Shown here: positions 1 through 64,000 of the stretch, one piece after another
How positions within the stretch are numbered: the stretch's first letter is position 1
How the letters are laid out: each line of letters begins with the position of its first letter
NCBI RefSeq assembly: GCF_002005425.1
Contig: NZ_CP019704.1
Span: forward strand, 62,001-126,000
Origin: Polaribacter sp. BM10
GTDB taxonomy: Bacteria; Bacteroidota; Bacteroidia; Flavobacteriales; Flavobacteriaceae
DNA: 64,000 nt
Direction of reading: 5' to 3'
Translations under genes and position numbers: made by a program
The notes under the pieces: model-generated
The model's database searches: none
Told to the model about the DNA's origin: nothing
The model's input: the letters and a program-made list of their open reading frames with translations, nothing else

Positions 1-407
1 GCGGAATGTTATCACCGGTAGATTATCAAGAATTTTCTTGGCAATACATGCAACAAATAATCGATGCTTTAAAAGATATTACTCCGGTAATTGCATTTGG
101 TAAAGGTTGTTGGTTTGCGTTAAACGAAATGTCTAAATCTGGAGCTTCTGCATTAGGTGTAGATTGGACCTGTTCTGCAAGAAATGCACGATATTTATCT
201 GGCGGAAACATTACTTTACAAGGTAATTTTGATCCAACAAGATTGTTCTCTCCACCATCAGAAATTAAGAAAATGGTTACTCAAATGATTAACGAGTTTG
301 GTAAAGATAAGTATATCGTGAATTTAGGACACGGTATTTTACCAAACATTCCGTTAGATCATGCAAAAGCATTTGTAGATGCAGTTAAAGAATACAAAGC
401 AAATTAA
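1..407 (+). CDS. hemE: Uroporphyrinogen decarboxylase, C-terminal part (5' end outside window)
   Basis: This is the last third of uroporphyrinogen III decarboxylase, which removes four carboxyl groups from uroporphyrinogen III to give coproporphyrinogen III in cytoplasmic haem synthesis. The frame is open from the window edge, so the gene is truncated by the window rather than broken. Recognisable HemE pieces are GVDWT in the substrate-barrel region, LQGNFDP and the C-terminal NLGHGILP motif. The next gene starts 3 nt after the stop, and hemF lies about 2.2 kb downstream on the same strand, so this is a haem cluster. Family assignment is secure from the motifs. Confidence 0.95.
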
Positions 408-410
408 AAA

Positions 411-755
411 ATGCCTCATTTTATTTTAGACTGTTCAGAAAATATTTTAAAGCTTCAAGAACCTAGAAAGGTGCTTGAAGCTGTTTTTGAAACAGCATTT
501 TCTACCGGATTATTTGATAGAGATGATATTAAAGTGCGTTTAAATCCATTTAAACATTCTTTAGTACAAAGTGCAGAAGCAGATTTTATACATGTTTTTG
601 GTAATATTATGGAAGGTAGAACAGAAGAACAAAAATCTGATCTTTCTTATGCTATTGTAGCTACACTAACAACGCTTTTTCCTAATGTGCCTATCATTTC
701 TATGAATATTAGAAATTTTGAACAAGCTACTTATTGTAACAAATCGATGATATAA
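411..755 (+). CDS. 5-carboxymethyl-2-hydroxymuconate isomerase (CHMI)-like tautomerase
   Basis: A 114-residue protein starting MPHFILDCS, with Pro2 as the presumed catalytic base of the tautomerase superfamily once Met is removed. The length and the start match 5-carboxymethyl-2-hydroxymuconate delta-isomerase (HpaF/CHMI family). In the classical pathway that enzyme isomerises an intermediate of homoprotocatechuate degradation. Here it sits 3 nt after hemE with no homoprotocatechuate genes nearby, so its real substrate is open. It is probably translated with hemE. A dispersed hairpin repeat follows its stop codon. Family assignment is good; the in vivo role is unknown. Confidence 0.8.
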   Translation: MPHFILDCSENILKLQEPRKVLEAVFETAFSTGLFDRDDIKVRLNPFKHSLVQSAEADFIHVFGNIMEGRTEEQKSDLSYAIVATLTTLFPNVPIISMNIRNFEQATYCNKSMI

Positions 756-766
756 ATAAGTAATTT

Positions 767-860
767 GGGCGTTACTTTGTTTAAAAAAAAACAAAGTCGC
801 GCTTTCCATTATATCTTTTTGCAGAAAAAGCAAAAAGGATGCCATTTCAATCGCTAACGC
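767..860 (+). repeat. Dispersed structured repeat, copy A
   Basis: About 95 bp framed by GGGCGTT at the left and CTAACGC at the right. GCGTT (769-773) can pair with AACGC (856-860) to close the element. Inside are a perfect 9-bp hairpin, ACTTTGTTT (774-782) with AAACAAAGT (789-797), and a second hairpin, TTTTTGC (816-822) with GCAAAAA (830-836), flanked by ATC and GGAT. A second copy at 53664-53754 keeps the same frame with different stem sequences. This copy ends 12 nt before the EI24-family start codon. The orientation is given as the strand on which GGGCGTT reads first. Confidence 0.8.
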
Positions 861-872
861 AAACCAAGGCTA

Positions 873-1610
873 ATGATAAAAAATATACTTTCTGCAATAA
901 AAGCATATTTAGGAGCTGTCAATTTAATTTCAAAATTAAAACTTTGGAAATTTTTTATAATTCCTATAATTATTAGCATTGTTACCGCGACCATTATTGG
1001 TTTTACAGCTTACGGATTGTCAGATAATGTAGGTCAATTTTTATCAAAAATTTGGATTTGGGATTGGGGAAAACAAACCTTTACATCTTTTGCTTCTTTT
1101 GTTGGTGGAATTTTTGTGCTGGTAATAGGTTTAATTTTATACAAACATATTGTTTTAGCTTTTTCGGCTCCGTTTATGAGTCCGGTTTCAGAAAAAATAG
1201 AAAACTATATCAACGGAAGTTTAAAACATCAACATAGAAAAACAAGTTTTAACGAACAATTAATTAGAGGAATTCGAATTAATATTAGAAATTTATCAAA
1301 AGAATTGTTAATTACAATTCCTATTTTATTATTAAAATTTATTCCTGTAGTTAATATTTTTTCGACAATTTTACTGTTTTTAGTACAGTCTTACTATGCA
1401 GGCTTTGGTAATATAGATTACACATTAGAGCGTCATTTTAATTATAAAGAAAGCATTTATTTCGTTCGTAAAAATAAAGGTATAGCTATAGGAAACGGAA
1501 TTGTGTTTATGCTTTGTCTGTTAGTACCTGTTATCGGAATCATAATTGTTTTGCCTTTATCTGTAACTGCAGCAACTACAAAAACAGTAGGTTTACTAAA
1601 AGATCAATAA
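873..1610 (+). CDS. EI24 domain-containing (CysZ-like) membrane protein
   Basis: A 245-residue integral membrane protein with about four to six hydrophobic segments (around residues 25-48, 72-95, 140-165 and 205-235). The hydrophobic pattern, the central APFMSPVSEKIE segment and the ending on a strongly hydrophobic pair of helices fit the EI24/CysZ family (PF07264). CysZ in Escherichia coli helps sulfate uptake; in Bacteroidota the substrate is not established, so I do not transfer that function. The start is the ATG 12 nt beyond the repeat. A lipoprotein gene follows after about 33 nt on the same strand. Confidence 0.8.
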   Translation: MIKNILSAIKAYLGAVNLISKLKLWKFFIIPIIISIVTATIIGFTAYGLSDNVGQFLSKIWIWDWGKQTFTSFASFVGGIFVLVIGLILYKHIVLAFSAPFMSPVSEKIENYINGSLKHQHRKTSFNEQLIRGIRINIRNLSKELLITIPILLLKFIPVVNIFSTILLFLVQSYYAGFGNIDYTLERHFNYKESIYFVRKNKGIAIGNGIVFMLCLLVPVIGIIIVLPLSVTAATTKTVGLLKDQ

Positions 1611-1643
1611 GTATTTGTTGACAAACGCTATTTGAAAATAAAA

Positions 1644-2591
1644 ATGAAAGCAAGAAATCTATTCTTTATTTTAAGTTTATTCGTTTTTTTAACTTCATGC
1701 TCTAAGAGAGAATCTTATTGGATTGATTTTAATTGGGTTTTAATTGATATGGGGGCGCAAAAATTTGAAAAAGCTGCAATTTTTCTCAATTTTAAAATAG
1801 ACAGTTTTCCAAACCGTTTTTCTGCACAATTTGATACAGGAGCAGAAAGTTTTTTTAAAGAAAAGACTATTTCATCTTTTATCGATAATAATACAGAGCT
1901 TTTAATAAAACTTGATAGTTTAACATCTAACAAAAACTTAAATAATTTACCGGTAAAATTAGCTTTAACTAATTTAAATTTAAAATTTAAGGATACTATA
2001 TTATTTCAAAAAAAAGTCTTGTTTTACCCTAAAGCAGGAACAGCATTTACTGAAGAAGAGTTTGATTCCAGTAGAATTCATTTAGGAACTCTAGGGATAG
2101 ATTTATTAAAAAATAAAATCCTTATCGTAGATTATCCTTCAGAAAAAATGGCTTTTTTAGAAAAAATTCCATCCAGTTTTAGAGTTATTCAAAGCATACC
2201 CTTTGTTTTGGATGATGTAAATAGAATTCATATACCCATTAAAATAAAAGAGTATTCTTATTATGTTATGGTAGACACAGGTTCAAGTATGTTTTCTTTA
2301 ATCACAAGCGATAGAGATGTATGGAACAAAATAAGAAAAAGTGATTATATTGATACTTTAAGTGTTTCTTCTTTTGGTAAATATTATGATGTTTTTAGCT
2401 CTAAAATTGAAGAAGATATTTACATGATGAATATGAATCTTATAAATGAAAGTATACATTATAGCACTAGGTCTAAAGAAGATATTTATATTAACGGAAT
2501 TAAAGTTGTGGGAACTACCGGAAATAGATTATTTTTAGATAAGGTATTGGCTATAAATTATAAAAATAACACGTTGAATATTTTAGAATAA
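1644..2591 (+). CDS. Lipoprotein with two retropepsin-like DTG motifs (aspartyl-protease-like)
   Basis: A 315-residue exported protein. I place the start at the ATG at 1644 rather than the TTG 12 nt earlier because it gives a clean lipoprotein signal with lipobox LTSC and Cys19. Two aspartyl-protease-type motifs are visible: QFDTGAES (Asp64) and MVDTGSSM (Asp211). Each is followed later by a related block, GTLGIDLL then ILIVDYP, and GTTGNRLF then VLAINY, as expected for a two-lobed pepsin/retropepsin-like protein. It is probably anchored on the periplasmic side of a membrane. Its stop overlaps the hemF start by 1 nt, so the two are probably co-translated. Protease activity is inferred from motifs only. 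Confidence 0.75.
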   Translation: MKARNLFFILSLFVFLTSCSKRESYWIDFNWVLIDMGAQKFEKAAIFLNFKIDSFPNRFSAQFDTGAESFFKEKTISSFIDNNTELLIKLDSLTSNKNLNNLPVKLALTNLNLKFKDTILFQKKVLFYPKAGTAFTEEEFDSSRIHLGTLGIDLLKNKILIVDYPSEKMAFLEKIPSSFRVIQSIPFVLDDVNRIHIPIKIKEYSYYVMVDTGSSMFSLITSDRDVWNKIRKSDYIDTLSVSSFGKYYDVFSSKIEEDIYMMNMNLINESIHYSTRSKEDIYINGIKVVGTTGNRLFLDKVLAINYKNNTLNILE

Positions 2592-3496
2592 TGAAAGATC
2601 AGTTTTATAAATACATAGAAAATTTACAAGACACAATTACTTCTAAATTAGAAGAAATTGATGGAGGAACTAAGTTTAAAGAAGACATTTGGGAAAGGCC
2701 TGAAGGCGGAGGAGGAAGAACGCGTGTTATAGAAAATGGAAATGTTTTTGAAAAAGGAGGTGTAAATATATCTGCTGTTCACGGTGATTTGCCAGAGGTT
2801 TTAAGAAATCAATTTAAAGTAGAAGAAGGTAATTTTTTTGCTTGCGGTTTGAGTTTGGTTTTGCATCCAATAAATCCTTTTGTGCCAACGGTTCATGCTA
2901 ATTGGCGCTATTTTGAAATGTACGATGATGTTGGTAATGTAGTAACCCAATGGTTTGGTGGCGGACAAGATTTAACCCCTTATTATTTGTTTGAAGAAGA
3001 TGCAATACACTTTCATTCTGTTTGCAAAACTGCTTGCGATGCTCATAATTCAGAGTTTTATCCGAAGTTTAAAAAAGTATGTGATGAGTATTTTTGGAAT
3101 GCTCACAGGAACGAAGCCCGCGGAATTGGTGGTTTGTTTTTTGATTACTTAAAAGAAACAGAAGTACTCTCTATAAAAGATCGATTTGATTTTGTTACTC
3201 AAGTAGGAGATAGTTTTCTAGAAAGTTATGTGCCTATTGTAAATAAAAGAAAAGAGGTTGAATTTGATAAAAGTCATAAAGATTGGCAAGAAGTAAGGCG
3301 TGGACGTTACGTAGAGTTTAATTTAGTGCACGACAGAGGAACTTTATTTGGACTAAAAACAAACGGAAGAATTGAAAGTATTCTAATGAGTTTACCGCCA
3401 ATTGTTCAATGGAAATATAATCATCAACCAGAAGAAAATTCCAACGAAGCAAAATTACTAGGCGTTTTAGCTAAACCTAGAAACTGGATCGAATAA
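2591..3496 (+). CDS. hemF: Oxygen-dependent coproporphyrinogen III oxidase
   Basis: A 301-residue enzyme that oxidatively decarboxylates coproporphyrinogen III to protoporphyrinogen IX with O2, the step after HemE. Family blocks are clear: GGGGRTRV near residue 35, HANWRYFE, WFGGGQDLTPYY, RGIGGLFFDY and RRGRYVEFN. The length is normal for HemF. The ATG overlaps the stop of the preceding lipoprotein in TAATG, implying coupled translation. A strong terminator hairpin lies just downstream. Presence of the O2-dependent form fits an aerobic lifestyle. Confidence 0.97.
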   Translation: MKDQFYKYIENLQDTITSKLEEIDGGTKFKEDIWERPEGGGGRTRVIENGNVFEKGGVNISAVHGDLPEVLRNQFKVEEGNFFACGLSLVLHPINPFVPTVHANWRYFEMYDDVGNVVTQWFGGGQDLTPYYLFEEDAIHFHSVCKTACDAHNSEFYPKFKKVCDEYFWNAHRNEARGIGGLFFDYLKETEVLSIKDRFDFVTQVGDSFLESYVPIVNKRKEVEFDKSHKDWQEVRRGRYVEFNLVHDRGTLFGLKTNGRIESILMSLPPIVQWKYNHQPEENSNEAKLLGVLAKPRNWIE

Positions 3497-3524
3497 GATT
3501 AAGCTTTATTGTAATATACCTTTT

Positions 3525-3567
3525 AAAGGGTTTTGTTTTTTTGTTAAAAAAACAAAGCCTTTTTTTT
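3525..3567 (+). terminator. Intrinsic terminator after hemF
   Basis: A long hairpin of about 18 pairs (3525-3542 with 3546-3563, including two G-T wobbles) around a 3-nt loop, followed by a run of T to 3567. It lies 28 nt after the hemF stop and ends the haem cluster transcript. Confidence 0.75.
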
Positions 3568-3900
3568 ATGGCTAATTTTTAAATTGTTAATAACCTTGGT
3601 TTTTAGGAAGTTTTAGTGAATGGTGTACTGGTTCTTTATTCGTTATTTATTTTTAAAATAGTTTCTTTTTTTTTTAATATAAATAGTCTTAATGTCTTGA
3701 TATTTAGTTGTTAATATGTTTATTGGTTTTACAGGTTTGCTAGTTTTATTTTGGGCTTTATTTTATTTTCGAGTTGTTAACATTGATTCGTAAAACTTAT
3801 TAACATTTTGTTAATAAGTTTGATGCTACTTTGCTTTTTGTAGAGATGAAAATTTTAACTTTAAAAAGTAGATTCGCGTTTATAGTGAATTTTACGAGTT
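3568..3900. other. Non-coding region with promoter and dyad upstream of the S41-like gene
   Basis: T-rich intergenic stretch between the hemF terminator and the S41-like gene. I see no RNA gene and no convincing ORF in the first two thirds. The last 110 bases hold a promoter and a perfect dyad, annotated separately. Confidence 0.6.
3793..3833 (+). promoter_or_regulatory. Promoter with overlapping 12-bp inverted repeat (candidate operator)
   Basis: A perfect 12-bp inverted repeat, AAACTTATTAAC (3793-3804) and GTTAATAAGTTT (3810-3821), with a 5-nt centre. It covers a -33-like TTTG (3807-3810) and is followed by TACTTTG (3827-3833), one base shorter than the Bacteroidota -7 consensus TAnnTTTG. 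There is no T-run after it, so it looks like a protein-binding dyad rather than a terminator. The coding start follows about 70-95 nt later. Confidence 0.5.
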
Positions 3901-5217
3901 ATGATAAATCGCACAAAAAAGAAAAAAATGAAAAATTTGCTATCCCTTTTATTATTAATAACTTTTCAATTAACTTTTTCTCAAAAAAATAATTATGTTG
4001 ATAATTATGAAATGAGTCAAGATTTTGGAAAGATTATTCAAGATTTGTCTAACGATTACATTTATTTAAAAGATAAAAAAACAGATTTTAGTTGTGTTAA
4101 AGAAAAATACGCTGAAATTGTATCAAAAGTAAAGACAAATCAAGAAAAAATACTTTTTTTTGAATATTTATTAAATGAGTTTTATGATAGTAATTTACAA
4201 TTAAACGCTAAAACTAAATCTTCTTTTCGTTTACATTCGCCCCTACAGATTGTTCTTAAAGAGGATAAGTTTTACGTTCAAAACATTTGGTTTTCACAAA
4301 TTAAAGATTTTGGAAAAAATATTATTGGGGCAGAAGTTTTAAATTTTAATAGCAAAGAATTTAATAAAGTTATAGATGATTTTCCTATACAATGCGTTAA
4401 TAAAAAGATACCAGAAGTAAGAGAGTGGATTGCAAATAAAATTATTTCAGGTAGATTAAATGAGTCTAGGGTTTTAACTTTAAAATTAGTTGATCATAGA
4501 AAAATAAGTTTAAACGTAGATAATATTAAACTTAGAGAAGAAAGAAAATTGCTTTCTGTTCTTAAAAAAGATGATTTTACTGTTATTAAAATTAATAATT
4601 CGTTAAATCACGAAAACTTTATCAGATATTTCGATAATCAGTTAAATGCAAATATAAATGCTAAAGGTTTAATTTTAGATTTAAGAAATACCACAGACGG
4701 TAAAAATTCATACGTTGCAAATGCAATTTTAAGCAGGTTTATAGATTCTGAAGTACCTTTTAAAAAGAATGTTACAAAAGATAAATTTGGTAACAATCCT
4801 GCTATTATAAAAAGTAGATTAGAATTTGTTAATCCTAGAGGAATTCAATTTAAACAACCAGTTATCGTTTTGGTAGGAAAATGGACGGGTAATGTTGGTC
4901 AAGATGTAGCTATTGGTTTAGATGGTATAAATAGAGGAATAATTTTGGGTACTAAAATGATGAAATTGGCTGGAGAAACCAAAGATTATTCTTTTGCTAA
5001 AGATAAATACGGTTATAGAATTTCTACAGATAAAGTTTATACTGCCAATGGTGTTTTAAGAGAAAATTTTGTACCCAAATATAGCATTTTACAACAAAGT
5101 ACGCTAAAAGATGATGTTCTTAATAAAGCCTATAGTTTGCTAGAAGCTGAAGCTAATGATAGTTTTGCATCAAAAATTAAAAACAAAAGTAATATAGTTG
5201 CTAAAAATGATAAGTAA
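3901..5217 (+). CDS. S41 peptidase-like secreted protein, nucleophile position is Asn (probable pseudoenzyme)
   Basis: A 438-residue protein with a signal peptide. The ATG at 3928 (MKNLLSLLLL, cleavage after TFSQ) is an equally good or better start than the ATG at 3901. The fold signals of the C-terminal-processing-peptidase family are present: GLILDLRNTTDG, IVLVGKWTG and GLDGINRGIILGT. In related S41 proteins the nucleophile region reads TGSMGEG; here it is TGNVGQD, so the serine is Asn331 and the glutamate is Gln. It may therefore bind rather than cut. No PDZ domain is evident. It is probably a single-gene unit with its own promoter. Confidence 0.7.
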   Translation: MINRTKKKKMKNLLSLLLLITFQLTFSQKNNYVDNYEMSQDFGKIIQDLSNDYIYLKDKKTDFSCVKEKYAEIVSKVKTNQEKILFFEYLLNEFYDSNLQLNAKTKSSFRLHSPLQIVLKEDKFYVQNIWFSQIKDFGKNIIGAEVLNFNSKEFNKVIDDFPIQCVNKKIPEVREWIANKIISGRLNESRVLTLKLVDHRKISLNVDNIKLREERKLLSVLKKDDFTVIKINNSLNHENFIRYFDNQLNANINAKGLILDLRNTTDGKNSYVANAILSRFIDSEVPFKKNVTKDKFGNNPAIIKSRLEFVNPRGIQFKQPVIVLVGKWTGNVGQDVAIGLDGINRGIILGTKMMKLAGETKDYSFAKDKYGYRISTDKVYTANGVLRENFVPKYSILQQSTLKDDVLNKAYSLLEAEANDSFASKIKNKSNIVAKNDK

Positions 5218-5561
5218 TTATTTTATCGATTAGTTCTTCAATTTTTTTAAAAGAATAAAATAACTGCATACATAATTTTTTAATCTACCAGTAATTAATC
5301 TACGTGATAAAGAGTAAGTTTTTTTACTTTTTCAATAAACGTGTACAATTAAAATGATGATTGAATAAAGTAGATTTATTTATTGTGATATATTTAAAAT
5401 TTAAGCTAAAAAATAAAAATTATATAAAATTTTAGGCTTTATTATTTTAAAATTATGAATAATGTAAATGAGACTTCATCGTAAAATTAATTTTGGACTA
5501 ATTTTTTTGATGTAAAATGAATGAAATTTAGTATTTTTGCAATCTCTAAAATCAGATAGAA
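5218..5561. other. Non-coding region upstream of the E2 gene
   Basis: A+T-rich intergenic stretch. Apart from the promoter at its right end I see no ORF, RNA gene, repeat or clear terminator. Confidence 0.6.
5506..5539 (+). promoter_or_regulatory. Bacteroidota-type promoter for the 2-oxo acid dehydrogenase E2 gene
   Basis: TTTG (5506-5509), a 22-nt spacer and TATTTTTG (5532-5539) match the TTTG/TAnnTTTG consensus. Transcription would start near 5545, leaving a leader of under 20 nt before the ATG at 5562. Confidence 0.7.
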
Positions 5562-6881
5562 ATGGCAAGATTTGAATTGAAATTACCTAAAATGGGGGAA
5601 AGTGTTGCAGAAGCAACAATAACTTCTTGGTTAAAAGAAGTAGGAGATACAGTAGAATTAGACGAAGCAGTTGTAGAAATTGCTACGGATAAAGTAGATT
5701 CTGAAGTACCTAGTGAAGTTGAAGGAACTTTAATCGAAATTTTATTTCAAAAAGATGACGTAGTTGCTGTAGGTGATGTAATTGCTGTTATAGAAACAGA
5801 AGGTGAAGATGCTGGAGAAGTGAAAACAGAAGCAACTAAAGAAGTTTCTGAAGAAAAAACGACCGAAGTAGCTGCTGTTGAGCAAACAATAGAGAAGGCT
5901 GTAGAAATTAAGAATACACCAATTTCTAAAAATTCAGAATCTGGTAAATTTTATTCTCCGTTAGTTAGAAATATTGCTCAGAAAGAAAATGTTTCTATGG
6001 AAGAATTAGAAAGCATTTCGGGTTCTGGAAAAGATGGGCGAGTTACCAAAGAGGATATTTTATCGTTTTTAGAAAACAGAAGCAATTCACCTAAAACAAC
6101 AAGTAAAATTCTTCAGCCAGCTAAGAATGTTGAAAAAACTGTTGCAAAAGTAGCACCAGTTTCTGTAAACGGAGAAGATGAGGTGATAGAGATGAGTAGA
6201 ATGGGTAAATTGATTGCTAAACATATGGTAGATTCTGTACAGACATCTGCACACGTGCAATCTTTTATAGAAATCGATGTTACAAATATTGTAAAATGGA
6301 GATCTAAAGTTAAAGATGCGTTCTTTAAACGTGAAGGAGAAAAGTTAACTTTTACGCCGATTTTGATGCATGCTGTAGCTTCTACAATAAAAAAATATCC
6401 TTTAATTAATATTGCTTTAAACGGCGATACTATCATCAAAAAGAAAAATATTAATTTAGGTATGGCTGCTGCTTTACCAGATGGTAATTTAATTGTGCCG
6501 GTTATTAAAAATGCAGATCAACTAAATTTAGTTGGTATGACAAAGTCGGTAAACGATTTAGCTGTTAGAGCAAGAAATAATCAATTAAAACCAGACGAAA
6601 TTCAAGGCGGAACTTATACAGTTACTAATGTTGGTAGTTTTGGTTCTGTTATGGGTACTCCAATTATCAATCAGCCACAAGTTGCAATTTTAGCTTTAGG
6701 TGCTATTAGAAAAGTGCCAGCAGTAATAGAAACTCCAGAAGGTGATTTTATTGGAATCAGACAAAAGATGTTTGTTTCTCATTCTTATGATCACAGAGTT
6801 GTAAATGGTGCTTTAGGAGGAATGTTTATTAAAACTTTAAAAGAAACATTAGAAGCTTGGGATGTAAATCAAGATTTTTAA
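5562..6881 (+). CDS. Dihydrolipoamide acyltransferase E2 (branched-chain or other 2-oxo acid dehydrogenase)
   Basis: A 439-residue E2. The N-terminal lipoyl domain (about 1-76) carries the lipoylated lysine in TDKVDS. An acidic linker follows, then an E3-binding domain (about 130-170, with SPLVRNIA and GSGKDGRVTKED), then the catalytic transacylase domain (about 210-439). The active-site motif reads DHRVVNG: His411 is kept but the usual Asp is Asn415. The single lipoyl domain and the sequence separate it from the pyruvate dehydrogenase E2 at 8533-10191. A branched-chain 2-oxo acid role is likely by resemblance, but no E1 gene is adjacent. It stands alone between its own promoter and terminator. 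Confidence 0.88.
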   Translation: MARFELKLPKMGESVAEATITSWLKEVGDTVELDEAVVEIATDKVDSEVPSEVEGTLIEILFQKDDVVAVGDVIAVIETEGEDAGEVKTEATKEVSEEKTTEVAAVEQTIEKAVEIKNTPISKNSESGKFYSPLVRNIAQKENVSMEELESISGSGKDGRVTKEDILSFLENRSNSPKTTSKILQPAKNVEKTVAKVAPVSVNGEDEVIEMSRMGKLIAKHMVDSVQTSAHVQSFIEIDVTNIVKWRSKVKDAFFKREGEKLTFTPILMHAVASTIKKYPLINIALNGDTIIKKKNINLGMAAALPDGNLIVPVIKNADQLNLVGMTKSVNDLAVRARNNQLKPDEIQGGTYTVTNVGSFGSVMGTPIINQPQVAILALGAIRKVPAVIETPEGDFIGIRQKMFVSHSYDHRVVNGALGGMFIKTLKETLEAWDVNQDF

Positions 6882-6902
6882 GCTACTTAGATATTTAATT
6901 TA

Positions 6903-6935
6903 AAAAACGTTCGAAATTTTCGAGCGTTTTTTTAT
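6903..6935 (+). terminator. Intrinsic terminator after the E2 gene
   Basis: ACGTTCGAAA and TTTCGAGCGT form a 10-bp stem with one G-T wobble, preceded by A and followed by a run of T. It lies about 25 nt after the E2 stop. Confidence 0.8.
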
Positions 6936-6987
6936 TTTAAAATAGTATTTTCGTGACAATATAAAACTAAAATTTAAAAAGATAAAA

Positions 6988-7722
6988 ATGAAAAAATTGT
7001 TATTATTATTTGTATTATCTATTGCTTTTAATACAGTTGCTCAAGAATCTGTGTTGTTAAGAGCTAATTATAAAAAAGGAGATACTTATTTAGTAAATTT
7101 AGACCAGTCTCAAAGTATGGGCGCTCAAGGTGGTGTTGATATGAAAATGACTATGTCTATGGAAGTGACAGAGGCTTCTGATGAAAAAATTACAACTTCA
7201 TCTAACATTAAGTCTATTAACATGAATATGTTACAAGGTGGTAATGTGATGACTTATGATTCTTCTACAAAAGAAGAAGATTTAGATGAAATGGGTAAGA
7301 TGATGAGTCAACAGTTTAAGCCAATGATGCAGGCAAAAATTATTTCTACTTTAACATCAAGAGGTAAAATTTTAGAAACAAAAGTAGATCCTTCTAATCC
7401 TATGATGGATCAGTTTACAAAACAAACTAAAGGGGTTACTTATCCGGAAGAAAAAGTATCTGTAGGTTCTTCTTGGGAAGATGAAGTAAACGAACAGGGA
7501 ATGACTGTAAAAACTGTTTATAAAGTATCTAAAATAGCTGCAGGCAAGGTTTATATTGATGTTTCTGGAACCCTTTCTGGTATGGGTACTGGAGATGTAA
7601 AAGGAAATTTAATTGTAAATGCTGATTCTGGTGTTCAAGAAACTTTAAACTTAGTTATGAACATGAATGCAGGCGGAATGGAAATGAAAATTACTACAAA
7701 AAGTACTACAACAAAACAATAA
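6988..7722 (+). CDS. Secreted protein of unknown function (DUF6263-like)
   Basis: A 244-residue protein with a clear signal peptide ending near TVAQ (residue 19). The mature part is rich in Met, Thr and Lys, with beta-strand-like alternation and segments such as YKKGDTYLVN and VSVGSSWEDE. These resemble the DUF6263 family of secreted Bacteroidota proteins; I place it there with moderate confidence. No catalytic residues or membrane segments are visible after the signal. It is monocistronic, flanked by terminators on both sides. A TATTTTCG about 40 nt upstream may be a degenerate -7 element. Confidence 0.65.
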   Translation: MKKLLLLFVLSIAFNTVAQESVLLRANYKKGDTYLVNLDQSQSMGAQGGVDMKMTMSMEVTEASDEKITTSSNIKSINMNMLQGGNVMTYDSSTKEEDLDEMGKMMSQQFKPMMQAKIISTLTSRGKILETKVDPSNPMMDQFTKQTKGVTYPEEKVSVGSSWEDEVNEQGMTVKTVYKVSKIAAGKVYIDVSGTLSGMGTGDVKGNLIVNADSGVQETLNLVMNMNAGGMEMKITTKSTTTKQ

Positions 7723-7745
7723 GCTTTTAAATATTTAACTTAAAG

Positions 7746-7775
7746 AGTCCTAAGATATATCTTAGGGCTTTTTTT
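7746..7775 (+). terminator. Intrinsic terminator between convergent genes
   Basis: The perfect palindrome CCTAAGATATATCTTAGG (7749-7766) is followed by GC and a run of T (7769-7775). It terminates the plus-strand secreted-protein gene and sits directly before the end of the minus-strand GNAT gene. Confidence 0.85.
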
Positions 7776-7778
7776 GTG

Positions 7779-8465
7779 CTATAGCTTTTTGTAAAGCCAC
7801 CAATTCATATCTCTAGTATATTTAAAACCTAGCTTTTCATATAAAGGTATTGCCGCATTACCTTTGTTTGTATGTAAAATAGGTAGTTTTTTATCGTTTA
7901 AAATATCTTTAGTTGCGTGGTAAATTAATTGTTTTGCTAAACCACGTCTTGTAAAATCTGGATGTGTTACAACAGAACTAATTTCTATAAAATCATTAGT
8001 TTGCATTCTTTGGCCAGTAATTGCAACTAATTTTTCTTCCTTAAAAATTCCGAAAAATTTACCCATTTCAAAACCTCTCTTTTGGTAAAAACCAGGCATC
8101 ACTAACCATATAAGTTTGTATACTTCTTCTATGTGTTTTTCGGTTAAAGGTGTAATCTCATCAATAAAATCAACTTCTGTTAATTGATCTAAAATCATTT
8201 GACAACCATTAATTTTTTTCTCTAGTTTAATTTTATCAGTATGAACAGCGGGAGTATCTTTTTCGGAAACGAAGAAAAAAGTATCTGTTATTTTAGAATA
8301 TTTGTCTGCTGCATCTAATGTTTTATTTGCTTGAAAAAAAGAACCAAAATTATTTATTTCAGGATTGTAAAATTGAACGCCATCGTATTTTATAAGAAAT
8401 TTATTGTGTGTTTCTTGTAATGCGTACCAAACAGGGTTTTTTAATCTATCTTCTAGTGTAGTCAT
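7779..8465 (-). CDS. GNAT family N-acetyltransferase
   Basis: A 228-residue protein. The C-terminal half is a GNAT acetyltransferase domain: EISSVVTHPDFTRRGLAKQL contains the acetyl-CoA-binding R-R-G-L-A element, followed by the strand-helix with NKGNAAIPLYEKLGF. The N-terminal half (about 1-110) may bind substrate or be a degenerate second GNAT unit. The acceptor substrate cannot be told from sequence. It follows pdhC on the same strand, but the strong hairpin between them suggests mostly separate transcription. Confidence 0.85.
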   Translation of the reverse strand: MTTLEDRLKNPVWYALQETHNKFLIKYDGVQFYNPEINNFGSFFQANKTLDAADKYSKITDTFFFVSEKDTPAVHTDKIKLEKKINGCQMILDQLTEVDFIDEITPLTEKHIEEVYKLIWLVMPGFYQKRGFEMGKFFGIFKEEKLVAITGQRMQTNDFIEISSVVTHPDFTRRGLAKQLIYHATKDILNDKKLPILHTNKGNAAIPLYEKLGFKYTRDMNWWLYKKL

Positions 8466-8481
8466 AAATGCATCAAAAAAT

Positions 8482-8509
8482 AAAAAAGCCCGCTTAAAAG
8501 CGGGCTTTT
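8482..8509 (-). terminator. Intrinsic terminator after pdhC (minus strand)
   Basis: AAAAGCCCGCTT and AAGCGGGCTTTT form a perfect 12-bp stem with a 2-nt loop. On the minus strand a T-run follows. It lies between the pdhC stop and the GNAT start and could also work in the other direction. Confidence 0.85.
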
Positions 8510-8532
8510 CAAATTAAAAATTTTTTAAAAAC

Positions 8533-10191
8533 CTAAGCTAACATTGTAACAGGGTTTTCTATATATGTTTTTAAAGTTTGTAAAAACTGAGCACCAACAG
8601 CACCATCAACAGTTCTGTGGTCACAAGTTAACGTTAACTTCATTGTATTACCAACTACTATTTGTCCGTCTTTTACAACTGGTTTTTCAACAATTGCACC
8701 AACAGATAAAATTGCAGAGTTTGGTTGGTTAATTATTGATGTAAAATTATCAATACCAAACATACCTAAGTTAGAAACAGTAAAAGTACTTCCTTGCATT
8801 TCTGCAGGAGTAATCTTTTTATTTCTTGCTTTACCTGCTAAATCTCTAACACCAGCACCAATTTGAGTTAAACTTAATTGATCTGTGTGTCTTATTACAG
8901 GTACAAGTAATCCGTCTGCAACAGCAACAGCAACACCAACATGAATATGATCATGATAAATTGTATTTGCATCTGACCAAGATGTATTTACTTGTGGATG
9001 TTTCTTTAATGCCATAGCGCAAGCTTTAACAACCATGTCATTAAAAGATACTTTCGTATCTGGTATTGCATTAATTGTTTTTCTTGAAGCCATTGCATTA
9101 TCCATACTTACTTCAATATTTAGACTAAAGTCTGGAGAAGTAAATTTAGAATTACCTAAAGACTTAGCAATTGCTTTTCTCATTTGAGAGTTTTTAACTT
9201 CTCTAGAGTTCTCTACACCTGCTGCAACTGTAGTTGCTGCTTGTGTATTAGTTGCAGATGCTTTTTCTTCAGTTTTAGCAGCAGGCGTGTAATTTTCAAC
9301 ATCCTTTTTTATAATTCTACCATTTTCACCAGAACCTTTTACGTCTGCTAAATTGATGCCCTTATCAGAAGCTATTTTTTTAGCCAAAGGTGAAGCAAAA
9401 ATTCTACCACCATTAGAATTTGTAGAATTGTTGTTAGTCGTTTCTGTAGATTTAGAATCCTCAGGTTTACTTTCTTCTTTGCTAGTCTCTTTTTTAGTTT
9501 CTTGCTCTTTAGTTTCTGCATCATTTGAACTAGAAACAGCACCTCCGTTTTCTACAATTGCAGAAACATCTGTACCTTCTGGTCCAATAATAGTTAACAA
9601 ACTATCAACTGGTGCAGTTTCACCTTCTTGCACACCAATGTAAAGAATAGTTCCTTCGTAGAAACATTCAAATTCCATTGTTGCTTTGTCAGTTTCAATT
9701 TCTGCAAGCATATCACCCTCTTCAACTGCGTCACCAACGTTTTTTAACCAAGTTGCTACAGTACCATCTGTCATTGTATCACTTAAACGAGGCATAGTAA
9801 TTACCTGCACTCCTTCAGGAATAGCAACAGAACTACTAGAAGTATTTTCTTCAGATTTTTCTGTTTTTGGTTCTTTGGATTTTTCTTCCTTATTAGATTC
9901 AGAAGCTTTATCGTTAGAAGAATTTCCATTTAAAATATCAGAAATATCTTCACCTTCTTCACCGATAACAGCTAACAATACATCAACTGGAGAAGTTTCA
10001 CCTTCTTGAATACCAATATGTAATAATGTTCCTTCATAAAACGACTCAAACTCCATTGTAGCTTTGTCTGTTTCAATTTCGGCTAAAATGTCTCCTTCCT
10101 CAATTTTATCTCCAACATTTTTTAACCATTTTGCCACAACACCTTCTTCCATGGTGTCACTTAATCGGGGCATGTTTATTACTGTAGCCAT
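8533..10191 (-). CDS. pdhC: Pyruvate dehydrogenase complex E2, dihydrolipoamide acetyltransferase (two lipoyl domains)
   Basis: A 552-residue E2 that passes the acetyl group from lipoamide to CoA. Two lipoyl domains (about 1-80 and 130-210) each carry the lipoylated lysine in ETDKATMEFE. Low-complexity Ser/Glu/Lys linkers separate them. The E3-binding domain (about 265-300) has ASPLAKKIA and GSGENGRIIKKD, and the catalytic domain (about 325-552) has the canonical CDHRTVDG motif. The ATG lies 3 nt after the pdhA stop, so the two form an operon. The E1 beta gene is not adjacent and must be elsewhere in the genome. The duplicated lipoyl domains agree closely. Confidence 0.96.
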   Translation of the reverse strand: MATVINMPRLSDTMEEGVVAKWLKNVGDKIEEGDILAEIETDKATMEFESFYEGTLLHIGIQEGETSPVDVLLAVIGEEGEDISDILNGNSSNDKASESNKEEKSKEPKTEKSEENTSSSSVAIPEGVQVITMPRLSDTMTDGTVATWLKNVGDAVEEGDMLAEIETDKATMEFECFYEGTILYIGVQEGETAPVDSLLTIIGPEGTDVSAIVENGGAVSSSNDAETKEQETKKETSKEESKPEDSKSTETTNNNSTNSNGGRIFASPLAKKIASDKGINLADVKGSGENGRIIKKDVENYTPAAKTEEKASATNTQAATTVAAGVENSREVKNSQMRKAIAKSLGNSKFTSPDFSLNIEVSMDNAMASRKTINAIPDTKVSFNDMVVKACAMALKKHPQVNTSWSDANTIYHDHIHVGVAVAVADGLLVPVIRHTDQLSLTQIGAGVRDLAGKARNKKITPAEMQGSTFTVSNLGMFGIDNFTSIINQPNSAILSVGAIVEKPVVKDGQIVVGNTMKLTLTCDHRTVDGAVGAQFLQTLKTYIENPVTMLA

Positions 10192-10194
10192 ATT

Positions 10195-11184
10195 TTATTT
10201 TATAAAAGGATAATCTTCTTGTTCATAAACCATGTCGAACATTTGCTGAGTTTCTGGATAAGGAGAATCTTCTGCAAATTGTTCACATTCTTTTACTTTA
10301 GCCTTCACTTCTTTGTCTATTGCAGCAATTTCTTCTGCAGTAGCATATTCTTTTTCTTTAATTACATCTAAGATTTGAGTAATAGGATCAATTTTTTTGT
10401 ACTCCTCAACTTCGTCTTTAGTTCTATAATGTTGTGCATCAGACATAGAGTGACCTCTGTATCTGTAAGTTTTCATTTCTAAAAATGTTGGTCCGTCTCC
10501 TCGTCTTGCTCTTTGAATAGCCTCATCTACAGCTTCAGCAACTTTAATAGGATTCATTGCATCTACAGGTCCACAAGGCATTTCATATCCTAAACCTAAT
10601 TTCCAGATATCAGTATGATTTGCTGTTCTTTCTACAGAAGTACCCATTGCGTATCCATTGTTTTCAACAATAAATATTACTGGTAATTTCCATAACATTG
10701 CCATGTTAAAAGCTTCGTGTAAAGAACCTTGTCTTGCAGCACCGTCACCAAAACATGTTAAAGTTACAGCGTCGCTTCCTTTATATTTATCACCAAATGC
10801 GATACCAGCACCTAAAGGAATTTGACCACCAACAATACCATGACCACCGTAAAAACCAAATTCTTTAGAAAAAATATGCATAGAACCACCCATACCTTTA
10901 GAAGTACCAGTTGCTTTACCATATAATTCTGCCATCACTTTTTTAGGATCTTCTCCCATACCAATTGGCTGTACGTGATTTCTGTATGCAGTAATCATTT
11001 TATCTTTAGACAAGTCCATTGCGTGTAATGCTCCTGCTAAAATTGCTTCTTGTCCATTATATAAATGCAAGAAACCTCTAACTTTTTGTTGAATGTAAAC
11101 TGAAGCTAGTTTGTCTTCGAACTTACGCCAAAAAAGCATGTCTTTGTACCAGTCTAAATACGTTTGTTTAGTGATTTTTTTCAT
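10195..11184 (-). CDS. pdhA: Pyruvate dehydrogenase E1 component, alpha subunit
   Basis: A 329-residue thiamine-diphosphate enzyme subunit that decarboxylates pyruvate and reductively acetylates lipoamide, as an alpha2beta2 heterotetramer with E1 beta. The ThDP/Mg motif starts at GDGAARQGSLHEA and ends with VENNGYAMGT; GHGIVGGQIPLGAG and the phosphorylation-loop-like YRGHSMSD are also present. The length is typical of the bacterial alpha subunit. It is first in the pdhA-pdhC pair. A TATTTTTG -7 element lies about 57 nt upstream on the minus strand. Confidence 0.96.
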   Translation of the reverse strand: MKKITKQTYLDWYKDMLFWRKFEDKLASVYIQQKVRGFLHLYNGQEAILAGALHAMDLSKDKMITAYRNHVQPIGMGEDPKKVMAELYGKATGTSKGMGGSMHIFSKEFGFYGGHGIVGGQIPLGAGIAFGDKYKGSDAVTLTCFGDGAARQGSLHEAFNMAMLWKLPVIFIVENNGYAMGTSVERTANHTDIWKLGLGYEMPCGPVDAMNPIKVAEAVDEAIQRARRGDGPTFLEMKTYRYRGHSMSDAQHYRTKDEVEEYKKIDPITQILDVIKEKEYATAEEIAAIDKEVKAKVKECEQFAEDSPYPETQQMFDMVYEQEDYPFIK

Positions 11185-11240
11185 TCTAGTGATAATTGTT
11201 TGTTGTGAGATTATTTTATTAAATATTAATAATCGAAATA

Positions 11241-11248
11241 CAAAAATA
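11241..11248 (-). promoter_or_regulatory. Candidate -7 element for pdhA
   Basis: On the minus strand this reads TATTTTTG, a perfect match to TAnnTTTG, 57 nt before the pdhA ATG. No clear -33 TTTG is seen at the expected spacing. Confidence 0.5.
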
Positions 11249-11313
11249 ACTGTTTTAAATAGAATAAAAAAACTTGATTTTATACATTTAACTACAACGA
11301 TTTCGTTGCGTGT

Positions 11314-11985
11314 TTATTTGTCTTTTGCGATCACTAACGTCGCTTTGGCATCTGTTGCTAAATTCCATTCATTAGAAGAAAGTAAATCACCAGCATCATT
11401 ATAAACTTTAAAAGCTGCTGTGTTTGGGCCAGAAGTACCTTGATTTAGTGCAACAAAAGAAATCTTATTAATACCAACTTCTAGCGGTATTGTAAAGCTT
11501 TGGTATCTTTGTTTTAAAGTAATATTTGTAACTACAGGAATGTTGTTAACCATTATGGTAACTCGGTCACCGTCTGGATATTGAAAATCTCTACAAATTA
11601 TATTTACACTATTAGAGTTGGTTCTAAAGCTGCCGAGATCTTGATCTATAACAGGATAAATGTATTGGCCGTTAATTTTTTTGAATGCTTTTAAAAATCG
11701 AGCTTCATTAATCCTTTTCTGAGAAATGACGCCTTTATTATTGATTTTATCTTCCTCTTGTTTTTTCTTTAATTTTTTTTGCTCATTATCATACGCTTGT
11801 TTAAAACCATTATTGCCTTTTAACTCAATTGATTTAGGTTTTTCTAATGTTTTTGCGTTATTTAAAACTACAGCTTTAATTTTGCCTTTATTGCTAGCTC
11901 CATTGCTTTTATCTAATTGAGCAACAGCGTTTGATGTCGATAAAATACAGGTGAATAAAGTAAATAAAATAAGTTTTTTTTTCAT
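11314..11985 (-). CDS. Secreted protein of unknown function
   Basis: A 223-residue protein with a signal peptide ending around AVAQ (residue 23). A charged Lys/Gln/Glu-rich segment (about 65-90) is followed by a beta-rich C-terminal domain (about 110-223) with VTIMVNNIPVV and LEVGINKISFVALNQG, which looks like an immunoglobulin-like or beta-sandwich fold. I recognise no enzyme motif. It is upstream of pdhA on the same strand, about 130 nt away, but each has its own -7 element, so they need not be linked. Such proteins occur in Flavobacteriaceae as secreted proteins without known role. Confidence 0.65.
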   Translation of the reverse strand: MKKKLILFTLFTCILSTSNAVAQLDKSNGASNKGKIKAVVLNNAKTLEKPKSIELKGNNGFKQAYDNEQKKLKKKQEEDKINNKGVISQKRINEARFLKAFKKINGQYIYPVIDQDLGSFRTNSNSVNIICRDFQYPDGDRVTIMVNNIPVVTNITLKQRYQSFTIPLEVGINKISFVALNQGTSGPNTAAFKVYNDAGDLLSSNEWNLATDAKATLVIAKDK

Positions 11986-12013
11986 GTAGAATAATTTTCT
12001 AACCGTGTACGTA

Positions 12014-12021
12014 CAAATATA
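12014..12021 (-). promoter_or_regulatory. Candidate -7 element for the secreted-protein gene
   Basis: Reads TATATTTG on the minus strand (TAnnTTTG), 29 nt before the ATG at 11985. A -33 element is not obvious. Confidence 0.5.
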
Positions 12022-12064
12022 ATGCCTAAATAAATTGAACTTGTTTAGTTTTTGTTAAACTTAA

Positions 12065-12733
12065 TTAGTTTACTTCAAAATTAAAATAAGTTTTAGGAAA
12101 AGGTTCGTTTCTTATTGTAAAATGCCACCATTCATTTTTATACGGATTAAAGCCGTGTTTTATCATAATATTACGCAGTAACATTCTGTTTTCTTGTTGG
12201 TCTTTTCTGATACCAGTATAAGATGGATGTGATTCTGAACCGAAAAAATCATAAATGCTACCCATGTCTAATTCTTTTTTTGTCTCTAAATTCACAATTG
12301 TTAGATCAACAGAACTTCCTCTAGAATGACCAGAACGAGAGGCGATATAACCTTGCTTAAAAAGCTTAGATTTTTTAACTTTTGGATAATACGTTTGCTT
12401 CATTAAAGTGTCATCTAAAACTTTAGCCCATTTTACAAAATGATTTACTGCTTTTTGTGGTCTATAAGCATCAAAGATTTTAAGACCTAAGTTTTTATCT
12501 GCTAGTTCTTCTTGAACCTTTTTTAATGCTTTTGCGGTTGTTGTAGTTGTGATGATACAATTACTTCGGTAACCATCAATTGGTTTACCTATAAAGTTAT
12601 TGTTCGAAAAATATCTTAACTCAACTTTTACTGTCGGAATTATATTATCAAGATAAACAAAGCCTTCAGGCAATTTTTGTGCTTTTAAACTTATCGAAAA
12701 AAGAAAAACCAACAAAAAAGAAATACTTTTCAT
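12065..12733 (-). CDS. M15 family D-alanyl-D-alanine dipeptidase (VanX/DdpX-like)
   Basis: A 222-residue exported zinc peptidase of the M15D family, which cleaves D-Ala-D-Ala in the periplasm, probably for peptidoglycan dipeptide recycling. Motifs are FDAYRP, the zinc motif SGHSRGSSVD (His and Asp ligands) and NEWWHFT with the catalytic Glu and third zinc His. The signal peptide ends at SLKAQ. I use the ATG at 12733; the TTG two codons earlier is less likely. There is no vancomycin-resistance context, so a housekeeping or nutrient role is more likely. It is followed at 22 nt by no same-strand partner downstream. Confidence 0.9.
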   Translation of the reverse strand: MKSISFLLVFLFSISLKAQKLPEGFVYLDNIIPTVKVELRYFSNNNFIGKPIDGYRSNCIITTTTTAKALKKVQEELADKNLGLKIFDAYRPQKAVNHFVKWAKVLDDTLMKQTYYPKVKKSKLFKQGYIASRSGHSRGSSVDLTIVNLETKKELDMGSIYDFFGSESHPSYTGIRKDQQENRMLLRNIMIKHGFNPYKNEWWHFTIRNEPFPKTYFNFEVN

Positions 12734-12754
12734 AAACAATGTGTTTTTTAGATT

Positions 12755-13516
12755 TTAAGAATTGCTATATCTTCCATAAAAATATTGAAAAACCCCGTAG
12801 CACACAAAACCTAGTGCCATTACAGCCATTAAAATATTACCAAAAGTTAAAGAATTTAGAAAGCGAAACATTTCTTGAGTGCCTTTTATTTTTTCTGGAT
12901 TATTATTAAAACCTGAAGAAAAAATAAACCAAGAAAAAATTAGAAAAGAAATTCCTCTAGCAAAGATTCCAAATGCTCCTGTTTTTTTTAAAACATTAAA
13001 TGAAGCAATGTTTTTATTTTTTTTAATATCCTCTAAATAACTATTAGTTATTACTTTGTAAAATTGATAGATTGCAGATCCTGAGAAAATAACACCAATA
13101 AGAATTAAAAGTATATTACCGTTTTCTATTTGTAAAATTCTTGAAACTAAAGTTTCTTTAGTAACATCGTTTGATGTTTGATTAAAGACTTTTAGAAATA
13201 TTGAAACAGCAAAAGACCCATAAAAAAAGGTTCTAAAAAGGTAACTTACAGCAGAAAAATATTTTTTATTTGAATCTTCGTTTTTAAGAACATCGTAAAA
13301 CTTATACGCTCTCCACAAAGCAAAAGACATTAAGCCTAAACTAACAATTAATAAAAGTACTTTACCAAAAATCTGATTTTCTAAAAATGAAATCACACCA
13401 TTTTTATCAGAAATTTTACCGCCAATATTTAAGGCGGTTAAAAAGGTTAAAATGCCAATAACAATGTAAACGAATCCTTTGGTAAGAAAACCAAACTTTC
13501 TAAGTTTTAAAATCAC
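12755..13516 (-). CDS. DUF1206 membrane protein
   Basis: A 253-residue integral membrane protein with about six transmembrane helices arranged as three helix pairs. The first pair starts RKFGFLTKGFVYIVIG and the third repeats the pattern with FGIFARGISFLIF, which is the internal repeat of DUF1206. The function of the family is unknown. The start is GTG (13516), as no ATG is available before the first repeat. It is on the same strand as, and 21 nt upstream of, the VanX-like gene and 69 nt downstream of the sulfatase-fold gene. Confidence 0.8.
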   Translation of the reverse strand: MILKLRKFGFLTKGFVYIVIGILTFLTALNIGGKISDKNGVISFLENQIFGKVLLLIVSLGLMSFALWRAYKFYDVLKNEDSNKKYFSAVSYLFRTFFYGSFAVSIFLKVFNQTSNDVTKETLVSRILQIENGNILLILIGVIFSGSAIYQFYKVITNSYLEDIKKNKNIASFNVLKKTGAFGIFARGISFLIFSWFIFSSGFNNNPEKIKGTQEMFRFLNSLTFGNILMAVMALGFVCYGVFQYFYGRYSNS

Positions 13517-13585
13517 AAATAAATATTTTTAGCTAAGTTACTCTTATTCTTTTAACTTATAATTATTTGAATTGTTGAAGTTAAG

Positions 13586-15442
13586 TTATTTTCTTTCTAA
13601 AAAATCTTGATAAGAGTCTTGCGTTAATGCTTTACCTAAAGAATCTAAATTAGCGCTTGTTTTACCATATTTGGTAATAGGTTTTTTGCTTACATAATCA
13701 AAAAGATAAAAACCATCTTTATTTATTGTACCAAAACCTTTGTTAAATACATAATGCGCATATTGCTTGTCTGAATTGTTAAATAGATTTTTACCAAACT
13801 TAAATTCAGAATTATTTCCTTTTAATAAATCTAAAAGCGTGTAAGAAAAATCTACTTGACTTGTTATATTATCAATATTTATTCCTTTTTGATGCAGCGC
13901 GCCACCTAACCAAAGCATCGGGATTTGAAATTTTTTTGGTGAAAAGTATTCACCTTCATGTTTAGGAGAACTATGCCCGTGGTCTGCCATAATAACAATT
14001 AGTGTTTCTTTATACCAATCTTGTTTTTTTGCAAAATCTATAAATTTACCAATGTATTTATCTGTGTAAGCATGAGAACTTCTAAATAAATCATCTTGAT
14101 TTTTTTCACCAAATTTATAAGTGTCGTTTAATTCAAAAGGTTCATGACTAGTAGATGTTAAGGCAATAGCAAAGAAAGGTTTGTCTTGTTTTTTAGCTAA
14201 ATCGTTACCAAAACGTTCTAAAAATACGTTATCGAAAGCTCCCCATTTAGAGTTCCAATCCTTCTTATCAAACTCGCTACCATCAATAATTTCATCTATT
14301 TCTGCAATTCTTAAATAGGTGTTTAAGTTTCCGAAGTTTAAATCGCCACCATAATAAAAAGACGTATTGTAACCCAAAGCACTCATTTCTTTAGGCAACA
14401 TTGGTAAACTTCTAGATTTGTTGGGCATTCTCATTATTTTTTTAATTGGCTGCGGATAATAGCCACTTAAAATTGCAGGAATTCCTTTGTCTGTTCTATC
14501 TCCATTTCCATAGAAATTTGTAAACCAAATACCTTCTTTAGATAATCTGTTTAAGTTTTCGGTAACGGTAGGTTCGCCATTTAATGCGCCAACAACTTTA
14601 GCGGTTAAACTCTCCCAAATAATTAAAATAACGTTGGGTTTTTTTATGTTTAAAATAGAATCTCTATCACTTTTTAAAAGTTGATTTTTAGTTTTATTGA
14701 TGATGTTTACGGCTACTTTTTCATCAAACTGTTTATAAATATTGATGTTACTGGTTTTATGAGTTACTGTGTTAGAAAAGTTCCAAATAAAATTGATGGC
14801 AGCATGATTTGCAAACATTTTTTTAGAAAAGTAAACATTACTTTGATTTACAGGAATCTCTTGCAAACCACCTCTTAAAGGTATAATTAAAGAAGCTGTA
14901 AGTAAAAGAAATAAAGGTATTTGTATTGGATTTTTGGTATTAAAGGTTTTAAAAGTTTTGTTTATTGTTTTCTGAAAAAGCTTAATAAAAACAAAAGAAA
15001 TTAAGAGCCATAAAATTAATCCAGAAATAATTTGAAAATTAGACGCAGAAGCAAACATGACTTCTGGGGTGTTGAGGTAACTTAAAAAAGTTGTGTCTAA
15101 ACGAACGCCCCAAGCAGCATAAAGACTTGCATCAATAATTAAAAATAAAGTTATAATTGTAATAGCGAAATAAGAATACCATTTAATAATATTTCTGATT
15201 TGTAAAGGACTTGTTAAAATAGAGATTACGACAAGAAAAAACGGAATAATGCTTAAATATGAAGTAAAAGAAGCGTCTAGTCGTAAACCATAACCAAAGG
15301 TTTTTAAGATGGTAATGAAATCTAGTTTTAAAGTTTCAGAAACATAGAAAAGTAAAAAGAATAAACGAGCAAAGACAAAATATGCAATCCAAATAAAAAA
15401 ATAGAATATTAGAAATGAAAGTCTATATGCAAGGTTTTTCAT
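13586..15442 (-). CDS. LTA synthase family sulfatase-fold transferase
   Basis: A 618-residue membrane enzyme. Five transmembrane helices occupy about residues 8-195, followed by a periplasmic alkaline-phosphatase/sulfatase-fold domain (about 265-600). Metal and nucleophile motifs fit the LTA synthase family: ILIIWES (metal Glu), GDRTDKG (catalytic Thr), TSTSHEPFEL and MADHGHSS. In Gram-negative bacteria such proteins transfer phosphoglycerol or phosphoethanolamine to lipids or glycans, since there is no lipoteichoic acid; the acceptor here is unknown. It begins 4 nt after the tsaD stop, so it is co-transcribed with tsaD. Confidence 0.88.
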   Translation of the reverse strand: MKNLAYRLSFLIFYFFIWIAYFVFARLFFLLFYVSETLKLDFITILKTFGYGLRLDASFTSYLSIIPFFLVVISILTSPLQIRNIIKWYSYFAITIITLFLIIDASLYAAWGVRLDTTFLSYLNTPEVMFASASNFQIISGLILWLLISFVFIKLFQKTINKTFKTFNTKNPIQIPLFLLLTASLIIPLRGGLQEIPVNQSNVYFSKKMFANHAAINFIWNFSNTVTHKTSNINIYKQFDEKVAVNIINKTKNQLLKSDRDSILNIKKPNVILIIWESLTAKVVGALNGEPTVTENLNRLSKEGIWFTNFYGNGDRTDKGIPAILSGYYPQPIKKIMRMPNKSRSLPMLPKEMSALGYNTSFYYGGDLNFGNLNTYLRIAEIDEIIDGSEFDKKDWNSKWGAFDNVFLERFGNDLAKKQDKPFFAIALTSTSHEPFELNDTYKFGEKNQDDLFRSSHAYTDKYIGKFIDFAKKQDWYKETLIVIMADHGHSSPKHEGEYFSPKKFQIPMLWLGGALHQKGINIDNITSQVDFSYTLLDLLKGNNSEFKFGKNLFNNSDKQYAHYVFNKGFGTINKDGFYLFDYVSKKPITKYGKTSANLDSLGKALTQDSYQDFLERK

Positions 15443-15446
15443 AATG

Positions 15447-16472
15447 TTAATCTGTTACTTTTAAACGAGCCTTTGCGGTAACAGAAACATCAGAATATGT
15501 ATTGTTTAAGTATTTTAAATAACCTGTTATCGCAATCATTGCAGCGTTGTCTGTAGTAAACTCGAATTTTGGAATGTAAGTTGTCCAACCAAAATGTTTT
15601 TCTGCTAATTCTAATCGGTTTCTAATTTCTGAATTTGCAGATACACCACCAGCAATTGCTATGTGTTTTATGTTTGTTTGTTTAACCGCATTTTTTAATT
15701 TGGTCATTAAAATTTCTACAATTGTATATTGTATAGAAGCACAGATATCGTTAAGATTTTCTTCAATAAATTTAGGATTTATTCTTTGTTGCTTCTGAAT
15801 AAAATATAAAATTCCGGTTTTTAAACCACTAAAGCTAAAATCTAAATCGCCTACTTTAGGTTTTGTAAAAGGATATGCTTTCGGATTTCCTAGTTTCGCA
15901 TATTTGTCTATTAAAGGCCCTCCAGGATAAGGTAAACCTAAAATTTTTGCAGATTTATCAAAAGCTTCTCCAACAGCATCATCAATTGTTTCGCCTAAAA
16001 CTTCCATTTTAAAATGATCAGAAACTTTTACAATTTGGGTATGACCGCCACTAATTGTTAAGCAAATAAATGGAAATGGCGGAATTTTACTATCTTCATC
16101 TTCTATAAAATGAGCTAAAATATGAGCTTGCATATGATTTACATCAATTAAAGGAATTTGTAAACCAAGTGCCAAAGATTTAGCAAAAGAGGTACCAACC
16201 AAAAGCGAACCCATTAAACCAGGACCGCGTGTAAATGCAATTGCAGATAATTTGTCTTTATCAATATTGGCTTGTTCTAGGGCTTGTTGTACAACGGGTA
16301 CAATGTTTTGTTGATGTGCTCTAGAAGCTAATTCTGGTACAACACCACCATATTTAGAATGTACTTCTTGGTTTGCAACGACATTGCTTAATACTTTACC
16401 GTTACAAATTACAGATGCACTAGTATCATCACAAGAAGATTCTATACCTAAAATATAAATGGGTGTTTTCAT
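15447..16472 (-). CDS. tsaD: tRNA N6-adenosine threonylcarbamoyltransferase TsaD
   Basis: A 341-residue ASKHA-fold protein that, with TsaB and TsaE, transfers threonylcarbamoyl to A37 of ANN-decoding tRNAs. Diagnostic elements are GIESSCDDTS at the start, the metal-binding HMQAHILAH, TISGGHTQ, GEAFDKSAKILGLPYPGG and IAGGVSANS. The length is normal. It is divergent from tamB across a 217-bp region; a minus-strand TAATTTTG (16499-16506) is a candidate -7 element. The LTA-synthase-like gene follows 4 nt downstream. Confidence 0.97.
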   Translation of the reverse strand: MKTPIYILGIESSCDDTSASVICNGKVLSNVVANQEVHSKYGGVVPELASRAHQQNIVPVVQQALEQANIDKDKLSAIAFTRGPGLMGSLLVGTSFAKSLALGLQIPLIDVNHMQAHILAHFIEDEDSKIPPFPFICLTISGGHTQIVKVSDHFKMEVLGETIDDAVGEAFDKSAKILGLPYPGGPLIDKYAKLGNPKAYPFTKPKVGDLDFSFSGLKTGILYFIQKQQRINPKFIEENLNDICASIQYTIVEILMTKLKNAVKQTNIKHIAIAGGVSANSEIRNRLELAEKHFGWTTYIPKFEFTTDNAAMIAITGYLKYLNNTYSDVSVTAKARLKVTD

Positions 16473-16498
16473 AAAAAATTAAAAAGCTATATAAATTG

Positions 16499-16506
16499 CA
16501 AAATTA
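16499..16506 (-). promoter_or_regulatory. Candidate -7 element for tsaD
   Basis: Reads TAATTTTG on the minus strand, matching TAnnTTTG, 27 nt before the tsaD ATG. The -33 part is not clear. Confidence 0.45.
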
Positions 16507-16560
16507 AGTATAATTTTAAGTTGATTTTCCTTTTTTAATAATAGAAATTTAATTCTTTGT

Positions 16561-16568
16561 TAAATTTG
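16561..16568 (+). promoter_or_regulatory. Candidate -7 element for tamB
   Basis: TAAATTTG matches TAnnTTTG. Transcription from here would include 16642-16690, where the probable translation start lies. Confidence 0.45.
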
Positions 16569-16689
16569 CACGTTCTTTGTAATACGTGGCAATATTTTTG
16601 ATTACTTTTCTTTAAATATTCTATAAAAACTAAAACACACTATCATTAAAAACTTTAGTAAAAAAATATTAAAATGGTTAGGGTACTTT

Positions 16690-19600
16690 GTGCTCTTTCT
16701 GCTATTAATAAGCATCTTACTTTCTACATCTTTTGTGCAAACAAAGTTAGGAGTATATGCAACTAAAAAAATTAATGAAAGTTACAATACAAATTTAAGC
16801 ATTGGTAAGGTAAATCTTTCTTTTTTAGGAAGTGTAGCCTTTAAAGATGTGCAAATTAGAGATCATCATAAAGATACTTTAATTTTTGTTTCAGCATTAA
16901 ACACTTCGTTATTAAGTGCTAAAAAAGTTTTAAATAATCAATTGTTATTCGGTGATATTACATTACAAGATGCGCAATATTACATGAAAACTTATAAAGG
17001 AGAAACAGAAGATAATATGGCTGTTTTTCTAAACTCATTTAATAGTAATAAGAAAAAAGATTCCTTAGCACCAAAATTTATTTTAAAAGCTGCCAACGTT
17101 TACGTACAAAACTTAGATTTTAAATTAATAAATGAAAACAATATAAAACCGTTAAGCTTTGCAGCTTATAAGATTGGCGGAAATGTGCAAGATTTATCTA
17201 TTGAAGGAGCCAATTTGTCTATAAATGCTAGAGGATTACATTTTGAAACCAATCAAGGTTTAGAAATTACCAATTTTACAACGGATTATAAGTTTACTAA
17301 AACGGATATGAAGTTTTACGACACACAATTACAAACGGAAAATTCGAATGTTTTTGGTGATATTGATTTTACATACAAGCGAGAAGATCTAAAAGAGTTT
17401 AATGATAAAGTAGATATAAGTGCAAAATTTGATAAAAGCAGTATTAAAATTCAGGATTTAAAAAAGTTTTACAAAGAATTAAACGGAAATGACGTAGTTA
17501 GTTTTTCTGGAGATATGAATGGGAAACTAAATGATTTTAAATTAACCAACTTAAACTTATCATCAGAAAAAGGAATTAAGTTAAAAGGAAATTTAGCTTT
17601 TAAAAATGTGGTTAATACAGAAAGAGGCTTTGTTTTTAATGGAGATTTAAATAATTTAACTGCAACATATAACGATCTAAAAAGTATTCTACCTAATTTG
17701 TTAGGTAAAAATTTGCCTACAGAATTTAACAAGTTAGGTTTATTTAGAATAGCCGGAAATGTAAATGTAACACCAACTAGAATGAGAGCTTCTTTAAAGA
17801 TGAATTCTCAAATTGGTAGTGTGGTCTCAGATTTAGAAATTGATAATATAGATGAAATTGATACGGCTTCTTATGTTGGTGATATCGAGTTAATCAATTT
17901 TAATATTGGTACTTTTTTTAATGATCCTTTATTTGGTACCGTTTCTTTAATTGGTGATGTTAACGGTAGCGGATTTAAATTAGAAAACATTAATACAAAG
18001 TTTATTGGAAATATTTCTGAATTAAATTTTAATCAATATTCGTATAAAAATATTGTGGCAAATGGCCAATATCAAAATAATAAATTCGATGGAGATTTAG
18101 TTATTGATGATGCGAATTTTAAAATGAAGTTTACTGGATTGGCAGATTTATCAGCAAAAATTCATAAGTTCGATTTTAAGTCTGATATCGAATACTTAAA
18201 TCTAAAAGAAACTAATTTATTTGTTAGAGATTCTACGTCAGTTGTAAAAGGGAATATAGAATTAGATATAGAAGGAAATACTTTTGATGATATTCTTGGG
18301 AAAGCAGTTTTTAAAAATGTGTTGTATACTAATCAGAAAAAAGAATACACATTTAAAGAGTTTGCGGTTACATCATCAATAAAAGATAGTGTTAAAACCA
18401 TAGATGTTGCGTCTAAAGATATTGCGCAAGGGTATATTAAAGGTAAGTTTTCGTTTTCTGAGTTGCCAAAAGTGGCGCAAAATGCGTTAGGAAGTATTTA
18501 TACCAATTATAATCCATATGATGTTGCTCCAAATCAGTTTTTAGATTTTAACTTTACTGTTTACAATCAAATTGTAAATGTTTTTTTTCCTGAAATTTCA
18601 ATTGACGATAAAACTAAAATAAAAGGAAGAATAATATCTGATGAAAATTTCTTTAGGCTTACATTTAATTCGCCCAAAATAGATGCTTATGGCACAGAGG
18701 TTAAAACAATTTCTTTAAGAACCGATAATAAGAATCCACTTTATAATACTTCTTTAACTGCAGAAGAAATTAATACAGATTATTATAATATTTCTAAGTT
18801 AAACTTATTAAACAGAACAGAGAACGATACGTTGTATTTTAAATCTGTTTTTAAAGGAGGAAAAAAGAAAAATGAAGATTTTAATTTAGATTTCTTTTAC
18901 ACTTTTAATCCAGAAGGGAAATCTGTTTTAGGTTTCGAGAAATCGTCTTTTGTATTTAAAGAAAACACCTGGAATATTAATCCTGATAAAAAAAATACAG
19001 ATAAAATAACATTCGATTTAAATACAAACGAATTCAATTTTAGTCAATTTAAATTTGTTTCCGGAGAACAAAAAATAGAATTTACAGGTAATTTAAAAGG
19101 TACCGAACAAAAAATACTTTTGGCAGATTTTACCAAAGTTAAATTGCAAAGTTTTTTACCTAAAATAGATAGTTTAGATTTAAAAGGTGTATTGTCTGGG
19201 CATTTAGATTTTGTTCAAAGCGAAGGTAATTATACGCCAGAAGGTTCTTTAACGGTAAAAGATTTTCAAGTAAACGATTTTAAACAAGGTAATTTGTTTG
19301 TAAATGTTAAAGGAGAAAATTCTTATAAAAAATATCGTGTAGATTTATCTATAGAAAACAAAGACGTTAAAAGTATTGCAGCAACAGGTGCTTTAGATTT
19401 TTCTGCACAAAGACCAATAATAGATTTAAATGTTTTTTTAGAAGAATTTAAATTAGATGCATTTAGTCCGTTAGGGCAAGATGTATTATCCTCTTTAAGA
19501 GGAACAGCCTCTGGAGATTTTACGTTAAGAGGATTTTTAAGTAATCCGGATATGGAAGGAACTTTACGTCTTAAAAATGCAGGATTAAAATTTCCTTATT

Positions 19601-21102
19601 TAAATGTAGATTATGATTTTGAAGGCGAATCTGAAATTACTTTATTGCAGCAATCATTTATTCTAGAAGACTTTAAATTATTAGACACAAAAAATAAAAC
19701 TAGAGGTATTTTAAAAGGAGATATATCTCATTTTAATTTTAAACAGTGGTTTTTAAGATTAAAAATTGAAAGTGATAATTTAATGGTTTTAGATACCGAA
19801 AATGAAGAAGAAGCTTTGTATTATGGTACAGCATATATTGATGGTTCTGCAGATATTTTTGGGTTAACAGATAGATTAACGATAGATGTAAATGCTAAAA
19901 CAATGCCTGGAACAATTTTTGTAGTTCCGTTAAAAGATGTAGAAACCGTAGATAGTTTTAGCTTAATTCATTTTAAGTCGGATGAAACAGTTGTAAAAGA
20001 AAGGCAAAACGAAATTGCTTTAGAAGCATTAAAAGGCTTGACTTTAAATATCGATTTAGAAGTAACAAAAGATGCAATAGCACAAGTTGTTATTGATGAG
20101 GTATACGGAAGTCAGTTGTCTGGTAAAGGCTCTGGTAATCTTCAAATAGAAATTAACACACGTGGTAAGTTTAATATGTTTGGCGATTATGTAGTAGATA
20201 GCGGAGTTTACGATTTTAAGTATGGTGGTTTTGTAAATAAGCCATTTGTAATTCAAAAAGGAGGAACTGTGTCTTGGAACGGGAATCCAGCAAATGCAAA
20301 TTTAGATGTAACTGCGGTTTATAAGGCAAAAGCAAATCCCGGAGTTTTATTAGAAAACTTTAATTCGAACAGAAATATAGAAGTAGATTTAGTAACAAGA
20401 ATTACTGGTGGTTTATTTAATTCGAAGCAAGAATTAGATATTCAGCTTACCAACGTAGACCCAACAATTGCAAACGAATTAGAATTTATATTAAATGATA
20501 ATAATGTTAACGAAAAAACCACACAGTTTATATCATTATTAGCATTTGGTAATTTTGTAAATCCTGATAAAGTAAATTTTGATGCCAATGCAACCATTAC
20601 AAGTACAGCTTCTAGTGCAATAGCAGCAGCTTTTTCTAGTTTATTTAATAGTCCGGATAGTAAATTTCAATTGGGTGTAGATTATCAGCAAGGACAAAGT
20701 AATAACGATTTAGATCGATTAAATACAGATAATCAAGTAGATTTGTCTGTTAGTACGCAAGTAAGTGAAAGAGTTATTATAAACGGTAAAGTTGGGGTTC
20801 CTATTGGTACCCAAACACAATCTAGTGTTGTTGGTGAAGTTAAAGTAGAGGTTCTGTTAAATAAAGAAGGTAACTTTAGAGGTGTTATTTTTAATAGACA
20901 AAACGAAATTCAATATACAATAGAAGATCAAGGTTATACGCAAGGTGTAGGTTTGTCTTATCAAGTTAATTTTAATACACTTTCTGGGCTTTTAAAAAAG
21001 TTAGGTTTTAAGAAAAAAACCAAATTAGAAAAGAGCAAACTACAAAAAAAAGACACCACAAAAACAAAGGTCGTTTTACCTGACAATTTTGAAGGAAATT
21101 AA
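16690..21102 (+). CDS. tamB: TamB family translocation/assembly module protein (AsmA-like)
   Basis: A roughly 1470-residue protein anchored in the inner membrane by one N-terminal helix and spanning the periplasm as a beta-groove. Such proteins take part in outer-membrane protein or phospholipid transport. Long stretches of alternating beta pattern are typical, and the C-terminal TamB (DUF490) domain includes VPLKDVET, GSGNLQIEIN, GGTVSWNGNPANANLDVTA and the FGNFVN segment. The first canonical start is GTG at 16690, but the frame stays open back to a stop at 16624. The codons from 16642 encode a basic stretch (IIKNFSKKILKWLGYF) that completes the membrane anchor, so translation may begin at ATT 16645 or ATC 16642. 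It is divergent from tsaD. Confidence 0.9.
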   Translation: MLFLLLISILLSTSFVQTKLGVYATKKINESYNTNLSIGKVNLSFLGSVAFKDVQIRDHHKDTLIFVSALNTSLLSAKKVLNNQLLFGDITLQDAQYYMKTYKGETEDNMAVFLNSFNSNKKKDSLAPKFILKAANVYVQNLDFKLINENNIKPLSFAAYKIGGNVQDLSIEGANLSINARGLHFETNQGLEITNFTTDYKFTKTDMKFYDTQLQTENSNVFGDIDFTYKREDLKEFNDKVDISAKFDKSSIKIQDLKKFYKELNGNDVVSFSGDMNGKLNDFKLTNLNLSSEKGIKLKGNLAFKNVVNTERGFVFNGDLNNLTATYNDLKSILPNLLGKNLPTEFNKLGLFRIAGNVNVTPTRMRASLKMNSQIGSVVSDLEIDNIDEIDTASYVGDIELINFNIGTFFNDPLFGTVSLIGDVNGSGFKLENINTKFIGNISELNFNQYSYKNIVANGQYQNNKFDGDLVIDDANFKMKFTGLADLSAKIHKFDFKSDIEYLNLKETNLFVRDSTSVVKGNIELDIEGNTFDDILGKAVFKNVLYTNQKKEYTFKEFAVTSSIKDSVKTIDVASKDIAQGYIKGKFSFSELPKVAQNALGSIYTNYNPYDVAPNQFLDFNFTVYNQIVNVFFPEISIDDKTKIKGRIISDENFFRLTFNSPKIDAYGTEVKTISLRTDNKNPLYNTSLTAEEINTDYYNISKLNLLNRTENDTLYFKSVFKGGKKKNEDFNLDFFYTFNPEGKSVLGFEKSSFVFKENTWNINPDKKNTDKITFDLNTNEFNFSQFKFVSGEQKIEFTGNLKGTEQKILLADFTKVKLQSFLPKIDSLDLKGVLSGHLDFVQSEGNYTPEGSLTVKDFQVNDFKQGNLFVNVKGENSYKKYRVDLSIENKDVKSIAATGALDFSAQRPIIDLNVFLEEFKLDAFSPLGQDVLSSLRGTASGDFTLRGFLSNPDMEGTLRLKNAGLKFPYLNVDYDFEGESEITLLQQSFILEDFKLLDTKNKTRGILKGDISHFNFKQWFLRLKIESDNLMVLDTENEEEALYYGTAYIDGSADIFGLTDRLTIDVNAKTMPGTIFVVPLKDVETVDSFSLIHFKSDETVVKERQNEIALEALKGLTLNIDLEVTKDAIAQVVIDEVYGSQLSGKGSGNLQIEINTRGKFNMFGDYVVDSGVYDFKYGGFVNKPFVIQKGGTVSWNGNPANANLDVTAVYKAKANPGVLLENFNSNRNIEVDLVTRITGGLFNSKQELDIQLTNVDPTIANELEFILNDNNVNEKTTQFISLLAFGNFVNPDKVNFDANATITSTASSAIAAAFSSLFNSPDSKFQLGVDYQQGQSNNDLDRLNTDNQVDLSVSTQVSERVIINGKVGVPIGTQTQSSVVGEVKVEVLLNKEGNFRGVIFNRQNEIQYTIEDQGYTQGVGLSYQVNFNTLSGLLKKLGFKKKTKLEKSKLQKKDTTKTKVVLPDNFEGN

Positions 21103-21242
21103 TCATCAGTATTAATTTACATAATTTATAAATTAAAATTTTAACGATTTTAGTTTGATAACTTATAGTTTAAATAGACTTCAAAATTATTTATTATTTT
21201 TACTAAAAACATTAAGTTTTAATCATTTTTTAAATTAAAATT

Positions 21243-21257
21243 CCTTTATAATAAAGG
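21243..21257 (+). promoter_or_regulatory. Short dyad upstream of pfkA (candidate operator)
   Basis: CCTTTAT-A-ATAAAGG is a perfect 7-bp inverted repeat with a 1-nt centre, 75 nt before the pfkA start in a 229-bp non-coding region. There is no T-run after it. Its role is inferred from position only. Confidence 0.35.
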
Positions 21258-21331
21258 GGAAATAGGCTAAAACGATTTCGTAGATTTATTTATTTAAGTG
21301 CTTAAAAAGCAGTAATTTTACAATATAGAAT

Positions 21332-22315
21332 ATGAAGAAAATTAAAAAAATAGCAGTCATGACTTCTGGAGGAGATTCTCCAGGAATGAATGCAGCAATA
21401 AGATCTGTAGTTAGAGCATGTGCATATTACAGAGTTAGTTGTGTGGGTATATATAGAGGTTATGAAGGACTTATTGAAGGTGACTTTATAGAGCTTACCG
21501 CTAGAAGCGTAAATAACATTATTAATAAAGGTGGTACCGTTTTAAAATCTGCAAGATCGCAAGAATTTAGAACTAAAGAAGGAAGAGCAAAAGCTTTTGA
21601 ACACTTACAAGAAAATGAAATTGAAGCTATGGTTGTAATTGGTGGAGATGGTTCTTTTACCGGTGCTGTAATCTTTAATGAAGAATACAACTTTCCAATT
21701 ATAGGAATACCTGGTACTATAGATAACGATATTTTTGGTACATCACATACATTAGGTTACGATACCGCTTTAAACACAGCAGTAGAAGCAATTGATAAAA
21801 TTAGAGATACCGCATCTTCTCATAACAGATTATTCTTTGTAGAGGTAATGGGTAGAGATGCTGGTTTTATAGCTTTAAACGCAGGTGTAGGTGCAGGAGC
21901 AGAAGAAATTTTAATTCCAGAAGAAGATCTAGGATTAGATAGAATGTTAGAATCTCTTAAAAAGAGTAGAAGAACAGGTAAATCTTCTAGTATTGTTGTC
22001 GTTGCAGAAGGTGATAAATCGGGTAAAAATGTTTACGAATTAGCGCAATATGTAGAAGAAAATTTGCCAGAATATGATGTAAGAGTATCTGTTCTTGGGC
22101 ATATGCAAAGAGGTGGTTCTCCTTCTTGTTTTGATAGAGTTTTAGCAAGTAGATTAGGTGTTAAGTCTGTAGAATTGTTATTAGACGGACAAACAAACCT
22201 TATGGTAGGTTTAAAAGACAACGAAGTAATAAGTACAAGTATTGCAGAAGCAATAAAAGGTGGTCATTCTATAAATCAAGAACTTTTAAGAGTTTCTGAT
22301 ATAATGACAACATAA
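21332..22315 (+). CDS. pfkA: ATP-dependent 6-phosphofructokinase
   Basis: A 327-residue glycolytic kinase that phosphorylates fructose 6-phosphate. The ATP site has SGGDSPGMNAA near the start and VIGGDGSF, with Gly after the Asp as in ATP-dependent rather than PPi-dependent enzymes. The catalytic loop is PGTIDND, the substrate site has MGRDAGF, and the C-terminal LGHMQRGGSPS is typical. The length fits the bacterial group A enzyme. gapA follows after 27 nt on the same strand, so both glycolytic genes are likely one transcript. Confidence 0.97.
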   Translation: MKKIKKIAVMTSGGDSPGMNAAIRSVVRACAYYRVSCVGIYRGYEGLIEGDFIELTARSVNNIINKGGTVLKSARSQEFRTKEGRAKAFEHLQENEIEAMVVIGGDGSFTGAVIFNEEYNFPIIGIPGTIDNDIFGTSHTLGYDTALNTAVEAIDKIRDTASSHNRLFFVEVMGRDAGFIALNAGVGAGAEEILIPEEDLGLDRMLESLKKSRRTGKSSSIVVVAEGDKSGKNVYELAQYVEENLPEYDVRVSVLGHMQRGGSPSCFDRVLASRLGVKSVELLLDGQTNLMVGLKDNEVISTSIAEAIKGGHSINQELLRVSDIMTT

Positions 22316-22321
22316 TATTAA

Positions 22322-23344
<1,023 letters not shown>

Positions 23345-23367
23345 TCTATGAAATAAGTTTAAAAAAA

Positions 23368-23402
23368 ATCCTGATAGAAAATTCTATCAGGATTTTTTTT
23401 TT
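23368..23402 (+). terminator. Bidirectional intrinsic terminator between gapA and the RidA gene
   Basis: ATCCTGATAGAA and TTCTATCAGGAT form a perfect 12-bp stem (23368-23393), with a run of A before and a run of T after. It serves gapA on the plus strand and the RidA-family gene (ending at 23417) on the minus strand. Confidence 0.92.
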
Positions 23403-23416
23403 GATTTTTCTATTCT

Positions 23417-23797
23417 TTATTTAACTGCAATCATGCTAATTTCTACATTCACAAATTTAGGCAAGTTTGCAACTTCTACAGTTTCTCTAGCAGGTGCCGT
23501 TTCTTCATTAAAATAAGTACCGTAAACCGCGTTTATTTCAGAGAAGTTATGCATATCAGAAATAAAAATTGATGATTTAATTACGTTTTCAAAAGTCATT
23601 TCTGCAGCTAATAAAACTTGTTTCATATTCTCCATTACTTGTTTTGTTTCATTTGTAATAGAATCTAAAACCAATTCTCCGGTTTCTGGATTAATAGCAA
23701 TTTGCCCAGAAGTGTATAATGTGTTACCTGTTAAAACAGCTTGATTGTATGGCCCAATAGGTGCAGGCGCATTTTTAGTTGTAATTATTTTTTTCAT
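23417..23797 (-). CDS. RidA family protein (2-iminobutanoate/2-iminopropanoate deaminase)
   Basis: A 126-residue trimeric enzyme that hydrolyses reactive imines formed by PLP enzymes. The start (TTKNAPAPIGPYNQAV), the central SGQIAINPETGEL and the active-site Arg in APARETVEV with the C-terminal VEISMIAVK match RidA. The length is exactly that of the family. It is a single gene with a minus-strand TATATTTG 23 nt upstream of its ATG. Confidence 0.94.
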   Translation of the reverse strand: MKKIITTKNAPAPIGPYNQAVLTGNTLYTSGQIAINPETGELVLDSITNETKQVMENMKQVLLAAEMTFENVIKSSIFISDMHNFSEINAVYGTYFNEETAPARETVEVANLPKFVNVEISMIAVK

Positions 23798-23819
23798 CGT
23801 TGTAAGTTGTTTAGAAAGT

Positions 23820-23827
23820 CAAATATA
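23820..23827 (-). promoter_or_regulatory. Candidate -7 element for the RidA gene
   Basis: TATATTTG on the minus strand, 22 nt before the ATG at 23797; it matches TAnnTTTG. Confidence 0.5.
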
Positions 23828-23942
23828 ATATCAATTTCACCATTATAATTATATGCAGCACAAAAAAGGAGTACCAAGCTAACAATTAATGAAAAAATAA
23901 AATCCAAAAGTTGTTAAACTTAAAAAGGATAATATATTCATT

Positions 23943-26636
23943 TTAAAAAAGTCTTCTATCTGGCGGTTTATTTTTATCCCATTTTAAATCTGATAATACA
24001 GAAGATTTTACACCGATAAAAAATGTGTAAGAAGAGTTGGTTCCAAAAGGAACCCAATTAAAGTTGAAATTCCAGCTATCTAAGTCTCTTGTAAAATTAA
24101 ATCTAGAAAATGTAAATGCACCATTCTTAAAGTCATATCCAGAAGAATATCCTAATTTCCATTTAGGCGACAACTCTACATTTCCATTAAAAATAACGCT
24201 ATGAATACCAATGTTTCCTCCGTCGATTCCGTTATTTACATAACTTGTAGAATACGCTAAACTTAAAGTCCATGGTATGTCTGCGTGGTAAAGTTTTGCT
24301 GATTTGTTTTTATCTTCTTCTGTGTTATTTACTGCATTGTTAACTTGTCCGAATCTATTTGTCGGATCAATATTTGCGCCTATAACGTCTGGAGTATTAT
24401 TGGGATCTCTGTTGTTGTCTTTTTTACCTTCTTTATCTTTTTTGAAGTCAGAACTAGAAATAGAGTAATTCGCTGTTAAACTGGCGTTAGACAATCTTCC
24501 TAAAAAGTTAGAGTTAAATTCATTAATTCTAATTGGTGATCCAGATTCTGAAGCCACTACTTTGTAAGGATCTATAGAACCACTAAAGTTTATTGATAAT
24601 TTGTCTTTTAAAAGCCTAGTACCTGCAGAAAAATTAACATTAGACCAACGCAAACTATCTGCAGCAATATTATAAGAACTACTAAAATTTAAATTATTTA
24701 AAATTGATATTTTTTCATCTTCTGCATCACTGTCAGGATCTTTGGGTGCAACTTTAGCTTCTAAAACGTTGTTTAAGGTAATTCCTATTGAATTACTAAT
24801 TCCGGAAGAAGGAGAGCCATAAATTCCCTGATCAAAAATTGTAAATTCTTCTAAGTCATTAGGATCTGTACTTGCTTGTACCTTACGGATGTATTGTTCT
24901 TCGAAATCAGGTCTGTAAGAATAAGAAATCGAGGGTCTAATTGTATGTCTTATAGCTTTTAATCGTCCTCTATTTATATTAAAAGTACCATAAATATTAG
25001 TAGATAAACTTAAACCGGCATTATATTCTCTAAATGTTTTAAATCCGCTAATTGTATCTGTAACAACAGTTTCATTAACAGCATCGTATTTTTTATCAAT
25101 ATAATCGAATTGCCAAGTTTCTGTGTAATTTACACTTGGTGAAACCGTAAAATATTTAAATGCTTTAAAATTGGTATTTGTTCCGGTTCTGTGTTGCATA
25201 CCAGCTCTTGCGGTTTCAAACATTTTGGCCGTTAAAAAATCATCATCTGTAGTATTGATAAGGTATTTACTATCTAAAATATAGTTAAAACCCATTTTTT
25301 GAATTGCGTTCTTTTTTACGCCGTTTTTACCTGCAAAAGGATAAATTCTGCTCATGTTTAAAGTTAAAGCAGGCAATGTCATGGTAATTTTTTCTGTATT
25401 TGTATTTTGTTGATGTTGCGCAGTAACATTTAAATTAAAAGGTGTGCCAACAAATGTTTTACTATAATTTATAGAAGAATTAAACGTGTTAGTTTGTGTT
25501 TGTGCAATGTTAAATTGATTTTGAGATTCTCTAAAAAATTTACTACTTCCTAAGTTAACAGAAGCTGTAAATCGAGAATTAGGGCTCGCTTTTGTGTCTT
25601 GATTATGCGACCATCTTAAATTAAAATTGTTACTCTTGCTAAAATCATCAAAACCTCTAATGCCATTTATATTGTTTTCGAAACTAAAATTAAAAGATCC
25701 GTTGAAACGATAACGAACTTTATAATTAGAGTTTGCTCTAAATCCCCAACTACCGTTAGAATAAGCATCACCTGTAATACCAAGATCTACATAATCATTA
25801 ATTGCAAAGTAATAACCTCCATTTTGAAACCCGATTCCTCGATCGCTACTTCCAGTATCAAAAGCCGGAATTAAAAAACCAGAAATACTATTTTGTGTGA
25901 TAGGAAAATATGCAAAAGGTAAGTAAATTGGTGTTGGAATATCTGCAATGTATAATTGACTGCCACCAACAATAATTTTTTTACCGGGTATAATTTTAGC
26001 TTTATTGGTACCAATAAAATAATCTAATTTTTCTGAAGTTGTAAACTTTATATCTCTAACATAAATTGTTGAATCGTTTACACGTTTTGTCTTGTTACCA
26101 AACGTAAACATTTCGCCTTGTTTGGTTTTTAAACCGTAAATTATTGCCTTTTTAGATTTAAAATTATAGATAATAGAATCTTGTTCTGATTCTTCGTTAC
26201 CTTGTTTAAAAACAGGTCTTTGTGTATAGCCTGTACTGTCTATAATCCCTTTTGCAAAAAGGGTGTTTTTAGTATAATCGATTTTTATAATACCTGCTTT
26301 TAAATCGATATCTGTATACGTAATATTAGCTTCGTTATATAAGGTTACAGATTTGTCTTTGGCATTTTGAATAGTATAATCTTTGGCAACGTGGGTAATA
26401 AGATCTTCTATAGTTTCTTTGGGTTTTATAGAATCTACAGAAACAGAATCTTTTTGTTTGATAGCTAAAGAGTCTTTTTTTATTGAAAAAATACTATCTC
26501 TTTTTGTATTCGGAATAGTATCTTTCTTTTTTATTGGAACTACTATTTTTTTAGTAGGTTTAATATCTTGAGAAAAACCTAACTTTGTAAAAAAGAAGCA
26601 GCAAAATAAAAGTATATATGATAGGTTTGTTTGCAA
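23943..26636 (-). CDS. lptD: Putative LPS-assembly protein LptD (outer-membrane beta-barrel)
   Basis: An 897-residue exported protein. After the signal peptide (cleavage near GFSQ) comes a Lys/Asp/Ser-rich linker with repeated KKDS-like units (about 25-75). Then follows an OstA-like beta-jellyroll (about 85-250), and a long C-terminal region of alternating strands typical of LptD barrels, ending close to RRLF with an aromatic C-terminus. LptD inserts LPS into the outer leaflet of the outer membrane. The start is TTG at 26636: no ATG is available upstream, and this start gives a good signal peptide. A minus-strand TAAGTTTG (26693-26700) fits as -7 element. It is divergent from the amidase gene. 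Confidence 0.85.
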   Translation of the reverse strand: MQTNLSYILLFCCFFFTKLGFSQDIKPTKKIVVPIKKKDTIPNTKRDSIFSIKKDSLAIKQKDSVSVDSIKPKETIEDLITHVAKDYTIQNAKDKSVTLYNEANITYTDIDLKAGIIKIDYTKNTLFAKGIIDSTGYTQRPVFKQGNEESEQDSIIYNFKSKKAIIYGLKTKQGEMFTFGNKTKRVNDSTIYVRDIKFTTSEKLDYFIGTNKAKIIPGKKIIVGGSQLYIADIPTPIYLPFAYFPITQNSISGFLIPAFDTGSSDRGIGFQNGGYYFAINDYVDLGITGDAYSNGSWGFRANSNYKVRYRFNGSFNFSFENNINGIRGFDDFSKSNNFNLRWSHNQDTKASPNSRFTASVNLGSSKFFRESQNQFNIAQTQTNTFNSSINYSKTFVGTPFNLNVTAQHQQNTNTEKITMTLPALTLNMSRIYPFAGKNGVKKNAIQKMGFNYILDSKYLINTTDDDFLTAKMFETARAGMQHRTGTNTNFKAFKYFTVSPSVNYTETWQFDYIDKKYDAVNETVVTDTISGFKTFREYNAGLSLSTNIYGTFNINRGRLKAIRHTIRPSISYSYRPDFEEQYIRKVQASTDPNDLEEFTIFDQGIYGSPSSGISNSIGITLNNVLEAKVAPKDPDSDAEDEKISILNNLNFSSSYNIAADSLRWSNVNFSAGTRLLKDKLSINFSGSIDPYKVVASESGSPIRINEFNSNFLGRLSNASLTANYSISSSDFKKDKEGKKDNNRDPNNTPDVIGANIDPTNRFGQVNNAVNNTEEDKNKSAKLYHADIPWTLSLAYSTSYVNNGIDGGNIGIHSVIFNGNVELSPKWKLGYSSGYDFKNGAFTFSRFNFTRDLDSWNFNFNWVPFGTNSSYTFFIGVKSSVLSDLKWDKNKPPDRRLF

Positions 26637-26648
26637 TGCTTTTAATAC

Positions 26649-26656
26649 TATTTTTG
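26649..26656 (+). promoter_or_regulatory. Candidate -7 element for the amidase gene
   Basis: TATTTTTG on the plus strand, 73 nt before the amidase ATG, within the divergent region shared with lptD. Confidence 0.4.
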
Positions 26657-26692
26657 TAAATGAATAAAAATATGGCGTAATATTTGAAACAC

Positions 26693-26700
26693 CAAACTTA
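26693..26700 (-). promoter_or_regulatory. Candidate -7 element for lptD
   Basis: TAAGTTTG on the minus strand, matching TAnnTTTG, 57 nt before the TTG start. It supports translation starting at or downstream of that TTG. Confidence 0.4.
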
Positions 26701-26728
26701 AGAATTCAAAATTAGTTAAATTTTATTG

Positions 26729-27814
26729 ATGCAATCCCAACAAAAACACAAAAATATCATCAAAAGTAAAATTCTTTTTCTACTACTCTTCATATTTGTA
26801 GGAAACAGTATTACAATACATGCTCAAAAAGAGTATGTAGTGGTTTTAGATGCTGGCCACGGAGGAAAAGATCCTGGTAATTTAGGTAACGGATACAAAG
26901 AGAAAAATATTGCTTTAAAAGTAGCACTAAAAGTAGGAGCTAACTTAAAGAAATACAAAGATGTTAAAGTTATTTTTACTAGAAAGTCTGATGTTTTTAT
27001 AGATTTATGGAAAAGAGGTGATATAGCAAATCATGCCAAAGCAGATTTATTTGTATCAATACATTGCGATTCGCACACATCAAATGCATACGGAGCAGGA
27101 ACTTTTGTTTTAGGTTTAAGAGGAAATAAAAAAAACTTAGAAATTGCAAAAAGAGAAAATGCTGCAATTTTATTAGAAGATAATTATCAAAATAGATATG
27201 AAGGTTTCGATTCTAATTCTGCAGAATCTGTAATTGGATTGTCTCTGTTGCAAGAAGAAAACTTAGATAAAAGTTTAGCCATTGCAAGCCTTATTCAAAA
27301 TAATTTTACATTCAAGTTAAAGAGGAATAACAGAAAGGTTAAGCAAGATAACTTTCAGGTTTTAAGAGAAACGATTATGCCAAGTGTTTTGGTAGAGTTG
27401 GGCTTTTTAACAAATAAAAAAGAAGGTAGGTTTTTAAACTCTAGTAGCGGTCAAACAAAAATGGCAAATGAAATTGCAGATGCTATTTATAATTACATCA
27501 AAAATCAAAAATTAAACACAGTTTTAGAAGATGTAACTAGTAAAAATTATTTTGATGAAGTAGAATTTAAAGTGCAAGTAGCTTCTGGTAAAAATAAAAT
27601 TGCTACAAAATCTTATAATTTTAAAGGTTTAAAAAATATAGAGCGCGTTAAAGTAGGTGGTTATTACAAGTATTATTACGGTAACTCAACTTCTTATAAT
27701 TTAGTAAAAAAGGCTTTATCTCTTGCAAAATCAAAAGGTTACAAAAGTGCATTTATTGTTGCAGTTAAAAACGGAGAGAAAATTTCTGTTAAAGAAGCTT
27801 TAAAAATGCAGTAA
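26729..27814 (+). CDS. N-acetylmuramoyl-L-alanine amidase (Amidase_3) with C-terminal SPOR-like region
   Basis: A 361-residue periplasmic zinc amidase that cuts the bond between MurNAc and the stem peptide. The N-terminal helix (about 10-33) is a signal peptide. The catalytic domain (about 38-255) has VVLDAGHGGKDPG (first zinc His), the SIHCDSH block (second His) and VLVELGFLTN (catalytic Glu). The tail (about 280-361), starting FKVQVASGKN, resembles a SPOR peptidoglycan-binding domain. I use the ATG at 26729, not the TTG just before it. The mce gene follows at 54 nt and has its own -7 element. Confidence 0.93.
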   Translation: MQSQQKHKNIIKSKILFLLLFIFVGNSITIHAQKEYVVVLDAGHGGKDPGNLGNGYKEKNIALKVALKVGANLKKYKDVKVIFTRKSDVFIDLWKRGDIANHAKADLFVSIHCDSHTSNAYGAGTFVLGLRGNKKNLEIAKRENAAILLEDNYQNRYEGFDSNSAESVIGLSLLQEENLDKSLAIASLIQNNFTFKLKRNNRKVKQDNFQVLRETIMPSVLVELGFLTNKKEGRFLNSSSGQTKMANEIADAIYNYIKNQKLNTVLEDVTSKNYFDEVEFKVQVASGKNKIATKSYNFKGLKNIERVKVGGYYKYYYGNSTSYNLVKKALSLAKSKGYKSAFIVAVKNGEKISVKEALKMQ

Positions 27815-27843
27815 AATAAACAGATTCTAATAAAAATTATCAC

Positions 27844-27851
27844 TAATTTTG
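27844..27851 (+). promoter_or_regulatory. Candidate -7 element for the mce gene
   Basis: TAATTTTG matches TAnnTTTG, 17 nt before the ATG at 27869. No clear -33. Confidence 0.4.
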
Positions 27852-27868
27852 TTGTAAAACGTCTATAC

Positions 27869-28825
27869 ATGTCTAAAGAATTAAAAACAGGAATAATTGC
27901 ATTAATCATTATTGTAATATTTGTTTGGGGATTTAATTTCCTAAAAGGACAAAATATATTGGATCCTGGGTTACGTGTTTTTAAAGTAGAATACGCAAAA
28001 ATTGGAGGGCTTTCTAGATCTAGTGCAGTAACAATAAATGGTTTAAAAGTAGGTAAGGTAGATAAGATAGAGTTTGATACGAGTGTAGAAAAAAGAGGAC
28101 ACTTAATTGTTACTTTTATTGTAGACAATGATTTTCAGTTTTCTAAAAAAAGTATTGTAAAAATTTATTCACCAAATCCTTTAAGTGGTTCTAATTTAGC
28201 AATTGTGCCCAATTACGAAGGTGAAATGGCTGTTTCTGGAGATATTTTAGAAGGTGAAATGGAAGAAAGTCTTTTTACGTCTATAGGAGAAAGATTAAAT
28301 CCGTTGCAACAAAAAATAGAAAGAGTAATTGTTAGAGCAGATACATTATTTAGTGGTGTTAATAAGATTTTAAATGACAAAACAATTAACGGTATAAATA
28401 GTTCTGTTTCTAATTTATCTGGAACCATACAAGATATTAGAAGTACAATACAAGCAGTAAATGCCATGGTTATAGATAATCAAGAGAACTTAAAAGTTAC
28501 TTTTGAAAACACCAAAAATATTACCGAAAACTTTAGTAAAGTTTCTGATAGTTTAAATACTGTAGACTTTAATAAAATTATTAGAAAAGCAGAAGAAGCA
28601 GTTAGTAATTTTAATGCTATGTCTAAAAAAATAAACTCAGGAGACGGTACAATAGGTAAACTAATTAACGACAAAAGAATGTACGATAATTTAGAAGCAG
28701 CCACAAAAGAATTAGAAGAATTGCTAAGAGATATTAAACTTAATCCAAAAAGATATATACATTTTTCTATCTTTGGTAAAAGTCCAGAGCCTTACGACGA
28801 AGAAATAAAACCTAATTTTAACTAA
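27869..28825 (+). CDS. MlaD/MCE family lipid-transport protein
   Basis: A 318-residue protein with one N-terminal transmembrane helix (about 7-27, IIALIIIVIFVWGFNFL) and an MCE domain (about 36-115, with VEYAKIGGLSRSSAVTINGLKVGKV). A long helical C-terminal part (about 150-295) contains heptad-like stretches that in MCE proteins form a tunnel for lipid. MlaD binds phospholipids for transport between the membranes. The usual ATPase and permease genes (mlaF, mlaE) are not in this window. It is 18 nt upstream of the Fe-S membrane gene, but a functional link is not obvious. Confidence 0.88.
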   Translation: MSKELKTGIIALIIIVIFVWGFNFLKGQNILDPGLRVFKVEYAKIGGLSRSSAVTINGLKVGKVDKIEFDTSVEKRGHLIVTFIVDNDFQFSKKSIVKIYSPNPLSGSNLAIVPNYEGEMAVSGDILEGEMEESLFTSIGERLNPLQQKIERVIVRADTLFSGVNKILNDKTINGINSSVSNLSGTIQDIRSTIQAVNAMVIDNQENLKVTFENTKNITENFSKVSDSLNTVDFNKIIRKAEEAVSNFNAMSKKINSGDGTIGKLINDKRMYDNLEAATKELEELLRDIKLNPKRYIHFSIFGKSPEPYDEEIKPNFN

Positions 28826-28842
28826 TAATTAGCCCCATTTAC

Positions 28843-30159
28843 ATGCAGTACTTACCAAATATCCTTTTTGCTATCGCATTAATTGCTGGTATCAGCTTTT
28901 TTGTGATGAATATCCGTAAATTATACAGAAATATTAATTTAGGTAAAAAAATAGATAGAACAGACAACAAGCAAGAACGTTGGAAAAATATGATAAAGAT
29001 TGCTTTAGGGCAATCTAAAATGGTGAAAAGACCAATTTCTGGATTTCTACACATTGTTGTCTATGTTGGTTTTATCATTATAAATATAGAAGTTTTAGAA
29101 ATTATTATTGATGGGCTTTTCGGAACCCATAGAATCTTTTTAGGTTTCTTAGGGGAAGCTTTCTACGGATTTTTAATAGGAACATTCGAAATTTTAGCAT
29201 TCTTAGTATTTGTAGCGGTAATTATTTTCTGGACAAGAAGAAACGTTGCCAATATTAAACGTTTTTTAAGTTCTGAAATGAAAGGTTGGCCAAAAGCAGA
29301 CGGAAATATGATTCTATATTTCGAAATGGTTTTAATGACACTTTTTATAGTGATGAATGCAACAGATACAAGTTTTCAGCAAGCTGGAATTGGAAACCCG
29401 ATAAGTCAATTTGTTGCGCCATTATTTGATGGTTTTACAGCAGAAACTTTACATCTAATTGAAAGAGCAGCTTGGTGGATACACATTTTAGGAATCTTAG
29501 TATTCTTAAATTATTTATACTATTCAAAACATTTACATATTTTATTAGCTTTTCCGAATACATTCTTTGCAAACTTAAATCCGAAAGGACAATTTACAAA
29601 CTTAGAATCTGTAACTAATGAAGTAAAATTGATGATGGATCCGGATGCAGATCCTTATGCTGCACCTGCAGAAGGAGCAGAAGAAGAGGTTCCAGAAAAG
29701 TTTGGAGCATCAGATGTTTTAGATCTTAATAAAGTACAGCTTTTAAACGCTTACACGTGTACAGAATGTGGTCGATGTACTTCTTCTTGTCCTGCTAATT
29801 TAACAGGTAAAAAGTTGTCTCCGCGTAAAATTATGATGGATACAAGAGATCGTTTAGAAGAAGTTGGTAGAAATATAGATGCCAATGGCGGTGCTTTTAA
29901 AGAAGACGGCAAGCAATTATTAAACGATTATATTACTCCAGAAGAATTATGGGCATGTACAAGTTGTAATGCTTGTGTAGAAGAATGTCCTGTAAATATC
30001 GATCCGCTTTCTATTATTATGGATATGAGAAGATATTTAGTTATGGAAGAAAGTGCTGCGCCACAAGAATTAAATTCTATGATGACAAATATAGAAAACA
30101 ACGGTGCGCCTTGGCCATACAACCAACAAGATAGATTAAATTGGGCTAACGAAGAATAG
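28843..30159 (+). CDS. Membrane (Fe-S)-binding protein with two [4Fe-4S] motifs (HdrC/GlpC-like)
   Basis: A 438-residue redox protein. Five transmembrane helices fill about residues 1-240, including His residues in helices 2 and 5 that could ligate haem as in NarI-like domains. The C-terminal ferredoxin part has two complete cluster motifs: CTECGRCTSSCP from about residue 306 and CTSCNACVEECP from about residue 372. Such proteins pass electrons between quinone and a CCG-domain partner, which here is the next gene, 65 nt downstream. The electron donor is unknown. The ATG follows the mce stop by 17 nt. Confidence 0.88.
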   Translation: MQYLPNILFAIALIAGISFFVMNIRKLYRNINLGKKIDRTDNKQERWKNMIKIALGQSKMVKRPISGFLHIVVYVGFIIINIEVLEIIIDGLFGTHRIFLGFLGEAFYGFLIGTFEILAFLVFVAVIIFWTRRNVANIKRFLSSEMKGWPKADGNMILYFEMVLMTLFIVMNATDTSFQQAGIGNPISQFVAPLFDGFTAETLHLIERAAWWIHILGILVFLNYLYYSKHLHILLAFPNTFFANLNPKGQFTNLESVTNEVKLMMDPDADPYAAPAEGAEEEVPEKFGASDVLDLNKVQLLNAYTCTECGRCTSSCPANLTGKKLSPRKIMMDTRDRLEEVGRNIDANGGAFKEDGKQLLNDYITPEELWACTSCNACVEECPVNIDPLSIIMDMRRYLVMEESAAPQELNSMMTNIENNGAPWPYNQQDRLNWANEE

Positions 30160-30224
30160 AATTAATTTTTTTGATTTTAATTTTCTAGTATAGAAATTAA
30201 AATGAAACACTAAAATCTTAAAAG

Positions 30225-31004
30225 ATGAACGTACCAACAATGGCAGATATGATGGCTCAAGGAAAACAACCAGAAGTGTTGTTTTGGGTTGGAGCAGCAG
30301 GAAGTTATGACGATAGAGCTAAAAAAATATCTAGAGCTTTTGTAAAAATTTTACACAAAGCAAATGTAGATTTTGCAGTTTTAGGAACTGAAGAATCTTC
30401 TACAGGAGATGCAGCAAAAAGAGCAGGAAACGAGTTTCTTTTTCAAATGCAAGCAATGATGAATATTGAAGTTTTAAACGGATATGAAGTAAAGAAAATT
30501 GTTACTTGCGATCCGCATTCATTTAATACACTAAAAAACGAATATCCTAATTTAGGAGGTAAGTATGAGGTACTTCATCATACACAGTTCATACAAAACC
30601 TTATATCAGAAGGTCGTTTAAATATTGATGAAACTACTTTACAAGGAAAAAAAGTAACTTTTCATGATCCTTGCTATTTAGGTAGGGCAAACGAGGTTTA
30701 TGAATCTCCAAGAGATTTAATTAGAAGATTAGGTGTTAATTTAACAGAAATGAAACGTAACAAATCTACAGCTTTATGTTGTGGTGCTGGTGGTGCGCAA
30801 ATGTTTAAAGATGCCGAAAAAGGAGATAAAGAAATTAATATTCTAAGAACAGAAGATGCTTTAGAAACAAAACCAGATATTATAGCAACAGGATGTCCTT
30901 ACTGTAACACTATGATGACAGATGGTATAAAATTTAAAGAAAAAGAAGCCGAAGTTGTTGTAAAAGATATTGCAGAGTTAATTGCTGAAGCCAATAATTT
31001 ATAA
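30225..31004 (+). CDS. (Fe-S)-binding CCG-domain protein, N-terminal cluster motif degenerate (HdrB-like)
   Basis: A 259-residue soluble partner of the preceding membrane protein, related to HdrB/LutA-type subunits with two CCG domains. The C-terminal CCG motif is complete: Cys150 (HDPC), Cys185-Cys186 (LCCG), and Cys224/Cys227 (GCPYC). In the N-terminal half the same spacing is preserved, but all five positions are changed: Ala24, Ser58, Ser59, Asp96 and Ser99. So it should bind one cluster, not two. The next gene starts 2 nt after its stop. Confidence 0.85.
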   Translation: MNVPTMADMMAQGKQPEVLFWVGAAGSYDDRAKKISRAFVKILHKANVDFAVLGTEESSTGDAAKRAGNEFLFQMQAMMNIEVLNGYEVKKIVTCDPHSFNTLKNEYPNLGGKYEVLHHTQFIQNLISEGRLNIDETTLQGKKVTFHDPCYLGRANEVYESPRDLIRRLGVNLTEMKRNKSTALCCGAGGAQMFKDAEKGDKEINILRTEDALETKPDIIATGCPYCNTMMTDGIKFKEKEAEVVVKDIAELIAEANNL

Positions 31005-31006
31005 AG

Positions 31007-31387
31007 ATGAAAAAAGTATTTTTTTTATGTTTTACTTTCCTTTTTCTTTTTTGTACTAAAACAGAAAAGAAACAAGAACCTCCTGTTGAAGTAATTCAGC
31101 AAATTGATACGGTAGCTCCTGTATCAGACGTAGAAGTACAAGAAGATGCTTTAATATTTACTTTACAGATTGCAGCATTAAAAAATACAAATGAATCTTT
31201 AGAAAACTTAGAAGGAGTCTCGCTATACTATGAGAATTCATTAACAAAATATAGATTAGGATCATTTAGTACGTATCAAGAAGCAAAAGAATCTTGCAGA
31301 GCTTTAAGAAAAAAGTATCAAGATGCTTTTGTACAAGCATTGTTAAATGATAAGCCTGTAGGGATTTCACAAGCATTACAAAATTAA
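31007..31387 (+). CDS. SPOR-domain lipoprotein
   Basis: A 126-residue protein with a lipoprotein-type signal (LFLFC, Cys16), a Pro/Glu/Val-rich linker, and a C-terminal SPOR-like domain (about 50-115) with LQIAALKN, YRLGSFSTYQEAKE and ALRKKYQDAFV. SPOR domains bind denuded glycan strands at division or remodelling sites. It starts 2 nt after the CCG gene and ends 4 nt before the first PH-domain gene, so it belongs to the same transcript, although the neighbours share no obvious process with it. Confidence 0.75.
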   Translation: MKKVFFLCFTFLFLFCTKTEKKQEPPVEVIQQIDTVAPVSDVEVQEDALIFTLQIAALKNTNESLENLEGVSLYYENSLTKYRLGSFSTYQEAKESCRALRKKYQDAFVQALLNDKPVGISQALQN

Positions 31388-31391
31388 TTTA

Positions 31392-31901
31392 ATGACGGAT
31401 TCTTTTCAAAATACTGAGGTTTTTTCTTTCCCAGAAATAGAAAGTATAGATTTTAAGAAGATAGAAAAGAATTATTTTAAAGTTATATTAATTAACGTTC
31501 TTATACTATTCTTAACCTTGTTTATTGGTGCATTTTTTGTAGTTTATAAAGATTGGTTAGAATTAGGACAACATTATATATGGATATTTTCTGCGCTTAT
31601 ATTACTTTTAATTTTTACAGTAATTTTTGAAATTTTAGGTTTTAAGAAAAGAAAATATGCAGTAAGAGAAAAAGATATCTCTTACAAAAAAGGACTTTTG
31701 TACAAGAGTTTAACTACGGTTCCTTTCAACAGAATACAGCATGTAGAAATAGATCAAGGGCCAATTTCTCGTTTTTTCGGATTAGCAACTTTAAGTGTTT
31801 TTACAGCAGGTGATAGTAGCGACGATTTAAAAATTAAAGGCCTTTTAAAAGAGCAATCTTTACATATTAAAGAATTCATCACTAATAAAATAGATGGATA
31901 A
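31392..31901 (+). CDS. Bacterial PH domain membrane protein (YdbS-like)
   Basis: A 169-residue protein with two transmembrane helices (about 28-50 and 58-78) followed by a bPH2 (DUF304) domain: YAVREKDISYKKGLL, the signature TVPFNRIQHVEID and FGLATLSVFTAG. This is the small partner of the YdbS/YdbT pair; the next gene is the larger one and overlaps it by 8 nt, so they are coupled. The biochemical role of these membrane PH proteins is not settled. Confidence 0.86.
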   Translation: MTDSFQNTEVFSFPEIESIDFKKIEKNYFKVILINVLILFLTLFIGAFFVVYKDWLELGQHYIWIFSALILLLIFTVIFEILGFKKRKYAVREKDISYKKGLLYKSLTTVPFNRIQHVEIDQGPISRFFGLATLSVFTAGDSSDDLKIKGLLKEQSLHIKEFITNKIDG

Positions 31902-33405
31902 AATAAACGATTTTAGCCAATTTAGAAGACAATCTAAAAAAGGAATTATTGTAATTTATCTTAACTTAATTTACAAGTTTTTAAAAGCTTTTTGGATTTT
32001 ACTTTTTTTATTTATTCAAAAGTTTTCTAAAATTACTCAAGAAACGCTTTTATATATTTATTTAGGTGTTGCAGTTCTATTGATCTTCTTGTTAGTTCGT
32101 GCCTATTTAATTTTTAAAAACTTTAAGTTTAAAGTAGAAAACAAACATTTTGTTTTACAAAAAGGAATTATAAAAAAAACAAATACCTCTATTCCTTTTG
32201 ATAGAATTCAGAATATAAATTTCAAGCAGAATATTATTCAGCAGATTATAAATGTACATGAAGTTAATGTAGAAACTGCAGGGTCTAGTGAAGCAGAAAT
32301 TTCTATAAAAGCACTTTCTTTTAAAGATGCAAAAGACTTAAAAAATATTGTTACGGTATTTAGTGATAAGGAAAGTTTAAAAGTAGAACAGGTAGAAAAA
32401 GAAAAAGAGAAACCACTTTTAAAAATAGGTTTCTTATCGTTGTTAAAAGTTAGTCTTACAGAGAATCATTTGCAAAGTTTATTGTTGTTGTTTGCCCTTT
32501 TAGTTGGTTTTTTTCAGCAAGTAGACGATTTATTTAAAGGTTTAGGGAAAAAAGAAGAATTAAGTAATTTTATTTCAAACAATGCTTCAGCACTAAAAAC
32601 AAGTGTGTTTTTAATTGTAGGTTTGTTAGTCTTTTTATCTATTGTTGCTGTTTTAAGTTCTATTGTACGTGTTGTTTTTAAACATTTTAACTTAACTGTT
32701 TTTATAAAAAATGATGCATTAGAAGTTTATCAAGGTTTAACTACTAAAAAATCGGTAATTTTAAAGAAAAGTAAAATTCAACACATAACTATTTCTACCA
32801 ATCCCATTAAAAGAAAGTTAGGAATCTCTTTTATTACTTTTAAACAAGCAATAAGTGGCAAGGTAAATAAAAAGCAAAAAGATAAAATTATAAGAATTGT
32901 TGGCTGTAAAGAAGAACAAGTAACCGAGGTTAAAAGCCTTTTGTCCTTTAATAAAGAACTACAAGATATTAGCTTTCAAAATTCTAATATTTACTTAAAA
33001 TACAGAAATTATATCAGGTCTTTATTTTTCTTTATTCCTTTAAATGTATTGTTCTTTTTTGGAATCGAGGAATACAATGCTTTTTGGATAAATCTAATAA
33101 TTATTCCTATTTATCTAGTTGCTGTTCATTTTTTTTACAGAAAGAGAATTTTTAAATTTTCTAAGGATGTTCTATTAATTGGTACAGGAATTTTAGAAAC
33201 TCATAAAACATATTTGCCTTTTTTTAAAGTACAAAATATTAAGATGAAGCAAAGCATTTTTCAAGAAAGAAAAAACGTAGCAGATTTGGTTTTTCAAACA
33301 GCTTCTGGTAAAGTAAAACTACCATGTGTAGATTTTGATAAAGCATTGCATATTTATAATTATACCTTGTTTAAAGTAGAAAGTAGTACAAAATCATGGA
33401 TGTAA
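31894..33405 (+). CDS. Bacterial PH domain membrane protein (YdbT-like)
   Basis: A 503-residue protein with three bPH2 domains between pairs of transmembrane helices. The signature recurs as TSIPFDRIQNINF (about 90-105), VILKKSKIQHITI (about 285-300) and TYLPFFKVQNIKM (about 440-455). This tripled arrangement is that of YdbT. It overlaps the YdbS-like gene by 8 nt and menA by 10 nt. The overlap with menaquinone genes may reflect operon packing rather than shared function. Confidence 0.86.
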   Translation: MDKINDFSQFRRQSKKGIIVIYLNLIYKFLKAFWILLFLFIQKFSKITQETLLYIYLGVAVLLIFLLVRAYLIFKNFKFKVENKHFVLQKGIIKKTNTSIPFDRIQNINFKQNIIQQIINVHEVNVETAGSSEAEISIKALSFKDAKDLKNIVTVFSDKESLKVEQVEKEKEKPLLKIGFLSLLKVSLTENHLQSLLLLFALLVGFFQQVDDLFKGLGKKEELSNFISNNASALKTSVFLIVGLLVFLSIVAVLSSIVRVVFKHFNLTVFIKNDALEVYQGLTTKKSVILKKSKIQHITISTNPIKRKLGISFITFKQAISGKVNKKQKDKIIRIVGCKEEQVTEVKSLLSFNKELQDISFQNSNIYLKYRNYIRSLFFFIPLNVLFFFGIEEYNAFWINLIIIPIYLVAVHFFYRKRIFKFSKDVLLIGTGILETHKTYLPFFKVQNIKMKQSIFQERKNVADLVFQTASGKVKLPCVDFDKALHIYNYTLFKVESSTKSWM

Positions 33406-34307
33406 AAAGTTATATAAAAGCGGCACGCTTAAGAACACTTCCTTTATCTATTTCTGGAATTATTATTGGTAGTGCTTTAGGATTTAATGAATTAAATACA
33501 GAAGGTTCAGTTTTAAAATCGCCTATTTTTTGGTTGGCTATTTTAACAACAATCGGGTTTCAAGTATTGTCTAATTTTGCAAACGATTATGGCGATGGTG
33601 TAAAAGGAAGTGATAAAAACAGAACAGGCGAAGCAAGAATGGTTTCTTCTGGAGCGATTACTCCGAAACAAATGAAAAACGCAATGATTGTGACTGCAAT
33701 AATTACGATTTTAATTGCTTTGGCATTAATTTATGTTGCTTTTGGTAGCGAAAATTTCGTGTATTCAATCTTATTTTTTGGTTTAGGAATTGCCTCTATT
33801 GTTGCAGCAATAAAGTATACAGTTGGTAATTCTGCTTATGGTTACAGCGGATTTGGTGATTTGTTTGTGTTTTTGTTTTTTGGTTTACTTAGTGTGGTTG
33901 GTAGTTACTTTCTGTATACAAATCAACTGAATTTAACTATTTTTTTACCTGCTATTTCTGTTGGTTTGCTAAGTACAGCTGTTCTTAACTTAAACAATTT
34001 AAGAGATAGAGAAGAAGATAAAGTAAATAATAAGAACACATTGGTTGTAAAACTAGGGTCTAAAAAAGCTAAGAAATATCATTACTTTTTAATTATTTCT
34101 GCACTGGTTTTTGCATTGATATATGTTTTTATAGATTTTACTTCTATTTATCAACTAGTTTTTTTGATGGCATTTTTACCTTTAATTAAAAATATCAATA
34201 CAGTTTCTAAAAATAAAATACCTTCAGAATTAGATGGAGAATTAAAAAAAGTTGCTTTAAGTACTTTTTTGTTTGCTATTTTATTTTCTGTTGGTCAACT
34301 TTTTTAA
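33396..34307 (+). CDS. menA: 1,4-dihydroxy-2-naphthoate polyprenyltransferase
   Basis: A 303-residue UbiA-family membrane enzyme that prenylates 1,4-dihydroxy-2-naphthoate to demethylmenaquinone. The first Asp-rich motif is NDYGDGVKGSDKNR (about 61-74) with GEARMVSSG after it; the second is NNLRDREEDK (about 201-210). Nine hydrophobic helices are expected and visible. The ATG overlaps the YdbT-like stop by 10 nt. menC and menE lie downstream on the same strand, confirming the pathway. Confidence 0.95.
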   Translation: MDVKSYIKAARLRTLPLSISGIIIGSALGFNELNTEGSVLKSPIFWLAILTTIGFQVLSNFANDYGDGVKGSDKNRTGEARMVSSGAITPKQMKNAMIVTAIITILIALALIYVAFGSENFVYSILFFGLGIASIVAAIKYTVGNSAYGYSGFGDLFVFLFFGLLSVVGSYFLYTNQLNLTIFLPAISVGLLSTAVLNLNNLRDREEDKVNNKNTLVVKLGSKKAKKYHYFLIISALVFALIYVFIDFTSIYQLVFLMAFLPLIKNINTVSKNKIPSELDGELKKVALSTFLFAILFSVGQLF

Positions 34308-34316
34308 ATTATTAAA

Positions 34317-34832
34317 ATGAAAACAATAAAAATTATTTTAATCATTATTTCGGTTTTATTCTTGGCCTTTTTAGCTACAGGTCTTATTGTTAAAGAAACC
34401 AAATACAGTGCTAAAGTAGAAATTGATAAGCCTATTACAGAGGTTTTTAATAATTTCTCTAAAATCGATAGCATAAAAAACTGGATACCAGAAGTACAAT
34501 CTGTAGAGGTTGTAAAAAACAATCCAGGAATTACAGGTAGTATTTATAATGTTGTAGTTATCAATCAAGAACAAGAAATCAATTTAACAGAAAAAATTGT
34601 AGCATATGTTCCGAATGAAAAACTAACGTTGTTTTACGACGCAGAAAATATGTTGAAAAAAGATGATTACCTTTTTACAGAAAATAACGGAAAAACAACA
34701 ATTACGTTAAATGCAAATTGCCAAAGCGATTCTTTTATAATGGCATGCATGTTCCCTTATTTTAAAAGCACTTTTAGAGAACAAGACCAAACGTATCTTA
34801 ATAATTTTAAAGATTTTATTGAAAATAAATAA
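34317..34832 (+). CDS. SRPBCC family protein (START/polyketide-cyclase fold)
   Basis: A 171-residue protein with one N-terminal hydrophobic helix (about 5-25) and an SRPBCC ligand-binding domain (about 30-170): KVEIDKPITEVFNNFSKI at the start and a long C-terminal helix ending the fold. The ligand is unknown. It sits between menA and menC with gaps of 9 and 8 nt, so it is co-transcribed with menaquinone genes. A role in handling a hydrophobic intermediate is possible but only an inference. Confidence 0.8.
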   Translation: MKTIKIILIIISVLFLAFLATGLIVKETKYSAKVEIDKPITEVFNNFSKIDSIKNWIPEVQSVEVVKNNPGITGSIYNVVVINQEQEINLTEKIVAYVPNEKLTLFYDAENMLKKDDYLFTENNGKTTITLNANCQSDSFIMACMFPYFKSTFREQDQTYLNNFKDFIENK

Positions 34833-34840
34833 GTTTTAAA

Positions 34841-35878
34841 TTGATAAAAGCAGATTATAAAAAATATATTTTAAATTTTAAAAACCCTAGCGGAACATCG
34901 CGTGGAGTTTTAAGAACTAAAGAAACTTGGTTTATTATTCTTAGTAAAGATGGTAAAAAAGGATTCGGTGAAACAGGTTTGTTTAGAGGGTTGAGTATAG
35001 ATGATGTTAAAGATTACGAAGAAAGACTTAACTGGGTTTGTAAAAATATTCATTTAGGATTAGAGGTTTTATTGACCAAATTATCAACTTATCCATCAAT
35101 TCAATTTGGTTTAGAACAAGCTTTTTTATCCTTAGAAAGTAGTAATGGTTTTAATTTGTTTCCGTCAGAATTTACAAAAGGAAATAAATCGATAGCGATT
35201 AATGGTTTGGTTTGGATGGGCGATAAAGCCTTTATGAAAACTCAAATAGAAGAGAAACTTAAAACGGGTTTTACTTGTATTAAAATGAAAATTGGTGCGA
35301 TAGATTTTAAAACCGAATTGAGTCTCTTAAAATCTATTAGAAAAGAGTTCACCTCTAAAGAAATAGAATTAAGAGTTGATGCAAATGGAGCTTTTGGTTC
35401 TGGTGAAGCTTTAGAAAAGCTAAAACAATTATCAGAGTTAGATTTGCACTCGATAGAGCAACCAATAAAACAAGGTCAACTAGAAGAAATGGCTAAATTA
35501 TGTGATCTAACACCATTACCTATCGCTTTAGATGAAGAGTTAATTGGTGTTTTTTCAACAGAAGAAAAGAAACAAGTTCTAGATATAGTGAATCCGCAGT
35601 ATATTATTTTAAAACCAAGTTTAATTGGCGGATTTAAGGGAAGTGATACTTGGATTGAATTAGCAGAAAAAAAAGATATAAATTGGTGGATTACATCTGC
35701 TTTAGAGAGTAATATTGGCTTAAATGCTATTGCGCAATACACGTTTAGTTTGCAAAATAATTTACCGCAAGGTTTAGGAACTGGTGGTTTGTTTACTAAT
35801 AATTTCGAAAGTCCGTTAGAGGTTGTCAACGGATCTTTAAGGTATAATAATTCTGTAAAATGGAATTTTAAATTATAA
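34841..35878 (+). CDS. menC: o-Succinylbenzoate synthase
   Basis: A 345-residue enolase-superfamily enzyme that dehydrates SHCHC to o-succinylbenzoate. Expected residues are the acid/base KMKIG motif (about 147), the metal ligands Asp in RVDANGAF, Glu in IEQPIKQG and Asp-Glu in IALDEELI, and the second Lys in LKPSLIGG. The start is TTG at 34841, because no ATG is available before the conserved N-terminal strand. menE is two genes downstream. Confidence 0.93.
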   Translation: MIKADYKKYILNFKNPSGTSRGVLRTKETWFIILSKDGKKGFGETGLFRGLSIDDVKDYEERLNWVCKNIHLGLEVLLTKLSTYPSIQFGLEQAFLSLESSNGFNLFPSEFTKGNKSIAINGLVWMGDKAFMKTQIEEKLKTGFTCIKMKIGAIDFKTELSLLKSIRKEFTSKEIELRVDANGAFGSGEALEKLKQLSELDLHSIEQPIKQGQLEEMAKLCDLTPLPIALDEELIGVFSTEEKKQVLDIVNPQYIILKPSLIGGFKGSDTWIELAEKKDINWWITSALESNIGLNAIAQYTFSLQNNLPQGLGTGGLFTNNFESPLEVVNGSLRYNNSVKWNFKL

Positions 35879-35881
35879 ATA

Positions 35882-36850
35882 ATGAATTTTATACAACAAG
35901 CATATAAAGGTAAAAATGAATGGTATCATTGGGTTTTTACAATTATTTTAGTTTTCTTAGGATGGCAAATATTAGGTATAATTCCTTTAGCAATGGCTGT
36001 TGCGGCAAAATCGAAAGATATAAATGAATTTGTAGAATTTGCAGAAAGTAATTTTATGACGTCTGGCTTAGATAAGAATTTATTATTGTTTCTAATGATT
36101 TTAACCTTTTTTATAGGGTTGATGTTTTTGTTTATCAGTATTAAATTTATTCATAAAAGAACAATTAAATCATTAATTACAAGTAGAGATAAAGTCGATT
36201 GGAAACGTTTTTTCTACGGATTTTTTGTCTGGGGAATTTTAGCAATCGTACTTTCTTATATCGGTATTTTATTAGCTCCAGAAAATTTTACTTGGAATTT
36301 TAATCCGAAACCATTTTTTATATTACTGGCAATTTCTTTTTTGTTTCTGCCTTTTCAAACTACTTTAGAAGAGTTGTTGTTTAGAGGTTATTTAATGCAA
36401 GGTTTGGGTATTTTAGCAAAAAATAGATGGTTACCATTACTTTTTACCTCGGTTGTTTTTGGTCTTTTACATGGCGCAAATCCCGAAGTTGCTAAACTTG
36501 GGCAAATATCTATGGTGTACTACATTGGTACTGGTTTGTTTTATGGTATTGTAACTTTAATGGATGAAGGAACTGAAATTGCATTAGGTTTACATGCAAT
36601 CAACAACATAACTGCTGCTTTTTTTATAACTACAGATTGGAGTGTTTTTCAAACAGAAGCTTTGTATATTGATACCTCAGAACCATCTGTAACTTGGGAG
36701 ATGTTTCTACCTGTTTTTGTTTTATATCCTTTAATGCTTTTATTATTTTCAAAAAAATATGGTTGGTCTAATTGGAAAGAAAAGTTGACTGGTCGAATAA
36801 CAAAACCAATTAATTTAAAAGAAAATTATAGGGTTTTAGATGAATTATAG
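35882..36850 (+). CDS. CPBP family intramembrane metalloprotease
   Basis: A 322-residue membrane protein of the CPBP (Rce1-like, ABI) family with about eight hydrophobic helices. The three active-site motifs are complete: TLEELLFRG (Glu163-Glu164 and Arg), VFGLLHG and LHAINN. Such glutamic proteases cut membrane or prenylated substrates; the substrate here is unknown. It lies between menC (3 nt) and menE (overlap 11 nt), so it is translated within the menaquinone operon. Confidence 0.9.
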   Translation: MNFIQQAYKGKNEWYHWVFTIILVFLGWQILGIIPLAMAVAAKSKDINEFVEFAESNFMTSGLDKNLLLFLMILTFFIGLMFLFISIKFIHKRTIKSLITSRDKVDWKRFFYGFFVWGILAIVLSYIGILLAPENFTWNFNPKPFFILLAISFLFLPFQTTLEELLFRGYLMQGLGILAKNRWLPLLFTSVVFGLLHGANPEVAKLGQISMVYYIGTGLFYGIVTLMDEGTEIALGLHAINNITAAFFITTDWSVFQTEALYIDTSEPSVTWEMFLPVFVLYPLMLLLFSKKYGWSNWKEKLTGRITKPINLKENYRVLDEL

Positions 36851-37931
36851 TAAGAATTACATTCATAATAGCTTTCAATTAAACGGAAACTCATTTAGCA
36901 ATTCTGTAGAGTTATTAAATTATGCGTCTAAAATTTCTAAAGATGTTTTTCTATTTCTAGAAGAATGGTTTTCCGATAGTAATTCAGTAATCATACAAAC
37001 CTCTGGTTCTACAGGAAAGCCTAAAAACATAGAGCTTCAAAAAGAGAGAATGTTTAATTCTGCTACAGCTACAGGTAATTATTTTAATTTAAAAGCAGAA
37101 ACAACTGCTTTGTTATGTTTGCCCGCTAGTTATGTAGCTGGTAAGATGATGTTAATTAGAGCACTTACTTTAGGTTGGTCTTTAGACATTGTTACACCAA
37201 ATTCAAATCCATTAGAAAATGTTTCTAAAATTTACGATTTTTCTGCGATGGTTCCTTTGCAAGTAGAAAATTCTATCAATTATTTAGATAAGATACGTAA
37301 ACTTATTGTTGGTGGTGGTGTAGTTTCAAACCCTTTATTAGTAAAACTACAAAATGTTTCTACGGATGTTTTTGCTACCTACGGAATGACGGAAACGATA
37401 ACACATATTGCTGTTAAAAAGTTAAATAACTTTTCAACATTAAAAACCAATTTCAATAAATCTAACTTTTACAAAACCATGCCAAATGTTACTATTTATG
37501 TTGATGAAAGAAACTGTTTGGTAATTAATGCAGTAAAAGTTAGCGAAAAAGTATTGTTTACAAATGATGTTGTTCGTTTAATTTCTGATACTCAATTTGA
37601 ATGGTTAGGTAGATTTGATAATGTAATTAATTCTGGCGGAGTGAAATTACAACCAGAAGTAATAGAAAGTAAGCTAGTTAAAGTATTACAAAAACCTTTT
37701 TTTGTAGCAGGAATTTCAGATGATTTATTGGGAAGTAAATTAATTTTGATCATTGAAGATACTGATGATAATACTTCAGAAAAAAAAGAAGGTATAATCA
37801 ATAAAATAAAATCTTTAAATCTATTTACTAAATTTGAAATACCAAAAGAAATTTATTTCATACCAGAATTTATGTATACAGAATCTAGTAAAATTCAAAG
37901 AAATAAAACTTTAAATTTATTAAAATTCTAA
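36840..37931 (+). CDS. menE: o-Succinylbenzoate-CoA ligase (AMP-binding), short Bacteroidota form
   Basis: A 363-residue adenylate-forming enzyme that activates o-succinylbenzoate with CoA. Motifs: the P-loop-like IIQTSGSTGKPKNI, ATYGMTE, GRFDNVINSGGVKLQPE and a C-terminal lysine in SSKIQRNKTLN. It is clearly shorter than the 450-500 residue enzymes of other phyla, missing much of the N-terminal subdomain, but this is common for MenE in Bacteroidota. The start overlaps the CPBP gene by 11 nt. It is convergent with the LuxR-type gene, with a 4-nt overlap of stop codons. Confidence 0.88.
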   Translation: MNYSKNYIHNSFQLNGNSFSNSVELLNYASKISKDVFLFLEEWFSDSNSVIIQTSGSTGKPKNIELQKERMFNSATATGNYFNLKAETTALLCLPASYVAGKMMLIRALTLGWSLDIVTPNSNPLENVSKIYDFSAMVPLQVENSINYLDKIRKLIVGGGVVSNPLLVKLQNVSTDVFATYGMTETITHIAVKKLNNFSTLKTNFNKSNFYKTMPNVTIYVDERNCLVINAVKVSEKVLFTNDVVRLISDTQFEWLGRFDNVINSGGVKLQPEVIESKLVKVLQKPFFVAGISDDLLGSKLILIIEDTDDNTSEKKEGIINKIKSLNLFTKFEIPKEIYFIPEFMYTESSKIQRNKTLNLLKF

Positions 37932-39193
37932 TCGAAATTTAAAAGATAGTCTCTTAAACTCTCATTTTCTTCTAAGTTTAATTTCTTTTTTATTCTGTAA
38001 CGAGCAGTTTGCACAGATCTAGGATCTATCATAAAAATTCTTGCAATTTCTTTTGTTTGCATATGAAGTTTTATAAACATGCAGTGCCTTAGTTCTGTCT
38101 CTGTAATATTAGGATGCTTTTCAATTAACTTATCATAAAAATTGTTATGTAATGCATTAAAATGTTCTGTTAATGTTTTCCAATCTTCATCTCTTTCTAG
38201 AACACTATCTATTTGATTGATAATTGTTTTTACTGTTTTTTTATCTTCGGTTTTAAGACCTTTTATGTCAGCTTTTATCTCTTTAAAGTATTGCTTATTA
38301 TGAAGTAAATTTGTGGTTAACATCATAATTTTTTTATCTCTATTATTGTTTTTATTCTTTAGAGAGGCTATTTTTTTATTTTTCTCTTTATTTGTTTTCT
38401 TAAAACTTAATAAGGTAAAATAATACCCAAAAATTCCTAGAATAAAAATTACTATTATTAAGAGCACTATAATTTTAAGGTTATAATTGGTACTTTCTAA
38501 ACTCTCTTTTTGAATGGCAATTTTATCATGTTCTAATTTAGAATTTAGAATTTCAATTTTATTTGATAATTCATTGTTGGTTCTATCTTTGTTTTCAAGT
38601 ACAAAAGACAGAATTTCTGGGTTTTTATGCCCAATTAATTCTAAACTGAAAATACAATCGCTAGAATATTCATAAGCTTGATGTATAGAGATGCTGATTG
38701 TATTTTTACCTTTTACAAAAATGTTGTTTTCAAAAAAATGTTGATAATATTTCTTTTCTTCTGCACCTTTGGTAGTACTGCTAGCTAAAGTAGTTTTTCC
38801 AATAGTAATGTTTGGCATATTATCTCTAAAGAGTTCTTTGCCATTTACATATACAACTGCACCGTCATCTCTTTTTAATTTAAATTCGTAAGCAATATAG
38901 TCATCATCAATAACTATATTTTTTTTAAAATATTTAGTGATATGTTTTTTGTCTTTATCACCTCCGTAGCTAATTGTAGTAGTTAATTTTTTATCTCCGT
39001 AACCTATTGGTGTCAGTCCTTTCTGCCAATTAGTTAGATCTTTTAGATTTGTCCAATCACTTTCTAGGTAACCTTTATCATAATAAAACCAATAATCTTG
39101 ATCTTTAACAAGTACCTCTTGAGAACAGGCTGTGCTAAATTGTAGTATAAATAAAAGTAAGGTTAAATTTTTGTAAAATCTTAACAACTTCAT
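37928..39193 (-). CDS. Membrane-anchored LuxR-type regulator with extracytoplasmic beta-sandwich sensor
   Basis: A 421-residue one-component regulator. I start at the ATG at 39193 because a TATATTTG lies 29 nt upstream and the product then begins with a signal or lipoprotein peptide (FSTAC, Cys23). Residues about 30-190 look like the galactose-binding-like sandwich found next to purple acid phosphatase and nuclease domains: TPIGYGDKKLTT, KRDDGAVVYVNG, DNMPN and SSDCIFSLEL. A coiled coil (about 200-235), one transmembrane helix (about 243-266), a second coil and a LuxR-type helix-turn-helix (about 360-421, with MQTKEIARIFMIDPRSVQTA) follow. The ligand and targets are unknown. Confidence 0.78.
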   Translation of the reverse strand: MKLLRFYKNLTLLLFILQFSTACSQEVLVKDQDYWFYYDKGYLESDWTNLKDLTNWQKGLTPIGYGDKKLTTTISYGGDKDKKHITKYFKKNIVIDDDYIAYEFKLKRDDGAVVYVNGKELFRDNMPNITIGKTTLASSTTKGAEEKKYYQHFFENNIFVKGKNTISISIHQAYEYSSDCIFSLELIGHKNPEILSFVLENKDRTNNELSNKIEILNSKLEHDKIAIQKESLESTNYNLKIIVLLIIVIFILGIFGYYFTLLSFKKTNKEKNKKIASLKNKNNNRDKKIMMLTTNLLHNKQYFKEIKADIKGLKTEDKKTVKTIINQIDSVLERDEDWKTLTEHFNALHNNFYDKLIEKHPNITETELRHCMFIKLHMQTKEIARIFMIDPRSVQTARYRIKKKLNLEENESLRDYLLNFD

Positions 39194-39221
39194 TTTTAGG
39201 TTTTTATTGTTTTGTGTAGTG

Positions 39222-39229
39222 CAAATATA
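39222..39229 (-). promoter_or_regulatory. -7 element for the LuxR-type regulator gene
   Basis: TATATTTG on the minus strand, 28 nt before the ATG at 39193. This decides against the longer reading frame that would begin at 39295. Confidence 0.6.
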
Positions 39230-39383
39230 GTAGTTAAATTGTAAAATTTTAACAGTTGTAGTAGATAAGTTGGGTTTAAAATTTAACATTCTCATAAAAG
39301 AATATTATATTTGTACAGATAGTGAATAAGCTATGTAATAATAAGATTGGGGGATTGAACTTATTGCATAAAATATTCAAAAA

Positions 39384-39413
39384 AAAAGTCGTGATTTAAT
39401 TATCACGACTTTT
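39384..39413 (-). terminator. Intrinsic terminator after yebC (minus strand)
   Basis: AAAAGTCGTGAT and ATCACGACTTTT form a perfect 12-bp stem with a 6-nt loop; further T follow on the minus strand. It lies 24 nt after the yebC stop. Confidence 0.85.
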
Positions 39414-39437
39414 ATTATATTGTATCATGCCGAAATT

Positions 39438-40154
39438 TTAGATTTCCATTGAGTGGTAAACATTTTGAACATCATCATCTTCTTCTAATTTTTCTAATAG
39501 CTTTTCTACATCAGCTTGCTGATCTTCTGTTAATTTAGTTGTTGTAGTTGGTATTCTTTCAAAACCAGAAGATAAAATTTCTACATTATTTTCTTCAAAG
39601 AAAGATTGTATTGCTCCAAACTGCTCAAAAGGAGCGTAGATAATAACACCTTCTTCATCATCAAAAACTTCTTCAACTTCAAAATCTATTAATTCTAATT
39701 CTAATTCTTCCATATCCATTGTAATATCTTCTTTTTTCAAAGTGAAGTTACAGGTATGGTCAAACATAAAAACAACAGAACCAGAAGTACCTAAGTTTCC
39801 ATCACATTTATTAAATGCTGCTCTAACATTTGCAACAGTTCTATTATTGTTATCTGTTGCCGTTTCTAAAAGAACTGCAATACCGTGTGGTGCATAGCCT
39901 TCGAATAAAACTTCTTTATAATTTGCAGTATCTTTATCTGTTGCTTTTTTAATGGCACGTTCTACATTATCTTTTGGCATATTCGCCGCTTTGGCGTTTT
40001 GAATAACTGCACGTAAACGAGAATTTGTTTCTGGGTTTGGGCCACCTTCTTTAACAGCCATTACAATGTCTTTACCAATTCTGGTAAATGTTTTTGCCAT
40101 TGCAGACCAACGTTTCATCTTCCTTGCTTTCCTAAACTCAAATGCTCTACCCAT
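39438..40154 (-). CDS. YebC/PmpR family protein (TACO1-like)
   Basis: A 238-residue cytoplasmic protein of the YebC family, described either as DNA-binding regulators or, like TACO1, as translation factors. It shows MGRAFEFRKARKMKRW at the start, GGPNPETNSRL, AKAANMPKDNVERAI, EGYAPHGIAVL and TDNNNRT. Bacteroidota carry this RKARKMKRW variant instead of the more common HSKWANIK type. It is monocistronic with its own promoter and terminator. Confidence 0.92.
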   Translation of the reverse strand: MGRAFEFRKARKMKRWSAMAKTFTRIGKDIVMAVKEGGPNPETNSRLRAVIQNAKAANMPKDNVERAIKKATDKDTANYKEVLFEGYAPHGIAVLLETATDNNNRTVANVRAAFNKCDGNLGTSGSVVFMFDHTCNFTLKKEDITMDMEELELELIDFEVEEVFDDEEGVIIYAPFEQFGAIQSFFEENNVEILSSGFERIPTTTTKLTEDQQADVEKLLEKLEEDDDVQNVYHSMEI

Positions 40155-40181
40155 TTCTTTGTTTCTTTAAAATTATAGCTA

Positions 40182-40212
40182 CAAATGTAAAAATTTGAAG
40201 TCTGTTTTACAA
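40182..40212 (-). promoter_or_regulatory. Promoter for yebC
   Basis: On the minus strand: TTG (40210-40212), a 20-nt spacer, then TACATTTG (40182-40189), 27 nt before the ATG. Both elements match the Bacteroidota consensus. Confidence 0.6.
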
Positions 40213-40314
40213 TTATTTTAAACTTCAATTACGATTAAAATATACCTATAAGTAGGTATTGTTTTGGTGAACTTTTTAAGATAGTTTTATATCTATTCTA
40301 AAACTCTATCAATT

Positions 40315-41469
40315 ATGAAAAAAATTACTCTTTTATTATGTGCTTTTATTTCTTTTTCTGTTTTTTGCCAAGTAAAATTAACGTCCTCATTAGGTGAATA
40401 CGAAGATTCTGGTGTATGGAAAAAAAGTTATCAAGAATTATACGAATATAGCAATAATGGTAATTTAATTAGTCAAATATACCAAGATTGGGATCAAACG
40501 AATTCGGTATGGAAAAATCAATATTCATATTCATTTTCATATAATGCAAATAACAATTTAATTATAGAGGTTGACAAAGATTGGGATGAAAGCTCTAAGA
40601 CTTTTGTAAATTCATATAAGTATGAGTATACTTATAACGCAGATGGTAAAGTAGAACAGTTTTTTGATTTTGATTGGAGTAACGGACAATGGGTTTTAAA
40701 TTCTAAATTTGAAATAAATTACGATTCTAATAAGAGAATTTCTAATGGATTAAGTTATGATTGGAATGGTGCTACTTATGTGTTAGAAGATAGAACACTA
40801 ATTTCTTACAATACTAACAATAAAATTTCACAATCTGTTTTTGAAGAATGGGACGGTACTAATTGGCAGAATTCTGATATTACAACTTATACGTACAATG
40901 CTAGTAATAAATTGGTTTTAGAACTAACAAAAACTTGGAATGGTATTACATTTATAGATGATTCTAAAACAGAATATACTTATGATATAAACGGAAACCT
41001 AACAAATGAAATAAATTTTTATTTAGAAAATGGTATTTGGGTAGTTGGTAGTAATGGTACATTTACTTATGATACTACAAAACTACTTTCTATTTATACG
41101 CATCCGTTTGTAGATAGTACAGGATTAGATTATATTTTTTCTGGATTTCCTTACATTAACAAATTGCTTACCTCTAGTTATGCAAATAGCGATAGAACTA
41201 CATATATTTATGGAGATGCTACAGCAAGTTTAAATCATATAAAATTAGAAGATTTTAAGGTCTATCCAAACCCAACAACTTCTATTATCAAAATAGATGA
41301 TAGTAATTTTTCTTTAAAAAATATTGAAATCTACAACATTGTAGGTAAAAGAATAATGAGCTCTAATAAAAACTATTTGAATTTAGAAAATTTGGTAAAG
41401 GGTACTTATTTATTAAAAGTACAATCTAATGAAGGAAATTTTGCGACAAAAAGTATAGTTAAAAATTAA
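40315..41469 (+). CDS. Secreted repeat protein with T9SS type A sorting domain
   Basis: A 384-residue secreted protein. The signal peptide ends near SVFCQ. Residues about 30-270 form roughly seven repeats of about 30 residues, each with a Y-x-Y-x-Y-N strand (FSYNANNNL, YTYNADGKV, YTYNASNKL, YTYDINGNL) and an acidic W-D/N-G-W segment, reminiscent of YD/RHS-like beta repeats. The C-terminal 75 residues are a T9SS type A domain: KVYPNPTTSIIKI, IYNIVGKRIM and KGTYLLKVQS. It is therefore exported across the outer membrane by the type IX system. The function is unknown. It ends at a bidirectional terminator. Confidence 0.82.
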   Translation: MKKITLLLCAFISFSVFCQVKLTSSLGEYEDSGVWKKSYQELYEYSNNGNLISQIYQDWDQTNSVWKNQYSYSFSYNANNNLIIEVDKDWDESSKTFVNSYKYEYTYNADGKVEQFFDFDWSNGQWVLNSKFEINYDSNKRISNGLSYDWNGATYVLEDRTLISYNTNNKISQSVFEEWDGTNWQNSDITTYTYNASNKLVLELTKTWNGITFIDDSKTEYTYDINGNLTNEINFYLENGIWVVGSNGTFTYDTTKLLSIYTHPFVDSTGLDYIFSGFPYINKLLTSSYANSDRTTYIYGDATASLNHIKLEDFKVYPNPTTSIIKIDDSNFSLKNIEIYNIVGKRIMSSNKNYLNLENLVKGTYLLKVQSNEGNFATKSIVKN

Positions 41470-41488
41470 GAAAAAGAAAAAAGGGTAT

Positions 41489-41530
41489 ATCGAGTTCATA
41501 TTTACTTGAAATATGAACTCGATTTTTTAT
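41489..41530 (+). terminator. Bidirectional intrinsic terminator
   Basis: ATCGAGTTCATATTT and AAATATGAACTCGAT form a perfect 15-bp stem (41489-41503 with 41509-41523) around a 5-nt loop, followed by T. It serves the T9SS protein gene and, on the minus strand, ackA, whose stop overlaps its edge. Confidence 0.9.
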
Positions 41531-42714
41531 TTTAATAAATTATAAGCTTGTTTCGCAATCTCAATTTCTTCATTTGTTGGAATTACTAAAACTTTTACTT
41601 TAGATGTCTTAGTTTGTATTTCTCTAATTTTTTTAGATCGAATACTATTTTTATCATGATCTAATTGTATGCTTAGTGCTTCTAAATTGTGGCATGCTAA
41701 TTTTCTCATTAAAGCAGAATTTTCTCCAATACCAGCTGTAAAAATAATAGCATCTAATCCGTTTAAAGCAGCATTATAAGAGCCAATATATTTTTTTATT
41801 CTATAAGAAGCAAGGTTTAAAGCGTTTTCACAATCTTGATTTCCGTTCATAGCTTTTTCAGAAATTTCTCTTAAATCAGAAAAACCTGTAAGCCCTTTCA
41901 TACCAGAATTTTTGTTTAATAAATTTGATGTTTCCTCTAAAGACAGATTTAATTTTTTCATCAGAAAGAATAGTACAGAATGATCGATGTCTCCAGAGCG
42001 AGTTCCCATAATCAATCCATTAGATGGTGCAAAACCCATAGAAGTATCAATACATTTACCATTTTTTATTGCTGCCATACTACAACCATTACCAAGATGA
42101 ATACTTATAATTTTTTTGGAATGTGCTTTTCCTAAATATTCTATTGCTTTCTCTGAAACGTATTTATGACTAGTACCATGAAAACCATATGCTCTAACAT
42201 GATTTTCTTCTAAAAAAGAATTTTTAATAGCATATTGATACGCCTCTTTTGGCATTGTTTGATGAAAAGCAGTATCAAAAATTGCTATTTGTTTTGCAGA
42301 AGTAAAAATAGTTTCTGCAATTTCTATTCCTGTTAAATTTGCAGGATTGTGTAACGGCGCTAAATCATATAAATCTCTAATACTGTTTTTAACTTCTTGG
42401 TTAACAATTGTTGTTTTGTTAAATTTATTACCACCATGAACAACTCGATGACCAACTGCATTAATTTCAGAAACACTATTAATTACACCTATTTTAGAAT
42501 CTAACAAAGCATTTGCAACTTTATGCAAACCCTCTTTATGATTTAAAATTGGTAAGGTTTCTGTAGTTTTTTGATGATTGTTTTCATGTGAAAAAATAGC
42601 ATCTTTCATACCAATTCGTTCTACCAAACCAACACATTTAACGGTTTCGTTTGGCATTTCAATAACTTGATATTTTAAAGAAGAAGAACCTGCATTTAAA
42701 ACTAAAATATTCAT
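41527..42714 (-). CDS. ackA: Acetate kinase
   Basis: A 395-residue ASKHA kinase that converts acetyl phosphate and ADP to acetate and ATP. Clear blocks: VLNAGSSSLKYQ at the start, GHRVVHGG, IAIFDTAFHQTMP, YGFHGTSHKYV, IIS-IHLGNGCS, SGDIDHS and FTAGIGENS. The length is normal. It follows pta with a 2-nt gap, giving the classical pta-ackA pair for acetate overflow and ATP formation. Confidence 0.97.
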   Translation of the reverse strand: MNILVLNAGSSSLKYQVIEMPNETVKCVGLVERIGMKDAIFSHENNHQKTTETLPILNHKEGLHKVANALLDSKIGVINSVSEINAVGHRVVHGGNKFNKTTIVNQEVKNSIRDLYDLAPLHNPANLTGIEIAETIFTSAKQIAIFDTAFHQTMPKEAYQYAIKNSFLEENHVRAYGFHGTSHKYVSEKAIEYLGKAHSKKIISIHLGNGCSMAAIKNGKCIDTSMGFAPSNGLIMGTRSGDIDHSVLFFLMKKLNLSLEETSNLLNKNSGMKGLTGFSDLREISEKAMNGNQDCENALNLASYRIKKYIGSYNAALNGLDAIIFTAGIGENSALMRKLACHNLEALSIQLDHDKNSIRSKKIREIQTKTSKVKVLVIPTNEEIEIAKQAYNLLK

Positions 42715-42716
42715 AA

Positions 42717-44810
42717 TTAATTTTGATTTGCTTGAATTGCTGTTAATAAAACCGTGTTAAAAATATCATCAATTGTACAACCTCTACTTAAATCGTTTAC
42801 AGGTTTATTTAAGCCTTGTAACATTGGGCCAATTGCCAATGCGCCAGTTTCTCTTTGTATTGCTTTGTAAGTATTGTTTCCGGTATTTAAATCAGGGAAA
42901 ATTAAAACAGATGCTTGTCCTGCAACCTCAGAATTTGGCATTTTAGTTCTTGCCACAGACATATCTACCGCTGCATCGTATTGTATTGGTCCTTCAATTT
43001 TTAATTCAGGATTTTTTGTCTTAACAAGTTCTGTAGCTTTTCTAACTTTTTCTACTTCTTCACCTTTACCAGAGCTACCAGAAGAATAAGAAAGCATTGC
43101 TATTTTAGCTTTTATACCAAAAGCTTCTGCAGATTGGGCAGAAGAAATTGCAATTTCAGACAATTGTTCTGCATTTGGATTTGGGTTTACAGCGCAATCT
43201 CCCATTACAGAAACTCTATCTGATAAACACATAAAAAATACAGAAGAAACAACAGAAACTCCGGGTTTTGTTTTTATTAATTGCAATGCAGGTTTTATGG
43301 TGTGCATTGTTGTGTGTACTGCACCAGAAACCATACCATCTGCTAAACCTTCCATAATCATTAAAGTACCATAATAAGAAACGTCTCTAGTTAAATCTAG
43401 TGCAGTAGTTTCTGTCATTCCTTTATGTTTTCTTGATTGATATAAAGTGTTGGCAAAACTTTTATTATGAATTGAATCTTCTGGATTTAAAATATTGATT
43501 TCATCTAAATTAATTTGTAATCCTATTTGATCACATTTTAACTGAATAGTATTTCTGTCTCCAAGTAAAGTTAAATCTACAATATTTAATAACTGTAATC
43601 GAGCTGCAGCGGCCAAAATACGCTCGTCATCACCTTCTGGTAAAACGATATGTTTTTTTTCTACTCTAGCCTTTTGTAATAAGTTATATTGAAACATGCT
43701 AGGTGTTAACTTGTCAGACTTATGTGAAGTTAAAATATTTGTTAAGCCTTCTGCATTTACATACTTATCAAAGGTATCTAATGATAAAAGAATCTTTTTA
43801 TTATGTGTTGCGTATATTTTAGATTTTACACTTCCTATTTTATTAGAAATACCAAAAGTACCACCATCAACAGAAATAATTGGCACAGTAGATTGCACAC
43901 CTTCTATCAATTTTATAATAGATTCTTCCGGAATTAATGTTCCTGTTAAAATAATTCCTGCAATTTTAGGATAATTCTTAGAAGCATTTGCTTGTAAAGC
44001 GCCTAAAATAATATCTGCTCTATCACCTGGTGTTATAACCAAGGCGTTTTCTTTAATTCTTGTTAAATAATTTCTTAGTTGCATTGCGCCAGTACTATAA
44101 CTGCCAATTGCATTTTCTAAAAATTGTTCACCAAAAAGTACACGACCATTTAAAGCCTTTAAAACTTCTTTTACAGTTGGAAAAGAAAGAAAATCTATCT
44201 TAGGAATAATATCTATTTGTAGTTTTTTTGGGAAACTGTTTGTTAGTTCTGTTCTAATATAATCAACTTCATCAACTTCAATTTTATTTGCAACAATACC
44301 AATAACATCTACTTCTTTATTTATAAAAGAATTGTAAGATAATTGCATTGTGTTAATAAAGTCTTTTTTCTTTTTACCGTTACCAGAGCCCACAATAAGC
44401 GCAGGAATGTTAAGGTTTTTGGCTATCATTAAGTTTACGTCTAGTTCTGTAAAACCTCCATCGCCAGAAAAATCGGTACCTTCTACCAATACATAATCAT
44501 AATTAGCTTCTAGCTTTTTATATTTTTTTATAACATGATGTATAACTTCATCTTCTTTTCCTTCACTTAAAAGTTCTACAACTTCACTTTGCGTGTAGGC
44601 AAAACAATCTTTATAATCTATTTCTAAGTTGAAAAAATTTATGGCTGTATTTGTGTGTTCGTCATAACCATTTTCATCAATTTCATTTATAATCGGTCTA
44701 AAGTAACCAACCTTAGCAGATTTGGTTAACATCATTCTTAATAAACCTAAAGAAATTAAAGATTTACCACTATCAGACTCTACAGTAGCAATATATATAG
44801 CTTTACTCAT
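42717..44810 (-). CDS. pta: Phosphate acetyltransferase, long form
   Basis: A 697-residue enzyme that interconverts acetyl-CoA and acetyl phosphate. It has the three-part long form: an N-terminal P-loop-like dethiobiotin-synthetase-related domain (IATVESDSGKSLISLGL, about 1-220), a DRTGG domain (about 225-340, with ITPGDRADI), and the C-terminal PTA_PTB catalytic domain (about 370-697: HIVLPEGDDERIL, GAVHTT, SYSSGSSGKGEEVEK, GPMLQGLNKPVNDLSRG). First gene of the pta-ackA unit; a TATTTTTG -7 element lies 20 nt upstream. Confidence 0.96.
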   Translation of the reverse strand: MSKAIYIATVESDSGKSLISLGLLRMMLTKSAKVGYFRPIINEIDENGYDEHTNTAINFFNLEIDYKDCFAYTQSEVVELLSEGKEDEVIHHVIKKYKKLEANYDYVLVEGTDFSGDGGFTELDVNLMIAKNLNIPALIVGSGNGKKKKDFINTMQLSYNSFINKEVDVIGIVANKIEVDEVDYIRTELTNSFPKKLQIDIIPKIDFLSFPTVKEVLKALNGRVLFGEQFLENAIGSYSTGAMQLRNYLTRIKENALVITPGDRADIILGALQANASKNYPKIAGIILTGTLIPEESIIKLIEGVQSTVPIISVDGGTFGISNKIGSVKSKIYATHNKKILLSLDTFDKYVNAEGLTNILTSHKSDKLTPSMFQYNLLQKARVEKKHIVLPEGDDERILAAAARLQLLNIVDLTLLGDRNTIQLKCDQIGLQINLDEINILNPEDSIHNKSFANTLYQSRKHKGMTETTALDLTRDVSYYGTLMIMEGLADGMVSGAVHTTMHTIKPALQLIKTKPGVSVVSSVFFMCLSDRVSVMGDCAVNPNPNAEQLSEIAISSAQSAEAFGIKAKIAMLSYSSGSSGKGEEVEKVRKATELVKTKNPELKIEGPIQYDAAVDMSVARTKMPNSEVAGQASVLIFPDLNTGNNTYKAIQRETGALAIGPMLQGLNKPVNDLSRGCTIDDIFNTVLLTAIQANQN

Positions 44811-44830
44811 GTTTTTATTGTATTGTTTTG

Positions 44831-44838
44831 CAAAAATA
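44831..44838 (-). promoter_or_regulatory. Candidate -7 element for pta-ackA
   Basis: TATTTTTG on the minus strand, 20 nt before the pta ATG; it matches TAnnTTTG. The -33 part is not clear. Confidence 0.5.
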
Positions 44839-44844
44839 AGGCAT

Positions 44845-44874
44845 AAAAAAATGACTAATTGTGATATTAGTCAT
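44845..44874 (-). terminator. Intrinsic terminator after the DUF2927-like gene (minus strand)
   Basis: ATGACTAAT (44851-44859) and ATTAGTCAT (44866-44874) form a perfect 9-bp stem with a 6-nt loop, and on the minus strand a run of T follows. It separates the 44903-45778 gene from pta. Confidence 0.75.
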
Positions 44875-44902
44875 TTATTATTTATTTTGATATAATTACA
44901 AG

Positions 44903-45778
44903 TTATTCTAAATGCATAAATATCATTTTTTCACCTTTACTAATTCTATCTTTTGCTATTTTATGATTCTCCTCGAAATCTTCTAAATTTGTGAACTTAC
45001 AAATTCCGTAAGAATATTGATATTTGATGACTTCAAAATCAAAATCTGTTAATTTTTTTTCATTTGAATTGCAAGTTGAAAAGACACTCTCGCAGGGAAC
45101 TTTTGATGTATTGTGGAATTGACCTAAAGTTTTATAAAAGTTTACAAGTAAGAAATTGGCATTTACATCTCTACTAACATTTCTGTACTTATTTAGGTTA
45201 AGTTCTAATTTTGCATCATAAATTCTAGAACGATTCCATTTAATATAGTAATTAACATAATTGTTGTTAATTATATCTTCGGAATATTTTTTAGAATTAT
45301 TTTCATCTAATTGATATATAATGTAATTTGATGCGTTAATGTTGTTGACAAACTTAATATCTAAAGAATCTATATTTTGAGATAGATTATTAGCTGCATC
45401 CTCTATTTTATTTCTATAAAATTGATTTAAAGATGGCGCAAAATAAATTTTTAAAGGCTCTTTCCATAATTTCATATACTGATTTTTATTACTAGAGACT
45501 TGATATTTTTGATATACAATATCTTTATAAATCTCTAAAAATAAAGAATCTTTAGGTTCATATTCTACTGATTTTGCATTCAAATATCTTTTATCATTGT
45601 CTTCGACTAAAGTATCATTGTTATGAATTCTGTAAAAATGAGTATCTAAGTTTATTTTTTTATTTGGATATTTTTTTTTGTAATCTTCTAATTTTATTAA
45701 TCTAATTTGTCTATTCTGTTGGGCGAAAATAGCTAGTGACATAAAAAATAGTAGATATAAAATGTTTTTCTTTTTCAT
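44903..45778 (-). CDS. Secreted protein of unknown function, DUF2927-like
   Basis: A 291-residue protein with a signal peptide (cleavage near IFAQ). The C-terminal half resembles DUF2927-type zincin-like proteins: LKIYFAPSLN as first strand, then FYKTLGQFHNTS in the position of the active-site helix, SVFST, and LTDFDFEVIKYQYSYGI at the end. The residues expected for a zinc-binding H/E motif in that helix are not visible, so activity is doubtful. The assignment rests on pattern resemblance only. It lies 14 nt downstream of the acyl-CoA carboxylase gene on the same strand, so it is probably co-transcribed with it. Confidence 0.5.
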   Translation of the reverse strand: MKKKNILYLLFFMSLAIFAQQNRQIRLIKLEDYKKKYPNKKINLDTHFYRIHNNDTLVEDNDKRYLNAKSVEYEPKDSLFLEIYKDIVYQKYQVSSNKNQYMKLWKEPLKIYFAPSLNQFYRNKIEDAANNLSQNIDSLDIKFVNNINASNYIIYQLDENNSKKYSEDIINNNYVNYYIKWNRSRIYDAKLELNLNKYRNVSRDVNANFLLVNFYKTLGQFHNTSKVPCESVFSTCNSNEKKLTDFDFEVIKYQYSYGICKFTNLEDFEENHKIAKDRISKGEKMIFMHLE

Positions 45779-45792
45779 AGCTTTTATATTAT

Positions 45793-47421
45793 TTAAACTT
45801 GTAAAACTCCCATATTAAATTGTTTTTCAATAGGAGCGTGGTTTGCTGCTTCAATTCCCATAGAAATCCAAGTTCTGGTATCTAACGGATTAATTACCGC
45901 ATCTGTCCAAATTCTTGCGGCCGCATAATATGGTGAAATTTGTTTATCGTAACGAGATTTTATCTTGTCAAATAATTCGGCTTCTTTTTCTGGAGTAATT
46001 TCTTCACCTCGTTTCTTTAAAGAGGCAGTTTCTATTTGTAATAAAACTTTTGCAGCAGAATTACCACTCATAACAGCTAACTCAGCACTAGGCCATGCAG
46101 CAATTAATCTTGGATCGTAGGCTTTACCGCACATGGCGTAATTACCAGCGCCGTAAGAGTTACCAATAACAATGGTAAATTTTGGCACCACAGAATTACT
46201 AACAGCATTTACCATTTTGGCTCCATCTTTTATGATTCCGCCATGTTCAGATTTAGAACCTACCATAAAACCTGTTACATCCTGTAAGAAAACCAATGGT
46301 ATTTTTTTCTGATTACAATTGGCAATAAAGCGAGTAGCTTTATCTGCAGAATCATTATAGATTACGCCACCAAACTGCATTTCTCCTTTTTTAGTTTTTA
46401 CTAATTTACGTTGATTGGCAACAATACCAACTGCCCAACCATCAATTCTGGCATAACCAGTAATTATGGTTTGCCCATAACCTTCTTTATATTGTTCAAA
46501 TTCAGATTTATCTACCAAACGCTTAATAATTTCTAACATGTCATATTGCGCATTTCTTTCTCTTGGTAAAATTCCGAAAATATCATCTTCATTTTCTTTT
46601 GGCGGAAAAGCTTCAGTTTTACTAAATCCGGCTTTGTCGTAATCGCCAATTTTATCAACAATAAATTTTATTTTGTCTAAAGCATCTTTATCGTCTTTGG
46701 CTTTATAATCTGTTACACCAGAAATTTCGCAATGTGTGGTAGCACCACCTAAAGTTTCGTTGTCTATAGATTCACCAATTGCAGCTTTTACCAAATAACT
46801 TCCTGCTAAAAATATACTTGCAGTTTTATCAACAATTAAAGCCTCGTCACTCATAATTGGTAAATAGGCACCACCAGCAACACAACTGCCCATAACAGCA
46901 GAAATTTGTGTAATACCCATACTGCTCATTATGGCGTTATTTCTAAAAATTCTACCAAAATGTTCTTTGTCTGGAAAAATTTCATCTTGCATTGGTAAAT
47001 AAACACCAGCAGAATCTACCAAGTAAATAATTGGTAATTTATTTTCGATAGAAATTTCTTGAGCACGTAAATTCTTTTTTCCTGTAATAGGAAACCAAGC
47101 ACCAGCTTTAACAGTAGCATCGTTAGCAACAACAATACATTGTTTACCTTTAATGTATCCCATTTTTACAACAACACCACCAGAAGGGCAACCGCCATGT
47201 TCTTCATACATCTCATCACCAGCAAAAGCTCCTATTTCTATAGATTTAGCATTTTTGTCTAACAAATAATCGATTCTTTCACGAGCAGTCATTTTACCTT
47301 TTTCGTGATGTTTATCAATTCTTTTTTGTCCGCCACCTAAATTTACTTTTACTAATCTTTTGCGTAAGTCTGAAGCTAAAAGCTTGTTATAATCTTCGTT
47401 TTTATTGAAGTTAATATCCAT
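45793..47421 (-). CDS. Acyl-CoA carboxylase carboxyltransferase subunit (methylcrotonyl-/propionyl-CoA type)
   Basis: A 542-residue crotonase-fold carboxyltransferase that moves the carboxyl group from carboxybiotin to an acyl-CoA. The N-terminal half has KMTARERIDYLLD, the CoA-site blocks GGCPSGGVV and VDSAGVYLPMQ, and AVMGSCVAGGAYLP. The C-terminal half has LQDVTGFMVG, GAKMVNAVSN, GNSYGAGNYAMCGKAYDPR and the ending YYAAARIWTDAVI. The motifs look closer to methylcrotonyl-CoA carboxylase beta than to propionyl-CoA carboxylase, but substrate cannot be fixed. No biotin carboxylase gene is adjacent, so the alpha subunit is encoded elsewhere. Confidence 0.92.
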   Translation of the reverse strand: MDINFNKNEDYNKLLASDLRKRLVKVNLGGGQKRIDKHHEKGKMTARERIDYLLDKNAKSIEIGAFAGDEMYEEHGGCPSGGVVVKMGYIKGKQCIVVANDATVKAGAWFPITGKKNLRAQEISIENKLPIIYLVDSAGVYLPMQDEIFPDKEHFGRIFRNNAIMSSMGITQISAVMGSCVAGGAYLPIMSDEALIVDKTASIFLAGSYLVKAAIGESIDNETLGGATTHCEISGVTDYKAKDDKDALDKIKFIVDKIGDYDKAGFSKTEAFPPKENEDDIFGILPRERNAQYDMLEIIKRLVDKSEFEQYKEGYGQTIITGYARIDGWAVGIVANQRKLVKTKKGEMQFGGVIYNDSADKATRFIANCNQKKIPLVFLQDVTGFMVGSKSEHGGIIKDGAKMVNAVSNSVVPKFTIVIGNSYGAGNYAMCGKAYDPRLIAAWPSAELAVMSGNSAAKVLLQIETASLKKRGEEITPEKEAELFDKIKSRYDKQISPYYAAARIWTDAVINPLDTRTWISMGIEAANHAPIEKQFNMGVLQV

Positions 47422-47537
47422 AGGAAATCTTTTCTTAGTTTTTGCTAAATTAATAAATATACTTGTGAAATTCTTCTTAAAACCTCTAGTTTTTAAGTAA
47501 ATGTTTAACGATTTTTGCTAAATATGTAATTTAATTG

Positions 47538-50500
47538 CTATTTTCTTAGCAAAGAGAAATTTCCTCTCTTAGAAATGATGGGTTTACTGCTATCCACAGG
47601 AATTAAATTTACCGAATACCAATAACTGCCAGAAGGAAGTATTTTACCATTACTTGTACCATTCCAGCCGTTGCTATCTAAAGGAATTTCGGCTAAAAGT
47701 TTTCCGTATCTATCAAAAATTCTTAGAGAAGTGGCTTTATAAAAAGTATTATTAACACCTTTTATTTGCCACGTATCATTAACTCCGTCTTCATTTGGTG
47801 TAAAAAATTTTGGATACTCTATTAAAGAAACTAAAAGTTTAGCAGTACCACAACCATCTTTATTTTCGACAACAACATTGTAAATTCCTCCTTTAAGATT
47901 AGAAAAAATATTATTTTCTTGAAAAGAACGGATTATGTTGCCATTTTCATCTTCTAGAGCATATTCAAAAGTTTCGTTTATGGTTGGATTTTTCGGAATA
48001 TCAATTTCGATACTTAAACCAGAACTAGAATTTGTGGTATCATCTATAACTTTTACAAAGGCTTGGTCTAATTGGTCGAAACCAGATTTTTGAACTACAA
48101 TCGTTTTAGAATTTTCGCAAATTGTATTGTCTTTACTAAACGCAGTTACTGTATATTTTCCTCCGTCAGAAATTTGTATTGATGTTGAATTTCCACCTAT
48201 TGGTGTTCCATTCTCATTTCTCCAAACGTAATTGTAATCATCTGCAGGATTCTTCACTTCTAAATTATAAGGAATATTTTTAGCGCATATAATTATAGGG
48301 TCGTTTGGTGCTTCACCTTCGACTTCAAACACAGGAATAGTGTTCGTTTTTAAAAAGAGTTTGCCAATTCCTTCACAATTATTATTGTTCTTATTTTTAA
48401 TTTTGATAAAAATAGTTTGATTGTAAGCGTAAGCCGGATCTGAGTTGTTTCTATAGTTTGAGATATCAATTATTGGGTTTACAGCTGCGTTTCTGTCGTC
48501 TGCATTTTTGTAAAATGATACAATTATATCAGATTGAATTGCAGTTGGAAATTTGTTTATTATTTCTTGTCTTGCGGCGCTAAAATTGAAATTTGTAATT
48601 CCGTCTATGTCAGAATTATCAACATTATCATTGCCGTTTATGTCTAAAAAATCATCACAAGATTCAAATGTTTTGTCATAATCTACATCAGTAACATAAG
48701 CTGCATTAATTTCTATTTTAGAAATTGTATAACAATCAAATTCAGAAATTGTACGAACCCAAGCTTCGGCATAACCAGCAGTTACCGGGTAATGTTCTTT
48801 ATCTGTTATTTCTGATGTACCATTAATAGCGTCTGTTTCTGTTTTGTAATATTTAAAACTATGAGTTGAGTTGTTGCTTATATTTATTTCCGCTTCGGTA
48901 AGATTTACTACAGTATTTTCACTCGGATCATCGGCACATTGTAAAATTGTTGCAACCGGATTCAAAATTTCGGGTTTACGATTTACGGTAATTTTTACCG
49001 CATTTGAAGTTACATTACATGCGTTACCGGTTCTCGATAAAATGACTCTAAATTGATGATTATTATAACTTTGTAAAACATTATTAATTTGAAGGTCTTT
49101 AGTTAGTGTGCCGCTATAAATTGTATTGTTACTTAATGTGGTAAAACTACTACCATTGTCTGTAGATAGTTGCCACTCATAAGCATCTGCAGTTGCATCG
49201 ATTGTTAAAATACCTATGGTTTCTTCGCACAATATAAAGTCTTGAAAAGGTATATTTATATTTATAGGAGCAGAGGTTATGTAGTCTAAATCTGGAGATG
49301 TATATCCATCAGAATTATTAATTACTTTACCATTATTATTTACATCAAAAGTTGATGTATCTAGAATTCCGTTATTGTCATTGTCATTAAAACCAGCTTC
49401 AAAAACATCAAAACACGCATCATTATCTGCGTCTAACTCAGTAAAATTAAAGATAGAATCTGCATCTGAATCTAAAATTGTATAATTTATTAGTGTACTA
49501 GATTCTTCTAAGGAGTCCTCTAATCCGTTATTATTAATGTCTGTAAATGTAATTAGAATTCCGTTAGAGTTTATGTTTTTATCATGGTTGGCTTCAGTAG
49601 CATCAAAAATTCCGTCATTATCAGCATCTACATCCAAATAGTTTTTTATGCCATCATTATCGGTATCTAAATTGGTTGTGTTAGAGTTGAAAACATCATC
49701 AATACCATCAGAATTTGTATCAGTATTTAATAAGGTTATTTCTTTACCATAAGCATCAAAAAGATCTGGAATTCCATCGTTATCAGAATCAAGATCAAAT
49801 AGATCTTCTACACCATCATTATCTGAGTCTCTAGAAAAGCATGTAATCGCATAATTACCATTAAAAGTCGAAGCATCTGTATTTGTTGCGGAATGATAAA
49901 AATGAATTTCATTGATTTGATTTGCTACAAATTGAAATGTACTTGCTGTACCAGCAATTGATGTGTTGTATTTAAACTTTATTTCGGAAGCAGAAAATTG
50001 TGTAATTCCAGATTCGTAAATATTATCATTATTTGTATCTACCAATAATTGATTGTCTGGATTTAAGAGTGTGATATTTTTATTTTCTGGTTTAATTTTT
50101 ATAATAAAATATTCATCTTCTTTAACTTGATGAGTTGCCGAAATTGTTTGTTTTAAACTAAAATTTATGTTTTGAGAAAAACTTAATTTAAATTCATTTA
50201 CCGCATTTATATCATTTATTAATGTACTTGTAAAATCACCATTATTAGTACCTGAAAAAGAATTATTAGTATCGCTTTGCATAAGAAAAGACGTTGTAAT
50301 TATGTCTTTAACTGTGCCGTCTTCTAAAATTACGATAGGCGTATCTAGGTTAGAAAGGTTTATGTTGGCGTTGCCAAGAGATTCATCACAATTTAAAATT
50401 CCGTCGTTGTCGATATCTAAATCAATATTATCTATAATTCCGTCACTATCGTAATCATCAGGGCAAATATTTACCAAAATTTCATTTGAAATATATTGGT

Positions 50501-52118
50501 TGTTAGAACAAGTTATTTTTCCTATCAACCTATACTTACCAGGTTCTGAAATTAAAGGTTTGTATGACGAGGCGTTACTTTTAAAATCCCAATTATTTAT
50601 TAGTTCGTTAAAATATTGCCATTCAATTCCACCATCAAAAACAGTTGTATTTGCTGCATTTAAAGTAAGATCGTTTCCTAAGCAATTACCAAGTGAAGAG
50701 ATGTTAACATCAAAATTTATTTCTGGATTAGACGGAAAACCAGAATAAAAACTACCAGAAGAAGCAGCACCATTTTGATTAAAATAAGCGCAATAAAGTT
50801 CTTCGCTACTTTCTATGGATATATTTCCGGTTAAATCGGAGACTTGATAAGTTACATAATCTGTATTTCCATCAACATTAAATGGGCCGGTTGTGTTAAA
50901 ATTAGATATTACTTTAGAGTTTATTTTTAAAGTTGCATTTTTATTAGTTACTATTGTTACACCGCCTGCAAAATCTACATTACCAATACTTTCTATATTT
51001 GGTATATTATCTACCTTACCTCTGCTTTCGCAATTTAAAGGAGGTACAAAAAATAAACCTTGATTTGCTTCACTGTTATTTGCGCCAACGCCTTGGTAAG
51101 CAAAGGCAGGTTTAGAGGTTTCTACAAACATATTACCAAACGTATTGTACTCATCTCCTTCTATAAGAGTATAGTCTCCTTTATCAAGAGTCGTAAATAG
51201 ACCTTCACCATTTATTCTTACCTCTGTATTGTCTTCGTGAGCGACAATTAGAACATTTTCCCAATTATTATTTCCGTCACCTTTTACAAATATATATTCA
51301 CTACCAGTTTTACTGGGAATCATTAATTTTTCGATACCAACAATTTGATCAAAACCATAATCTCTTCCGCCACCGTCATGAAAACTTCCATTCGTTGAAC
51401 CAGAGTTAACAACTATTGGTTTATCAGATTCTATCAGAGCACCAATTAATCCATCTCTATTTATGGTGTTTTCAAAACTATTTGCGGCAACAATATAGCT
51501 TTCGCCTTCATTTAAATTTATAGTAATTGGTAATGTACCGCTATAATTTTTTATTGAAATTCCGGTTGGTATATCAGAAAAAACAACTTTTGTATTATTT
51601 TCTGTAGCCATAACAGATATAAAACTTAAATAATTGTCTTGAGGATTTTGATTCGTAAACATACCGGCTCTAAAGGTTTTTCCTAAAGCAGCATTTCCTT
51701 TACTTACCAATGCGCCCGCTTGCGCGCCACCGCCAGCTAAAACTCTTACAGACACGTAAATTGCATCATTGGCCTCTATAATGTAACCTTTATTGTTTGT
51801 AATTTGACTAGTTGAGGGTGATGCTACAAATAACTGAGTATTACCGGTGCCAATAGGTATTTCTTTTGGATCTGAGTTTGAAACTACACCTTGTAGAATA
51901 GAAGTACTCGGTTGACCAACGGGTATAATCTTATAAGTAACATTTGTGTTACTTGGTGTAGAAATGTATAAATATTGATTTTCTGGATTTGCGTTGCCAA
52001 ACTCGGCACTAGTTAATGGCGGAATAAAGTGCTTTTTACTTAATTGCGCATAGCTATTTTCTACAAGAGTAAAACAGATTGAAAAAAAAAAGATTATTAA
52101 GGTTGTTTTTTTAAACAT
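47538..52118 (-). CDS. Large T9SS type B (gliding motility-associated C-terminal domain) surface protein
   Basis: A 1526-residue secreted protein. After the signal peptide (ends NSYAQ) comes a beta-rich N-terminal half with an IgGFc-binding-like region (VLAGGGAQAGALVSKG). The middle carries many thrombospondin type 3-like calcium-binding repeats: DYDSDGIIDNID, DNDGVEDLFDLDSDNDGIPD, DADNDGIFDATE and others. Then come Ig/PKD-like modules, and a C-terminal CHU_C/type B sorting domain: FFTPNEDGVNDTWQIKG, IFDRYGKLL and GWNGTSNGKILPSGSYWYSV. It is therefore probably exported by the type IX system and displayed or shed. Its ligand is unknown. It stands alone on the minus strand between two non-coding gaps. 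Confidence 0.85.
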   Translation of the reverse strand: MFKKTTLIIFFFSICFTLVENSYAQLSKKHFIPPLTSAEFGNANPENQYLYISTPSNTNVTYKIIPVGQPSTSILQGVVSNSDPKEIPIGTGNTQLFVASPSTSQITNNKGYIIEANDAIYVSVRVLAGGGAQAGALVSKGNAALGKTFRAGMFTNQNPQDNYLSFISVMATENNTKVVFSDIPTGISIKNYSGTLPITINLNEGESYIVAANSFENTINRDGLIGALIESDKPIVVNSGSTNGSFHDGGGRDYGFDQIVGIEKLMIPSKTGSEYIFVKGDGNNNWENVLIVAHEDNTEVRINGEGLFTTLDKGDYTLIEGDEYNTFGNMFVETSKPAFAYQGVGANNSEANQGLFFVPPLNCESRGKVDNIPNIESIGNVDFAGGVTIVTNKNATLKINSKVISNFNTTGPFNVDGNTDYVTYQVSDLTGNISIESSEELYCAYFNQNGAASSGSFYSGFPSNPEINFDVNISSLGNCLGNDLTLNAANTTVFDGGIEWQYFNELINNWDFKSNASSYKPLISEPGKYRLIGKITCSNNQYISNEILVNICPDDYDSDGIIDNIDLDIDNDGILNCDESLGNANINLSNLDTPIVILEDGTVKDIITTSFLMQSDTNNSFSGTNNGDFTSTLINDINAVNEFKLSFSQNINFSLKQTISATHQVKEDEYFIIKIKPENKNITLLNPDNQLLVDTNNDNIYESGITQFSASEIKFKYNTSIAGTASTFQFVANQINEIHFYHSATNTDASTFNGNYAITCFSRDSDNDGVEDLFDLDSDNDGIPDLFDAYGKEITLLNTDTNSDGIDDVFNSNTTNLDTDNDGIKNYLDVDADNDGIFDATEANHDKNINSNGILITFTDINNNGLEDSLEESSTLINYTILDSDADSIFNFTELDADNDACFDVFEAGFNDNDNNGILDTSTFDVNNNGKVINNSDGYTSPDLDYITSAPININIPFQDFILCEETIGILTIDATADAYEWQLSTDNGSSFTTLSNNTIYSGTLTKDLQINNVLQSYNNHQFRVILSRTGNACNVTSNAVKITVNRKPEILNPVATILQCADDPSENTVVNLTEAEINISNNSTHSFKYYKTETDAINGTSEITDKEHYPVTAGYAEAWVRTISEFDCYTISKIEINAAYVTDVDYDKTFESCDDFLDINGNDNVDNSDIDGITNFNFSAARQEIINKFPTAIQSDIIVSFYKNADDRNAAVNPIIDISNYRNNSDPAYAYNQTIFIKIKNKNNNNCEGIGKLFLKTNTIPVFEVEGEAPNDPIIICAKNIPYNLEVKNPADDYNYVWRNENGTPIGGNSTSIQISDGGKYTVTAFSKDNTICENSKTIVVQKSGFDQLDQAFVKVIDDTTNSSSGLSIEIDIPKNPTINETFEYALEDENGNIIRSFQENNIFSNLKGGIYNVVVENKDGCGTAKLLVSLIEYPKFFTPNEDGVNDTWQIKGVNNTFYKATSLRIFDRYGKLLAEIPLDSNGWNGTSNGKILPSGSYWYSVNLIPVDSSKPIISKRGNFSLLRK

Positions 52119-52311
52119 GTAGAAAAATTATTTGAGTTAAAAATAATAAGAAATTAAGAAATATTTTATAAACTTTTAAAAACTTTATTTTTTTTGTAAC
52201 AAAAAAGAATTTAAGGCAACATATATGTAAAGTAAATATTCTTTTTTTGAAAAAAAATAACGAAATTGCTACACTTAAAAAAATTGTTCAACTTAAAAAA
52301 TACAATGCAAT

Positions 52312-53655
52312 ATGTCTGATGATTTTGATTTATTAGAAACCAATTCAACACAAAAAACAGAAAAAGTAGATGTAAACTGGGGGAAAGCTATTGATACCAT
52401 GAAATCGAAACTTTCTCAAGAAGAAGATCCAGAAAAACGTCAAAAGATCTTAAATGCAACTTTAGATGATGTTGTAGATATGGCAAAAGAAGACAGAACT
52501 TCTTTACTAGATGCTATTAAAGATTTAACAGATTATCAAGACGAAGTAGGTATTAAGTTCGAAGGCTTTTCGGCATTAAACGAAGCAGAACAAAAAGTAA
52601 TAGACGATGCCCAAAAAGCATTAGAAAGAGCAAGAGTAGAGTTAGAAGACGCACAAAATAAACCAGATACTTGGTGGAATAATTTATGGGGAAGAAAATC
52701 TAAAATTAAAAAAGAAGAAATGGAATTTGCAGCAGCAGAAAAAGTACGTGCTGGTGCAGACAATAAAGCAAAAGCACTATTTCAGCAACGTATAGAAAGT
52801 GCAGATATACAAACACTTTTAGGAGAACTTTCTTTTAAATCTCAAGCAGCGGTTACACGTTTAAAAAACAGAGAAGTAGAAATAAAAGAAGTAGAAGAAA
52901 AGCTAAAAACTGCCATTGTAGAAGCTTCTAAAAACCATACCAAAGCTTTAGAAAAAAAGAAAGAGGTAGAAGACAAGCTAGAAGAACAATACGCATTGTT
53001 AAAACAAGCAAGACAAGAATTAGATGAAATTGCAGACAAACAATCTACAGCATACTCAGAAGCAATAGGTAAAGTAACAGCAATAGAACAAAAAGTAGAA
53101 GAGTTAGAAGGCCTTAAAAATGCTTATACAACACTTGCAGCATCTAAAGATAGCTTTGTACATAAACACAATTTAACAATTAAAGTTTTAACTTCTTTGC
53201 GCTCTAATTTACAAACGCATAGAGCAAAATTAAAAAGTGATACCGAAGAAAGATTAAAATATTACGATGGTTATATTGTAGCATTAAAAGCAAGAACAGA
53301 TCAAGAATTTGCAGCAATTTTAGAGCATTTAGGTGTAAAAACAGATGAACATATTGGTGAAACTTTAGCATCTATGCACTCGGCAAGTGCAAGAGCTCGT
53401 CAAGACATGATGGATAATATTCCGGTTCACGAAAAAGTAATGAAAGGTGTTTATAGCACATATGCAGAAGCATTGCATGAAATTAGAGAGAAAGATGTAG
53501 ACATTCAAAAAAACTTTGCAGACAGATATGGTATCGATATGAAAGAAATTTTCGAAGACTACTACAAAGCAGATGCAAATGCACCAACAGGAGACGGTGC
53601 AACACCAGCAGAAACTCCAAAACCAACAAGTTCTAACGACGATATGTTGTCTTAA
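52312..53655 (+). CDS. Long coiled-coil protein of unknown function, first gene of AAA+ cluster
   Basis: A 447-residue soluble, highly charged, almost entirely helical protein. Residues about 85-300 carry long heptad stretches (EAEQKVIDDAQKALERARVE, KEVEEKLKTAIVEA, KKKEVEDKLEEQY), interrupted by a Trp-rich break (PDTWWNNLWGRK, about 117-128). A second helical domain (about 300-420) contains YYDGYIVALKARTDQEF and VHEKVMKGVYSTYAEAL; the tail is Pro/Thr/Ser-rich. There is no signal peptide or membrane helix. I do not recognise the family; long coiled coils of this sort are sometimes labelled microtubule-binding-like or compared with TelA, but I cannot support either. It heads a co-directional run that includes an AAA+ ATPase. 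The ATG has no clear RBS. Confidence 0.75.
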   Translation: MSDDFDLLETNSTQKTEKVDVNWGKAIDTMKSKLSQEEDPEKRQKILNATLDDVVDMAKEDRTSLLDAIKDLTDYQDEVGIKFEGFSALNEAEQKVIDDAQKALERARVELEDAQNKPDTWWNNLWGRKSKIKKEEMEFAAAEKVRAGADNKAKALFQQRIESADIQTLLGELSFKSQAAVTRLKNREVEIKEVEEKLKTAIVEASKNHTKALEKKKEVEDKLEEQYALLKQARQELDEIADKQSTAYSEAIGKVTAIEQKVEELEGLKNAYTTLAASKDSFVHKHNLTIKVLTSLRSNLQTHRAKLKSDTEERLKYYDGYIVALKARTDQEFAAILEHLGVKTDEHIGETLASMHSASARARQDMMDNIPVHEKVMKGVYSTYAEALHEIREKDVDIQKNFADRYGIDMKEIFEDYYKADANAPTGDGATPAETPKPTSSNDDMLS

Positions 53656-53663
53656 AAAAATAA

Positions 53664-53754
53664 GGGCGTTTCCCCGATGGAAAATCGGGGTCAGGCTTTT
53701 CATTGTATCTTTTTATCGTACCTCAAAAAAGGATGCCATTACAATCCTTAACGC
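53664..53754 (+). repeat. Dispersed structured repeat, copy B
   Basis: Second copy of the element at 767-860, in the same orientation. GCGTT (53666-53670) pairs with AACGC (53750-53754). The first hairpin is CCCCGAT (53672-53678) with ATCGGGG (53684-53690), sequence-unrelated to that of copy A but again perfect. The second is formed by ATCTTTTT and AAAAAAGGAT, closed by GGC/GCC. The blocks CTTTTCATTGTATC, GGATGCCATT and CAATC are shared nearly base for base. It starts 8 nt after the coiled-coil gene stop and ends 56 nt before the next start. Confidence 0.8.
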
Positions 53755-53810
53755 AGGCTTGTTTACCAAAACAAATCAATTTATAAGCTTTAAGAATATC
53801 AAATTAAAAC

Positions 53811-54854
53811 ATGATTACAACACCTTTAGATTCTGCAGTACTAGACTCAAAAGAACAATATGTTTTTTATCATAAAATGGTAGATTTTGTTTTAAAAGAA
53901 CTCATTGTAAGTGTACAACAAGAAAAACTTTGCACACAACAAGAGTTGCTAATTTTTAAACAATACTCAGATTTACTTTTATATTCTATAGAAGCCATGC
54001 GTATAAAGTATATGTACGATGAGGAAGACAATATGAAAGTAGATTTAACAGATTCTGGTTTTCCTAATTATTTAGAATTTAGATTTTTATACAACGATCT
54101 AGAATTAAGAAATGAGTATTTAGATAAATTTACAAGTGTAGACACTTTAAAAGAATCTTTTTTAAATACGCTTTTAGTTAAAAAAGAACCAATAAGAAGG
54201 TTAGATTTATTTAAAGCAGCTTCTTTAGTCTACTATTCATCCGTAGATAAAAAATATATATTTAACAGATTTGTACAAGGTAAAATTTTAGAAGCACCAA
54301 GAGATGCAAATTATCAATACTTAACAAGTTGGAGTTTTTATGACGTTAGCCAAAACAGGCCTTTTATTTGTTATATGTACTTTAATTACAAAGGTAATAA
54401 TGCTTTAAAAGATAGAGATAAAATCTATCAGACTTTAAAAGAAACAGCAGATAGAGAAATGTCTTTAGATACAATGGCATATAATATCGACAGAAAGTTA
54501 GTCGATTTAGAACCAAAACATATCAAAAGAATAGATTTAGGACCCTTGCATAATGTTTTTGCAAAAGATGAAAATAAAATTACACATGCAATTTTAAGCG
54601 CAATTGCAAGAAAAGAAATTCCGTTAGAATCTTATGCTTTATCTTTAAAAATCGATGAGGTTTTTTCTGGAGAAACCTTTACAGAAGGCGGATTTTTCTC
54701 AAAACAAACCATGCAAAAATGGAGCGAAGTTATTCAACAAAAATACGTTTTTGCACCGCATAGAATTATTCAGCTTTTACACAATACAGCACCAGAAGTA
54801 TTGCACAAACTAGCTAGAAACCCAATAGAATTAGCTAGTTTAAAAATGCAATAG
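53811..54854 (+). CDS. Conserved-looking protein of unknown function in AAA+ cluster
   Basis: A 347-residue soluble protein without signal peptide or membrane helix. The N-terminal third is helical (FYHKMVDFVLKELI, LLLYSIEAMRIKYMYD). The middle shows mixed strands (NRPFICYMYFNYKGN), and the C-terminal third is helical with FAPHRIIQLLHNTAPEVLHKL. I recognise no catalytic motif and no family. It lies between the coiled-coil gene (155 nt, containing repeat copy B) and the AAA+ ATPase gene (57 nt) on the same strand, so it is likely part of the same functional set. Codon use matches its neighbours, so there is no sign of recent transfer. Confidence 0.7.
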   Translation: MITTPLDSAVLDSKEQYVFYHKMVDFVLKELIVSVQQEKLCTQQELLIFKQYSDLLLYSIEAMRIKYMYDEEDNMKVDLTDSGFPNYLEFRFLYNDLELRNEYLDKFTSVDTLKESFLNTLLVKKEPIRRLDLFKAASLVYYSSVDKKYIFNRFVQGKILEAPRDANYQYLTSWSFYDVSQNRPFICYMYFNYKGNNALKDRDKIYQTLKETADREMSLDTMAYNIDRKLVDLEPKHIKRIDLGPLHNVFAKDENKITHAILSAIARKEIPLESYALSLKIDEVFSGETFTEGGFFSKQTMQKWSEVIQQKYVFAPHRIIQLLHNTAPEVLHKLARNPIELASLKMQ

Positions 54855-54911
54855 AAATTTAAAAATACAAATTGCTAACTGTTATAGAATCATAGTAAAA
54901 TTAGAAAAAGA

Positions 54912-56870
54912 ATGCAGCACAACTCAACATTTCCTATAAAACAAAACGAATTAGATATGCTTCGCGATGAAGCTTCTGGTTATTTAAAAAGTATACAATG
55001 GGAACAAAGTAATAGAGCAAAAAATAAAGATAAAGACGCAAAAGACAGCTCTATTTTATTGTATTTATCAAGAGCAAATTCTGGTAGTAACGTAGAAATT
55101 ACATCAGTTTCTAAAACAATTTTAGGTTTAAAGAAAAGGCTTTTGCCAGATTCGATTGCAATTCCGGTTTATTTAAATCAAACATTATATGCTGTACAAG
55201 AAGGTTTAACATTAGGAATTTGGATAAAAGACAGTTATTACGATTCTTCTGGGTTATCATCTTTAAACGAAAGAAAAGCGGCGTTAGATTCAACAGGTAA
55301 AAGAGCCTATGAAAGTAAAATGCAAACTGCAACTGCGTTTCAGTTGTATGCAACTTCGTATAAAATTTTACACGATTTAAAACCACATGCTTCTGATGAT
55401 TTATCTGTAATGAAGCAAAAATTTGCTGGGATTCCAGAAGTGTCATTTTTATCACCATTAAAAGGAATTGCATGTGCTTTATTTTATTTTGATAAATATC
55501 TTGGGCACCCAGAAATTGTAAAAACAGATAAAGATGTTATCGATTTTACAGTTGTGTTTTTTGAGGCATTAATAGATGAAATTCAGTTAAGAAAAAGCAC
55601 TTTAGAGTACACAGAAACAATTGTTGATAGAACTTATAAATTAGAAAAAACAGATTTTGCCGTTTCTGGTTGGGAGAATGTTTTTTCTGGAACCGCAAAA
55701 AGTGTTGAGTTTAATAAAATTAAATTCGAACAAATTGTTGGTAATAAAGATGCAAAGCATTTTGCACGTAGGTTAACAGAAAGAATGTTAAGTTACGATT
55801 TTGATGCAAAGAAAAATCCGTTTCAAGAATTGGGTGGTTTTATGCCTGTTTTTATGGGTTATGGAATACCAGGGACAGGTAAAAGTATGTTAATTGCTGC
55901 CATTGCAACTCGATTAAAAGAGCATGCAGACAATTTAGATATTCCGTTTTTATTTCATCCAATGCCAGATACTTTAATTAGTACATTTCAAGGTGGTTCT
56001 GCAGAAAAAATGGTAGAATGGATGAAACCTATGCAAGACCCAACTAAATTAATTTTTGCGCCAATTGATGACGCCGAAAATAACTTGCAAGAAAGAACCT
56101 CGCAAGGCGTTTCTGCTGGTGTTAAAGAAGTAATTGGTGTTTTCTTGCGTTATACAGAAGGTGCTTATGCTGTAAATTATGGGAATTCGTCTATAGGTCT
56201 TTTTACCAATTTACCAGAAATGTTAGACAAAGCCGTAATTTCTAGAGTACAAGGTAGGTTTAAAATTGATGGTGCAAGAACAGAAAATGACTTTTTAGAT
56301 CAAGATTATATTTGGTGGAAAAAATTTGAAAAAACAATTCCGGATTTTGTGAATATGCAAAATCCAGAAAATTATCAATATTTAAAAGATCAAGGTCTAA
56401 CAAAAAATATGGGCGAAATTCTTAGTTCTGTAGAAAAACCATCCGAAGAAAGAGTTTTAGAAGCTTATGACAAAGCTGTGCAAAAGCATAGTACTAATCA
56501 GCATTTATTTTTTGCAAGTTTGTATAAAGAAATTCAGCAAATATTTCCATTTTTCTCATCTAGAGATGTTAGAAACATTCAATCTGCAATTTCTTTGCGT
56601 TTAACAGATTTTGATTTGGAAGAAGATTGGTTCGAAAATCCAGAAATCTATTTCAAAAAGAATTACGAAACCAAATTTGGCATGTTGCAAGAATTGATGA
56701 AAAGCAATATGAAAGGTTTAGATTTTTCTGAAATTAGAAGACAAGAAGTTGTAAGATATTTAGATAATGTGGCAACGATTGCAGACACCGATTTTAAACG
56801 AAAAGTTGATGCTCGTGTAAATCAATTAAACATAGATTTACAAGCAAGAAAATCTTTTGGTAATGAGTAA
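54912..56870 (+). CDS. AAA+ ATPase, centre of the unknown cluster
   Basis: A 652-residue protein. The N-terminal 270 residues are mixed helical and unrecognised. The AAA+ core (about 270-480) has Walker A GYGIPGTGKSM (Lys324), Walker B LIFAPIDDAEN (Asp386-Asp387, DD instead of the usual DE), sensor 1 in SIGLFTNLPE and a probable arginine finger in AVISRVQGRF. The 170-residue C-terminal part is helical and includes FPFFSSRDVRNIQSAI. It is not one of the classical FtsH, Lon, Clp, RuvB or MoxR proteins. The stop overlaps the Nudix start. It probably remodels a partner encoded next to it. Confidence 0.82.
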   Translation: MQHNSTFPIKQNELDMLRDEASGYLKSIQWEQSNRAKNKDKDAKDSSILLYLSRANSGSNVEITSVSKTILGLKKRLLPDSIAIPVYLNQTLYAVQEGLTLGIWIKDSYYDSSGLSSLNERKAALDSTGKRAYESKMQTATAFQLYATSYKILHDLKPHASDDLSVMKQKFAGIPEVSFLSPLKGIACALFYFDKYLGHPEIVKTDKDVIDFTVVFFEALIDEIQLRKSTLEYTETIVDRTYKLEKTDFAVSGWENVFSGTAKSVEFNKIKFEQIVGNKDAKHFARRLTERMLSYDFDAKKNPFQELGGFMPVFMGYGIPGTGKSMLIAAIATRLKEHADNLDIPFLFHPMPDTLISTFQGGSAEKMVEWMKPMQDPTKLIFAPIDDAENNLQERTSQGVSAGVKEVIGVFLRYTEGAYAVNYGNSSIGLFTNLPEMLDKAVISRVQGRFKIDGARTENDFLDQDYIWWKKFEKTIPDFVNMQNPENYQYLKDQGLTKNMGEILSSVEKPSEERVLEAYDKAVQKHSTNQHLFFASLYKEIQQIFPFFSSRDVRNIQSAISLRLTDFDLEEDWFENPEIYFKKNYETKFGMLQELMKSNMKGLDFSEIRRQEVVRYLDNVATIADTDFKRKVDARVNQLNIDLQARKSFGNE

Positions 56871-57447
56871 TTTAAGAGTAAAAAATATAGAAAAAACTGT
56901 TTTATCAGACAATTATTACACGCTTTTTAAATTTAAATTTGATTATCAAAAATCTGATGGTAGTTGGGTTAAACCAATGAGAGAAGTTTATGAACGTGGT
57001 CATGGTGCAGGAATTTTACTGTATAACACAAAAAAAAAGACAGTAATTTTAATCAAGCAATTTCGTTTTCCAACGTTTGTACATGATAATGAAGATGGTT
57101 TTTTAGTTGAAATTCCGGCAGGATTATTAGATCAAGATAATCCTGAACAATGTATTATACGAGAAACCGAAGAAGAAGTTGGTATTCGATTAAAGTCTGT
57201 TAAAAAAGTTTACGAAGGGTATTCATCTCCAGGTGTTTTAACAGAGAAAATGCACTTTTTTGTGGCAGAATATTCTGATGATATGAAAGTAAGCGAAGGT
57301 GGTGGCATAGCATCAGAAAACGAAGATATAGAAGTTTTAGAAATACCGTTTACAGCAGCTATTGATATGCTAAACAACGGTAAAATTGAAGATACAAGAA
57401 CAATTGTATTGCTACAATATGCTCAAATTCATAATTTGTTAAATTAA
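56863..57447 (+). CDS. Nudix hydrolase, NudK-like (nucleotide-sugar/ADP-ribose pyrophosphatase type)
   Basis: A 194-residue Nudix enzyme. I start at the ATG at 56863, which overlaps the AAA+ stop by 8 nt. The Nudix helix reads AGLLDQDNPEQ then RETEEEVGI, with the spacing of Escherichia coli NudK. The core metal residues (RE..EE.G) are kept, while one upstream Glu is Asn. The downstream YSSPGVLTEKMHFFVAEY block is typical of the GDP-mannose/ADP-sugar pyrophosphatase group. Overlap with the ATPase gene implies coupled translation. The substrate is not fixed by sequence. Confidence 0.88.
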   Translation: MSNLRVKNIEKTVLSDNYYTLFKFKFDYQKSDGSWVKPMREVYERGHGAGILLYNTKKKTVILIKQFRFPTFVHDNEDGFLVEIPAGLLDQDNPEQCIIRETEEEVGIRLKSVKKVYEGYSSPGVLTEKMHFFVAEYSDDMKVSEGGGIASENEDIEVLEIPFTAAIDMLNNGKIEDTRTIVLLQYAQIHNLLN

Positions 57448-57448
57448 A

Positions 57449-58684
57449 ATGCAAAAACTAAAAGACGCAAAATTATTTAGAAACGAACTAATTTCTGTGA
57501 ACGGAAAATTAGTAGAGCGCTATAATAAATGTTTAGAAAAATTAGGTTTTTCTAAAACGGCGTTAACCTCTTTTTCTATTGATGGTTTAGGTTGGAGTCC
57601 AGAGATTGCAGAAGAAAAAAAAGAGCAATTTTATTTAAATAATGGCGAGGCAAATACGCACGCAATTATTATTTCGCCTTTACAAAAAGGTTTACCAATT
57701 TACAATCCTTTTCATTCTTTTGACAAAGAATTAATGAAGGTAGTTTTTAAAAAACATGGCGATTTTATTAAAGATATTACTAGAGATTCTGCTATATGCT
57801 TAGATTTTGATCAAAAAATAGATGTTTTTTACGAGCCTTTAGATGTTTTAAAATATAATGATATTGTAATAAAATTTCATTTAATAAATAATTTAAATAA
57901 AGCTAAAGAGAACCAATTAAAATTAATTCATACTTTTAGTTTAGACAATAATTTTATAGACGAAAATATTCATAAGCAGTTATTAGCATCTGCTAAAAAA
58001 TATGGCGATTTACGTGAAAGAAATCTTATTTTAGAAGAAATTAAATACACTACAGATTCTTTTTACACGAAAGCATTTGGCGGAATTTTTGTGTTGAAAG
58101 ATTTTGTAAAACCAATTTTAATTTTTCAAGAAAAAGAAACATACAATCAAGCGATAAACGATACTGTGCATGATATTTTAATGTATCATATTTCTCATGA
58201 TGAGTTAATAGATAAGCTTTTAAGTTATGACGTTATTGAGGCAGATTTAGAAGAAGAATTGCATCAAAAGAAATACGAAAGAATTAAGAGATATACGCTT
58301 TCGAAACATTTGATGTCGCCAACACATTTGGTAAAAGATATTTTACAAAACCACATTCTTTTTAAGAGTTATTTAAATAAAATTGATATTTCTGCGAGAA
58401 AAAAAGTAATGGGATTAGAGTTGTTTTTAGAAAAAAAGAAAACTTCTAAAGCCATAAAGGCAAAAGATTTTTTAGACAAAGATTTGTTTGTTTCGTTGCA
58501 CAAACCGCATTCTTCGTTAAAACCAAATCACCAAGATTTAATTTGGTATTTATTGGTAAACATTGCGCCAAAAGATGTGTTGTTTTTATATTGGTATGAC
58601 AAAGAACAATTTTTTAGCACATTTAAAACATTAGAAAGCTCAACCCAAGATTGGGTAATAGAAACTATTTTAAATAATTTTTAA
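57449..58684 (+). CDS. Protein of unknown function (DUF6638-like)
   Basis: A 411-residue soluble protein beginning 1 nt after the Nudix stop. It opens with MQKLKDAKLFRNELI and contains GLGWSPEIAEE, HAIIISPLQKGLPIYNP and a helical C-terminal half with RIKRYTLSKHLMSPTHLV and LKPNHQDLIWYLLVN. It resembles what is labelled DUF6638 in Flavobacteriia; I cannot confirm this without a search. No catalytic motif is obvious. Spacing places it in one transcript with the AAA+ ATPase and Nudix genes. Confidence 0.7.
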   Translation: MQKLKDAKLFRNELISVNGKLVERYNKCLEKLGFSKTALTSFSIDGLGWSPEIAEEKKEQFYLNNGEANTHAIIISPLQKGLPIYNPFHSFDKELMKVVFKKHGDFIKDITRDSAICLDFDQKIDVFYEPLDVLKYNDIVIKFHLINNLNKAKENQLKLIHTFSLDNNFIDENIHKQLLASAKKYGDLRERNLILEEIKYTTDSFYTKAFGGIFVLKDFVKPILIFQEKETYNQAINDTVHDILMYHISHDELIDKLLSYDVIEADLEEELHQKKYERIKRYTLSKHLMSPTHLVKDILQNHILFKSYLNKIDISARKKVMGLELFLEKKKTSKAIKAKDFLDKDLFVSLHKPHSSLKPNHQDLIWYLLVNIAPKDVLFLYWYDKEQFFSTFKTLESSTQDWVIETILNNF

Positions 58685-58707
58685 ACAAAACATCTAACAC
58701 AAATAAT

Positions 58708-59229
58708 ATGACACTAGAACTTTTAATATTTATTGCAGCTATTTTATTTGGTATTATTTTATTTTGGAGAGAATCTCAAGGAAATAAGTTGTATCGTTTT
58801 TTTAATAAAATGATGAATTCTAAAGAACTGCAGATGTCTATTACGAACAAAAAAGGCTTTATCTATCAACAAAACTTTCTTTTAAGACTTGTATATATAA
58901 GCACGTTTTTCTTAGTTTTAGTTTTAATTACACGATTTATAATTCCGATAGATATTACTACCGTTTCGTTATTTACTTCGATGATTTTTGGTACGTTATT
59001 AGGAACTTATATTGCTGGTTTTATTTTTAAATCTTCTGCAATTATAGAAGAACAATCAGAAAATTTAGGAGATACTTTTAATGATGTTCTAGAAAAAGGA
59101 AAAGATTTTGTGAAAGATTTAAAAACAGAAGAACCTGTTGCTATTAAAAAAGCACAAGAAGAAGTTAAAGATAATAAAGTAGAAGAAAAAAGTGCTAGAG
59201 AAAGATTGAAAGACAAAGGTTTGTTATAG
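58708..59229 (+). CDS. Small membrane protein with charged coiled tail
   Basis: A 173-residue protein with three hydrophobic segments (about 3-19, 52-75 and 80-105), then a strongly charged C-terminal helical tail (about 110-173) with SENLGDTFNDVLEKGKDFVKDL and EEKSARERLKDKGLL. I recognise no family. It follows the DUF6638-like gene after 23 nt and precedes the larger membrane protein by 37 nt. It could anchor the soluble members of the cluster to the membrane; this is inference. Confidence 0.68.
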   Translation: MTLELLIFIAAILFGIILFWRESQGNKLYRFFNKMMNSKELQMSITNKKGFIYQQNFLLRLVYISTFFLVLVLITRFIIPIDITTVSLFTSMIFGTLLGTYIAGFIFKSSAIIEEQSENLGDTFNDVLEKGKDFVKDLKTEEPVAIKKAQEEVKDNKVEEKSARERLKDKGLL

Positions 59230-59266
59230 ATTCTGTAAAAAAATACATAAAATTAAAATTTAAAAA

Positions 59267-60952
59267 ATGATTAAGAATTATTGGAGTAAAGGCCCAAGGC
59301 AAAAAAAAATAGTTGTGATTTTAAGTATCATAACTCTTGCTTTGTTGTTTTTTTTAAGAGATGATTATCAGCCAGCATTATTGTTTGTTAGAAAGTTCAT
59401 TTTTATCATATTGTTGTGTTTTACAATTTTATTTTTTAGTCTTAGAACATTTAGAAAATCTGCTAGTACAGGTAAAAGAATTGGTATTTTAGTTTTTTTA
59501 ACTGTTTTTTTCGCAGTTGTTTATTATGTAGGTTGGAATTTAAAATTCTACGATTATATGAAAACCTATAATGTTTATAATAGTTTACAAAGAATCGAAA
59601 TTGTAGAGCTTCCTTTAACCCAAAATGAAAGAATTCAGCCTTTAAGAAATATATTTTCGATGGCAAATGAATCCGTAGGAGAAACCAAAGATGTTTCTTT
59701 ACCACATTTGGTTAGAGTTGATGGTCATAACCAATGGACAATGGCAATTCAACCAACAGAAAAGTATGTTTGGCAAGGAATTAAAGACAATACAGAAGAG
59801 GTTTTTTCTGTTTCGAGTACAACTCCTTTTCCTCGTTTTTCATCAGAAAATAGAATTCCTGTAACTTTTTCAATTGGCGAATCTTTAAAATTTAGTAGAA
59901 ATACTTACAACGCTGTTGTGCAAAGATTAAATCCGTGGATGCTTTTTAATTACGAACCAAGCGATACTTATTACATGAAAAATGACAAAGGCGCATGGGT
60001 ACAAGTTGTAAGTTTAATTAAATGGAAAGGTTTTTTCTTTCCGTACCCTACATTTGGTGGTGTAATGGTTGTAGAAAATGGAGAACATGATTTTAACGAT
60101 TATCTAGAAAGAATTACAATTGGTAAAGGAATTTTTATTTCTCCAGATGAAATGAAAAATTACGAATACTTAACAAAGCAAAATACGCTGTCAGAAAAAG
60201 TATCTCGTTTACAAGCAGAAAGTTTAAAGTTTTTAGGAGGATTTAGAGATCCTTTGCCGTGGAATATGAAAACGGCAGTTAAAATTCCGGACTTACCAGA
60301 CGATCAAAATCAGCAACCATTTGTAACAGATTTCGATTTTTCTGATACAAAAACGGGTGCTTTTAGTGGTTTATATCATTGGTTTGGGCTAGAACCTGTT
60401 GGAGACGAAAGAACAAGCTTAACATTCAGTGTTTTTATTCCTGCGGATGGAACCGATAAATTATATTATTACGATCATGCTTCAAAAAAACAAGGTTATG
60501 CGGGTGTTTCTGCAATGCCTTTAAAAGTAATAGAATCTAGAAAAGAATATGATTGGTCTGCAAATAAACCAGTAGAATTTAGACCTTATATTAAAAATAT
60601 TGCGGGTAAAAAGAGAATGTTTTTTCTAAGTACCATTTCGGCGATTAAAAAAGAAAATGCTCAGTTTGATGGATCTGCAACACCCGATTTAGCATTAATT
60701 GATAGTGAATATAGAGATGTTATTTGGATTGATGCAAAAAAACCAAGTACATGGAATGAAGAGGTTTATATTCAATTAAACGAAGCTTGGAGAGCAAGTG
60801 AAAACGGAAATATTTACTTCGAAAAAGAACAAACAATTTTAGAGAAAAATAAATCTATTTTAGACTCGATAAAGCTAATTTCAAAAAAAGAATTAGATTC
60901 TAAAAAAATTAAAGCACTACAAAAAAAGATAGATTCAATAAAAATGAATTAA
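59267..60952 (+). CDS. Membrane-anchored protein of unknown function, last of the cluster
   Basis: A 561-residue protein. Three hydrophobic helices lie at the N-terminus (about 15-33, 40-60 and 72-90, with a basic loop between). They are followed by a roughly 440-residue domain rich in beta strands, probably extracytoplasmic: LPHLVRVDGHNQWTMAIQP, KWKGFFFPYPTFGGVMVVE and VTDFDFSDTKTGAFSG. The C-terminus is a short charged coiled segment (about 515-561). No enzyme motif is visible. It follows the small membrane protein on the same strand. The symporter gene after it has its own promoter-like sequence, so this is probably the end of the unit. Confidence 0.68.
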   Translation: MIKNYWSKGPRQKKIVVILSIITLALLFFLRDDYQPALLFVRKFIFIILLCFTILFFSLRTFRKSASTGKRIGILVFLTVFFAVVYYVGWNLKFYDYMKTYNVYNSLQRIEIVELPLTQNERIQPLRNIFSMANESVGETKDVSLPHLVRVDGHNQWTMAIQPTEKYVWQGIKDNTEEVFSVSSTTPFPRFSSENRIPVTFSIGESLKFSRNTYNAVVQRLNPWMLFNYEPSDTYYMKNDKGAWVQVVSLIKWKGFFFPYPTFGGVMVVENGEHDFNDYLERITIGKGIFISPDEMKNYEYLTKQNTLSEKVSRLQAESLKFLGGFRDPLPWNMKTAVKIPDLPDDQNQQPFVTDFDFSDTKTGAFSGLYHWFGLEPVGDERTSLTFSVFIPADGTDKLYYYDHASKKQGYAGVSAMPLKVIESRKEYDWSANKPVEFRPYIKNIAGKKRMFFLSTISAIKKENAQFDGSATPDLALIDSEYRDVIWIDAKKPSTWNEEVYIQLNEAWRASENGNIYFEKEQTILEKNKSILDSIKLISKKELDSKKIKALQKKIDSIKMN

Positions 60953-61009
60953 TATTTAAAGTTTTTTAGGATTGCATTTTTGCTAAAACTAGCATAAAAT
61001 TTATTTACC

Positions 61010-61017
61010 TATTTTTG
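61010..61017 (+). promoter_or_regulatory. Candidate -7 element for the symporter gene
   Basis: TATTTTTG, matching TAnnTTTG, 34 nt before the symporter ATG. A TTTTG about 28 nt upstream (around 60978-60982) is a little far for a -33 element. Confidence 0.45.
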
Positions 61018-61051
61018 AATAAATTATATTTTTAAAAAGTAAATTAAATAA

Positions 61052-62866
61052 ATGATAGCACTATCTGCATTAGATTATTTTATAATCGTTCTTTTCTTTT
61101 CAGTTATTTTATTAATTGGTTTTATAGTATCAAAAAAATCAGGAAAAAGTTCTTCAGAATTTTTTCTTTCTGGCAGATCTATGCCTTGGTGGTTACTTGG
61201 TTTTTCTATGGTAGCAACTACATTTGCTGCAGACACGCCCTTATTAGTAACAGATATTGTTAGAGGAGACGGTGTTGCAGGTAATTGGGTTTGGTGGACG
61301 TTTTTAATTACAGGTTTGCTAACCGTTTTTGTATACGCAAAACTTTGGCGAAAATCTGGTGTAACTACAGATTTAGAGTTCTACGAATTAAGATACAGTG
61401 GTAAAGCAGCAAGTTTTTTAAGAGGTTTTAGATCTATTTATTTAGGTGTTATTTTTAATGTTTTGGTAATGTCTGTAGTAACATTGGCAGCTATTAAAAT
61501 TGGCGGTATAATGCTAGGTATTCAACCTTGGGAAGTTGTTTTGTATGCTGGTTCTGTTACAGTAATTTTTTCTGCTTTTGGTGGTTTTAGAGGTGTTGTT
61601 TATACCGATTTTTTACTTTTTATAATTGCCATGTTTGGGGCAATAGCAGCAGCTTATTATGCTGTAAATTTACCAGAAGTTGGTGGTTTAGAAAGTTTGT
61701 TTCAAAATAAACTCGTAGCAACCAAAACTGATATGTTGCCAGATTTTAACGATACAAATACGGTAATTACAATTTTAATTATTCCGTTAGCATTACAATG
61801 GTGGAGTTCTTGGTATCCTGGTGCAGAACCAGGAGGTGGAGGTTATATTGCACAAAGAATGTTGGCTGCTAAAGATGAAAATCACGCAATAGGTGCAACG
61901 TTTTTTTTCAATTTTGTACATTATGCTTTAAGACCTTGGCCTTGGATTTTAGTAGCCTTGGCGTCTTTGGTAATATATCCAGATATTGCAAGTTTGCAAA
62001 GTGCGTTTCCTAATATTCCTGCGGATAAATTAGGAAATGATTTGGCATATCCAGCAATGTTAAACTTTTTACCAAAAGGGATTTTAGGAATTGTTTTAGC
62101 ATCTTTAATTGCAGCATACATGAGTACAATTTCTACACATTTAAATTGGGGTTCTTCTTATGTTGTAAATGATTTTTATAAACGTTTTATTAAAAAAGAA
62201 GCTACAGAAAAACAATTGGTAAATGTAGGTAGAATAAGTACAATATTAATGATGGTTATAAGCGGTTTATTAGCTTTAACTTTAACAAATGTGAAACAAG
62301 TATTTGATATTATTATAATGTTTGGTGCAGGTACTGGTTTAATATTTATTTTGAGATGGTTTTGGTGGAGAATAAATGCTTGGAGTGAAATTTCTGCAAT
62401 GTTTTCATCAGGAATAATTTCGATACTTTTAAATTTTACGTCTTTAAAAACTATTTTATTCGGTGTAGAAGATGGTCTTTTTCCTAGTTGGTTTCAATTT
62501 CCGTTTGTCGTGTTTGTAACAACAATAATTTGGTTGGTAGTTACTTTTTTAACTCCACCAGAAAAAGATGAAACACTTCAATTATTTTATAAGAATATTC
62601 TACCTAGTGGCGCCGGTTGGCGTAAAGTTGTTGCAAAAGCAAATTTGGCAGGAATTAATTTTGATCAAAAAGAAAAAAACTGGAGTTTGCCTAATGCAAT
62701 ATTAGCAATGTTGCTCAGTTGCGTGTTAATTTATAGTTGTTTGTTTGCAACGGGTTTTTGGATTTATGGCGATTACAAACTGGCATTAATTTTAACTTCA
62801 TTAGTTATTATAGCTTCTATTTTTTTAATAAAACTTTTAAAAAAAATAAAAAATACAATCTTGTAA
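61052..62866 (+). CDS. Sodium:solute symporter (SSS family)
   Basis: A 604-residue membrane carrier with about 13 hydrophobic helices. The SSS signature is visible in FFLSGRSMPWWLLGFSMVATTFAADTP near residues 35-60 (with the unwound first helix of the LeuT fold), later in TVIFSAFGGFRGVVYTDF, and SLIAAYMSTISTHLNWG near residue 350, where the conserved Ser/Thr contribute to a sodium site. The substrate cannot be told; the flavobacterial members include sugar, sialic acid and solute carriers. A -7 element upstream suggests separate transcription from the AAA+ cluster. Confidence 0.9.
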   Translation: MIALSALDYFIIVLFFSVILLIGFIVSKKSGKSSSEFFLSGRSMPWWLLGFSMVATTFAADTPLLVTDIVRGDGVAGNWVWWTFLITGLLTVFVYAKLWRKSGVTTDLEFYELRYSGKAASFLRGFRSIYLGVIFNVLVMSVVTLAAIKIGGIMLGIQPWEVVLYAGSVTVIFSAFGGFRGVVYTDFLLFIIAMFGAIAAAYYAVNLPEVGGLESLFQNKLVATKTDMLPDFNDTNTVITILIIPLALQWWSSWYPGAEPGGGGYIAQRMLAAKDENHAIGATFFFNFVHYALRPWPWILVALASLVIYPDIASLQSAFPNIPADKLGNDLAYPAMLNFLPKGILGIVLASLIAAYMSTISTHLNWGSSYVVNDFYKRFIKKEATEKQLVNVGRISTILMMVISGLLALTLTNVKQVFDIIIMFGAGTGLIFILRWFWWRINAWSEISAMFSSGIISILLNFTSLKTILFGVEDGLFPSWFQFPFVVFVTTIIWLVVTFLTPPEKDETLQLFYKNILPSGAGWRKVVAKANLAGINFDQKEKNWSLPNAILAMLLSCVLIYSCLFATGFWIYGDYKLALILTSLVIIASIFLIKLLKKIKNTIL

Positions 62867-62912
62867 GCTCTTAAATTATTGAAAGGTAAATATTTCCATG
62901 TATTTATTTTCC

Positions 62913-62943
62913 TTGGTAAATAAAATTTTATTTTGTAAATTTG
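62913..62943 (+). promoter_or_regulatory. Promoter for doxX-like/OsmC genes with palindromic spacer
   Basis: TTG (62913-62915), a 20-nt spacer and TAAATTTG (62936-62943) match the Bacteroidota consensus. The spacer contains the 16-bp perfect palindrome AAATAAAATTTTATTT (62918-62933), which could be an operator or simply A+T-rich chance. The DoxX-like ATG lies 23 nt after the -7. Confidence 0.6.
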
Positions 62944-62966
62944 TACTTTAATTGATTCATTAAAGT

Positions 62967-63332
62967 ATGAAAACAGCAAAAATTTTATATTATATTTCTA
63001 CAGGATTATTAACATTATTAATGCTTTTTTCTGCAGGAATGTACTTTTTTAATCATGAAGAAGTAGCCAGCATGTTTACCAACTTTGGATATCCAACTTA
63101 TATTATTTATCCGTATGCTATTGCAAAAATTTTAGGTTTAATTGCGATATGGTTTTTTACAAAAAGTGTAATTAAAGAATGGGCCTATGCTAGTTTTTTC
63201 TTTGCTTTTATTTTAGCCTTTTTTGCCCATGTAATGATTAATGATGGCGAGCAAACGGGTGCAATTGTAGCTATAATTCTTTTAATTACTTCTTACATCA
63301 CTTCAAAAAAAATAAATCATGACAAACTCTAA
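62967..63332 (+). CDS. DoxX-like family membrane protein
   Basis: A 121-residue protein with four hydrophobic helices (about 7-26, 43-62, 70-90 and 95-112) and the pattern MLFSAGMYFFNHEEVASMFTNFGYP, which fits the DoxX-like family. Some DoxX relatives take part in redox or thiol-stress modules; the role here is unproven. The OsmC-family gene overlaps its 3' end by 14 nt, so the two are coupled. Confidence 0.82.
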   Translation: MKTAKILYYISTGLLTLLMLFSAGMYFFNHEEVASMFTNFGYPTYIIYPYAIAKILGLIAIWFFTKSVIKEWAYASFFFAFILAFFAHVMINDGEQTGAIVAIILLITSYITSKKINHDKL

Positions 63333-63705
63333 AGTTACTTTATCAAATAAAAATTATTTAGCAGAAGCAAAAGCTAGAAATCATTTTTTAACTCTAGATG
63401 AACCAGTTGTTGATGGAGGAGATGATAACGGACCAACACCCGTAGAATATTTACTAACTGCAATTGGTGGTTGTGTAGCCATGACTTTAAGAATGTACTC
63501 TGAAAGAAAAGGTTGGGATCTAGGTGAGATTGATGTGAAAGTTACTCAGGTAATAGAAAATAATGAAAAATCTTTAACAGAAGAAATCTCTTTTGAAAAA
63601 GAAATTACAGAAGATCAAAAAAAGAGATTACTTGTAATTGCAGGAAAATGTCCGGTAGCAAAAATGGTTAAAGGAGAAACAAGAATAGATTCAAAAATTA
63701 TTTAA
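63319..63705 (+). CDS. OsmC family peroxiredoxin-like protein
   Basis: A 128-residue OsmC/Ohr-fold protein. The two redox cysteines are in the GGCVAMTLR helix (about residue 54) and AGKCPVAKM near the C-terminus (about 113). A conserved TPVEYLLTAIGGC precedes the first Cys. Proteins of this family reduce organic hydroperoxides or have related thiol chemistry. Its ATG lies inside the DoxX-like gene, 14 nt before that stop. A flavin reductase gene follows after 8 nt. Confidence 0.9.
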   Translation: MTNSKVTLSNKNYLAEAKARNHFLTLDEPVVDGGDDNGPTPVEYLLTAIGGCVAMTLRMYSERKGWDLGEIDVKVTQVIENNEKSLTEEISFEKEITEDQKKRLLVIAGKCPVAKMVKGETRIDSKII

Positions 63706-63713
63706 AAATAAGT

Positions 63714-64000
63714 ATGAAAAAAATATTAGCATTTGCAGGTAGTACAAGTTCTACATCAATAAATAAACAGTTAGCTACTTTTGCAGCAAAAAATTTAGAA
63801 AACTCTACTTTTGATGTGATCGATTTAGCAACTTTTAAAGTACCTGTTTATAGTGAAGACGAAGAAAAAAATGGTTTTCCAGAAGATATTAAAAGCTTTA
63901 CAACTAGCTTAGATAGTTATGATGGATTTATAGTTTCTTTAGCAGAGCATAATGGTTCTTACGCCGCTGCTTTTAAAAATATTTTCGATTGGAGTTCTAG
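63714..64000 (+). CDS. NADPH-dependent FMN reductase family protein, N-terminal part (3' end outside window)
   Basis: The first 95 residues of a flavodoxin-fold protein, cut by the window end. It starts MKKILAFAGSTSSTSINKQLA, where GSTSSTSINKQL is the FMN phosphate-binding loop, and contains LAEHNGSYAAAFKNIFDW, the second flavin-contact block of the NADPH-dependent FMN reductase family. It is 8 nt after the OsmC stop and probably co-transcribed with DoxX and OsmC. Confidence 0.88.
   Translation, partial: MKKILAFAGSTSSTSINKQLATFAAKNLENSTFDVIDLATFKVPVYSEDEEKNGFPEDIKSFTTSLDSYDGFIVSLAEHNGSYAAAFKNIFDWSS

Follow-up and report, generated by a model that had tools for sequence, protein, structure and literature searches.

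Do seven consecutive genes in a 64,000-nucleotide stretch of the Polaribacter sp. BM10 genome (hereafter the window) belong to one system, and what might that system do? The original prediction was of an undescribed AAA+ ATPase system with seven genes on one strand, and the list of open reading frames agrees with it on positions and strand. The features are:

52312-53655, + strand: coiled-coil protein (447 aa), core gene 1
53655-53765, no strand: dispersed intergenic repeat with hairpin (15 genome matches including itself)
53811-54854, + strand: 347-aa protein, core gene 2 (AF2 pLDDT 88.7)
54912-56870, + strand: classical-type AAA ATPase (652 aa; Pfam AAA), core gene 3
56857-57447, + strand: NudK/ADP-ribose-type Nudix hydrolase (196 aa from a TTG start; likely ATG at 56863), optional passenger
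57449-58684, + strand: DUF6638 protein (411 aa; Pfam DUF6638), core gene 4
58708-59229, + strand: predicted 173-aa inner-membrane protein, flavobacterial partner (hydropathy, conserved order)
59267-60952, + strand: predicted 561-aa membrane protein, flavobacterial partner (hydropathy, conserved order, co-occurrence)

The coil gene lies 155 nt from the 347-aa gene, which is followed after 57 nt by the ATPase gene. The latter overlaps the Nudix gene by 8 nt (ATG start) or 14 nt (TTG start), and the remaining gaps are of 1 nt (Nudix-DUF6638), 23 nt (DUF6638-173-aa) and 37 nt (173-aa-561-aa). The dispersed repeat is outside the machine and probably accounts for an RNA fold signal (z -2.7) between the coil and 347-aa genes. 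A promoter and terminator scan gave counts not usefully above those of shuffled sequence. Recognisable motifs had been credited to the ATPase and the Nudix enzyme alone, but three genes carry recognised domains, since DUF6638 is itself a Pfam family: AAA (E 7.4e-9), Nudix (E 2.2e-11) and DUF6638 (PF20343; E 1.9e-29, 103.3 bits against a Pfam cut-off of 27). The set was rightly called undescribed as far as the literature searched goes, most subscription journals lying outside that search. To our knowledge, it has no reported interaction, activity or phenotype.

Gene order is conserved beyond chance, because 75 of 80 flavobacterial loci have the six genes coil, 347-aa, ATPase, DUF6638, 173-aa and 561-aa in this order on one strand and the order of four of them recurs in six proteobacterial records. 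The other five flavobacterial loci are cut by contig or flank ends. These 80 are the best of at least 507 confirmed relatives in genome_contigs, and all 80 are flavobacterial as judged from record title or similarity. Single-gene insertions occur inside the cluster in some loci, and such inserts come and go. One family of flanking ORFs turns up in 59 of these 80 best loci, and the pairwise divergences of the six core and partner proteins are correlated (rho 0.39-0.69); in keeping with the prediction, there is no sign of a recent island. Among 249 Flavobacteriaceae genomes searched, the ATPase has a patchy distribution, being present in 76 (~30%). It co-occurs with the 561-aa protein in 75 of the 78 genomes that have either (kinship ignored), and in 73 of these 75 the latter is encoded on the ATPase strand, no more than 12 kb further 3'. 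The 561-aa gene is found without an ATPase match in 2 of 77 genomes (G541, 99% complete; G544, 87% complete). In G479, the coil, 347-aa and ATPase genes stay together and the 561-aa gene lies 0.85 Mb off; neither a DUF6638 nor a 173-aa gene was found in the 19 kb inspected around each part. Because of these three genomes, not all parts can be obligatory or linked.

A quartet of coil, 347-aa, ATPase and DUF6638 genes was present in the same order, at ~20-30% identity, in all six proteobacterial records read, which come from Gamma- and Alphaproteobacteria (two Vibrio, two Sinorhizobium, Shinella and R. leguminosarum). Queries with the ATPase, 347-aa-type and DUF6638 proteins retrieved the identical 10 records of a plasmid collection, all typed non-mobilizable; judging by length, several look to us like misfiled chromosomes. 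Six of the 10 were analysed (CP099927, CP090106, CP069303, CP140867, CP015514 and CP104131), and a seventh, CP062152, was considered by annotation alone. The ATPase and DUF6638 also match the identical 5 of 395 Bacteroidota genomes (kinship ignored). Directly 3' of the quartet, Vibrio carries mfd and no membrane gene; in Sinorhizobium and Shinella, a DUF2333 gene lies directly 3' of DUF6638. On R. leguminosarum pSK03, a coil relative sits beside DUF2333 in the same gene context, and the other three genes are absent there. This coil shares no more than 32% identity with its S. meliloti counterpart and could be a paralogue. The natural splits in G479 and pSK03 suggest modules. At other loci, DUF2333 has sigma/anti-sigma factor genes in its vicinity; in Skermanella it adjoins YqhA-family genes. 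SMc02733, which might lie inside the S. meliloti quartet locus, carries no weight in the readings below. PMC3687685 has SMc02733 as a ChvI-bound fragment.

A gene order confined to close relatives would have refuted the original prediction, but the quartet reaches Alpha- and Gammaproteobacteria. By sequence comparison the coil, 347-aa protein, ATPase and DUF6638 protein form a conserved four-protein module. That the six genes make up one system is well supported by comparisons of this kind. The locus had been called a conserved flavobacterial set: it is conserved, but the description is too wide. The ATPase is carried by 76 of the 249 Flavobacteriaceae genomes and by 5 of the 395 from Bacteroidota, and the quartet occurs in another phylum as well. 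The Nudix gene follows a different pattern. Its product scores above the cut-off for subfamily TIGR00052 (YffH-AdpP; 165.6 bits, cut-off 79.55) and just below that of the NudK equivalog PRK15009 (218.7 bits, cut-off 234). It occupies the same slot in 52 of the 75 complete loci (from the best 80 of at least 507), often overlapping the ATPase gene, and is missing from the other 23 and from all six proteobacterial loci examined. The slot is filled by six divergent clusters, and the divergence of the enzyme against that of the ATPase gives a rho of 0.12. The gene is optional and diverges largely independently of the ATPase; its predicted place as a needed working part is therefore not supported.

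The ATPase is, on sequence grounds, a classical AAA protein with an aromatic pore loop. Walker A lies at 316-325 (GYGIPGTGKS in 81/81 flavobacterial and GDGxPGTGKT in 4/4 proteobacterial ATPases), pore loop 1, placed by alignment with a VCP-like ATPase, at 359-361 (FQG in 81/81 and YQG in 4/4) and Walker B, IDD, at 385-387. Most AAA proteins have a D-E Walker B with a catalytic glutamate; here it ends in D-D in 85/85 ATPases (81 flavobacterial and four proteobacterial), and hydrolysis could therefore be slow or different. The sensor N433 and arginines R445 and R449 are conserved in 85/85 sequences, and the region around them aligns with the second region of homology of the VCP-like ATPase, by analogy with which both arginines may act as arginine fingers. 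This VCP-like protein is the best structure match (4.5e-10, summed over two domains; better single domain E 9.5e-4). Profile matches were also obtained to an i-AAA protease domain (6.4e-7), to Vps4 and katanin structures (~6e-6 to 7e-5) and, very weakly, to FtsH (E 0.018 and 0.09). A Pfam scan detected no protease domain in the ATPase. We infer a hexameric threading AAA.

Homologues of the coiled-coil protein were detected in Vibrio (E 2e-9) and S. meliloti (E 5e-5). Flavobacterial coils have a conserved N-terminal DDFDLLE and a C-terminal acidic-LL motif, the latter near-invariant (76/77 sequences); both ends are missing from the four aligned proteobacterial coils. A sequence-profile search of the PDB (E up to 0.01) gave no match, and a weak match to SMC (E 0.031) is typical of many coiled coils. 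Comparison of seven coil sequences by hhalign gave probabilities of 5.5 against 10 Bacteroidota PspA_IM30 sequences and 0.4 against four TelA sequences (PF05816), and both assignments were rejected; since these alignments are shallow, very remote kinship may have escaped them. We assume that the coil polymerises.

Structure predictions, with flavobacterial rows as input, gave the 347-aa protein a helical N-terminal half and a C-terminal alpha/beta domain at residues 164-315, to which the structure comparison was effectively confined. This domain is a possible T-fold in the model: its strand and helix order fits the beta-beta-alpha-alpha-beta-beta unit with one extra helix, and the 50 matches listed were mostly uricase, DHNA and GTP cyclohydrolase. 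The best Z, 7.4 over 121 residues (rmsd 5.1), is not above the tool's stated background, and the best Foldseek match (E 0.076) was a virus-like particle. The Vibrio and S. meliloti DUF6638 proteins, like that of the window, score above the Pfam cut-off. The predicted DUF6638 model found no relative in the PDB with Foldseek and VIA (best E 0.069; best Z 4.3 over 41 residues), which is no proof of a new fold. PDB sequence-profile searches with either protein (E up to 10) returned no match. We know of no described function for DUF6638, and the name was not found in the literature searched, which left out most subscription journals.

The two membrane proteins of the original prediction are borne out by predicted transmembrane helices. 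A simple hydropathy scan assigns three to the 561-aa protein, in the window and in 72/72 relatives, and three to the 173-aa protein of the window (two to five across 76 relatives). The former has a large C-terminal domain predicted to be periplasmic; the latter has a predicted cytosolic tail ending in a near-invariant SARxRxKDKG motif (76/77). Pfam scans of both alignments gave no match above threshold. DUF4199 was the commonest sub-threshold match (8/9 sequences from the 561-aa family; best E 1.1e-5), with the transmembrane helices as its presumable cause, and the sole match of the 561-aa protein in a PDB sequence-profile search (E up to 10) was MraY, at E 6.8. A relationship of the 561-aa protein to DUF2333 was rejected (profile comparison probability 0.3), and a shared periplasmic link is an analogy, since the two have no profile relation. 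As judged from the genes present, the membrane partners are lineage-specific: flavobacteria have the 173-aa and 561-aa proteins, Sinorhizobium and Shinella have DUF2333.

We tentatively favour, at somewhat less than an even chance, a reading in which a threading ATPase remodels a coil assembly at the inner membrane and lineage-specific membrane proteins tie it to the periplasm. The ATPase hexamer would pull on the coil assembly at the inner face of the cytoplasmic membrane, leading to disassembly or recycling, with the 347-aa and DUF6638 proteins serving as its adaptors. The 173-aa protein would use its conserved cytosolic tail to anchor or recruit the module, and the link into the periplasm would be provided by the 561-aa protein (or DUF2333). 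The mode of action would resemble that of Vps4 on ESCRT-III, without detected family membership, and the system would serve to maintain or remodel the inner membrane or envelope. The stress or envelope role of the original prediction may hold. A bolder form is unlikely: a trans-envelope machine of Gram-negative bacteria that works like ESCRT-III/Vps4 from unrelated parts, in which a classical AAA ring would disassemble a non-PspA coil polymer on the inner membrane, with a tail-bearing membrane protein as tether, a large periplasmic domain and two adaptors, the DUF6638 fold being unmatched in the PDB.

Alternatively, the ATPase might act on membrane proteins, extracting, folding or assembling those of the 561-aa or DUF2333 type in the manner of FtsH or Msp1 on their own targets; the coil would then be a static scaffold. 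The co-occurrence of ATPase and 561-aa protein (75/78), the i-AAA protease and very weak FtsH matches, and the pSK03 coil relative that sits beside DUF2333 at a locus without the ATPase are all consistent with this. However, the ATPase lacks a protease domain, the Vibrio quartet has no membrane gene directly 3', and the membrane partners vary by phylum whereas the coil is in the quartet wherever it was read; we consider this reading somewhat unlikely. A cytoskeletal or chromosome-linked machine, in which the coil is a filament or SMC-like arm severed or moved by the ATPase, draws on the long coiled coil, its weak SMC match and the Vps4 and katanin matches. It is improbable given the tight flavobacterial linkage to two membrane proteins, and the Pfam scan found no DNA-binding domain.

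An anti-phage or conflict system is more doubtful again. The PADLOC IetA profile matches the window ATPase (E 3.8e-6), a TRIP13 profile matches that of S. meliloti (1e-5), and the distribution in Flavobacteriaceae is patchy, but the profile matches are confined to the AAA core, and IetS, HORMA and CD-NTase partners are absent among the seven genes (Pfam, PADLOC). The recurrent flanking ORF family, the correlated divergence, the 10/10 non-mobilizable records and a pattern-based scan of viral contigs, which found no relative, also argue against defence and make it very improbable. Matches to PHROGs were weak and limited to the ATPase (best 1.5e-5), and five phage records gave weak AAA-core matches. 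Nucleotide signalling centred on the Nudix enzyme would explain the slot so often occupied and overlapping the ATPase gene, yet it is scarcely credible for a gene missing from 23/75 complete and six proteobacterial loci, with six divergent clusters in its slot and a rho of 0.12. That the genes are unrelated and share inherited synteny alone has an almost negligible chance: neighbours outside the core are conserved in many loci and single genes insert within the cluster, but the quartet keeps its order in Proteobacteria and the parts co-occur across genomes while inserts come and go.

The remodelling reading invites comparison with known systems. Pch2/TRIP13 and IetA have the AAA core in common with this ATPase, and an SSR/TGR motif before its last helices resembles the motif of that family; the profile matches are weak and no HORMA or IetS partner was found here. 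In IetAS defence, IetS is an adjacent subtilisin-like protease, but Pfam detected no protease domain in the eight window genes scanned, and PADLOC gave no IetS match in seven. TelA is a helical protein of ~360 aa from bacterial stress operons; the coil differs from it (hhalign probability 0.4), and a TelA match is absent from the window's genome. Compared with ESCRT-III/Vps4 (Cdv), the coil has no PspA profile match, the partners differ, and in the ATPase profile search Vps4 does not outscore VCP-like, Rpt4 or PAN. Within the core, a clear relative with a solved structure exists for the ATPase domain alone. The set is carried by ~30% of the Flavobacteriaceae searched and by some Vibrio and Rhizobiaceae, and since the four-gene module is compact and common to distinct phyla, its function is testable by deletion in ordinary laboratory strains. 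PMC11237479 describes PspA/Snf7 operons that combine a coiled-coil protein with a classical AAA ATPase, some with membrane proteins, and proposes membrane remodelling; the words DUF6638 and DUF2333 are absent from its main text. The present set has the pairing of coil and AAA ATPase in common with those operons (PMC11237479), whereas a PspA match is absent from the window's own genome. If the membrane remodelling proposed here is true, the set would add another coiled-coil/AAA membrane machine to the PspA and Snf7 types of bacteria and would offer two protein families for structural study.

The original prediction of seven ORFs within 52312-60952, all on the + strand, agrees with the ORF listing of the window, which lies in a genome of 3.25 Mb on one contig. 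Six of the genes are treated here as the core set: a 447-aa coiled-coil protein (coil), a 347-aa protein, the 652-aa AAA ATPase, a 411-aa DUF6638 protein and two membrane proteins of 173 and 561 aa. A Nudix gene lies between the AAA and DUF6638 genes. Recognisable motifs had been expected in the ATPase and the Nudix protein alone; Pfam recognises three domains, AAA, NUDIX and DUF6638. By NCBIfam, the Nudix protein belongs to the YffH/AdpP subfamily, near NudK yet under the NudK cut-off.

Scanning genome_contigs (84,980 species) with a pattern-based search confirmed at least 507 relatives of the ATPase, of which the best 80 were analysed with their loci. The nearest named relatives among these 80, from Polaribacter, have ATPases 88-93% identical to that of the window. 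In 75 of the 80 loci, some with genes cut at a contig end, the six core genes occur in one order on one strand. The other five loci end early, at a contig end or, for L024, at the end of the fetched flank. Single genes other than Nudix occupy various gaps between core genes in these 80 loci, and DUF6638 lies about 8 kb away from the ATPase or Nudix gene in two loci. A small protein family resembling four-helix-bundle/23S-rRNA-IVP proteins accounts for 23 ORFs in the same best 80 loci (L008-L087), 13 in the 347-aa/AAA gap and 10 in the DUF6638/173-aa gap, all on the + strand. Pairwise divergence of the six core proteins is correlated (rho 0.39-0.69; 71 sets, the window plus 70 loci).

Of 395 Bacteroidota genomes drawn evenly, five matched the ATPase profile, all in the family of the window, and DUF6638 matched exactly the same five; a single-sequence ATPase search retrieved four of 296 Bacteroidota genomes. 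Within Flavobacteriaceae (249 genomes), the ATPase was found in 76, the 561-aa protein in 77 and both in 75, a co-occurrence with a hypergeometric value of 2.7e-60, which ignores kinship. The 561-aa gene lies at most 12 kb downstream of the ATPase gene and on the same strand in 73 of these 75 genomes. The two exceptions are G479, where the genes are 0.85 Mb apart, and G513, where they are on separate contigs. The ATPase occurs without the 561-aa gene in G535 only (73% complete), and the reverse is seen in G541 (99% complete) and G544 (87%).

The Nudix gene behaves differently from the core. It is present in 52 of the 75 complete loci and 54 of the best 80 overall, always in the AAA/DUF6638 slot, and its divergence tracks that of the core proteins weakly (rho 0.11-0.43; 52 sets). 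The proteins of this slot form six clusters with mean identities of 43-58% between clusters. Given this patchy presence, weak tracking and clustering, the Nudix gene is best seen as a passenger or replaceable accessory. The slot (56857-57447 in the window) holds several divergent NudK-like types that vary by species, and the type of Polaribacter loci L008, L009 and L011-L014 is about 45% identical to the cluster of the window.

Two further features lie immediately before and within the cluster of the window:

47538-52118, - strand, gene preceding the cluster, encoding a 1526-aa protein with a signal-like start
53655-53765, dispersed repeat with a hairpin, between the coil and 347-aa genes

The C-terminal end of the 1526-aa protein is a FTPNEDGVNDTW-type motif, which we take to be a type IX secretion system sorting domain, and homologues of this protein are found upstream in four Polaribacter loci (L008, L009, L011 and L013). 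The repeat has 15 matches in the genome including itself (E up to 0.001) and is presumably a REP-like element of flavobacteria. The cluster is followed by a sodium:solute symporter gene; a homologue search of the best 80 relative loci at E 1e-4 gave none for it. Further downstream (63319-63998) are a NAD(P)H-reductase-like ORF and one that we assume to be OsmC-like. In 52 of these 80 relatives, an ORF family that by eye matches the reductase sits upstream of the coil at a distance of about 5 kb. Since the reductase-like ORF is downstream in the window and upstream in those relatives, the surroundings of the core seem to have been rearranged in the lineage of the window.

The neighbourhood is not confined to close relatives. 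A tblastn search of 72,556 plasmid-collection records with the window ATPase matched 10 (28-32% identity), from Vibrio, Sinorhizobium, Shinella and Rhizobium. Queries with the ATPases of S. meliloti and Vibrio, the S. meliloti DUF6638 and the 382-aa S. meliloti protein of the 347-aa type each retrieved the same 10 records, and the coil query retrieved those and one more. In the six proteobacterial records analysed, the coil, 347-aa, AAA and DUF6638 genes occur in the flavobacterial order; in S. meliloti, the stretch from AAA to DUF6638 also contains a DUF559 gene plus an insertion sequence. BLAST of the window proteins against the proteobacterial ones backed each homology, with E values of 2e-14 and 3e-16 for the 347-aa protein, 2e-12 and 3e-33 for DUF6638, and 2e-9 and 5e-5 for the coil, the last being weaker evidence given its coiled-coil composition. 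After this quartet, Vibrio encodes mfd, and Sinorhizobium and Shinella encode a DUF2333 membrane protein directly after DUF6638; no DUF2333 homologue was found at the R. leguminosarum TP16 locus. At three further loci, L125 (4821-9487), L126 (6256-8747) and L127 (4946-9493), which come from two species of Skermanella and a Rhodobacteraceae plasmid, DUF2333 lies close to genes for sigma-70-family and anti-sigma factors, and in Skermanella it adjoins YqhA-family genes.

Core parts can be lost or moved. In G479, the coil, 347-aa and AAA genes are together, and DUF6638 and 173-aa homologues were not found in the two 19-kb stretches read. In G541, the 561-aa gene is beside a Nudix gene, and a genome search for the ATPase gave no match. 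The 173-aa and 561-aa genes are the only core genes in the stretch read of G544. That of G605 contains AAA, DUF6638, 173-aa and 561-aa genes, coil and 347-aa homologues being absent at E 1e-3. On the R. leguminosarum plasmid pSK03, a coil relative lies 150 bp from DUF2333 (L124 7989-10343) in a similar context of choline transporter, thymidine kinase and formate-THF ligase genes, and these are the only two such genes there; a search of this replicon alone matched no ATPase, 347-aa protein or DUF6638. As the pSK03 coil relative is only 32% identical to the S. meliloti coil and the strain was searched at pSK03 alone, it may be a paralogue. Taken together, these cases point to two modules, an engine one (coil, 347-aa protein and AAA) and a membrane one, DUF6638 lying between the two.

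In an alignment of 85 ATPases (the best 80 loci, the window and four proteobacterial sequences), the conserved features are Walker A, a pore loop with an aromatic residue (FQG or YQG), a pair of acidic residues in Walker B, a sensor asparagine and two arginines. The classical AAA Walker B is D-E. Here, the Walker B at residues 385-387 of the window ATPase (54912-56870) carries D-D, as in 85 of 85 sequences from both phyla, an unusual yet conserved pair. Compared with known structures, the profile matched a VCP-like ATPase (4.5e-10 summed over two domains, 9.5e-4 for the better single domain), Rpt4 and an i-AAA protease (about 6e-7), PAN (4e-6), and Pch2 and Vps4 (about 6e-6). These classical AAA matches fit a substrate-threading ring that is not clearly nearer to one of them than to the others. 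The N-terminal region of about 250 residues had no relative in Pfam and PDB searches.

TelA and PspA were considered as identities for the coil; profile comparison shows no relation, and neither family has a match in the genome of the window. In flavobacteria, DDFDLLE is conserved at the N-terminus of the coil in 67 of 77 sequences and an acidic-LL motif at its C-terminus in 76 of 77; both are absent from the four aligned proteobacterial coils. In 76 of 77 sequences, the C-terminal end of the 173-aa protein is SARxRxKDKG, the lone exception being TARQRLKDKG. By simple hydropathy and the positive-inside rule, this tail is predicted to be cytosolic and the 561-aa protein to have its large domain in the periplasm; the predicted 173-aa topology is uncertain because a crude hydropathy method gives 2 to 5 helices. 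We conjecture that the acidic coil tails may bind the basic membrane-protein tail in flavobacteria. The model of the 347-aa protein (pLDDT 88.7) has a C-terminal domain with T-fold strand/helix order and one extra helix; the matches listed are mostly T-fold enzymes, with Z 7.4, within the background of the tool. The DUF6638 model (pLDDT 91.6) had no match in the PDB or the viral library.

The genes almost certainly form one functional system. That it works by membrane-associated remodelling or threading of the coil by the ATPase is a plausible reading, a little short of probable. The sequences themselves show a conserved set and order, co-occurrence, correlated divergence, ATPase motifs and predicted membrane segments. 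In such a mechanism, the core proteins would form a complex in which the coil polymerises and is threaded by the ATPase, the 347-aa protein and DUF6638 would act as adaptors, and the 173-aa protein would recruit. The membrane partners, together with DUF2333 near sigma-70-family/anti-sigma factor and YqhA-family genes, point to membrane or envelope maintenance as the possible purpose.

The name DUF6638 was not found in the literature searched. A 2024 survey of PspA systems describes classical AAA ATPase genes adjoining those for PspA or Snf7, with ATP-dependent membrane remodelling as the role proposed (PMC11237479); its main text does not contain the words DUF6638 or DUF2333. Given this survey, the idea of such bacterial machines is not new. 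The core set is not assigned to ESCRT-III, TelA or IetAS, and its likeness to the PspA/Snf7 machines with AAA ATPases lies in its proposed way of working.
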